From assembly GCA_016926265.1 (NCBI GenBank), contig JAFGOW010000080.1, positions 1 to 38,062 on the forward strand: a stretch of 38,062 nt of DNA. Direction: 5' to 3'. Shown piece after piece: positions 1 through 38,062 of this stretch. Every line of letters begins with the position of its first letter. Position 1 is the first letter of the stretch. This DNA is from Deltaproteobacteria bacterium. GTDB taxonomy: Bacteria > Desulfobacterota > Desulfuromonadia > Desulfuromonadales > JAAYDE01. A program made the translations under genes and the position numbers. The notes beneath the pieces are model-generated. The model was given only the letters and a program-made list of their open reading frames with translations, was not told the DNA's origin and did not search any database.

Positions 1-432
1 CATTTAAGTTGAAAGCCTAGGGCTTAGAAGGCCGCAGTGTTGGTGGATTTTGAGGAGGAAGTAGGCGACATCCCTGTAGCCATAAGCAGGGACCCATTGG
101 GGTCAGGTCTTGTCTTTTGAGTCTAAGACGGCAGATTCAACTTTCAAGTGCACCGCTAGCAGGGACCCATTGGGGTCAGGTCTTGTCTTTTGAGTCTAAG
201 ACGGCAGATTCAACTTTCAAGTGCACCGCTAGAAACTTCGGTAGATTCAACTTGGGCCTAAGGGGCCAAATTCTTGTTTTTCAGCGACCTGCTGAGGCGT
301 TTCGCGGGGGAGAGCCCCTCGGGCGCCAGCAGTACCGGGATGCCGGCTCCGTTGTCCCTCTCTTTCCCTCTATTCCTGACCGAAATGGTCATGATAAGCT
401 GAGTGGGCAGGAAAGGTCTGGAGGGAGGCGGT
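1..432. other. Non-coding left edge with mobile-element-like debris
   Basis: I see no supported gene here. Reading frames that cross the segment have no ribosome-binding site and run through the tandem repeat. Besides the 73-bp duplication, short TTCAACTT/AAGTTGAA words recur near 5-13, 128, 201 and 246. This would suit the decayed end of a transposable element. The ribosome-binding site of the next gene lies at 423-428. Confidence 0.5.
85..232. repeat. Two tandem 73-bp direct repeats
   Basis: Positions 85-157 and 158-230 are identical 73-bp units placed head to tail, and the first two bases of a third unit (AG) follow. Each unit contains GGGGTCAGGTCTTG and then TCAACTTTCAAGTGCACC. The first motif resembles sequence I recall flanking IS200-like/RAYT transposase genes in related genomes. 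The second resembles an insertion-sequence end. Neither identification was checked. Only two copies exist and there is no spacer, so this is not a CRISPR array. Confidence 0.9.
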
Positions 433-1524
433 ATGGCGGTTTCTTGGCAACGATCATGGAAGCAGCGGCTGGCCGGCGCGGTCACAAGCGCGGCGGCCGG
501 CTGGTGTCTGGGGCGGTGGCGGGAGGAGTTCGCCCCGGGCCGGGACCTGCCCGGTTCGGGGGGCGCTGATTTCTCCTCCGAGGTGGCGGCGACGGAAACC
601 CCCGGAGGGATCCGCCAGCTCCGCTATGGCCGTTACATCGTAAACGACGGGCATCTGGTCATCGAGGAGGGGGTGGAGAACTGGCTGGGAAGCGGTGGTG
701 CACTGCCGACCTCCACCCTGGTCGTGACCGACACCGTATCCGGATGCCGCCTCGATCTGGGGGAACTGCTCCCCGCGGAGTGCCGGTTTTCCCCCTCGGC
801 CCTGATCAAGGTGGGGGTCGATTTCCACCGCGAGGCCCGGCGCATCCGTTCGCGGTTGCTCCCGGTCGATCTCAGGAGCTATTCCGGCGCCGCTGCCGAC
901 GGCGAGTTCTACTTCAACCGCGAGGCGAAGCGGGTGGCCTACGGAAACCTGACGACGCCGGGCGCCTTTCTCTACCTGCTGCACGAAATCGCCCACGCCT
1001 GGCAGTTCGCCACCCGGCAGCGGTCGGCCAAAAAGGATTTCTTCACCCTCTTCAACTTCCTCGCCACCAGGCTGCACAATCTGGGGGTGCGCATCGAAGA
1101 GAAGCGTTGCGGCGCCATCTCCGAAGAGCGGCTCCATCACTTCATCGGTCTGGCCCGGGGGCGGCTGGCCGAGAAGGAGATCGCCCTCGACATCGAAAAT
1201 GTGACCGGCCGCTGCCCGGTCCCGGATTTCGGCCATTCCGTCTTCAAGGCCCGCAGCGGCAAGCGGTTCTCCTTCAGGAGTCCGGTTTTCGAACAGGCGC
1301 TGGCCGCTTACGTCGGGGCCGAGCGGGACGGCTGGGCTTTCGCCCTCTGGGCGTTGCGGCTGCTGCGCTGCCGGGGGATCGATCTGGAGCCGGGTCTGCG
1401 CAGCCTGACCGCGGCCCGAACCTGCATCTATCCCTTTCTTGAGCAGTACCAGGAGAGCATCGACAGCCAACTGGAGATGGGAAACGGCCGGGTCCGGTTC
1501 GTGAGGAAAGCGCCCTGCCACTGA
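433..1524 (+). CDS. Uncharacterised protein with HExxH metalloprotease-like motif
   Basis: I do not recognise a named family. The product is 363 aa with the zinc-protease signature HEIAH at residues 184-188, preceded by a short hydrophobic stretch (FLYLL) as is usual for such helices. This suggests a metal-dependent peptidase or SprT/gluzincin-like fold, but I cannot place a third metal ligand. There is no convincing signal peptide or membrane segment, so a cytoplasmic location is likely. I chose the ATG at 433 because GGGAGG at 423-428 sits just upstream. A GTG at 403 in the same frame has no such site. The gene is convergent with the AsmA-family gene, with 32 bp between stop codons and no clear terminator. 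Confidence 0.65.
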   Translation: MAVSWQRSWKQRLAGAVTSAAAGWCLGRWREEFAPGRDLPGSGGADFSSEVAATETPGGIRQLRYGRYIVNDGHLVIEEGVENWLGSGGALPTSTLVVTDTVSGCRLDLGELLPAECRFSPSALIKVGVDFHREARRIRSRLLPVDLRSYSGAAADGEFYFNREAKRVAYGNLTTPGAFLYLLHEIAHAWQFATRQRSAKKDFFTLFNFLATRLHNLGVRIEEKRCGAISEERLHHFIGLARGRLAEKEIALDIENVTGRCPVPDFGHSVFKARSGKRFSFRSPVFEQALAAYVGAERDGWAFALWALRLLRCRGIDLEPGLRSLTAARTCIYPFLEQYQESIDSQLEMGNGRVRFVRKAPCH

Positions 1525-1556
1525 TTTTTACCGGTCGCACCCAGTTCTGTCATTCC

Positions 1557-3557
1557 TCACTGTTTGCGCTTCAACTCTTTGAACAGCTCTTTTCCTCGTT
1601 TTTCCAAGGACTTCAAGGATTTCTTGTCCTGCTTGAGGGTTTCCTTGAATTTCTCCGGGTCGGTCAGGGCTTGCTGCGCCCGTTTTTTCAGCTCTTCTTC
1701 CAGATCGGGGCGGAAGGCCGGTTCGTCAAAGGTTCCCGAAACCAGGATCGGAACCATGATGCCGGCGCGTTCCTTGGCATCCCCCTGCCCCTTGATGGTT
1801 CCGACCAGGGTCGGTTCCAGCCGGAAGTCGAGGCGTTCCGAAACCAGGTCGGCGCTGCCTTGGGCCTTGAGCCGCAGCAGGGGGGAGACCAGTTGGGCGT
1901 CCTGGGTGTTGAAGCGGCCGTTGACGAGGGTAAACGGCGCCTTCAGCTCGGAAAAATCGGTGCGGGGCTTGGGGCCGGCGGCGGTTTTTCCCTGGCTGAA
2001 GGCGGCTTTGACGTTGCGGGCCATGGAGGCCAGGTCGATCCCCTTGATGGCGCCGTCACTGAACAGGAGATTGCCTTGGCCGTTGAGGCTCTGCTTGATC
2101 CGGCCGGGCTCGTCCCCCCGCATGGCGAGGGCGACATCCGCCTGAAGGGTTCCTTCCAGGGCATCCTGTTGCAGGACATCGGTCAACAGGGGGCCGGCCT
2201 GGATTTTCCGGGCCTGGATCCTGGCGCTGGTTTGGGGAGCGGCGCCGCTGACATCCAGCAAGGCGCTGGCGGCGGCCGTGCCGTCATAAAGATTCAAGGT
2301 TATCGGATCGAGGTGGTAGCGGCCGTTGCGTGCCGTCAGTTTCAGATCGAGATCCTGGAGCCTGGCGCCGTTGATCTTCAGATCCCCGATCCGGAGCGCG
2401 CCGTCGATCACCGGTTTTCGCAACGGCGCATAATCGGTCGGTTGGGTTGCGGCGGCGGTCCCGGTCTTTGAACCGGAGGCTTTTTCCGCAGCCGGCGGCA
2501 GGTAGCGGTCGGCGTCGATGCGGTCCAGATCGATGCGGAAGGCGACATTCGGCTTGTCGAATTCTTTAGCTTGGAGGGAGAACTTCGCCTGGGAATCGTC
2601 CAGCGTCAGCAGTCCCTCGGAGAGCTTGGCCGCCGCCGAGGTTGCCGACACCTTGACGGACAGGGAGAGCTTGGACAGCACGTTGGGATCGCCGGTTTGA
2701 GGAGCTTCCAGTCCCAAGGTCTGCATCGCCCGGCGCGGCGAAAAGGGCGCCAGCTGGATGGCGGCATCGAACTTCGGCTGCGCGGTGAGGTCACTGAGAG
2801 TGCCTTTGAGTTGCAGGCTGATTTCCTTGACTGCCGTTACGGCCATCTCGATCGGCAGCGGGGTTGCGCCGGGTTTTTTCCCGACCGGGCCGATGGTTCC
2901 CCGAACCGCCAGCGGCCGGCCGTCCGCCAGCGCCGAGAATTCGATGCTGACCGGCCGCTCCAGGGAGAGATCCTTCAATTCCATCATCAATTCGGAGACT
3001 TCGTGGCGGGCGCCGCTTTTTTCATCGAGCCACAGCAGCGAGCCGTTGCGGACGGCGAATGCCTCCACCGCCAGCGATCGGATCGGGAGTTCGCCGGAGA
3101 CGGCCGCAGGGGAGTCTTTCGCCGCGGGAGCCGGCTTGGGCTGGGCCGCGGCCGTTTGCCCCAGGCCCTCCCAGTTGGCGGCCCCTTGGCGGTTTCTGGT
3201 CAGCACCAGGCGCGGCGAATCGATCACGAACCGCTTCACCTCGATTTTTTTTGAAAGCAACGGCAGCAGCTTGACCCGGACCTCGAAGGCCTTGACCGAG
3301 AGCAAATCCCGCTCCGCGAAACCGGGCGGATTGCCGAGGCGCAGATCCGCCAAGGAAACGCCCGCCCAGGGAAACAGCGACAAATCGATGTCGCCCCCCA
3401 GGGTGACGGGGCGCCCGGCCAGTTCGGAGGCCTGTTTTTCAAGCTGCGGCTTGAAACGGTTGAGATCGACGAAGCGGGGGACGATCACCAGGGCCGCCAC
3501 CGCCACGACGATCGCGGCGGCGATGGCCATCAGGAGCCATTTCAGAGCCTTTTTCAT
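1557..3557 (-). CDS. AsmA family protein
   Basis: A 666-aa protein with one N-terminal membrane helix (residues about 5-27) and a long predicted periplasmic region. The opening after the helix (PRFVDLNRFKPQLE, then a GR-V-LGGDIDLSLFPW pattern) is the typical start of AsmA proteins. The C-terminal third (NGRFNTQDAQLVSPLL followed by LDFRLEPTLVGTIKGQ) matches the AsmA C-terminal repeat type. AsmA-like proteins are beta-rich bridging or assembly factors linked to outer-membrane biogenesis and lipid transport; the exact role here is unknown. The tail is strongly charged (lysine-rich). The start at 3557 is preceded by an AGGAGGATTCC-type ribosome-binding site. No partner gene is adjacent. Confidence 0.85.
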   Translation of the reverse strand: MKKALKWLLMAIAAAIVVAVAALVIVPRFVDLNRFKPQLEKQASELAGRPVTLGGDIDLSLFPWAGVSLADLRLGNPPGFAERDLLSVKAFEVRVKLLPLLSKKIEVKRFVIDSPRLVLTRNRQGAANWEGLGQTAAAQPKPAPAAKDSPAAVSGELPIRSLAVEAFAVRNGSLLWLDEKSGARHEVSELMMELKDLSLERPVSIEFSALADGRPLAVRGTIGPVGKKPGATPLPIEMAVTAVKEISLQLKGTLSDLTAQPKFDAAIQLAPFSPRRAMQTLGLEAPQTGDPNVLSKLSLSVKVSATSAAAKLSEGLLTLDDSQAKFSLQAKEFDKPNVAFRIDLDRIDADRYLPPAAEKASGSKTGTAAATQPTDYAPLRKPVIDGALRIGDLKINGARLQDLDLKLTARNGRYHLDPITLNLYDGTAAASALLDVSGAAPQTSARIQARKIQAGPLLTDVLQQDALEGTLQADVALAMRGDEPGRIKQSLNGQGNLLFSDGAIKGIDLASMARNVKAAFSQGKTAAGPKPRTDFSELKAPFTLVNGRFNTQDAQLVSPLLRLKAQGSADLVSERLDFRLEPTLVGTIKGQGDAKERAGIMVPILVSGTFDEPAFRPDLEEELKKRAQQALTDPEKFKETLKQDKKSLKSLEKRGKELFKELKRKQ

Positions 3558-3757
3558 GGAATCCTCCTGCCGGGGCGGAACCCGGAATCCGGAATGGTTG
3601 CGAAAATTATAATTATACCCCCGGTTTTCCTCCCGGCCACGGTTCAGGGGACGGTTGGGGAGCCGGGGGAAAGAGATTTTTCCCTTGGCTGAAAAATTGC
3701 AAAATGTCGGTTCCCGTGGAGATCGTCAGACGAAGGGAATCCGGAAAGGTTGAATCT

Positions 3758-4432
3758 ATGAAAATGGTCATCATCGGGGGGGGCAGAGCGGCAAGGATTA
3801 TCATTGATCACTTCGCCACATTGAAGGGGTATGAGATCGCCGGTGTGGTCGATCCCGTTGCCGAGGCTCCCGGCATGGTCCGGGCCCGCGAGCTTGGGAT
3901 CGAGACGACCGCTGACAAGGCCGCCATGATCGGCAAGAAGGACGTCCAGCTGGTTTTTGAGCTGACCGGCCGCAAGGAGGTCGAAGAGGAGGTCCAGAGC
4001 CTGGTCCGCCCCGACCAGCAGCTGATCCCTTCCTTGGGCGCCAAGATCGCCTGCGATCTCATCGTCGCCCATGACGGCCAGAGTCAAAAACTCGCCGAGC
4101 AGATTTCCCATCAATTTTCTCTGGCCATTCAGAAGATCGAGGAAACCCTGACCGGAATGAAGGATTCGGGTTCCCAGATGAACCACCTGCTGCGGCACGG
4201 CTATCTGGTCAGCCTCAATGCCAAGGTCGAGGCGGCCCGCGCCGGCCAGGCCGGCAAGGCTTTTTCGGTGGTGGTGGACGAGGTGCAGCGGCTGGTGGAG
4301 CAGTTGCAGGGCGCCCTTCAGCACATTCTGGCCACTTCCGACATCACCGAGGCCACTCTCGAAGAGCTGCGGAGCGCCCAGCATGACCTGGAAGCCTCCT
4401 TCGACGGGGGCCGGAAGGTTGCCAGGGGGTAG
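3758..4432 (+). CDS. Rossmann-like domain fused to chemoreceptor signalling tip
   Basis: A 224-aa soluble protein. The N-terminus (VIIGGGRAAR, residues 4-13, then a beta-strand ending GVVDP near 29-33) looks like a Rossmann dinucleotide- or nucleotide-binding fold. Residues about 105-215 are helical. Residues 150-181 match the conserved hairpin tip of methyl-accepting chemotaxis proteins, with LNAKVEAARAG followed by FSVVVDEVQRL. There is no membrane segment and the methylation helices are missing or very short. Aligned to E. coli Tsr, the trimer-contact residues L380, N381, V384, E385 and R388 are kept while F373 is Arg. I chose the ATG at 3758 because of GGAAAGG at 3742-3748; the ATG at 3704 has no ribosome-binding site. 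Coupling a redox or metabolite signal to CheA/CheW is an inference. Confidence 0.8.
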   Translation: MKMVIIGGGRAARIIIDHFATLKGYEIAGVVDPVAEAPGMVRARELGIETTADKAAMIGKKDVQLVFELTGRKEVEEEVQSLVRPDQQLIPSLGAKIACDLIVAHDGQSQKLAEQISHQFSLAIQKIEETLTGMKDSGSQMNHLLRHGYLVSLNAKVEAARAGQAGKAFSVVVDEVQRLVEQLQGALQHILATSDITEATLEELRSAQHDLEASFDGGRKVARG

Positions 4433-4509
4433 GGGCCGTTCCCGCCCAGTCCCTGGAATTTTTCGACGTTGCCGTCGCCGAAGTTTTTTCCGTCGCCTTT
4501 CCTGACCGC

Positions 4510-4546
4510 GTGCCGGGTCGGACTCGGGACCGCCCCCCGGCACTTT
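4510..4546 (+). terminator. Weak candidate terminator hairpin
   Basis: GTGCCGGG at 4510-4517 pairs with CCCGGCAC at 4536-4543, followed by only three T residues. It lies after the chemoreceptor-like gene and just before the tRNA-His promoter. The 18-base loop and short T run make this weak. Confidence 0.3.
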
Positions 4547-4550
4547 CCCG

Positions 4551-4580
4551 TTGACAAGGATTGAGCCTCCTGTCTAAGAT
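4551..4580 (+). promoter_or_regulatory. Sigma-70 type promoter of tRNA-His
   Basis: TTGACA at 4551-4556, an 18-base spacer, then TAAGAT at 4575-4580. Transcription would begin near 4587, a few bases before the mature tRNA 5' end. Confidence 0.75.
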
Positions 4581-4593
4581 AGCCGCAATTTAC

Positions 4594-4670
4594 GGTGGGT
4601 GTAGCTCAGCTGGCAGAGCGCTGGATTGTGGCTCCAGGTGTCGAGGGTTCGATCCCCTTCACTCACCCCA
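4594..4670 (+). tRNA. tRNA-His (GTG)
   Basis: A complete cloverleaf. The anticodon loop TTGTGGC carries anticodon GTG, and the T arm has GGTTCGATCC. The acceptor stem 4595-4601 pairs with 4660-4666 with one G-T wobble. The extra 5' G typical of tRNA-His (G-1 at 4594) faces C73 at 4667. The 3' CCA is encoded at 4668-4670. Confidence 0.97.
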
Positions 4671-4678
4671 ATTTGAAT

Positions 4679-4740
4679 CCCCCGCCCTTCCTTTTCCTCC
4701 TCAAAAAAATTTTGCGGCGGAAGAGGTGGGGTTTTTAGTT
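4679..4740 (+). terminator. Probable rho-independent terminator after tRNA-His
   Basis: CCCCGCC and TTCC in 4680-4691 pair with GGAA and GGTGGGG in 4719-4731, with one internal mismatch, and TTTTTAGTTTT follows from 4732. The loop is A/T-rich. The position directly after tRNA-His fits the end of that unit. Confidence 0.6.
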
Positions 4741-4823
4741 TTAAGCCGTCATCCTTGAAACGTTGCGGCTTTCTGAAACGGGGAGCGCCCGGCCCATCCG
4801 GCCTTTCGGCCCGACCTGTCCTC

Positions 4824-4906
4824 GCGAGAGTGGCGGAACTGGCAGACGCACTGGACTTAGGATCCAGCGGGCAACCGTGGGGGTTCGACTCCCCCCTCTC
4901 GCACCA
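4824..4906 (+). tRNA. tRNA-Leu (TAG)
   Basis: An 83-base class II tRNA. The anticodon loop CTTAGGA gives anticodon TAG. There is a variable arm around CGGGCAACCG and a T arm GGTTCGACTCC. The acceptor GCGAGAG pairs with CTCTCGC, and CCA is encoded at 4904-4906. It lies 122 bp before the trigger factor gene. Confidence 0.97.
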
Positions 4907-5028
4907 GCTTCATTTCAACTGAATCATCGGATTTGGCTATCTTTGTTCCGGCATGGGTTGATTGCCCGGCGGTCCCTGGGCGCGGTGTCCGGGGCCGCTC
5001 ATATCTTTATGGAAAGGTCTATCAGAAG

Positions 5029-6333
5029 ATGGAAGTCAAGGTTGAAGACATCAGCGCGGTCAAAAAGAAAATTACCATTGAAATCGAGACGGAGAAGGTG
5101 GACCGCGTCATCGACGCCACCTTTAAGAAGATCGGGAAAAAGGCCAATCTCAAGGGATTTCGGCCCGGCAAGGTGCCGAAGGCGGTGCTGGAAAAGGTCT
5201 ATGCCGGGCAGATGGCCGATGAGGCGGCGCGGGAACTGGTCAACCAGAATTATGTCAGGGCGATGCTGACCAAGGATTTTTCGGCGGTGTCGGAACCGAC
5301 GGTCCTGGAGATGGCAACCCCGGAAAGGGGAAAGCCGTTCACCTATGCCGTGGAAGTGGAGGTCAAGCCGGAGATCGAAGCCCAGGGCTATCTCGATCTC
5401 GACCTGAAAAAGGAAAAACTCCGGATCAACGATGAGATCATCGCGGAGCGGATCGAGGAGATCCGCCGGGACAAGGCCGAATTTAAGGAATCAGAGCGGA
5501 CCGTGGCGGCCAATGGCGACCAGATCGTCATCGATTTCGAGGGTTTTCTGGACGGGAAGCCGATCTCGCAGGGCAAGGCCGAGAATTATCAGCTGGAACT
5601 GGGCACCGGCAATCTGATCCCCGGTTTCGAGGAGCAGTTGGAGGGGATGGAGCGGGGGAGCGAGAAGGAGATCGAGTTGACCTTCCCGGAGGGCTACGCC
5701 AGCCAGGAACTGGCCGGCAAAAACGCCCGTTTCAGGGTTCACATGAAATCGATCCGGGAGCAGGTGTTGCCGGCCCTTGATGACGAGTTCGCCAAACGCT
5801 TCGGTCTCGACAGCATCGCCGAATTCCGGGAAAAGATTGCGAAGATGTATCGGGAACACGAGGAAAAGCGTGTTTTGGATGACCTCAAGGAAAGGATTGT
5901 CACCGCGCTGATTGAAAAAAATCCGATCGAGGTGCCCGAGGCCCTGATCGAGGAGCATCTCAAGGCGCTGTTCGACAACTTCCTGAAACGCCTCAAGGAA
6001 CAGGGGCTTTCCCTGGAAAAGATCGGCATGACGATTGAGGAGTACCGGGAGAAGAATCGCCCCAGGGCGCAGCGGCAGGTGCAGGCGGCCCTGATCCTGG
6101 AGGCGATTACGGTGCAGGAAAACATCATTCCCAGCGCCGAAGAAGTGGCCGAAAAAATCGCCAGGATCGCCGAGGAGGCCAACGCTCCCCTGGACAAGGT
6201 CAAGGAATTCTATGACAAGGACGAACATCGGAAAAGTCTCAACACCATGATTCTGGAAGAGAAGGTGGTCGATTTTCTCTTGTCCAAGGCCCGCATCGAG
6301 GAAGTGGACAAGGCGCAGCTGGAAAAAAATTAA
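5029..6333 (+). CDS. tig: Trigger factor (ribosome-associated chaperone)
   Basis: A 434-aa protein, close to the 432 aa of E. coli trigger factor. It binds the ribosome exit tunnel and shields nascent chains. The N-terminal ribosome-binding loop has the signature GFRPGKVP, and the central FKBP-like PPIase domain follows (GDQIVIDFEGFLDGK, then GTGNLIPGFEEQL). The rest is the helical C-terminal cradle. I chose the ATG at 5029 because the family begins with M-x-V-x-V-E-D. GGAAAGG lies upstream at 5011-5017, and longer in-frame starts add residues unlike the family. The gene heads the tig-clpP-clpX-lon cluster, an arrangement common in proteobacteria, with 21 bp to clpP. Confidence 0.97.
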   Translation: MEVKVEDISAVKKKITIEIETEKVDRVIDATFKKIGKKANLKGFRPGKVPKAVLEKVYAGQMADEAARELVNQNYVRAMLTKDFSAVSEPTVLEMATPERGKPFTYAVEVEVKPEIEAQGYLDLDLKKEKLRINDEIIAERIEEIRRDKAEFKESERTVAANGDQIVIDFEGFLDGKPISQGKAENYQLELGTGNLIPGFEEQLEGMERGSEKEIELTFPEGYASQELAGKNARFRVHMKSIREQVLPALDDEFAKRFGLDSIAEFREKIAKMYREHEEKRVLDDLKERIVTALIEKNPIEVPEALIEEHLKALFDNFLKRLKEQGLSLEKIGMTIEEYREKNRPRAQRQVQAALILEAITVQENIIPSAEEVAEKIARIAEEANAPLDKVKEFYDKDEHRKSLNTMILEEKVVDFLLSKARIEEVDKAQLEKN

Positions 6334-6354
6334 CCGAAGAGCGAGGGAAAAGGC

Positions 6355-6939
6355 ATGAACCTTGTACCTATGGTGGTTGAAGAGACGGGTCGTGGGGAAC
6401 GGGCGTTCGACATCTACTCCCGGCTTCTGAAGGATCGGATCATCTTTTTGAGCGGGGTGATCGACGATCACCTGGCCAATCTGATCGTGGCCCAGTTGCT
6501 GTTTCTCGAATCCGAGGATCCGGAAAAGGATATTTTCATCTATATCAATTCCCCCGGCGGGATGGTCACCTCCGGCATGGCCATCTATGACACGATCCAG
6601 TATGTGAAGGCGCCGGTATCGACAATTTGCGTCGGTCAGGCCGCTTCCATGGCGGCGCTGCTGCTGGCTTCCGGCGCCAAAGGGAAACGCTTCGCCCTCC
6701 CCAACTCCCGGATCATGATCCACCAGCCGCTGGGCGGGTTCCAGGGACAGGCCAGCGACATCAAAATCCATGCGGAGGAGATCCTCAAGCTGCGGGAAAA
6801 GCTGAACCAGATTCTGGCCCATCATACCGGGCAGAAGGTGGAGCGGGTTGCGGCCGATACCGATCGGGATTTTTTCATGGGTGGCGCGGAAGCAAAAAGC
6901 TATGGTATCGTGGATGATACGGTGAAGAGAAAGGTTTAA
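6355..6939 (+). CDS. clpP: ATP-dependent Clp protease proteolytic subunit
   Basis: A 194-aa serine peptidase that forms the tetradecameric ClpP barrel and degrades substrates fed by ClpX. The full catalytic triad is visible: Ser98 in GQAASMAA, His123 in MIHQPLGG and Asp172 in DTDRDFF. The oligomer signature YINSPGG occurs at 63-69. The length and the N-terminus ([22 protein letters not shown]) match the family, including the loop motif that docks to ClpX. A GAGGG ribosome-binding site precedes the ATG. It sits 21 bp after tig and 22 bp before clpX, so co-transcription is very likely. Confidence 0.98.
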
Positions 6940-6961
6940 CCATTTTTTTGGAGGTGCTGGC

Positions 6962-8218
<1,257 letters not shown>

Positions 8219-8263
8219 TCCGACAGACTGGAACTCCCGTCCCTCCCCGTTGGAGAAGAATGC

Positions 8264-10651
8264 TTGGACAATGAGTTGATGGTTGAACGCTATCCTCTGT
8301 TGCCGTTGCGGGATGTCATCATCTTCCCCTATATGGCCATCCCCCTGTTCGTCGGCCGGCCCCGTTCCATCCGCGCCCTGGAAGAAGCCGTGGCCAAGGA
8401 CAAGATGATCTTCCTGGCCGCCCAGAGGGATTCACGGGTGGACGATCCCGAGTTGGAGGATCTTTACCCCTTCGGCACCCTGGGCCAGATCATGCAGATG
8501 CTCAAGCTGCCCGACGGCACTTTCAAGATCCTGCTGGAAGGGAAATCGCGGGCGCGGATCGCGGAGTTCATCCGTGGCGAGGACTGTCTGTTTGCCGACA
8601 TCGTGGCCTATCCCGAGGTGGCTTCGGGCGGCGCCGAGGTCGAAGCCCTGATGCGGAGCGTGGGCGCCGCTTTCGAGAACTACGTGCGGTTGAGCAAAAA
8701 GATCCCCCCCGAGGTGGTCGCGTCCCTTCAGAGCACCGCCGACCCTTCCCGCTTCGCCGATACGGTGATTTCCCATCTCAGTGTCAAGGTTTCGGACAAA
8801 CAGGAGATTTTGCAGCATCTGAATGTCATCGAACGCCTGGATAAGCTGCTGTTGCTGCTGGAACGGGAGACGGAGATCCTTCAGATCGAGAAGAAGATCC
8901 GCAACCGCGTCAAAAACCAGGTCGAGAAGAGCCAGAAGGAATATTACCTCAACGAGCAGATGCGGGCCATCCAGAGCGAGTTGGGGGAAAAGGACGAATT
9001 CAAGAAGGAATTCCAGGAGCTTGAAAAGCAGATTGTCGCCAAGAAGATGTCCAAGGAGGCGACCGCCAAAGCCCTGAGCGAGTTCCGCAAGCTCAAGATG
9101 ATGTCGCCGATGTCGGCGGAAGCCGCCGTGGTGAGGAACTATATCGACTGCCTGGTTTCCCTCCCCTGGCAGGAGAAGACTCGGGATGCCTTGAGTCTGC
9201 CCCGGGCCGAGGCCGTTCTCGAAGAGGATCATTTCGGCCTCGACAAGGTCAAGGAGCGGATCATCGAGTACCTGGCGGTCAGGGCGCTGGCCAAAAAGAT
9301 CAAAGGGCCCATCCTCTGCCTGGTCGGCCCTCCCGGTGTCGGAAAAACTTCGCTGGGCCGCTCCATCGCCAGGGCGCTGGGGCGCAAGTTCGTCCGGATT
9401 TCCCTGGGCGGGGTCCGCGACGAGGCGGAAATCCGCGGTCATCGGCGCACCTACATCGGCTCCATGCCGGGCAAAATCATTCAGGGGATGCGCAAGGCCG
9501 AGGTCCGCAATCCGGTTTTTCTGCTGGACGAAGTGGACAAGATGAATGCCGATTTCCGGGGGGACCCCTCCTCGGCGCTGCTGGAGGTGCTCGATCCGGA
9601 ACAGAACCGCAACTTCGGCGATCATTTCGTCGAGGTGGACTACGACCTCTCCGATGTTTTTTTCATCGCCACCGCCAATTCGCTTCACAACGTCCCCCGG
9701 CCCCTGCAGGATCGGATGGAGGTCATCCGCCTGGAAGGGTACACGGAGGAGGAGAAGCTCAATATCGCCAAACGCTATCTGATCTCCAAACAGGCCGCGG
9801 CCCACGGCATCCGGGCGGAGCTGGTGACGTTCTCCGACAGCGCGCTGTTCGAGATCATCCGCCACTACACCCAGGAATCCGGTGTCCGCCATCTGGAGCG
9901 GGAGATTTCCAATATCTTCCGGAAGCTGGCGCGGGAATTCGTCAAGCGGAAAAAGCGGATCGAGAAAACGGTGCTGGAAGCCGGTGATGTCCGGAAATTT
10001 CTGGGAGTTCCCAAATACCGCTTCGGGATCAAGGAGACCGAGGATCTGGTCGGCGCCGTCAACGGTCTGGCCTGGACCGAGTTCGGAGGCGAACTGCTGA
10101 CGGTCGAGGTTTCGGTGCTGCCCGGGCAGGGGAAATTGACGGTGACGGGAAAACTGGGGGAGGTCATGAAGGAATCGGCCCAGGCGGCCCTGAGCTATGT
10201 CCGCTCCCGGTGGGCCGAACTTGGCCTGGAAAAGGATTTCTATCAGTCGGTGGACATCCATATCCATGTGCCGGAAGGGGCCATCCCCAAGGACGGGCCG
10301 TCGGCGGGCATCACCATGGCGACGGCGCTGGCTTCGGCTTTGACGGGAAAACAGGTCGACCGGGACTTGGCCATGACGGGGGAGATCACCCTGCGGGGGC
10401 GGGTTCTGGAAATCGGCGGCCTGAAGGAAAAGCTGCTGGCGGCGCGGCGGGCCGGCCTCAAGAAGGTCCTCATCCCCAGGGAAAACGAGAAGAACCTGGA
10501 GGAAATTCCCGCTGCGGTGCGGGATGCCCTGGAGATTCTCCCCGTCGCCCACATGGACGAAGTGCTGGAAAATGCCCTGCTGGGAGTGGCGCCCCGGGAG
10601 GTCGGGGACGCTTCGGCGAAAAGATTTTCGGAAGAGGCCCTGTCCCACTGA
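8264..10651 (+). CDS. lon: Lon protease (LonA type)
   Basis: A 795-aa ATP-dependent protease for misfolded and regulatory proteins. In order it has an N-terminal substrate-binding LON domain ([14 protein letters not shown]), a long coiled helical region ([18 protein letters not shown]), an AAA+ module with Walker A GPPGVGKT and Walker B FLLDEVDK, and the C-terminal Ser/Lys protease domain. The dyad is Ser680 in DGPSAGI and Lys723 in GGLKEK. The predicted start is TTG at 8264 with GGAG upstream. An ATG at 8279 is possible and would shorten the protein by five residues. It is probably transcribed with clpPX. It could also have its own promoter, though none is obvious in the 45-bp gap. Confidence 0.97.
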
Positions 10652-10680
10652 GAAAGACCCGGAAACGCGGTAATATCCTA

Positions 10681-10709
10681 TTGACACTTTATTTTTGATT
10701 CTGTATAAA
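10681..10709 (+). promoter_or_regulatory. Consensus sigma-70 promoter for HU and tRNAs
   Basis: TTGACA at 10681-10686, a 17-base spacer, and TATAAA at 10704-10709. This is one of the best promoter matches in the window and lies about 47 bp upstream of the HU start codon. Confidence 0.85.
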
Positions 10710-10755
10710 GTTCGCATTCTCTTGATTCGTGGCCTGTAATTTTTGGAGGTGAACC

Positions 10756-11028
10756 GTGACGAAAGTCGAGCTTGTAAATGCCATCGCAGAAAAAGCCGGG
10801 TTGACCAAAGCGGAAGCGGAAAAAGCACTCAAGGCGGTGATCGAATCCATTACCGCGGCCATGAAGAAGGGTGACAAAGTTGCATTGGTGGGCTTTGGCA
10901 CTTTCAGTGTCGGCGCGAGAGCCGCCCGCACTGGCAAAAACCCCCAGACCGGGGCCAAGATCCAGATCAAGGCGTCGCGCGTTCCCAGGTTCAAAGCCGG
11001 GAAAACACTCAAGGATGCCGTTAACTGA
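10756..11028 (+). CDS. DNA-binding protein HU
   Basis: A 90-aa histone-like nucleoid protein of the HU/IHF family. It carries the helical dimer half ([24 protein letters not shown]), the GFGTFSV core and the DNA-binding arm with [12 protein letters not shown] followed by IPxF-type RVPRFKAGK. The regular HU-like sequence argues against an IHF subunit. The start is GTG at 10756 with GGAGGTG just upstream. It has its own strong promoter, and only 12 bp separate its stop from tRNA-Asp, so the two tRNAs downstream are probably on the same transcript. HU following lon is a common proteobacterial arrangement (lon-hupB in E. coli). Confidence 0.96.
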
Positions 11029-11040
11029 AAAGATATCCCA

Positions 11041-11117
11041 GGGGCTGTAGTAGAGTTGGTTACAACGCTGGCCTGTCACGCCGGAGGTCGCGGGTTCGAG
11101 TCCCGTCAGCCCCGCCA
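11041..11117 (+). tRNA. tRNA-Asp (GTC)
   Basis: A 77-base cloverleaf. The acceptor GGGGCTG pairs with CAGCCCC. The anticodon stem-loop CTGGC-CTGTCAC-GCCGG carries GTC. The T arm is GGTTCGAGTCC, the discriminator is G, and CCA is encoded at 11115-11117. No terminator separates it from HU. Confidence 0.97.
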
Positions 11118-11129
11118 TTTTTTCCATTC

Positions 11130-11205
11130 GGGCGAATAGCTCAGCTGGGAGAGCATCGGCCTTACAAGCCGAGGGTCACAGGTTCGATCCCTGTTTCGCC
11201 CACCA
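11130..11205 (+). tRNA. tRNA-Val (TAC)
   Basis: A 76-base cloverleaf. The acceptor GGGCGAA pairs with TTCGCCC. The anticodon stem-loop TCGGC-CTTACAA-GCCGA carries TAC. The T arm is GGTTCGATCCC and CCA is encoded at 11203-11205. It lies 12 bp after tRNA-Asp. Confidence 0.97.
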
Positions 11206-11323
11206 ACCAGACCCATCCGAGGAGGGGAACCGGGCGCCAAGTCTGCTGTGAGGGACGAGGCATCCGGTTATGCTTCCGCGGCGCTGGTGTCTGGCCAGAC
11301 AGCAAAGATCGTCGTTTCACACC
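11206..11323 (+). other. Structured tail of the tRNA transcript, possible small RNA
   Basis: This 118-base stretch lies between tRNA-Val and the terminator and has no reading frame of note. GAGGCAT (11257-11263) and ATGCTTC (11270-11276) form a 7-bp hairpin with a 6-base loop. GTCTG (11241-11245) can pair with CAGAC (11296-11300) around it. GCGCC (11234-11238) can pair with GGCGC (11280-11284) as an alternative or pseudoknot. Several GGA words (GAGGAGGGGA, GAGGGACGAGG) are present. It matches no RNA family I know. It may be only a trailer. Confidence 0.35.
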
Positions 11324-11358
11324 AAAGGCAACCCGAAGCGGGGTTGCCTTTTTTTTTG
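11324..11358 (+). terminator. Strong rho-independent terminator
   Basis: GGCAACCC (11327-11334) and GGGTTGCC (11341-11348) form a perfect 8-bp stem with a GAAGCG loop, followed by nine T residues. It closes the HU-tRNA-Asp-tRNA-Val unit and isolates it from the secretion operon. Confidence 0.95.
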
Positions 11359-11437
11359 CTTTTCAACCGGAACCGATTTGGGTCAGAATTGAGTTATAAT
11401 CAATGAATTAAACAGCCCAGGGGGTTCGGGCCTCGAA

Positions 11438-12646
11438 ATGCCTGTCTATCGCTGTAAAATCGCCACGCCGGAAGGACGGATTCAAAACAGGGATATCGAG
11501 TCCCTCAACCCTGCCGTGCTGAAAGCCGATCTGGAAAAACAGGGCTATTTCGTGTTGGGTTTCCGGCGGCGCTTTTTCCCTTCCCTGCGTTTTCTCGGGG
11601 CGGCCAAAAGGCCTTATCCCGCTCACCACCTGCTTTCTTTCAATCAGGAATTCCATGTCTTGATCCGTTCCGGCCTGCCTATCGTGCAGGCTTTGGAGGC
11701 GGTCATCGAGCGGACGGAACAGAAGCGTTTTCGGGCGGTTCTGGAAGAGGTCAAGAATGCCATCCGCAGCGGGGCCACCTCTTCGGAGGCTTTCTCCCGT
11801 TTTCCCGAATTCTTTCCGGCGCTCTATCTGGCTTCGCTGCAAGCCGGCGAGCGGACGGGTGATCTGCCGGTCACCCTGGAGCGTTACATCGTCTATCAGA
11901 AGAAAATGGAGGGGATCCGGCAGGAGGTGAAAAAGGCCTCTTTTTATCCGTTGATGCTGCTGTCCGCGGCGCTGGCGACCGTGGTCTTTCTGGTGCTGTG
12001 GGTGGTGCCCCGCCTGAGCCTGATCTTCATCGACGCCAAGGTCCAACTCCCCTGGGCCACCCGACTGCTGATCGCCGCCGCCGACGCCATGACCTCATGG
12101 GCGGTGGTTGCGGTGCCGCTGCTGCTGGCGGCGGTTTTGGGCCTCAAGGCCTTTTTCCGGACCGACAGCGGACGCCTGGCGCTCGATGCCCAAAAAATCA
12201 GGCTGCCGGTCCTCGGCGAGTTGTTTCTGGGGTTTTCGTTGGGTTCGTTCTGCCGGACCCTGGCGACGACGCTGGCGGGGGGCATCCCCATCGTCCAGGC
12301 CATGCAGATGTCGGCGGGGACTTTGGGAAACCGCCGGCTGGAGAGGGATTTTGCCGCCGCGGCCCACCAGATCAAGGAGGGGGGCTCTCTGGTCAGCGCC
12401 ATGGAACGCTGTGGTTTTTTCTCCAATCTGGCGCTGCGTTTGATCTCGGTGGGGGAAAAAACCGGGGCGCTCCCGGAGATGCTGAACAATGTCGCCGAAT
12501 ATTACGAGATGGAGAATTCCCGGCGGCTGGAGCGCTTTACATCCCTGTTTGAACCGGTGCTGATTTTAACGGTGGGGATTTTCATCGGTGGCATCATCAT
12601 CGCCATGTATCTCCCCATCTTCCAACTGGCCGGGACGGCGCGCTGA
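11438..12646 (+). CDS. gspF: Type II secretion inner-membrane platform protein GspF/PilC
   Basis: A 402-aa polytopic inner-membrane protein that anchors the assembly ATPase. Two GspF cytoplasmic domains are visible. The first starts FNQEFHVLIRSGLPIVQALE and the second FCRTLATTLAGGIPIVQAMQ. Each is followed by hydrophobic helices (about 175-195, 220-240 and 370-395). The N-terminus MPVYRCKIATPEGR is the usual opening of the family. It heads the operon. A good -10 box (TATAAT, 11395-11400) lies 38 bp upstream, but I see no matching -35, so this promoter may need an activator. The stop is 23 bp before gspE. GspF and PilC cannot be told apart by sequence alone here. Confidence 0.93.
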   Translation: MPVYRCKIATPEGRIQNRDIESLNPAVLKADLEKQGYFVLGFRRRFFPSLRFLGAAKRPYPAHHLLSFNQEFHVLIRSGLPIVQALEAVIERTEQKRFRAVLEEVKNAIRSGATSSEAFSRFPEFFPALYLASLQAGERTGDLPVTLERYIVYQKKMEGIRQEVKKASFYPLMLLSAALATVVFLVLWVVPRLSLIFIDAKVQLPWATRLLIAAADAMTSWAVVAVPLLLAAVLGLKAFFRTDSGRLALDAQKIRLPVLGELFLGFSLGSFCRTLATTLAGGIPIVQAMQMSAGTLGNRRLERDFAAAAHQIKEGGSLVSAMERCGFFSNLALRLISVGEKTGALPEMLNNVAEYYEMENSRRLERFTSLFEPVLILTVGIFIGGIIIAMYLPIFQLAGTAR

Positions 12647-12668
12647 CCCGCGGCGAGGTGAGGTTCGG

Positions 12669-14399
12669 ATGAGCTTGCAACATAAAAAAATCGGGGAGAT
12701 TCTGGTGGACATGGGGGTGCTGGTTCCCTCCGAGACCGAGTCGATCCTGAGCCGGATGAAGGAGAAAAAGGGCAGCTTCGGCGCCATCGGCGTCGAAGAG
12801 GGGCTTTTCAACCAGGAGATCCTGGCCCGCGCCCTGGCCCGCCAATACCGGTTGGATTATGTCAATCTGGAAGGATTTGAGCCCGACGCCGAGCTGCTGG
12901 CCAGCATCCCAACCGCCCTGTTCCATAAATACGGCGTTTTCCCCTTGGCTCGCCGGGGAGATTTTCTGGAGGCCGCCGTCTTTGACCCCACCAATGTCAG
13001 CGGCTATGACGAGCTGGAGTATCTGCTCGGCGCCCGGCTGTTGCTCAAGGTCGGCCAGGAGCGGCAGATCATGCGCCTCATGGAGCGGGACCAGCAGGCC
13101 AAGGGGGTGCTGAAGGAGGTTTCCCAGGACCTCAAATTCCAGCTGGTCAAGGAGACCGACAAGGGGGAAGAGGTTCTTTCCCTCGACAAGCTGACCGCCG
13201 ACACCAGTCCCATCGTCCGTCTCATCGACTCGACGCTGTTTCATGCCCTGCAGCGGCGGGCGAGCGACATCCACATCGAGACCGCTGAAGACGGCGTGAT
13301 CATCAAATACCGCGTCGACGGGGTGCTGTACCGGGCCACGGAAACCCTCGACAGCCGGTTCCAGGGGCCGATCATCTCCCGCATCAAGGTCATGAGCGAA
13401 CTCGACATCTCCGAACGGCGCGTCCCCCAGGACGGCCGTTTCAAGGTGCGTCTCGGGAACAAGGTGATCGACTTCCGCGTCTCCATCATGCCGAGCATTT
13501 TCGGCGAGGATGCGGTGATCCGGATCCTCGACAAACAGGCGGTGGCCTCCGATCTGAAAGGACTGACCCTGGCCGGCCTGGGCTTCAGCGACAACGAGCT
13601 GATCCGGCTGCGGCGCATGATCCGGGAACCGTACGGGATGGTGCTGGTCACCGGCCCGACGGGCAGCGGCAAAACGACCACCCTGTACGCCGTGCTGTCG
13701 GAGATCCACAACGAACAGGAGAAGATTATCACCATCGAGGATCCGGTCGAATACCAGGTTCCCGGTATTCTGCAGGTGCCGGTCAACGAGAAGAAGGGGT
13801 TGACCTTCGCCAAGGGGTTGCGCTCGATTCTGAGGCATGACCCCGACAAGATCATGGTGGGCGAGATCCGCGACCAGGAGACGGCGCAGATCGCGGTGCA
13901 GTCGGCGCTGACCGGGCATCTGGTTTTTTCCACGGTTCATGCCAACGATGTCTTTGACGTCATCGGACGCTTCCTGCACATGGGTCTCGATCCCTACAAC
14001 TTCGTTTCCTCGCTCAACTGCATCGTTGCCCAGCGCCTGGTCCGCACCATCTGTCCGGCGTGCAAAAAGGAGGCGAGCTATTCCGAATCCTTTCTGATTG
14101 AATCGGGCCTCTCCCCCGCGCAACTCCTCGGCAAGCGTTTCTACGAGGGGCAGGGTTGCGAGGAATGCTTCCAGCAGGGCTACAAGGGGCGGTCGGCGAT
14201 CGTGGAACTTTTGGACCTCGATGACGAAGTCCGCGAGATGATCATCCAACGGGAGCCGCTGACCCGGATCCGCAAAACCAGCCAGAAAAAGGGCATGAGA
14301 TTCCTGCGGGAGTCGGCGCTGGAGAAGGTCTTCAGAGGGATCACCTCGCTGCCGGAGATCAATCGGGTGACCTTCCCGGAAGCGGTGAGAGAGCGATGA
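12669..14399 (+). CDS. gspE: Type II secretion / pilus assembly ATPase GspE/PilB
   Basis: A 576-aa hexameric secretion ATPase. The N-terminal MshEN-like domain (KKIGEILVDMGVL, then the tract ending GFEPDAELLASIP) precedes the motor domain. Walker A is GPTGSGKT at 329-336, the Asp-box runs TIEDPVEYQ, and the His-box/Walker B segment is RHDPDKIMVGEIRD. A zinc-binding tetracysteine module is intact, with Cys462 and Cys465 pairing with Cys497 and Cys500, as in GspE. I chose the ATG at 12669 because the family begins near this residue and GAGGTGAGG precedes it. Its TGA overlaps the next ATG (ATGA at 14396), which implies translational coupling. Confidence 0.95.
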   Translation: MSLQHKKIGEILVDMGVLVPSETESILSRMKEKKGSFGAIGVEEGLFNQEILARALARQYRLDYVNLEGFEPDAELLASIPTALFHKYGVFPLARRGDFLEAAVFDPTNVSGYDELEYLLGARLLLKVGQERQIMRLMERDQQAKGVLKEVSQDLKFQLVKETDKGEEVLSLDKLTADTSPIVRLIDSTLFHALQRRASDIHIETAEDGVIIKYRVDGVLYRATETLDSRFQGPIISRIKVMSELDISERRVPQDGRFKVRLGNKVIDFRVSIMPSIFGEDAVIRILDKQAVASDLKGLTLAGLGFSDNELIRLRRMIREPYGMVLVTGPTGSGKTTTLYAVLSEIHNEQEKIITIEDPVEYQVPGILQVPVNEKKGLTFAKGLRSILRHDPDKIMVGEIRDQETAQIAVQSALTGHLVFSTVHANDVFDVIGRFLHMGLDPYNFVSSLNCIVAQRLVRTICPACKKEASYSESFLIESGLSPAQLLGKRFYEGQGCEECFQQGYKGRSAIVELLDLDDEVREMIIQREPLTRIRKTSQKKGMRFLRESALEKVFRGITSLPEINRVTFPEAVRER

Positions 14400-15322
14400 T
14401 GGCACGGGCGAATCTGGGGGTGGATGTCGGCCGGTCCGCCTTGCGGGCGGCGGTGGTGCGGAAAAAGAAGGGGGGCATCGTCCCTGAATGTTGCCGGGTC
14501 TTGCCCATGGCCGAGGGTTTTTCCAAGGGATTCGAGGAACCGGGAGCGGATCCCGCGGCGCGGGGCGCCCTGGCCGAAAGCCTGCGGGAACTTCTCGCCC
14601 CCATCGCCGAGGGGGAGGAGCGGATCTCCCTCTCGCTCCCCGACGGCCAGGGGCGGCTCTGCCTGGTGGAAATGGAATCGGGCTTCAAAAACAAGGAGGA
14701 AGGGCGGGAACTGCTCCGTTGGCGGCTGAAATCGGTGCTGCCCTGCGACCCCGCCGAATTCCACCTCGATTTTCAGATTCTCCGAAAATCGGCTTCCGGG
14801 GTGGCCTCGGTGCTGGTTTCCCTGGCCCGCCGCCAGTTGATCGAAACCGTGCAGGAGGTCTGCGAAGCGGCCGGCTGTTTCCCCGCGGTCATCGACTTCC
14901 ATAGCCTCAACTGCCTGAATTATTACTATTCCCGACTGGACTGGGAGGAGAACCTGTCGCTGATGGTCATCGAGGACGGGTCCCTCTCCTTTTTCTATTT
15001 CCAGGACCGGGTTCTCCGCTATCACCGCAGCCATCGGACCGATTTCCGGACCGACCGGGTTTTTGACGATATCCGGCTCTCCGTGATCGACTGTGAAAAA
15101 CGGTTTCCCAAGTTGAGGCGCGGAGGGGTCTACCTTCACACCGATTCGGCTCAGGCGCTCGGGCTCATGGAAGGGATCAAAAGCCTCTTTAATGGACGCG
15201 GTTTTCTCCTGAAGACCGATCTGGGGGGGATTTATCACGGCGGCGAGGCGGCGAACGGTCCCTTGTCCCAGAATCAGGCGGCGGCCATCGGGGCCGCCCT
15301 TCGTCTGCTGAGGACGGGCTGA
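14396..15322 (+). CDS. PilM-like actin-fold protein (cytoplasmic half of GspL)
   Basis: A 308-aa protein with an actin-like/PilM fold. The nucleotide-phosphate loop NLGVDVGRSALRAAVV is at the N-terminus, and later segments (LRWRLKSVLPCDPAEFHLDFQIL, then the VID-SLNCLNYYY region) match the pattern in PilM and GspL. There is no transmembrane helix, so it should act in the cytoplasm beneath the PilN-like protein that follows. In classical type II systems these two parts form one protein, GspL. Here they are split as in type IV pili. It overlaps gspE by four bases, and the next gene starts one base after its stop. The C-terminus ends with an AAIGAALR actin-fold helix. Confidence 0.8.
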   Translation: MMARANLGVDVGRSALRAAVVRKKKGGIVPECCRVLPMAEGFSKGFEEPGADPAARGALAESLRELLAPIAEGEERISLSLPDGQGRLCLVEMESGFKNKEEGRELLRWRLKSVLPCDPAEFHLDFQILRKSASGVASVLVSLARRQLIETVQEVCEAAGCFPAVIDFHSLNCLNYYYSRLDWEENLSLMVIEDGSLSFFYFQDRVLRYHRSHRTDFRTDRVFDDIRLSVIDCEKRFPKLRRGGVYLHTDSAQALGLMEGIKSLFNGRGFLLKTDLGGIYHGGEAANGPLSQNQAAAIGAALRLLRTG

Positions 15323-15323
15323 C

Positions 15324-15872
15324 ATGAAACTTCATCTCAATCTGGCCACCCGCACCTATGTCAACCGCCGCCAGCTCAATCTGTTCTATTTCGCGGTCAT
15401 CGGTTTTCTGGTGGTGATGCTGCTTCTCTACGGGATCGGCCTGGTGCGGTTTTTCAGGCATTCCCGGGAGCTGGAGGATTCCCTGGCCCGTCTCCCCGCG
15501 GTCAAGGCCGAGTCCGCTCCGGTCGATCCGGGCCGCTCCGCCGAGACCATCGCCCGCCAGGTCCGGTTCGCCAACAACATCCTGAAGCAACGCCGCTTTC
15601 ACTGGAGCGCCTTTCTCGACCGCATGGAGGCGGTGGTTCCCGCCGGAGTCAAACTGCGTTCCCTGCAGCCCGATTTCCGGGCCGGGACCGTCAAGCTGGA
15701 GGGGGTGGCCCGCGGCGTGCCCGATTTGCGGAATTTCCTCGAGAGGCTGACGGCGGATCCGGCGCTGGCCGATTACTTCCTTCTGAATCAGGCTGTCGCC
15801 AAAGAGGGGGGAGCCAAAGGGGCCGGGCTGCCGGAGCTCCGTTTTTCCTTGCTGGTGAAGGGGGTGTTTTAG
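15324..15872 (+). CDS. PilN-like inner-membrane assembly protein
   Basis: A 182-aa bitopic protein: a short cytoplasmic tail beginning MKLHLNLATRTYVNRR, one membrane helix at about 22-43, a helical stretch and a small ferredoxin-like periplasmic domain (VKLRSLQPDFRAGTVKLEGVA). The N-terminal INL-type motif (HLNLATR) is the segment by which PilN docks onto PilM. The position between PilM- and PilO-like genes supports the assignment, although sequence conservation in this family is low. The start is one base after the previous stop. Confidence 0.75.
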   Translation: MKLHLNLATRTYVNRRQLNLFYFAVIGFLVVMLLLYGIGLVRFFRHSRELEDSLARLPAVKAESAPVDPGRSAETIARQVRFANNILKQRRFHWSAFLDRMEAVVPAGVKLRSLQPDFRAGTVKLEGVARGVPDLRNFLERLTADPALADYFLLNQAVAKEGGAKGAGLPELRFSLLVKGVF

Positions 15873-15874
15873 GG

Positions 15875-16435
15875 ATGCGGGCCTGGGAACTGGGGAAGAA
15901 GATCTGGCATCTCAACCGGGTGGCGCCGGTGGCGATCCTGGTGCTGCTGGCGGCGGTCGCGGCCGGCTGGGCGCTCAACGAAAGGCTGCTGCAGCCGAAA
16001 GTCCGGGAGCTGGAGCGCCGCATGGCGCTGAGACGGCAACAGCTCTCCGGGGGGGAAGGCCGAGCCGGGGCCGGAGCCCCTGTCAGCAGGGAGCGTCTGA
16101 GCCAGGGCGCCGCCGACGTCGAGGCCTTCTGGAACAGGATTCCGCGCCGCGAGGCCTTCCCCGAGCTGTTGAGCGAGCTGATGAATCTGGCCATGCAGTC
16201 CGGTCTGGCCCTGGAGCGGGTCCAGTACCGCCCCGATGAGAAGGCGCAGGAAGGGTTGCTGCGCTTCGCCCTGGCTTTTTCGGTCAACGGCAATTACCCG
16301 CAGGTGAAAAAATTCATCCACCTGCTGGAGCGTTCTCCGCGCCTGCTGATCATCGACCAGGTCTCGCTGTCCGGGAAATCCAATGGCGGCGGGGTGTCGC
16401 TGAACGTCGGGGTTTCGACCTTTTTCAGGGAATAG
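15875..16435 (+). CDS. PilO/GspM-like inner-membrane assembly protein
   Basis: A 186-aa bitopic protein. A single membrane helix (about 16-34) is followed by a charged helical coil and a ferredoxin-like periplasmic domain. The region FPELLSELMNLAMQSGLALERVQYRP and the C-terminal YPQVKKFIHLLERSPRLLIIDQVSL match the general pattern of PilO. With PilN- and PilP-like partners it would build the periplasmic alignment complex linking the inner membrane to the secretin. The gene begins three bases after the previous one. Confidence 0.75.
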   Translation: MRAWELGKKIWHLNRVAPVAILVLLAAVAAGWALNERLLQPKVRELERRMALRRQQLSGGEGRAGAGAPVSRERLSQGAADVEAFWNRIPRREAFPELLSELMNLAMQSGLALERVQYRPDEKAQEGLLRFALAFSVNGNYPQVKKFIHLLERSPRLLIIDQVSLSGKSNGGGVSLNVGVSTFFRE

Positions 16436-16467
16436 GCGGGTATATCGCGAAGCCTTCAGGGCACGGA

Positions 16468-17268
16468 ATGGAAAAGCAAAAAAAACTGTTGAACGTCATG
16501 GTGGGGATTCTGGCGCTGGCCGTCGGCTATGCGCTCTGGGATTATCCCCAGCAGCAAGAAGTTGCCGCCGTCGCGCCCGCTCCCAAGCCGGCGGGACGGA
16601 AGCCTGCCCGGCAGTCCGTCGCCGCCCCGGCGGAAGGGGAATACCGCATCCGGTTCGATTGGCTGGCGGCCGGGGGCGACTTCCGCGGCGCGGCGCAGGA
16701 CCTCTTCGGGCCGCTTCGCGAGCCTCCCAAACCGCTGCCGCCGCCGCGCCGGGAAACCGCCCCCGACGCCGGGCAGAAATCCGCGGTTCCGGTTCCGGGC
16801 GGGGCTGAGCAGCTCAAATATCTCGGTTATTTAAAGGTGGACCGGCAGCAGCGTTTTTTCGTCAGCCACCGGGATGCGGTTTTTGTGGCGCGGCTCAATG
16901 AGCCTTTTGGCAAGGAACGGGAATTCCGCATCCGCCGCGCCGATCCCAAGGCGATTCATCTCCAGCGCCAGGGGAGCGACACCCTGATGGAGGTTCCGTT
17001 GATGGAGGCGGCGCCGCTGGCAACGGTTCCGAAAGCCTGGCCCCGAAGTAAGGCCCAGCCGATCGGTTCGGAACCCTCCCCGGTGGTGATGGGTTCGGAA
17101 AAAGCCCCCATGATGGAGGAATTTCATCAGGAGCAGGAGCCGGTTTCGGATGAGGCGGAGGAGCCGACGCCGGAGCCCGCCGAAAGGAAGATCGAGGATG
17201 GCGGGGAAAAACCTTCCGTGCCCGGCGTGGCGGTCCCCGGCGATTGGATAACCGAAGAAAAACGGTAG
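16468..17268 (+). CDS. PilP/GspC-like secretin-coupling protein
   Basis: A 266-aa protein with one N-terminal membrane helix (residues about 7-25), then a proline- and alanine-rich linker. Residues about 112-170 form a small domain (LKYLGYLKVDRQQRFFVSHRDAVF through the FRIRRADPKAIHLQR stretch) of the type seen in the homology region of GspC and PilP, which docks to the N0 domain of the secretin. The last 80 residues are acidic and low-complexity, and likely disordered. It lies directly before the secretin gene, 7 bp apart. Assignment rests mainly on domain order and context. Confidence 0.6.
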   Translation: MEKQKKLLNVMVGILALAVGYALWDYPQQQEVAAVAPAPKPAGRKPARQSVAAPAEGEYRIRFDWLAAGGDFRGAAQDLFGPLREPPKPLPPPRRETAPDAGQKSAVPVPGGAEQLKYLGYLKVDRQQRFFVSHRDAVFVARLNEPFGKEREFRIRRADPKAIHLQRQGSDTLMEVPLMEAAPLATVPKAWPRSKAQPIGSEPSPVVMGSEKAPMMEEFHQEQEPVSDEAEEPTPEPAERKIEDGGEKPSVPGVAVPGDWITEEKR

Positions 17269-17275
17269 GGGCGAT

Positions 17276-19537
17276 ATGAAGAAATCTCTGGTCTGGATTC
17301 TCTGTGTGCTGGCAACCGGTTGCGCCGTTGACCCGGCGCTGCGCTCCGGCGACGATCTGTTCCGGCAGCAGCGCTATGACGAGGCGGTGGCGGAGTACGC
17401 CAAGGCCCTGCTGGCGCAGCCGGACAAGCACGAATACCGGCTCAAGCTGCTGGAGAGCCGCTCCCGGGCCGCCCTGCAGCATTACCACCGGGGGCGTGCG
17501 GAACTCGCGGCGAAAAACCACCGGGAAGCGGTATCGGAATTCACCAAAGCCGCCATGCTCGACTCCTCGCTGGAGGCCGCCCGCCAGGAGCTGAAAAGCG
17601 CCCAGCGGTTGCAGGCCATCGAGGACCAGTATCGCGAGGCGGAGCGTTTCCATCAGAAAAGGAATCCCGCCCAGGCCCAGAAGCTGCTCGACCAGGTGCT
17701 TGAGGCCGATCCCGAACACGGCCCGGCCAGGGCGCTGCAGGAGCGGATCCGGAGTCAGCGCCGGATTCTGCTGGACGGCTACGAACTGGACGTCACCTCC
17801 ACCCAGCCGATCACCCTCAAGTTCCAGGGCGCCGATCTCAAGGACGTGTTCGCGGTCTTTTCCAAGCTGACCGGCATCAACTTCATCTTCGACGAGGGGG
17901 TTCCGTCCCGCAGCGTCACCGTTTTTCTGGAGCGGGCCACCTTCGCCCAGGCGCTGGAGCTCCTGCAGCAGATGAACGGGCTCGACAAGAAGGTGCTCAA
18001 CGAAAAGACCATCATCCTCTACCCCAACACCATCGAAAAGAAGAAGCAGTACGAGGACCAGGTCATCCAGACCTTTTATCTTTCCAACGTCGATGCCAAG
18101 AAGGTCCTCAATCTGCTCCGCACCATGCTGCAGCTCCGCAAGATCTATGTCCATGAGGAGCTGAACGCGCTGGTGATCCGGGACAAGCCCGACGTCATCA
18201 AACTCGCCCAGCAGGTCATCACCGCCGCCGACCGGGCCGACTCGGAGGTGGTCTTCGATCTGGAGGTGGTGGAGATCGGCCGCACCGACAGCCTCGATCT
18301 CGGCCCCAGTCTTTCCGAATATTCCATCGGCCTCGGCGCCGCCGACCAAGCCGGCAATCTGGTCAGCAACGCCTTCGGGGGCACCGGCGCGGTCTATCTC
18401 GAGAGCCTGAGCCATATCGGCACCCTCTACACCCTCCCCAGGGTCGCCTTTGATTTCGCCAAGACCCTGGGGGACGCCGAGATCCTCGCCAACCCCAAGA
18501 TCCGGGTCAAGAACAAGGAAAAATCCAAGGTCCACATCGGCTCCAAGGAGCCGGTCACCACCACCAGCACCAGCGGCGAGCTGACCTACACCAACGTCCA
18601 GTACATCGACGTCGGCGTCAAGCTGGACGTGGAGCCGACCATTCAGCTCGACGAAACCGTGGTCACCAAGCTCAGCCTCGAGGTGAGCAACGTCTCCAAC
18701 AAAACCACCACCTCAGATGGCACCACGCTGCTGACCATCACCACCACCAACGCCCAGACCACCCTGACCCTCAAGGACGGCGAGCCGACCATCATCGGCG
18801 GCCTGATCCGCAGCGACAAGAAGACCACCACCAAAACGATCCCGATCCTCGGCGACATCCCGCTGCTGGGGCGGCTTCTCTCCAATGAAGTCAATGAGGA
18901 TGTCAAGCGGGAGATCCTGCTGTCGGTGACTCCCCACGTGGTCCGCTCCCTCGACATCCCCGCGCCGCAGGTGGCCACCATCTGGTCCGGGGAGGAGAAC
19001 AACTTCCGGGCCGCTTCCCCCTATGCCTCCGCCTCCGGCACGCTGCTGCCGATCCGCCTCAAGGACGCCGCCTACGAGGGGGCGACGGCCTCCGCCGCGG
19101 CCCCAGGACTCGAAGCGGCGGCCCGGAGCGGCCGGCTCTCCTTCGAGGGGGGCGGCGCGATCCGGCCGGGGGAAATCTTCACCCTTTCGGTGCGGCTCGA
19201 TGAGGTGTCCGGGCTTTCCCGGCTGCCGCTGGTCGTTTCCTACGACCCGCTGCAGCTCGATTTCATCCGCGCCGAGGAGGGCCCGTTCCTGAAACGGGAT
19301 GGGCGTCCGACTCAATTCACCTCCCGCGTCGATGTCGCGGCGGGCCGGGTCCATATCGACTGCGCCCGCATCGAGGATAACCGGGCCGTTTCGGGAAGCG
19401 GCGCGGTGGCGGAGCTGACCTTCCGGGCGCGGTCGGCGGGCCGCGCTTCGCTGGCGTTTTCGGAGCATGAACCGCGCGGTCCCGCCGGTTCCCCTGTCGC
19501 CGTCGAGGCCCAGGGCCTGGACCTAGAGATTCGTTGA
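17276..19537 (+). CDS. gspD: Lipoprotein secretin with TPR and cohesin-like domains (GspD type)
   Basis: A 753-aa outer-membrane secretin. The signal peptide ends in a lipobox, LATGC, with Cys16 as the lipidated residue. Residues about 20-165 are TPR-like repeats. From about 179 come the N0/STN-like domain (ITLKFQGADLKDVFAVFSKL) and an N1-type domain. The secretin beta-domain runs about 325-560 and includes the VHIGSKEPV and GEPTIIGGLI motifs and the final EILLSVTPHVV. Residues about 620-753 form a cohesin-like beta-sandwich (GEIFTLSVRLDEVSGLS, then YDPLQLDFIRAEEG, then AELTFRARSAG). The TPR and cohesin additions are not found in textbook GspD. The lipobox may replace a separate pilotin. Confidence 0.9.
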   Translation: MKKSLVWILCVLATGCAVDPALRSGDDLFRQQRYDEAVAEYAKALLAQPDKHEYRLKLLESRSRAALQHYHRGRAELAAKNHREAVSEFTKAAMLDSSLEAARQELKSAQRLQAIEDQYREAERFHQKRNPAQAQKLLDQVLEADPEHGPARALQERIRSQRRILLDGYELDVTSTQPITLKFQGADLKDVFAVFSKLTGINFIFDEGVPSRSVTVFLERATFAQALELLQQMNGLDKKVLNEKTIILYPNTIEKKKQYEDQVIQTFYLSNVDAKKVLNLLRTMLQLRKIYVHEELNALVIRDKPDVIKLAQQVITAADRADSEVVFDLEVVEIGRTDSLDLGPSLSEYSIGLGAADQAGNLVSNAFGGTGAVYLESLSHIGTLYTLPRVAFDFAKTLGDAEILANPKIRVKNKEKSKVHIGSKEPVTTTSTSGELTYTNVQYIDVGVKLDVEPTIQLDETVVTKLSLEVSNVSNKTTTSDGTTLLTITTTNAQTTLTLKDGEPTIIGGLIRSDKKTTTKTIPILGDIPLLGRLLSNEVNEDVKREILLSVTPHVVRSLDIPAPQVATIWSGEENNFRAASPYASASGTLLPIRLKDAAYEGATASAAAPGLEAAARSGRLSFEGGGAIRPGEIFTLSVRLDEVSGLSRLPLVVSYDPLQLDFIRAEEGPFLKRDGRPTQFTSRVDVAAGRVHIDCARIEDNRAVSGSGAVAELTFRARSAGRASLAFSEHEPRGPAGSPVAVEAQGLDLEIR

Positions 19538-19543
19538 GGCTGA

Positions 19544-20032
19544 ATGAAGAGCGGCTTTCCTTTCCTGGACCGGCGCGGCGTCACGCTGTTGGAGCTTCTC
19601 ATCGCTCTGACCATCCTTTCGATTCTTGCCGCCGCGATCATGCCGCTGGCCGAGGTGACGGTGCGGCGCCACAAGGAATTGGAGCTGCGCGAGTCGTTGA
19701 GGCTGGTCCGCGGCGCCATCGACGCCTACAAGGAGGCCTACGAGGAAGCGGTCCGGAAGCAAAAGATCATCCCCGATGCGGAGGAAACCGGCTATCCCAA
19801 AACCCTCGAAGATCTTGTGACGGGGAGCCGCTTCGGGGATCTCTATCCCTATCAGAGAAAGTTTCTGCGCCGCATTCCCCAGGACCCCATGGACCGCGAC
19901 GGCAGGGGGTGGGGGCTGCGTTCCCATGCCGACGAGGCCGATACCGAAAACTGGGGGGGGGAGGACGTCTACGACATCTACTCCCAGAACGAGGGGACGG
20001 CGCTGGACGGCAGCCGCTACCGGGATTGGTGA
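19544..20032 (+). CDS. GspG-like pseudopilin 1
   Basis: A 162-aa type II pseudopilin. The prepilin peptidase site is RRG|VTLLE: cleavage after Gly12, with Glu at position +5 of the mature protein. A hydrophobic helix follows. The globular part ends with the VYDIYSQNEG pattern common in GspG-type major pseudopilins. It would be cleaved by a prepilin peptidase encoded elsewhere and polymerised by GspE/GspF. GAGGCTGA precedes the ATG, and the gene begins six bases after gspD. The Geobacter sulfurreducens homologue may be OxpG or its neighbour, from memory. The C-terminus is YRDW, shared with the next gene. Confidence 0.9.
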   Translation: MKSGFPFLDRRGVTLLELLIALTILSILAAAIMPLAEVTVRRHKELELRESLRLVRGAIDAYKEAYEEAVRKQKIIPDAEETGYPKTLEDLVTGSRFGDLYPYQRKFLRRIPQDPMDRDGRGWGLRSHADEADTENWGGEDVYDIYSQNEGTALDGSRYRDW

Positions 20033-20050
20033 GGAGAAGGGTTGCAATCG

Positions 20051-20461
20051 ATGGGCGAAAGCTGGCACACTTGGCGGAGCGGCAAGGGGTTCACCCTGAT
20101 CGAGCTGCTGATCGTCATGACCATCATCGGCATTCTGGCCGCCATCGCCGCGCCCAGCTACAAGCGGAGCGTGGTCAAGGCCCGGGAGGCGGTGCTGCTG
20201 GAGGATCTGTACCAGATGCGGCGTTCCATCGACGCGTTCTTCGCCGACTTCGACCGCTATCCCCAGTCGCTGGAGGAGTTGGTGGAGAAGAAATACCTGC
20301 GGGGACTGCCCGTCGATCCCTTCACCCAGAGCTCCGCAACCTGGACCGTGGTCCGGGCCGATCCCCTCTCCGACTACGAGCCGGCGCGGGAGGGGGTCTA
20401 CGATGTCCGCAGCGGCAGCAACCTGGTCGGGCTGAACGGCGTTCCCTACCGGGACTGGTGA
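20051..20461 (+). CDS. GspG-like pseudopilin 2
   Basis: A 136-aa pseudopilin with a canonical processing site KG|FTLIE: cleavage after Gly13, Glu at +5. A hydrophobic helix follows (LLIVMTIIGILAAIAAP), then a soluble domain with PQSLEELVEKKYLRGLPVDPF, a strong GspG signature. The C-terminus YRDW repeats that of the preceding pseudopilin, so the two may be paralogues. I chose the ATG at 20051 with GAAGGG at 20036-20041; a TTG at 20042 would add three residues. It lies 18 bp after pseudopilin 1 and 7 bp before ftsE. Confidence 0.9.
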   Translation: MGESWHTWRSGKGFTLIELLIVMTIIGILAAIAAPSYKRSVVKAREAVLLEDLYQMRRSIDAFFADFDRYPQSLEELVEKKYLRGLPVDPFTQSSATWTVVRADPLSDYEPAREGVYDVRSGSNLVGLNGVPYRDW

Positions 20462-20468
20462 GGAATCC

Positions 20469-21134
20469 ATGATTCACATCTGCAACCTGAGCAAGAGCTA
20501 CCAGAAGGATTCCGCGGCGCTGAACGACATCAACCTGACGATCGGCAAAGGGGAGTTCGTCTTCGTCACCGGCCCCTCCGGAGCCGGAAAATCGACCTTG
20601 TTGCGCATGATCTTCTGCGGCGAGAAGCCGAACCGCGGCCAGGTTCTCATCAACGGCCGCAACGTCACCCGCATGTCCTCCTCCCAGATCCCCTATCTGC
20701 GCCGGCAGCTGGGGGTGGTGTTCCAGGATTTCAAGCTGATCAAGAACCGCACCCTGCTGGAGAACGTCGCCTTCCCCCTGGAGGTTCAGGGCAAAAAGCG
20801 CCACGAGGTCAGCAAAAAGGTCTACCAGGCTCTCAAGATGGTCGGCCTGGAGAATCATCTGACGAAATTTCCGCTGGAGATCTCCGGCGGGGAGCAGCAG
20901 CGGGTCGCCATCGCCAGGGCGCTGGTGGTGGACCCGATGGTGCTGTTGGCTGACGAGCCGACGGGGAATCTGGACGACCAGACCACCCAGGAGATCATGG
21001 AACTGTTCAAGGGGGCCAATGCGCGCGGCACCACCGTGGTCATGGCCACCCACAACCAGGAAATCATCAAACGTCATCCCCGGCGGGTGATTTTCCTCCG
21101 GCAGGGGCGGGTGGTCGATGACTACACCCCGTGA
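20469..21134 (+). CDS. ftsE: Cell division ATP-binding protein FtsE
   Basis: A 221-aa ABC ATPase that pairs with FtsX at the division site to control peptidoglycan hydrolases. Walker A is GPSGAGKS (35-42), the signature is ISGGEQQRV and Walker B is VLLADEPTGNLD. The Q-loop segment LGVVFQDFKLI is typical of FtsE. The gene starts seven bases after the second pseudopilin with GAGGAATCC upstream, so it is probably read from the secretion operon promoter. ftsX follows after 30 bp. Confidence 0.95.
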   Translation: MIHICNLSKSYQKDSAALNDINLTIGKGEFVFVTGPSGAGKSTLLRMIFCGEKPNRGQVLINGRNVTRMSSSQIPYLRRQLGVVFQDFKLIKNRTLLENVAFPLEVQGKKRHEVSKKVYQALKMVGLENHLTKFPLEISGGEQQRVAIARALVVDPMVLLADEPTGNLDDQTTQEIMELFKGANARGTTVVMATHNQEIIKRHPRRVIFLRQGRVVDDYTP

Positions 21135-21164
21135 CGCCAACCGGGACAGAAGGATTTCGGGACC

Positions 21165-22058
21165 TTGTTCTATTTTCTGAGATGCGCGGGCCGCAACATG
21201 TTTCAGAGCCCGCTCCTTTGCACCGCCGCCGTCGGAACGATGACGGTCTCCCTGACCATCGTGGCTTTTTTCGGGGTCATTTTTTTCAATTTCGAGGAGC
21301 TGACCTCCTACTGGGGGCGCCGGATCCAGATCAAAACCTATCTGGAGACCGTTCCCGGGGCTTTGGTGCTGCAGGGCTGGCTGGTGGAGATCCGGGAATA
21401 TCCCGAGGTGGACGAGGTGGTTTACGTCTCCCAGGCGGAGGCCTTTGACCGCTTCAAGGAGCGGCTGGGGCAGAACTCCGATCTGTTGCACGGCATGACC
21501 CCCTCCATTCTGCCGGCCTCCCTCGAGATCGCGCTGAAAGAAGGCTTCCGCAACCGCCAAGGGGTGGAAAGGGTGGTGGGGAAGCTGAGGAAAAACCCCC
21601 ATTTCTCGGATATGCGCTTCGGCCGCGACTGGCTGGAGCGGTTCGATTCCTTCGTCGCGCTGTTCAAATTTTCCGCCGGCATTCTCGGGGGGTTTCTGCT
21701 CTTTGCCACGGTTTTCATCGTCTCCAACACCATCAAACTGACCCTCTATGCCCGCCGGGAAGAGCTGGAGATCATGTCCCTCGTCGGCGGTACGCCGGCC
21801 TTCATCAAGATGCCTTATGTCATCGAAGGGGCGGTACAGGGTTTTATCGGCGGCCTGCTGGCGGTGGTGGGAAGCTATCTGATTTTCGCCCTGTTCCTGA
21901 AACAGAGCCTGGTCTCCCTGCTCTTCACCATGGGGGTGGGTCGGGTTTCCTTTCTTCCGCTCCGTTTCCAATTGGGTTTGCTGGGAGCCGGCGTTGTACT
22001 CGGCGTCCTCGGCAGCCTGGCGTCGTTGCGCAAGTTCGTCCGGATACACTATTCGTGA
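21165..22058 (+). CDS. ftsX: Cell division permease-like protein FtsX
   Basis: A 297-aa membrane protein with the FtsX topology: one N-terminal helix (about 22-42), a large periplasmic domain (about 45-170), then three helices (about 172-195, 218-245 and 262-285). The region NTIKLTLYARREELEIMSLVGGTPAFIK is the family signature. The periplasmic domain should recruit the EnvC-like protein encoded next. The start is TTG at 21165, which places FLRCAGRNMFQSPLL at the usual FtsX N-terminus; an ATG at 21198 is less likely. Its stop overlaps the next start (GTGA at 22055). Confidence 0.95.
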   Translation: MFYFLRCAGRNMFQSPLLCTAAVGTMTVSLTIVAFFGVIFFNFEELTSYWGRRIQIKTYLETVPGALVLQGWLVEIREYPEVDEVVYVSQAEAFDRFKERLGQNSDLLHGMTPSILPASLEIALKEGFRNRQGVERVVGKLRKNPHFSDMRFGRDWLERFDSFVALFKFSAGILGGFLLFATVFIVSNTIKLTLYARREELEIMSLVGGTPAFIKMPYVIEGAVQGFIGGLLAVVGSYLIFALFLKQSLVSLLFTMGVGRVSFLPLRFQLGLLGAGVVLGVLGSLASLRKFVRIHYS

Positions 22059-23221
22059 AATCGCCGGTCATGACAGCCATCCTGGCCCTGCTGGTTTGCG
22101 GGTTTGGGTTGCCGCTAAAGGCCAGCGGCGCCGACCCCGCCCCTGCCGACATGGGAGAGAGTCAGCGCCGGCTGCGGGAGATCGAGGTCCGGATCGATGA
22201 GAGCTACCAACAGTTGCGGGACAAGGAAGCGCGGGAACGGGCGCTGCGGCAGGATCTCAACGCGGTGAAGAGAGAGGTCGCGGCCCTGGAGGAGCGGATC
22301 GGCAGGGAAGAGGCCAAAGCCGTCTCGCTGCGCGGCGAGATGCGGGAGCAAGAGCGGGAAATCCGGGCCAGCGAAGCGGTCCTCAAGCGGACGGAAAACC
22401 GGTTGAGGGAGCGGCTGAGGGCGATTTACAAGGGGGACGAGGCCACCTTCCTGCAGGTGTTCTTCTCGTCGCTGTCGCCGGACGCGGCCATGGAAAACCT
22501 GCTGTTCATGGGCAAGGTGGTGGAACGCGATCAGGAACTGGTGGCCGGCTACCGCTCCGACCGTCTGCGCCTGGAAAACAACCTCAGGGAGATGGAGCAG
22601 TTGCAGGGCCGCCAGCTCAAAATTCTGGAGGGGCTTAAAAAGGACCATGTGGCGCTGGAAAAGGCGCATGCCCTGAACCGGAAGCTGCTGGCTCAGGTGC
22701 GGCGGGACAAAAAGTACCTCAGCCAGGAAATCACCGCCCTGAAGGACCGGGCCAAGCAGCTTGGCGACCTGATCCGCAAGCTGGAGCGGGAAAAAAGCGC
22801 CGAGGCCGCGCACGGCGGCGGGGACTTCGCGACCCAGAAGGGGAAACTGGACTGGCCGGTCAAGGGGCCTGTCAAGATCGGTTTCGGCACCCGAAAACAC
22901 CCCGAGCTGGAAACCCTCTATGAAAGCCAGGGGATCGATATCGGGACGACCGGGGAACAGCCGATGGCCGTGATCTGGAGCGGCAAGGTGGTTTTCGCCA
23001 AGCCCTTCCGCGGCTACGGGAATCTGCTCATCGTGAATCACGGCGGCGGTTTTCACACCCTCTACGCCCAGGCTTCCCGGCTCCTGAAGGCGGTCGGGGA
23101 TCCGGTGAAAAAGGGGGAGATTGTCGCCATTTCCGGTTTCGAGGGGAGCCGGAGCGTCTATTTCGAAATCCGCCATCGGGGCATCCCCCAGGATCCGCTC
23201 CAATGGCTGTCCAAAGAATAA
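22055..23221 (+). CDS. envC: EnvC-like murein hydrolase activator with degenerate LytM domain
   Basis: A 388-aa exported protein: signal peptide (about 1-26), long coiled coil (about 33-255), and a C-terminal LytM/M23 domain (about 265-385). In active M23 enzymes the zinc ligands lie in HxxxD and HxH motifs. Here the first reads SQGIDIG (Gln for His) and the second region is TLYAQAS (Gln for His). The domain therefore looks non-catalytic, as in E. coli EnvC, which activates amidases under FtsEX control. The gene overlaps ftsX by four bases and is followed by ctpA. The symbol is given by role and context; true orthology was not tested. Confidence 0.88.
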   Translation: MKSPVMTAILALLVCGFGLPLKASGADPAPADMGESQRRLREIEVRIDESYQQLRDKEARERALRQDLNAVKREVAALEERIGREEAKAVSLRGEMREQEREIRASEAVLKRTENRLRERLRAIYKGDEATFLQVFFSSLSPDAAMENLLFMGKVVERDQELVAGYRSDRLRLENNLREMEQLQGRQLKILEGLKKDHVALEKAHALNRKLLAQVRRDKKYLSQEITALKDRAKQLGDLIRKLEREKSAEAAHGGGDFATQKGKLDWPVKGPVKIGFGTRKHPELETLYESQGIDIGTTGEQPMAVIWSGKVVFAKPFRGYGNLLIVNHGGGFHTLYAQASRLLKAVGDPVKKGEIVAISGFEGSRSVYFEIRHRGIPQDPLQWLSKE

Positions 23222-23242
23222 GGACGGATGGGAGGAACTTTC

Positions 23243-24547
23243 ATGCGGGTACGAATACACAGGGCATTGATCCTCGGTCTTTTGGCCGGCCCCCTGCTGT
23301 TTTGGGGGCGACCCGGTCACGCCGCCCCCGAACGCGATGAGCTCTACCGGGATCTGAAGCTTTTTACCGATGTCCTCTCCCTGGTGCGGGAAAACTATGT
23401 GGACGAGGTGGAGACCGGGCGGCTGATTCAGGGCGCCATCAACGGCATGCTGCTGACCCTCGATCCCCACTCCTCCTTCATGCCCCCTGATGTGTACCGG
23501 GAGATGCAGGACGAAACCCGCGGTGAATTCGGCGGCATCGGCATCGAAATCACCATCCGCGACAATGTCCTGACCATCGTCTCCCCCATCGAGGACACCC
23601 CCGCCGATCGGGCCGGCCTGAAGGCGGGCGATCAGATCGTCAAGATCGGCGACAAGTCGACCAAGGACATGACCCTGGTTGACGCGGTGCGCCTGATGAG
23701 GGGGGAAAAGGGAACCCGGATGGTCATCTCCATCCTGCGGGAGTCCCTCGCCGTGCCCAAGGAATACACCCTGGTCCGGGAGATCATCCGGATCCGGAGC
23801 GTCTGGTCCAAGGTGCTCGAGGAGGGCTTCGGCTATGTCCGCATCGCCCAGTTCCAGGAAAACACCGCCGATGAGCTGAGGAAAAACCTCGTCGCCCTGC
23901 AGGGCAAGGGGGGCAAGGCGCTGGAGGGGCTGATTCTGGATCTGCGCAACGATCCGGGCGGGCTGCTCGATCAGGCGGTCAAGGTGGCCGATGCCTTTCT
24001 CTCCGAGGGGCTCATCGTCTATACCGAAGGGCGGGAGGCCCAGGGGCGGATGAAGTTTGTGGCCCGCAACGACAAGAACGAGATCTCCTGCCCGATTGTG
24101 GTCCTGATCAACGGCGGCAGCGCCAGCGCTTCGGAGATCGTTGCCGGCGCCCTCCAGGACCACCGCCGCGCGGTGATTCTGGGGACGCCGAGTTTCGGCA
24201 AGGGCTCCGTGCAGTCCATCATCCCGCTGGGCGACGATAACGGATTGCGCCTGACCACCGCTCTTTACTTCACCCCGTCGGGGAGATCGATCCAGGCCAA
24301 GGGGATCATCCCCGACATTCTGGTCCATCCGCTGCAAACCAAGGAGGAGGAAGGGGCCGTTTTCCGGGAAGCGGATCTGGAAAACCATTTGACCCCGACC
24401 GGCAGGAAGTTGGAAGAAAGCCGCGGCGACCGCCGCGGGCCGGCTGCCGTCTCCGAGGCCGGGAAAGACTATCAGCTGTCCAGGGCACTGGACCTGCTCA
24501 AAGGGTGGCGGCTTTTGAAGGGGCTCGAAAAGAAAGGCGCGGCATGA
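23243..24547 (+). CDS. ctpA: C-terminal processing peptidase (S41, CtpA)
   Basis: A 434-aa exported serine protease. A signal peptide (about 1-27) is followed by an N-terminal helical region, a PDZ domain around 95-175 (GGIGIEITIRDNVLTIVSP) and the S41 catalytic domain. The Ser/Lys dyad is Ser295 in SASASEI and Lys320 in PSFGKGSVQ, with Gln324 in register, matching E. coli Prc S430/K455/Q459. I chose the ATG at 23243 because GGAGG lies at 23231-23235; an ATG at 23228 lacks this. Neighbouring envC and deacetylase genes suggest a role in processing or turnover of cell-wall enzymes. Confidence 0.95.
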   Translation: MRVRIHRALILGLLAGPLLFWGRPGHAAPERDELYRDLKLFTDVLSLVRENYVDEVETGRLIQGAINGMLLTLDPHSSFMPPDVYREMQDETRGEFGGIGIEITIRDNVLTIVSPIEDTPADRAGLKAGDQIVKIGDKSTKDMTLVDAVRLMRGEKGTRMVISILRESLAVPKEYTLVREIIRIRSVWSKVLEEGFGYVRIAQFQENTADELRKNLVALQGKGGKALEGLILDLRNDPGGLLDQAVKVADAFLSEGLIVYTEGREAQGRMKFVARNDKNEISCPIVVLINGGSASASEIVAGALQDHRRAVILGTPSFGKGSVQSIIPLGDDNGLRLTTALYFTPSGRSIQAKGIIPDILVHPLQTKEEEGAVFREADLENHLTPTGRKLEESRGDRRGPAAVSEAGKDYQLSRALDLLKGWRLLKGLEKKGAA

Positions 24548-24587
24548 TCCGCACTACCAGGGAAACGCCCGGTCAGGTTGACCTGTT

Positions 24588-25814
24588 TTGAAAAAGAAGA
24601 GCCCCCGCGGAAAAAAATCGAGGCGTCTTGCCGAACAGCGCCGGATCAAGGTGTGGCTGGCCGTCCTCTTCGTGCTCGGCTTTCTGCTGATGGCCCTGGT
24701 GGGGCTTTCCCACCTGCGGCGGCAGGTTCGTCCGCTGGCGACCTCGGCGCCCCGCCCCGCCGCGTCTCCCGCGGTTTCGGCCCCCTACCCCGAGACCACC
24801 GAGAAACCCCTGCTGGAAGAAATCCGCGTCGAGATCGAAAGCGCCCTGGTCCGCAACGGCATTCAGCTCCAGAACTTCGAGGTCAGGCCCCAGGGCGACC
24901 TGATCCTGTTTCTGGTGCGGAGCGATTTCCCCGCCGTCCCCTGGGTGGAGGACCTGACTCGGCGGCTGCAGGGGATTGTGCCCGGCGTCCACGTCCAGTC
25001 CGATCCGGTGCGAAGGATGATCGGGGTGGCCTGGGAAGGGGAGCGCCCCTTTCTGCTCCGGTTCCATCCCCCGGTTCCGGTTCCGGTCCCCGAACCGGAA
25101 CCGGAAAGGATCCGGGTCGCCATCATCATGGACGATCTGGGGCGCGATCGCCGTTTCGCCGCGGAACTGGCGAAGATCCCGCTGCCGGTGACCTTTTCGA
25201 TCCTCCCCAACGAGCGCCATGCCGCCTGGACGGCGGCGTTGGCCCATGAGGCGGGGCGGGAGGTCATGATCCATCTGCCGATGCAGCCCCGCAACTACCC
25301 CGAGGCCGATCCCGGCAGCGACGCCCTCATGGTCGATCTTTCGGCGCCGGAGCTGCTCTCCCGCCTCGGCGGCTACTTCGACCGGGTTCCCCACGCCGTC
25401 GGCGGCAACAATCACATGGGTTCGTTGTTCGTCGAAGACCGGCAAAGAATGGAGCTGGTGCTGTCCGATCTGAAACGGCGCGGGCTGTTTTTCATCGACA
25501 GCCTCACCACCCCCAGATCGACGGGCTATCTGACCGCCAAACAGCTGGGGATGCCGGTGGCGGTCCGGGATGTGTTTCTGGACAATGAGCAGAATGTCGG
25601 CAGGATCGGCCGCCAGATCGATCATCTGATCGCCGTGGCGGGGAAGAAGGGGCGGGCCGTCGGCATCTGCCATCCCTATCCGGAGACGCTGGAAGCCTTG
25701 CGGCGCTCGGTCGAACGGTTCAGGGCCAAAGGGGTGGAGGTGGTCGGTGCCTCCCGGGTGCTGGAACGGGAGCCCGCACCCGCAGCGGCTCTGGCGGAGC
25801 CTGGTTCCGGCTGA
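24588..25814 (+). CDS. YibQ-type divergent polysaccharide deacetylase
   Basis: A 408-aa membrane-anchored protein with a basic N-terminus, a single helix (about 24-43), a small alpha-beta domain (about 70-150), a proline/glutamate linker (PVPVPVPEPEPE) and a C-terminal NodB-like barrel from about 178. Motifs include VAIIMDDLGRD, IHLPMQP, GNNHMGS and GICHPYPET, the pattern of the divergent deacetylase family that lies next to envC in E. coli too. The substrate is unknown; a cell-wall polysaccharide is an inference. The start is TTG at 24588. Its stop is three bases from that of the convergent ParA-like gene. Confidence 0.88.
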   Translation: MKKKSPRGKKSRRLAEQRRIKVWLAVLFVLGFLLMALVGLSHLRRQVRPLATSAPRPAASPAVSAPYPETTEKPLLEEIRVEIESALVRNGIQLQNFEVRPQGDLILFLVRSDFPAVPWVEDLTRRLQGIVPGVHVQSDPVRRMIGVAWEGERPFLLRFHPPVPVPVPEPEPERIRVAIIMDDLGRDRRFAAELAKIPLPVTFSILPNERHAAWTAALAHEAGREVMIHLPMQPRNYPEADPGSDALMVDLSAPELLSRLGGYFDRVPHAVGGNNHMGSLFVEDRQRMELVLSDLKRRGLFFIDSLTTPRSTGYLTAKQLGMPVAVRDVFLDNEQNVGRIGRQIDHLIAVAGKKGRAVGICHPYPETLEALRRSVERFRAKGVEVVGASRVLEREPAPAAALAEPGSG

Positions 25815-25817
25815 GGT

Positions 25818-26690
25818 TCAACCGGCGGAATCCGGGGGCCGGAAGGACGGCGGCCCGGTTCGGTCCGCTCCCTCCTCCGGACCTGGGGAGGCTTTTTCCG
25901 AAGCGGGCCCGGAGTCGGGTGGAAAGGCGCGGCGGATCACCTGGCGGGCCAGAGAGGCGTATTGGAGATGGACTTCGGTGCCCCGTCCATGGATCAGCAG
26001 CGGGTAGATTTTCCCCTGCGGATTGGTGTTGAGGGATTCCACCTTGGGGCTTTTGGAAATGAAGCCGTCGAAACAGCGGTAGCCGCATTTGATGGCGTAG
26101 GCCCGCAGCAGTTCGAAGGGATTGCGGAGGGGGCCGGGGTAGCGGATCCGCAGGTCGATGAGGGAGGGGAGGACGCGGAGCCGCTGGCGCGGCAGCCGGT
26201 AGTAGTCGAAAAAGGCGTAAACGTCGGCGGCGGGTTCCAGCGACGGGAGATCCTTGACGGGGATGATCACCTGATCGGCGGCAAACAGGGCGTTCTGGGT
26301 AAAAATGTCCAGCACCGGGCGGGTGTCGATGACGATGAAGCCCTCCAGTCCCGAACCTGCTAGACCCTGGGCCAGGTTTTCCACCCCGCGGACGCCAAGT
26401 AAAACTGGATCGAGCGCCCCCACCGAGGGGATGAAGTGGACGCCGTATTCGCCCAGCCGCGCCAGATCCCCCGGCGGCTGCGTTGTGAACAGATGGGAGA
26501 CATCGCCGCCGGGCGCGGCGCCGCCGATGCGGAACATGCGGTCCACCGAAAAGTGGTTGTCGAAGCTGAAGATGGTGACCGGAAGCTCTTCCCGCAGGGC
26601 TTTCAGGTAGATGGCCAGATTGACGGCGAGGGTGGTCTTGCCGACCCCTCCTTTTTCGCTGGCGATGGTGATGACGTGGGCGCGGCCCAT
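25818..26690 (-). CDS. Orphan ParA/MinD-like ATPase
   Basis: A 290-aa P-loop ATPase with the deviant Walker A of the ParA/MinD group (SEKGGVGKTT, residues about 11-20) and FIVIDTRP as Walker B. The rest keeps the ParA layout (ADQVIIPVKDLPSLEP). There is no adjacent parB, minC or flhF, so its cargo is unknown. The last 40 residues are proline- and glutamate-rich and likely disordered. I chose the start at 26690 because GGGGAAAAG precedes it. A promoter on this strand lies at 26761-26734, inside the longer open frame, so transcripts would not include an upstream start. It is divergent from xseA. Confidence 0.85.
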   Translation of the reverse strand: MGRAHVITIASEKGGVGKTTLAVNLAIYLKALREELPVTIFSFDNHFSVDRMFRIGGAAPGGDVSHLFTTQPPGDLARLGEYGVHFIPSVGALDPVLLGVRGVENLAQGLAGSGLEGFIVIDTRPVLDIFTQNALFAADQVIIPVKDLPSLEPAADVYAFFDYYRLPRQRLRVLPSLIDLRIRYPGPLRNPFELLRAYAIKCGYRCFDGFISKSPKVESLNTNPQGKIYPLLIHGRGTEVHLQYASLARQVIRRAFPPDSGPASEKASPGPEEGADRTGPPSFRPPDSAG

Positions 26691-26733
26691 AATCTTTTCC
26701 CCGCAAGGCGACAAACAGCTATAATGATCCGCC

Positions 26734-26761
26734 ATTATCCGCAGTCGCCGCTTCCTGTCAA
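26734..26761 (-). promoter_or_regulatory. Sigma-70 type promoter of the ParA-like gene
   Basis: On the minus strand TTGACA occupies 26761-26756, and GATAAT occupies 26739-26734 with a 16-base spacer. Transcription would start near 26727, giving a leader of about 37 bases. Confidence 0.65.
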
Positions 26762-26788
26762 CGCCCAACCGGGAGTCCCGATTTTTTC

Positions 26789-27988
26789 ATGCCTGATGCC
26801 GTAACCGTTCTGACCGTTTCCCGCCTCAACGAACTTCTCAAGGGAGTGGTGGAGGAGAACTTCTGGGAGGTCTGGGTCGAGGGAGAGATTTCGAATTTTT
26901 CGGCCCCCTCTTCGGGACATTATTATTTTGCCCTCAAGGACGAAAAGGCTTCGCTGCGCGCCGTCATGTTCCGTCCCTACAACCGGCTGCTGCCCTTCGT
27001 CCCCCAGGACGGGTTCAAGGTGCTCTGCCGGGGGCGGGTCTCCCTCTATCCCCAGCGGGGCGAGCTGCAACTGGTGGTCGAGGCCCTGGAGATCAGCGGG
27101 GTCGGCAATCTGCACCTGGCTTTCCGGCAACTCCGGGAGCGGCTGGCCGCCGAGGGGCTGTTCGTCCCCGAGCGCAAAAGGCCGCTCCCCGCCCTGCCGC
27201 GCACCGTGGGGGTGGTCACCTCTCCCACCGGGGCGGTGGTCCGGGACATCCTCAAGGTGCTGGCGCGGCGCGGGGCCGGCATCCGCATTCTGCTGGCGCC
27301 GGTGAAGGTGCAGGGGGAGGGGGCCGCCGCCGAGATCGCCGCGGCCATCGGCGATCTCAACCGCCACGGCGGCGCCGATGTCCTGATCGTCGGCCGCGGC
27401 GGCGGTTCGCTGGAGGATCTGTGGGCTTTCAACGAGGAGGTGGTGGCGCGGGCCATTTTCGCCTCGCGACTCCCCGTCATCGCCGCCGTCGGCCATGAGA
27501 CCGACGTCACCATCGCCGACCTGGTCGCCGACCTGCGGGCGCCGACCCCCAGCGCGGCCGCGGAGCTGGTGGTGAAGAGCCGCCTGGAGCTGGAATCGCA
27601 CCTGGATCATCTCGCCATCCGGCTTTCCGGGCGCGTCAACGCTCTGCTCGGTCTGCTCCGGGAGCGGCTGAGCCATCTGGAAAAGAGGCTTCTGGCCCCC
27701 GGCGAAAAGGTGGCGCTGTGGCGGCGCCGGGTCCGGGAAGCCGCTCTGCGCCTGGAGTCCGCCCTGCGGCGCGCCCTGGAACTCCGCTCCGGCCGGCTCT
27801 CCGTGTTGGCCGGGCGCCTGGATGCGCTTTCCCCTCTCAAGACCCTGGCCAGGGGGTTCGCCGTGGTGGCCAGGGAGCGGGACGGGATGCTGGTGCGCCG
27901 CTCCGGCCAGATTGCCGCCGGCGAACGGCTGCTGATCCGTTTCGGGGAAGGGAGCGCCAAGGCCGTTACCGAGGAGATTATCGAATAA
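26789..27988 (+). CDS. xseA: Exodeoxyribonuclease VII large subunit
   Basis: A 399-aa catalytic subunit that degrades single-stranded DNA into oligonucleotides with XseB. It has an N-terminal OB-fold (VEGEISNFSAPSSGHYYF) and then the catalytic domain with VVTSPTGAVVRDI, GRGGGSLEDLWAFNEE and GHETDVTIADLVADLRAPTPSAAAE. The helical C-terminal stalk ends with a KTLARGFAVV beta element. It is somewhat short next to E. coli XseA (about 456 aa), because the helical stalk is reduced. A TATAAT at 26720-26725 could be its -10, with no good -35. It is followed by xseB after 68 bp. Confidence 0.96.
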   Translation: MPDAVTVLTVSRLNELLKGVVEENFWEVWVEGEISNFSAPSSGHYYFALKDEKASLRAVMFRPYNRLLPFVPQDGFKVLCRGRVSLYPQRGELQLVVEALEISGVGNLHLAFRQLRERLAAEGLFVPERKRPLPALPRTVGVVTSPTGAVVRDILKVLARRGAGIRILLAPVKVQGEGAAAEIAAAIGDLNRHGGADVLIVGRGGGSLEDLWAFNEEVVARAIFASRLPVIAAVGHETDVTIADLVADLRAPTPSAAAELVVKSRLELESHLDHLAIRLSGRVNALLGLLRERLSHLEKRLLAPGEKVALWRRRVREAALRLESALRRALELRSGRLSVLAGRLDALSPLKTLARGFAVVARERDGMLVRRSGQIAAGERLLIRFGEGSAKAVTEEIIE

Positions 27989-28056
27989 CCCTGTTTTTGC
28001 GAGCCGCCCTTGGCCTTGACGAGGGGGGGGCCGGGGGATAGATTGGGAGGAAAACG

Positions 28057-28293
28057 ATGGCCAAGGAAAGCTTTGAAAAGGCGCTGCTCAGCCTGGAAAA
28101 GGCCGTGGAGAATCTCGAAAAGGAGGATCTGAGCCTGGAGGAGGCGCTGCGCTGGTTCGAACAGGGGGTGGAACGGCTGGCGCTCTGCCGCAAGGCCCTC
28201 CAGGAGGCCGAAAACAAGGTCGAGCTGTTGATCAAGGAGCGCGACGGGCGGCTGCGGACCCGTCCTTTTGAGGGTCCGGAAGGGGAGGAGTGA
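28057..28293 (+). CDS. xseB: Exodeoxyribonuclease VII small subunit
   Basis: A 78-aa helical protein with the family pattern FEKALLSLEKAVENLEKEDLSLEEAL and WFEQGVERLALCRKAL, which forms the two-helix bundle that wraps the XseA stalk. GGGAGG precedes the ATG. It lies between xseA and ispA, the usual order. Confidence 0.95.
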   Translation: MAKESFEKALLSLEKAVENLEKEDLSLEEALRWFEQGVERLALCRKALQEAENKVELLIKERDGRLRTRPFEGPEGEE

Positions 28294-28357
28294 TGGCCCC
28301 GCGGGACCCGATCCTTGGGGGCGGGCCTTTTGCGTTTTCTTGGAGATCGAGGATGCC

Positions 28358-29248
28358 ATGGATTTGAAGAGTTATCTGAAGGAGCGGGCCGACCGCATCA
28401 ACCGGGCCTTGGAGGGCTATCTCCCCGACGGCGAGATCATCCCCCACAATCTGCACCAGGCCATGCGCTATTCCGTCATGGCCGGCGGCAAGCGGATCCG
28501 GCCGGTGCTGATGATGGCTTCCTGCGAGGCGGCGGGATCCGATTCCGAGCGGGTGGTGCCGGTGGCCTGCGCCATGGAGATGATCCATACCTATTCCCTG
28601 ATCCACGACGATCTGCCGGCCATGGACGACGACGATTTCCGGCGCGGGCGGCCGACCTGCCACAAGGTATTCGGGGAGGCGATGGCGATCCTGGCCGGGG
28701 ACGCGCTGCTCACCGAGGCTTTTGTCCTGCTGTCCGCTCCGGCTACCGTCCAGGGGCTGCCCCACGGCGCGGTGCGCCAGATCATCCAGATCATGGCCCG
28801 CAACGCCGGTTCCTTCGGGATGGTGGGAGGGCAGGCGGTGGATATCGAATCGGAGGGAAAGGAGGTCGATATCCCGACTCTCGAATATATCCATACCCAC
28901 AAAACCGGGGCGCTGATCCTGGCCTCGGTGCAGGCCGGCGCTTTGGCGGGTGGGGCCGATGACAGGGCCTTCGGTCACCTGACCCGTTACGGGGAGATGG
29001 TGGGGCTGGCCTTTCAGATCGCCGACGATATCCTCGACGTGGTCGGGGACGAGAAGCAGCTCGGCAAGAAGGTGGGCGTCGATGAGGCCCGCGGCAAAGC
29101 CACCTATCCGGCCCTGTTCGGGTTGCAGGAGGCGCGGCGGCGGGCGGTCGAGCTCCGCGATTTGGCGGTGGCGGCCCTGGAACCTTTCGGCGCCGCGGCC
29201 GAGCCGCTGCGCCGGATCGCCTGTTATATCGTTGACCGTACCTGCTAG
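28358..29248 (+). CDS. ispA: Polyprenyl (geranyl/farnesyl) diphosphate synthase
   Basis: A 296-aa trans-prenyltransferase that condenses IPP with allylic diphosphates to give FPP or GGPP. The first aspartate-rich motif is DDLPAMD (84-90), followed by [10 protein letters not shown]. The second is DDILD in [13 protein letters not shown]. Substrate-contact motif GGKRIRP is at 43-49. The product length cannot be fixed from the sequence, though the IspA-type first motif favours FPP. I chose the ATG at 28358, where the family start aligns and GAGG precedes it. It lies between xseB and dxs, which supplies the pathway's first committed step. Confidence 0.95.
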
Positions 29249-29259
29249 GGAAGATGACC

Positions 29260-31143
29260 ATGACCACCATTCTTGACGGGATTTTGACCCCCCGGGAGAT
29301 CAAAGAACTCACCTTCGGCCAGCTTTCCCAGCTGGCCGCGGAAATCCGCGCCCTGATGATCGATGTCGTGGCGGAAACGGGAGGGCATCTGGCCAGTTCC
29401 CTCGGGGTGGTGGAGCTCACCCTGGCCTTGCATCGGGTTTTTGACACCCCTTCCGACAAGATCGTCTGGGACGTGGGGCACCAGAGCTATGCCCACAAAA
29501 TCATCACCGGCCGGAAGGAGCGTTTCCCGACGCTGCGGCGCCATGGGGGGATCAGCGGTTTTCCCAAGCGGGGCGAGAGCCCCTACGACTGTTTCGATGT
29601 CGGGCACTCCAGCACCTCCATCTCCGCCGCCCTCGGCATGGCTGTCGCCCGCGACAAGCTGGGCGGGAGCGAGAAGATCGTGGCCGTGATCGGCGACGGT
29701 TCGCTGACCGCCGGCCTGGCCCTGGAGGGGCTGAATCAGGCCGGCCACTTGGGCCGCGATCTGATTGTGGTCCTCAATGACAACGAGATGTCCATCTCCC
29801 GCAATGTCGGCGCCCTCTCCTCCTTCCTGAGCCGGAAACTGACCTCCGACTTCTATGTCCGGCTGAAAAAGGAGACCGAGGGCTTCTTGCAGGGGCTCCC
29901 CATGTTCGGCAAGGATCTGCTGGCGCTGGCGCGGCGCGCCGAGGATTCCCTGAAGGGGTTTCTGACGCCGGGGATGCTGTTTGAGGCGTTGGGATTCAAC
30001 TATGTGGGGCCCCTCGACGGCCATGATCTGGAGGAACTGGTAGCCACCCTCGGCAACGTCTCCCGCCTGGGTGGCCCGGTGCTTGTTCATGTGCTGACCA
30101 AAAAAGGGAAAGGTTACGCTCCGGCGGAAAACAATCCTTCCCTGTTCCACGGCGTCGGCCCCTTTGATCGCGACAGCGGCCTGGTCCGCGAGAGCAAGGG
30201 GGGGGCGGGGACCTACACGGCGGTTTTCGGACAGAGCCTGATCGAGATGGCCGAACGGGACGACCGGATCGTCGCCATCACCGCGGCCATGGCCGACGGC
30301 ACCGGCCTGACCGGTTTCCGGGAGCGCTTTCCCGACCGCTTCTTCGATGTCGGGATCGCGGAACCGCATGCCGTCACCTTCGCCGCCGGGCTGGCCTGCC
30401 AGGGACTGCGGCCGGTGGTGGCCATCTATTCGACCTTTCTGCAGCGCGCCTACGACAGCATCCTGCACGATGTCTGTCTCCAGAATCTGCCGGTGGTGTT
30501 CGCTCTGGATCGCGGCGGCCTGGTCGGCTCCGACGGCCCCACCCATCACGGCGCCTTCGATCTTTCCTACCTGCGGCATCTCCCCAACATGACGATCATG
30601 GCCCCCCGGGACGAGGAGGAGTTGAGGCGGGCGCTGGCCACCGCCCTGCTTCACGACGGGCCGTTCGCTTTCCGCTATCCCCGCGGCAAGGGACTGGGGG
30701 TCTCCCGGTCCGTTCCGGCGGTTCCATTGGAGCTCGGGGCAGGGGAAAAACTTTCCGACGGTTCCGATGGAGCAATTTTTGCAATCGGTTCTATGGTGAC
30801 GGTTGCCCAGGAAGCAGCGCTCTCTCTGAGAGAGCAGGGGGTCTCGCTTTCGGTCATCGATCTCCGCTTTGCCAAGCCGCTCGATGCCGCCCTTATTCTG
30901 CGGGAGCTGGAAGCCAAAAGGATCGTCGTCACCGTTGAGGAAAACGTTCTCTGCGGGGGCGTAGGATCGGCGCTTCTGGAACTCCTGGCGCGGAATGGCC
31001 TCAGCCGCCCGGTACTCTGTCTGGGGCTTCCCGATGCGTTTGTGGAACAGGGGACCCAGAGCGAGCTGCGGGCTTTTTGGCGACTGGATGCTGCTGGAAT
31101 CGTCGGGTCGGTGAAAGATTGGATGAAATCTTTGAAACAATGA
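29260..31143 (+). CDS. dxs: 1-deoxy-D-xylulose-5-phosphate synthase
   Basis: A 627-aa thiamine-diphosphate enzyme that joins pyruvate and glyceraldehyde 3-phosphate, the first step of the MEP isoprenoid pathway. Visible motifs are [16 protein letters not shown], the ThDP-binding [15 protein letters not shown], the transketolase pyrimidine domain with [15 protein letters not shown], and the [16 protein letters not shown] loop. I chose the ATG at 29260 because AGGG at 29247-29250 is better spaced for it than for the ATG at 29254. Length is normal. It is 11 bp after ispA. Confidence 0.97.
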
Positions 31144-31225
31144 AACGATTGGTTTTTTGGAGGGTGTGCCGCCGATTACCGGGGAGCGCCCGCTGACCTG
31201 AACCTTTTTCCCAGGATCTCGATTT

Positions 31226-32095
31226 ATGGGAGTCGCCCTCAATCTTCCCGTTCCCGATGAAACCAGGGTTCGGCTGCTGAAACTGAAAGAAATTCCCCCT
31301 CCTCCGGCCCTGTCCCGGGAACTGATCCGGCTCGCCGGTGACGAAGAGGCCGAAATCCTGGATGTCATCAAGGTGGTCCAACAGAGTCCGGAGTTGGCCT
31401 CCCTAGTTCTCAACTGGGCCAATTCGGCCTATTACGGCGAACGGAACAAGGTCACTTCCGTCAAGGACGCCATCATCCGGGTACTCGGCCTGGCCGCGTC
31501 CAAAAGCCTGCTTTTGGCGGTTTCCCTCACCAGCACCTTCGACGCCCGCAAAATCCCCTTCTTCCCGCTTGAAAAACATTGGTTTCTGTCGGTGTCCACG
31601 GCCGCCATCGCCCAGAGCCTGGCCTCCCGACTGACGGTCCCCGAACCGCTGGCGACGGGAACGGTCTATAGCGCCGGCCTGCTTCATAATCTGGGGATGC
31701 TGGGGTTGGTGCACGTTTTCCCTGCGGAACTCAAAGCGGTCTTTTTCGGCGACCCCAATCTGTCTCTGAATGTCCGGGTGCATCAAATCCTGGGGATCTC
31801 GCCTTCTTTGGCCGGCGCCTGGCTGGGAAAAAGATGGGGGCTGCCCGAGGAGCTGGTCAATACCTTGAATTTTCATGATGACTGTTCCTACGAGGGGGAT
31901 CACTGGCCACTGGTCCGGCTGGTAGGGCTGGCGTCGAAATTGGCCGAGTGCCATTTCGATGGGAAAAATCTGTCCGATCTTTCTTCCGAATTCCCCTTCG
32001 AGGGGCTGGTACGCATCGGCGACATTTTTACGGCTGTCAGTCAGCTGGAAGACCGGCTGGGAGAGCTGAAAACCTTCGCGCAATTCCTCATGTGA
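31226..32095 (+). CDS. HDOD domain signalling protein
   Basis: A 289-aa protein made almost wholly of an HDOD domain. The IPPPPALSRELIRLAGD opening, the IIRVLGLAASKSLLL region and the YSAGLLHNLGMLGLV segment are typical. HDOD proteins look like HD phosphohydrolases but usually lack the metal-binding HD pair, and act as signalling or scaffold modules. Here the HN in LLHNLG replaces the HD doublet, consistent with an inactive enzyme. The gene following encodes a diguanylate cyclase only 16 bp away, so joint action in c-di-GMP signalling is likely but inferred. Confidence 0.88.
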   Translation: MGVALNLPVPDETRVRLLKLKEIPPPPALSRELIRLAGDEEAEILDVIKVVQQSPELASLVLNWANSAYYGERNKVTSVKDAIIRVLGLAASKSLLLAVSLTSTFDARKIPFFPLEKHWFLSVSTAAIAQSLASRLTVPEPLATGTVYSAGLLHNLGMLGLVHVFPAELKAVFFGDPNLSLNVRVHQILGISPSLAGAWLGKRWGLPEELVNTLNFHDDCSYEGDHWPLVRLVGLASKLAECHFDGKNLSDLSSEFPFEGLVRIGDIFTAVSQLEDRLGELKTFAQFLM

Positions 32096-32111
32096 CACGC
32101 AGGATCGAACC

Positions 32112-33347
32112 GTGGAAAATTTGGCAGCAGGGAAAGCTCTCAAGGATATGACCGACATCTTCAATGAATTGCTCGATTCCCTTTCCACCCTCTATGCTCT
32201 GAGCAATATCCATATCCCCCTGATTTCGGAACGGGAGCTTTTTTTCCAGGCCGCGGAAGTGCTGGTCGAGCACTATGGTTTCGATTGCTGCTCGATGTAC
32301 GTTTATGAGGAGGATGCCCTTTCCAGGGTGGCCGGCCTGACCTGGCAGCAATGGGAAAGTTCGGAGCCGGGGGGGGGCAAGGATGTCCTGACCCCCGAGG
32401 ATACCCTGTTCCTGCAAACCGTCATGGCTCTGGCGACCCAGGCCCGGGAACCTCAGATCTGTGATGATTGTCACGTCGAAACGCTCTACAGCCGGATGGC
32501 CAAGGGGGTCATCCCCGTTCGGATCGGCTGCCTCATCAGCGCGCCGATCCTGATGGGGCAGGAAATTCTTGGAATTCTCAACGTCTCCTACCCGTGCCCT
32601 CATTTTCTGAACGATTGGCAGAAGCGCCTGGTGCCGGTTTTTTCCCGCTTCCTGGGGCAGATCGTCACCTCCAACCGGCTGATGAACAACCTGGAAAGGG
32701 AGGTGCAGATCCGAACCCGCCAGTTGGACAGCCTGCTGGAGGAGACCCGGCGGATGGAACAGCATTACCAGGAACTGGCCATGATCGATGACCTGACGGG
32801 CCTCTTCAACCGTCGTTTTTTCTTTTCCGAAGCCAAGCGGAACCTGGGGCGGGCCTTGCGGCATCAGCATCCTTTCACGATGCTGGTCATCGACCTGGAT
32901 CGTTTCAAGTCCGTCAACGACAACTTCGGCCATGTCGTAGGGGACACGGTGCTCCAGGATGTGGCGCGAGCGGTCAGACAGGTGCTGAGGGAAACCGATA
33001 TCTTCGCCCGCACCGGCGGCGAGGAATTTGCGGTGGCGCTGCCGGAAACGGATACCGCCGGCGGCCGCGATCTCTCCGAGCGAATCCTGACCGCCATCAA
33101 ACGGTTGAGCTGGGTGGCCAACGGCAGCAGCTTCAGCATTACCGCAAGCCTCGGAATGTCCTGCATCACGGCCCAGAACATCGTCCGCTGGGAGGAGATG
33201 GTGGATCGTGTCGAGACCAGCGGCAGGCCATCCAGAACCCACCATTCCTTTCTCCTCGATCGCCTCTATTCCGAAGCGGATACCGCCATGTACATCGCCA
33301 AGCGGAGAGGCGGGGGGCAGGTGGCCCAGTTGGCAGAAATCCTGTGA
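32112..33347 (+). CDS. Diguanylate cyclase with GAF-like sensor (GAF-GGDEF)
   Basis: A 411-aa cytoplasmic protein: GAF-like domain at about 35-185, helical linker (about 190-222), GGDEF domain at about 223-400. The active-site motif is GGEEF (302-306), which supports catalysis (two GTP to c-di-GMP). The inhibitory site RxxD is present as RETD (293-296), five residues before GGEEF, so product feedback is expected. The domain carries an unusual insertion of roughly 25-30 residues (about 354-383) before the closing YSEADTAMYIAKRRGGG. The GAF-like domain has several Cys (59, 60, 117, 120) that might sense redox or metals. The start is GTG at 32112. Confidence 0.9.
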   Translation: MENLAAGKALKDMTDIFNELLDSLSTLYALSNIHIPLISERELFFQAAEVLVEHYGFDCCSMYVYEEDALSRVAGLTWQQWESSEPGGGKDVLTPEDTLFLQTVMALATQAREPQICDDCHVETLYSRMAKGVIPVRIGCLISAPILMGQEILGILNVSYPCPHFLNDWQKRLVPVFSRFLGQIVTSNRLMNNLEREVQIRTRQLDSLLEETRRMEQHYQELAMIDDLTGLFNRRFFFSEAKRNLGRALRHQHPFTMLVIDLDRFKSVNDNFGHVVGDTVLQDVARAVRQVLRETDIFARTGGEEFAVALPETDTAGGRDLSERILTAIKRLSWVANGSSFSITASLGMSCITAQNIVRWEEMVDRVETSGRPSRTHHSFLLDRLYSEADTAMYIAKRRGGGQVAQLAEIL

Positions 33348-33368
33348 GTCCGTTCCCTCAAAAATCCT

Positions 33369-33397
33369 TTGACATTTTTCCCCATTTTTCCTAAAAT
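33369..33397 (+). promoter_or_regulatory. Distal promoter of the CDC48-like gene
   Basis: TTGACA at 33369-33374, a 17-base spacer and TAAAAT at 33392-33397. The start would be near 33404, leaving an untranslated leader of about 270 bases. Confidence 0.7.
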
Positions 33398-33418
33398 CCC
33401 AATTCTGTCAATCTCTCA

Positions 33419-33435
33419 ATTGCCAAGTTGGTAAT
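33419..33435. promoter_or_regulatory. Operator-like palindrome
   Basis: ATTGCCAAGTTGGTAAT is symmetric around 33427 with seven of eight base pairs matched. It lies 22 bases after the -10 box of the distal promoter, a position suited to a repressor site. No regulator gene is adjacent. Confidence 0.4.
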
Positions 33436-33586
33436 GTTCGCCCTGTTTCACCGAGGGGAATTTTATCAAGGCGTCTCCCAGTGCCCCGCATTTAACAACG
33501 CAACGGGCCGATTCACCAACGATCCAAAAGAATTAACAGATTCATCCCAAGCGGCTCCTGGCTCTGCCCGGGATTTCAAAAACCGC

Positions 33587-33615
33587 TTGACAAAATTAGG
33601 ATGAAAGTGTAGCTT
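33587..33615 (+). promoter_or_regulatory. Proximal promoter-like sequence
   Basis: A perfect TTGACA at 33587-33592 is followed after 17 bases by a weak -10, TAGCTT, at 33610-33615. It lies about 60 bp before the start codon of the CDC48-like gene. The poor -10 suggests a need for activation, or chance. Confidence 0.45.
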
Positions 33616-33677
33616 TCCGGCGAACCTTCGGCAGCAGACGTTCTCAAAGAAAACTGAATAGGAGGGTGGGAAGCTTC

Positions 33678-35834
33678 ATGTCTTGGATCCCCAATAAAAT
33701 TGAAGGCAAGGGCCTTACCTTTGTTGTAGACGAAGCCCAGGGAGGCGACGTCGGTAAGGGTGTCATCAGGGTTTACCAGGAAAGGCTAGAAGAACTCGGT
33801 ATCAAACCTCTGGATATCGTGGAAGTGTTAGGCGCCCGGAAAACGGTGGCCCGCATCCACATCATGGACCCTTCCTCCAACCTCCCTCTCAATACCGTCC
33901 GCATGGACGGCCTCATCCGTGAAAATTCCGGCGCCGGCATCGATGATTTCGTAGACATCCGCAAGACCGAAGCCAAGCAGTGCGAAACGCTGCTGGTCGC
34001 TCCCACCGATCCGGGCCAGGCTCCTCCCGCCGAGGAAGAAGCACAGCAGTTGGCCATGATGCTGGCCAAAAGACCGATCATCACCGGCGACAAGGTGGAG
34101 GTCCAGATTTTCGGGCTTGGCAGCAAGACCTTCCTGGTCGAAGGGACCAGCCCGCAGGGGCCCGTGATCATCAATCCGAGCACCTTCGTCCGCGTCAAGA
34201 AATCGGACATGGCGGAGAAGGAGTCCCGGATCTCCTACGAGGACATCGGCGGCCTTGATGACGAACTGAAAAAGATCCGGGAAATCGTCGAATATCCCAT
34301 GCGCTATCCGGAGATCTTCACCAAGCTCGGGATTGAGCCGCTCAAGGGGATTCTGATGATCGGTCCTTCCGGGGTTGGGAAAACCCTGATCGCCCGCGCG
34401 GTGGCCAACGAGGTCAAGGCCCGTTTCATCCATATCGACGGCCCCGAGGTCATGAATAAATTTTACGGGGAGAGCGAGGCCCGGCTCCGTCAGATCTTCA
34501 CCGAAGCCTCCTCCAACGCCCCGGCCGTCATCTTCATCGATGAAATCGACGCGATCTGCCCGAAACGTACCGAGACCCACGGCAATGTCGAAAAAAGGGT
34601 CGTTGCCCAGATCCTGGTGCTGATGGACGGTCTGAAGTCCCGCGGCCAGGTCATCGTCATCGGCGCCACCAACATCCCCGACATGCTGGATCCGGCCCTG
34701 CGGCGGCCCGGTCGTTTCGACCGCGAGATCATCATCAATCCCTCCAACCGCATTGGCCGCCATCATATTCTGAAAATCCATACCCGCAGAATGCCTCTCG
34801 CCAAGAACGTCGATCTGGAACGATTGGCGGAACTCACCCATGGTTTCGTGGGGTCCGACCTGGCCGCGCTCTGCAAGGAAGCGGGGATGGTGACCTTGCG
34901 CAGGGTTTTGAGCAAACTGAGGGCCGACGGGGTCAATCCCGCCGAAGCCGATCTTTCCCAGGTTTTTGTAGATCAGGCTGATTTTCTCAGCGCCTTCCGT
35001 GAGACCGAGCCGAGCGCCATGCGCGAATTCCTGCCGGAGCGGCCGCGCACCAAATTGAAAGACATCGGCGGGCTCCGCGAAGTGAAGAAGAACCTCGGGA
35101 TGGTCATGGAGATCTGTCTTCAGGCCAGCGCGGCCGAAAAAGATGCCCGTGCCATTCTTCCCCGCGGATTTTTCTTCACCGGCGCGCCCGGCACCGGGAA
35201 AACCATGATGGCCAAGGCGCTGGCCGGTGAATACGAGTTGCCGGTACTCAGCGTCCACAGTTCCGCGCTCTTTTCCAAATACATTGGCGAATCGGAAAAA
35301 GGGATCACCGAGGTATTCAAAAAAGCCAAGCACATCGCACCTTGCGTGCTGCTGCTGGACGAGGTGGACACCATCGCCCCGACTCGCGGCGCCGGCAGCG
35401 TTCATGCTGGCACCGAGCAGCGTCTGGTCAACCAGTTGCTGGTGGAGATCGACAAGGCGGTGGCCTTCCAGGACATCATCATCATCGCCACCACCAACCG
35501 CATGGATCTGGTCGATTCCGCGCTGTTGAGGTCCGGTCGTTTCGACTATGTGGTCAACTTTGAAAGCCCTGACGAAGCGGATCGTCTTGAGATATTCCAT
35601 CTCAGTGCCGCGGATCTGGGTTTGAGCGACGAGGTTCTTTCCAAGCTGGCCAGAATCTCCGACGGCATGAACGGCTCCGATATCGAAAGTTGCTGCCGCA
35701 TGGTCCGAATGCTGAAGATGAGCACCCTTTTCAAATCCGGCGGCAAGGAAGTTCTCAGTCAGGACCAGGTCGCCCTTGAGTTTGAAAAGGCGGTTCTGGA
35801 AATGGAAGCCAAGACCAAGCTGGTCCGGAAGTGA
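33678..35834 (+). CDS. CDC48/VAT-like AAA ATPase with two AAA domains
   Basis: A 718-aa type II AAA unfoldase. The N-terminal 170 residues resemble the CDC48 N-domain (double-psi barrel: DVGKGVIRVYQERLEELGI, DIVEVLG). AAA domain D1 has Walker A GPSGVGKT (229-236), Walker B VIFIDE (284-289) and arginine-finger segment LRRPGRFDRE. D2 has GAPGTGKT (502-509), VLLLDE (557-562) and LLRSGRFDYV. Pore-loop residues are KFYGESE and KYIGESE. Both ATPase sites look competent. I chose the ATG at 33678, which GGAGGG precedes. Such proteins are general in archaea and eukaryotes but sporadic in bacteria. Its neighbour is an oxoacid oxidoreductase operon; any link is unproven. Confidence 0.93.
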   Translation: MSWIPNKIEGKGLTFVVDEAQGGDVGKGVIRVYQERLEELGIKPLDIVEVLGARKTVARIHIMDPSSNLPLNTVRMDGLIRENSGAGIDDFVDIRKTEAKQCETLLVAPTDPGQAPPAEEEAQQLAMMLAKRPIITGDKVEVQIFGLGSKTFLVEGTSPQGPVIINPSTFVRVKKSDMAEKESRISYEDIGGLDDELKKIREIVEYPMRYPEIFTKLGIEPLKGILMIGPSGVGKTLIARAVANEVKARFIHIDGPEVMNKFYGESEARLRQIFTEASSNAPAVIFIDEIDAICPKRTETHGNVEKRVVAQILVLMDGLKSRGQVIVIGATNIPDMLDPALRRPGRFDREIIINPSNRIGRHHILKIHTRRMPLAKNVDLERLAELTHGFVGSDLAALCKEAGMVTLRRVLSKLRADGVNPAEADLSQVFVDQADFLSAFRETEPSAMREFLPERPRTKLKDIGGLREVKKNLGMVMEICLQASAAEKDARAILPRGFFFTGAPGTGKTMMAKALAGEYELPVLSVHSSALFSKYIGESEKGITEVFKKAKHIAPCVLLLDEVDTIAPTRGAGSVHAGTEQRLVNQLLVEIDKAVAFQDIIIIATTNRMDLVDSALLRSGRFDYVVNFESPDEADRLEIFHLSAADLGLSDEVLSKLARISDGMNGSDIESCCRMVRMLKMSTLFKSGGKEVLSQDQVALEFEKAVLEMEAKTKLVRK

Positions 35835-35867
35835 TATGTGAATGAAGTTGTTAATTAAAGGGATTTT

Positions 35868-35935
35868 TTGGCTTGCAGGCATGAAAGGAGGTGAAGGTTC
35901 TTTCCCCAAGAATTTTAGGCAAGCAGGTAAGCCAA
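35868..35935 (+). other. Alternative-hairpin leader segment
   Basis: TTGGCTT (35868-35874) can pair with AAGCCAA (35929-35935), while the overlapping GCTTGC (35871-35876) can instead pair with GCAAGC (35919-35924). The two pairings exclude each other. A strong ribosome-binding-like GGAGGTGA (35888-35895) lies in the loop without a credible gene behind it. The segment is in the 201-bp gap before the gamma subunit gene. Confidence 0.3.
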
Positions 35936-36035
35936 AGTGAATGGGTGGGGCCGCCTCTTCTTCCCAGAAGGAAGCGGGTTCATCCTGAGCGGTGTTCCAG
36001 TAATAAAAAATTCTCTATGAAGGAGGAAATTCGAA

Positions 36036-36650
36036 ATGGCAAAAACTACTGAAGTAACTGTTTGGGCGACTGGTGTTGTACAGGATAAAGAAGGCCGCGA
36101 CGTATGTCTGGTCTTGACCGAAGCCGCATTCAACGAAGGCAAATTCACCCAGGCTTTCGATAACTACGTCGACCTTCCTGACCGTATTAACGTTCAGGTC
36201 CGCAAATATGCCCGTATTTCCGATGCGGAAATCGAGAATAAATTCGAATACGAAAACCATCGCCCCAACATCGTTGGTGTTTGCGAAGCAACCATCATGA
36301 AGGGCATCAACGTTTGTAAAGGTCTCCAGGACGGCGGTTACCTGATCATCAACTCCACCAAGAAACCCGAAGATCTGCTCAAATACGTCCCCGAGAAAGA
36401 AAAGAAAAGACTGAAAGCCATCGCTTGCGTTGACGCTCTTGGGATCGCTCCTGAGCAGCTGATCGACTATTCCGGTGCAGAAGGTGCTGAAGACGTCAGC
36501 GCCATCGGTCTGGGCCTCGGCTCCGCAATGGCCGGCGCCATCGCCGCCGTTTCCGGCATCGTCAAGAAAGAATCCGTTCTCGGCGCCGCTGCAAACCGCA
36601 CCTCCGCCAAGAGGGGCTACGACGAAGTTAAGATTAAAGTGCTGAAATAA
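36036..36650 (+). CDS. 2-oxoacid:acceptor oxidoreductase gamma subunit
   Basis: A 204-aa subunit of a multi-subunit pyruvate:ferredoxin oxidoreductase-family enzyme, which oxidatively decarboxylates a 2-oxoacid to an acyl-CoA. The gamma domain pattern is seen in CLVLTEAAFNEGKFTQAF, the RINVQVRKYARIS stretch and GYLIINSTKKPEDLL. The C-terminus GLGSAMAGAIAAVSGIV resembles the helix at the end of gamma domains. Codon use is strongly biased (GAA and AAA rather than GAG and AAG as in upstream genes), suggesting heavy expression. AAGGAGG precedes the ATG. The substrate cannot be read from the sequence. Confidence 0.9.
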   Translation: MAKTTEVTVWATGVVQDKEGRDVCLVLTEAAFNEGKFTQAFDNYVDLPDRINVQVRKYARISDAEIENKFEYENHRPNIVGVCEATIMKGINVCKGLQDGGYLIINSTKKPEDLLKYVPEKEKKRLKAIACVDALGIAPEQLIDYSGAEGAEDVSAIGLGLGSAMAGAIAAVSGIVKKESVLGAAANRTSAKRGYDEVKIKVLK

Positions 36651-36699
36651 TCCAATTGTTTCCCAGCATTTTAAACACTAAAAAAGGAGTGGTAATTCC

Positions 36700-37089
36700 A
36701 TGAAAGAAAGATACAAAAAGTATACTGTTGAAATTCCCGAAGAAATGGCACTTCCCTTTGCTGGTATCGTAGAAGCTCCCAAAGTCAACGGCGAACAGCC
36801 GATGATGCTGACCGGCGGTTGGAGGATCTATCGTCCGGTTGTTGACCATGACAAATGCGTTATGTGTAAATCCTGCGTTCTGGCCTGCCCCGATGCAACC
36901 GTTCTGCTGGTTGACGGCGGCCAGAAAATCGGCTTCAACCTTGACTACTGCAAGGGCTGCGGCCTCTGTACTTGGGTTTGCCCCGTCAACGCCATTGACC
37001 GGGTACCCGAAATCGATTTCGAAGACGGCGTTCCTTTCCAGGATGCACTCTTCCTGCTGCCCCACGTCGAAGCTCTCTACGCCGACTAA
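36700..37089 (+). CDS. 2-oxoacid:acceptor oxidoreductase delta subunit (2[4Fe-4S] ferredoxin)
   Basis: A 129-aa iron-sulfur subunit. The C-terminal half has two complete [4Fe-4S] motifs: Cys53, 56, 59 and 63 (CVMCKSCVLACP) and Cys84, 87, 90 and 94 (CKGCGLCTWVCP). It would carry electrons from the thiamine-diphosphate centre to an external acceptor. The N-terminal 50 residues, including GGWRIYRPVVDHDKC, are usual for delta subunits. AAGGAG precedes the ATG. The gene lies 49 bp after gamma and 68 bp before alpha. Confidence 0.95.
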   Translation: MKERYKKYTVEIPEEMALPFAGIVEAPKVNGEQPMMLTGGWRIYRPVVDHDKCVMCKSCVLACPDATVLLVDGGQKIGFNLDYCKGCGLCTWVCPVNAIDRVPEIDFEDGVPFQDALFLLPHVEALYAD

Positions 37090-37157
37090 TGGCTTGAAAA
37101 GACGCTCTCTGCGTCACTAAACAACACCCGCAAGGGTATCTTTACGAGGAGATTACA

Positions 37158-38062
37158 ATGGGAAAAGAAGACGTAAAAGTTCAAAAAGGTGGTGCTGAGG
37201 ATGCCGGTTGGGATTGGATGGCGGAAAAACGCGCCGGCACAACCAAGTTCCTCACTGGTCTCGGTGCAGTAGCTCATGCTCTGAAAATGGCTGACATCGA
37301 CGTCGCCTCCTCTTATCCGATCCGTCCTTACACCGGCGCCATGATGATGCTGTCCCAGATGGCCGCCCGCGGTGAACTGGACCTCGAATTCGTACACGGC
37401 GAAGGCGAGCATGGCCAGTTGGGTATCGCCCACGGTGCATCCGCAGCCGGCGCCCGCGCATTCACCGGTTCCTCCGGTGTAGGCGTTATGTATGCCATGG
37501 AAGTTTACTCCCCGATCTCCGGCGGGCGCTGCCCCGTTCAGATGCTGATCGGTAACCGTACTCTGGACCCCCCTGGTGACTTCGGTTCCGAGCATACCGA
37601 TGCTCTTTCCACCCGTGACCAGTGCTGGCTCATGGGCTGGGCCCATAATCCCCAGGAAGCTTTCGACAACACCCTGATGTACTATCGTATCGGTGAAGAT
37701 CCTCGCGTTTATCTGCCCCAGATGAACTGCCAGGATGGTTACTTCATCACCCATATCCCCATGAAGGTTATGGTTCCGACTCAGGAAAAAGTTGACAAAT
37801 TCCTTCCTCCTCTGAACTATCCTGATGCTCTGGATCCCAAGAATCCTCTGGGCCATGGTCCCCAGCTGTTCCCCGGCCAGGGTCATGTTCTGGAAGCTTC
37901 CCGCGTCAACGCCATGATGGGCGCTTTCCCCGTTATCGAAGAAGTCGTTGCCCAGTACAACTCCATCTTCGAAACCAAATACAGCCCGTTCGTTGACCTG
38001 TATCGTTGCGATGACGCCGAATACGTCCTCTTCATCAACGGCGGCCATGCTTACACCGCCAA
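37158..38062 (+). CDS. 2-oxoacid:acceptor oxidoreductase alpha subunit (partial, runs off the window)
   Basis: The open frame begins at ATG 37158 (GAGGAG upstream) and stays open for 301 codons to the end of the window. The protein matches the alpha-subunit domain I of the pyruvate:ferredoxin oxidoreductase family: KFLTGLGAVAHALKMADIDV, then the SSYPIRPYTGAMM segment, the VHGEGEHGQLGIAHGASAAG tract and the FTGSSGVGVMYAMEVY motif. In full enzymes the beta subunit, carrying thiamine diphosphate, is separate and would be expected downstream. The order gamma-delta-alpha is the one I recall for phenylglyoxylate dehydrogenase padE-F-G, but a pyruvate- or other oxoacid-specific enzyme is equally possible. 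Confidence 0.92.
   Translation, partial: MGKEDVKVQKGGAEDAGWDWMAEKRAGTTKFLTGLGAVAHALKMADIDVASSYPIRPYTGAMMMLSQMAARGELDLEFVHGEGEHGQLGIAHGASAAGARAFTGSSGVGVMYAMEVYSPISGGRCPVQMLIGNRTLDPPGDFGSEHTDALSTRDQCWLMGWAHNPQEAFDNTLMYYRIGEDPRVYLPQMNCQDGYFITHIPMKVMVPTQEKVDKFLPPLNYPDALDPKNPLGHGPQLFPGQGHVLEASRVNAMMGAFPVIEEVVAQYNSIFETKYSPFVDLYRCDDAEYVLFINGGHAYTA

Follow-up and report, generated by a model that had tools for sequence, protein, structure and literature searches.

Energy taxis is usually ascribed to flavin, haem or respiratory-chain sensing, and the receptor Aer is a full-length, membrane-bound protein with an FAD-PAS domain. The Rex repressors, whose output is DNA binding, use a non-catalytic Rossmann domain to sense NADH/NAD+. 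Among the soluble chemoreceptors, we know of no Rossmann or other sensor domain in the one from Thermotoga maritima (3g67/3g6b, 213 aa), nor of a Rossmann domain in the N-terminal part of YfmS (286 aa; model 9a72 with CheW). YfmS is a soluble chemoreceptor of Bacillus subtilis (PMC7542364), and in Escherichia coli Aer reportedly informs the chemotaxis system of the redox state inside the cell (PMC9668731), an internal-state input like that of the receptor proposed here. Furthermore, the E. coli protein Tls is a truncated Trg-like receptor which sequesters FlhDC and represses flagellar genes (PMC12623472).

The protein described here is encoded in the window, by which the whole analysed stretch of 38,062 nucleotides is meant. 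It carries a Rossmann domain in front of a chemoreceptor signalling tip, a soluble architecture which an earlier note on this DNA had proposed and which is now backed by sequence, predicted fold and conservation. It is soluble like the T. maritima receptor and similar in size to YfmS, and both are matched by both fold models; however, the hairpin of the T. maritima protein is longer. Like Tls, it is a receptor fragment that lacks the ligand-binding domain of receptors of its type and has been kept as a functional protein, but Tls lacks a Rossmann domain and represses flagellar genes instead of signalling to CheA. With modest confidence we favour the reading that the window protein is a short soluble chemoreceptor in which a Rossmann-type nucleotide sensor would bias CheA through the receptor array; the ligand and the coupling are those suggested by comparison.

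The gene and its Rossmann domain

The open reading frame at 3758-4432 (+) encodes 224 aa without an internal stop, and its GC content per codon position (0.68/0.38/0.80) follows the pattern of coding DNA. The gene is real and its product is a soluble protein of 224 residues. The start at 3758 was preferred over an upstream ATG at 3704 because GGAAAGG lies 8 nt before the former. A chance frame or antisense artefact is ruled out by homology and by the codon usage pattern, both of which point to the plus frame; the reverse frame 3644-4543 (299 aa) merely overlaps it. The features are as follows.

3743..3749, plus strand: Shine-Dalgarno-like GGAAAGG, read in the sequence 8 nt upstream of the ATG
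3758..4432, plus strand: gene for the 224-residue Rossmann–chemoreceptor-tip protein, stop codon included (translation; full-length relatives)
3758..4072, plus strand: Rossmann domain, residues 1-105 (AlphaFold2 model, Foldseek to NAD-binding domains, conservation)
3776-3793, plus strand: glycine loop GGGRAA, residues 7-12 (conservation)
3851-3853, plus strand: acid ending strand 2, D32 (conservation)
4082..4426, plus strand: chemoreceptor signalling hairpin, residues 109-223 (Pfam MCPsignal, model, relative's model against the E. coli receptor tip)
4193..4288, plus strand: hairpin tip, residues 146-177, equivalent to Tsr 373-404 (position-wise comparison with 74 ordinary receptors)

The AlphaFold2 model of the window protein (mean pLDDT 92) begins with a five-strand alpha/beta domain; the linker is weaker, with pLDDT 74 and 81 in the blocks spanning residues 101-120. 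As the earlier note had supposed, the predicted domain resembles an NAD-binding one: its nearest match in Foldseek is the NAD domain of the acylating acetaldehyde dehydrogenase 1nvm (rmsd 2.2-2.6 A, 99 columns), and a profile search likewise points to this enzyme. By fold and profile together, the closest solved NAD-binding domain is thus that of DmpF (1nvm), an enzyme with a catalytic domain. The window protein has none; the receptor hairpin follows residue 105 in place of the dehydrogenase C-terminal catalytic domain. PYCR1 also ranks high in Foldseek but is uninformative, its alignment of 280 columns having an rmsd of about 20 A, and to Rex, which belongs to a different Rossmann subfamily, there is a weak profile match. 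The Pfam model GFO_IDH_MocA (PF01408) scores 20.0 bits in the window protein, below its cut-off of 24, which is exceeded in all five Bacillota relatives examined (26.7-28.7 bits). Neither Pfam nor NCBIfam holds a family of its own for the Rossmann-tip protein; their models recognise it only as one of the known dehydrogenase or CoA-binding types.

The loop GxGxx[G/A] followed by an acid at the end of strand 2, as in PF01408-type domains, is present as GGGRAA at residues 7-12 and D32. Its GxG is invariant in 34 of 34 aligned domains, the strand-2 acid is Asp in 33 and Glu in the remaining one, and a conserved TG corresponds to residues 70-71. An acid at this position favours NAD(H) over NADP(H). 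Judged by sequence and model, the domain is of the dinucleotide-binding type; lacking a catalytic partner domain, it would act as a nucleotide sensor, with NAD(H) as its likeliest ligand. The same architecture might read CoA/acyl-CoA, NADP(H) or a sugar nucleotide instead. Such a ligand would fit the CoA_binding score of one member (L064; 30 bits against 22.3), a weak PglD_N score in a single member and the third loop residue, which is Ala in the window (GGGRAA) and Cys in 8 of the 34 domains. We regard it as unlikely, given the acid in all 34 domains and the NAD-dependent enzymes as best structural matches.

Within the window's phylum, the same module also stands N-terminal of PAS-histidine kinases, in some of them as a tandem pair, and of HisKA_3 kinases. 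Because it is used in this modular way with kinases and cyclases, the module is taken for a sensor and not for an enzyme remnant, and the comparison suggests a portable intracellular sensor. A Rossmann domain is nowhere mentioned in a survey of the sensors that act on c-di-GMP signalling (PMC8846402). A tentative extension, which we hold less probable than the receptor function itself, is that the chemotaxis array reads the cytoplasmic NAD(H) pool directly through this portable module, so that motility, gene control and c-di-GMP would share one redox input.

Tandem Rossmann pairs precede PAS in six histidine kinases of the phylum (L055, L057, L063, L065, L073, L075). In other proteins (L051, L052, L054, L058, L066, L078) the module either precedes GAF-GGDEF or separates it from a LuxR-type HTH; a direct metabolic input to c-di-GMP is possible in these GGDEF fusions. 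Stand-alone Rossmann proteins of about 130-140 aa were found in the window's order (L045, L046, L047, L048, L049) and have a conserved tail HP(D/E/N)D(V/T/I)G(V/I)G.

The receptor hairpin and its proposed action

Pfam MCPsignal (PF00015) matches residues 124-205 of the window protein with 43.8 bits (curated cut-off 34.6). The AlphaFold2 model is helical from residue 109 to 223, with arms of about 55-58 residues, and membrane segments are absent. Neither a methylation-site motif nor a CheR-binding pentapeptide was found when the window protein was searched for them, in line with the earlier description of a tip without membrane segments or long methylation helices. An antiparallel hairpin had also been expected. 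In the model of one family member (from genome G026) it superimposes on 6s1k_E, the receptor in the core signalling unit of E. coli, with 1.7 A over 97 columns and a TM-score of 0.84 by target length; the window model's own hairpin matches the soluble Thermotoga receptor 3g67 only loosely in Foldseek. From the models, an antiparallel hairpin is probable in the window protein itself.

For the tip residues, 74 ordinary receptors from related genomes served as reference (Tsr numbering). The trimer-contact residues L380, N381, V384, E385 and R388 are kept, as had been claimed, in the form of L153, N154, V157, E158 and R161. The reported change of F373 to Arg is correct as well (R146), but it is no notable defect: Arg is ordinary at this position (18 of the 74 receptors), which rules out the substitution as a lesion. 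Other residues of the window protein occur in none of the 74, among them 372 Leu, 374 His, 375 Gly, 376 Tyr, 378 Val, 383 Lys, 400 Val and 404 Gln. The QTN segment (374-376) reads HGY and so lacks T375, which all 74 ordinary receptors have; the other Desulfobacterota fusions of the window's order have NLE there. In E. coli three strong CheW contacts are made by receptor residues R394, E402 and R404 (PMC6954272), and these positions are K167, E175 and Q177 in the window protein, of which Lys at 394 is shared with 63 of the 74 receptors and Gln at 404 with none. The Desulfobacterota relatives in the order have R at 394 and K at 404, with Ala at 402 in one group. Among 17 Bacillota relatives, 394 is R/K in 16, 402 is E in 17 and 404 is R/K in 15, and the tips of Bacillota members are mostly near canonical, with longer arms. 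The window tip is, by its sequence, more divergent than those of its relatives (QTN lost, R404 replaced by Gln), which may mean weak coupling or a different action, and coupling to CheA is less certain here than in the Bacillota relatives.

These departures bear on a second alternative, in which the hairpin would bind CheW or receptor trimers without controlling CheA, while the Rossmann domain gates its availability and so alters the size or stability of the array. The truncated hairpin without methylation helices speaks for such a decoy or cap, as do the changes in QTN and at 383, 400 and 404, which are partly seen in the Desulfobacterota relatives too. A pure decoy would, however, need neither the near-canonical tips nor the longer arms of the Bacillota proteins, and we consider it somewhat less likely than a different ligand; to the window's own divergent tip it may apply.

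In the favoured reading, a chemoreceptor that biases CheA, a cytoplasmic nucleotide, most likely NAD(H), would bind the Rossmann domain, and the short linker at about residues 100-109 would relay the bound state to the truncated hairpin. The hairpin would join the CheA/CheW baseplate, probably as part of mixed trimers of dimers that it forms with ordinary receptors, and would shift the kinase activity of CheA. Membrane anchoring would not be needed, because soluble receptors are known to build CheA/CheW arrays (PMC3964821). Since methylation sites are absent, the protein could presumably not adapt by itself; it would rather impose a steady CheA bias reflecting the internal metabolic state, with adaptation left to full-length neighbours. 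A bare NAD-type Rossmann input would make it testable whether the array senses the nicotinamide or CoA pool directly. Proteins of this kind may let cells navigate according to the state of their own metabolism.

Distribution, origin and link to chemotaxis genes

The architecture had been called unusual; instead of a rarity, it proved to be a widespread family. In the window's order, 11 of 136 genomes, its own included, match the Rossmann profile strongly, each through a short protein in which the module is fused to the tip; one further fusion (G239) comes from another class. Altogether the phylum has yielded eleven such short fusions besides that of the window. Eight pairs of relatives from the order gave dN/dS values of 0.05-0.12, low in both domains, and by this measure the relatives are under purifying selection. 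Through a plasmid collection, a relative of 260 residues was reached in the cultured species Acetoanaerobium noterae (L161:1447-2229), and 398 Bacillota genomes were therefore scanned. Full-length matches (E below 1e-37) were found in 59 of them, about one in seven, in open frames of 225-367 residues. An oddity of one genome is thus ruled out by relatives in the order, the phylum and the Bacillota. With P0001 as sole query the genome-contig scan gave three matches to the tip region only, loci from viral contigs matched chiefly at the tip, and among the matches listed for the phage collection there were only partial ones (36-56% of the query). A description of the architecture was not found in a literature search whose coverage leaves many subscription papers outside. 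The window protein is a divergent example of a soluble receptor type that is widespread, carries a dehydrogenase-like sensor and is so far apparently undescribed.

The eleven other Desulfobacterota fusions cluster firmly in trees. The window protein stands on a long branch beside the tandem-Rossmann histidine kinases in the Rossmann tree, and long branches prevail in the tree of the tip. In AU tests, placing it with the Desulfobacterota clade (p 0.05) or with the Bacillota (p 0.03) was borderline rejected in both cases, and a single clade of all fusions was not rejected (p 0.15). As far as the sequences go, both an independent origin of the window fusion and a fast-evolving family member are possible.

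The window genome (G000) has two CheA, six matches to the CheW domain and receptors. CheA is present in all 12 carriers tested from the window's phylum, but its co-occurrence in the window's order (p 0.65) is uninformative because 131 of 136 genomes there have CheA. In the Bacillota it is found in 59 of 59 carriers against 329 of 398 genomes overall (Fisher p 7.6e-6, the genomes not being independent). Homologues in genomes without che genes had been named as a point against the signalling role; every genome in which a full-length homologue was found, in the phylum or among the Bacillota, also has CheA. A second genome of the window's genus that was searched has neither CheA nor CheW, no receptor match and no fusion, and the same applies to one genome of the window's family. 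Across genera the fusion genes have no common neighbours and share no neighbourhood with che genes; function could not be read from gene neighbourhood, since the neighbours differ among genera.

The lack of adjoining che genes, together with the loss of invariant tip residues and the precedent of Tls (PMC12623472), would suit a receptor-derived coiled coil that has been reused outside the array for another partner. We hold this improbable, as every Bacillota carrier has CheA and the relatives largely keep the trimer and CheW contact positions. Least probable of all is a decaying relic in a family that is losing chemotaxis: the very long branches in the Rossmann and tip trees, the tip residues unseen in ordinary receptors and the genus member without CheA, CheW and receptors would agree with it, but the frame is intact, with a ribosome-binding site and coding-like composition, the fold is predicted with confidence (pLDDT 92), and the window genome keeps CheA, CheW and receptors.

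A receptor gene is kept near the fusion in one genus only, g24 (L124, L129, L130), where it is divergent; in L129 it encodes sCache_2-HAMP-MCP. A DnaJ-like gene lies between fusion and receptor gene in L124 and L129, and genes reading as nifH and nifD come next in both. Elsewhere in the window, two long frames overlap on opposite strands, 403-1524 (+), which has no Pfam match, and 454-1521 (-). Just downstream of the fusion gene, tRNA-His (gtg) and tRNA-Leu (tag) are located at 4595-4906, followed by frames which read, to judge from their sequence, as tig, clpP, clpX and lon.
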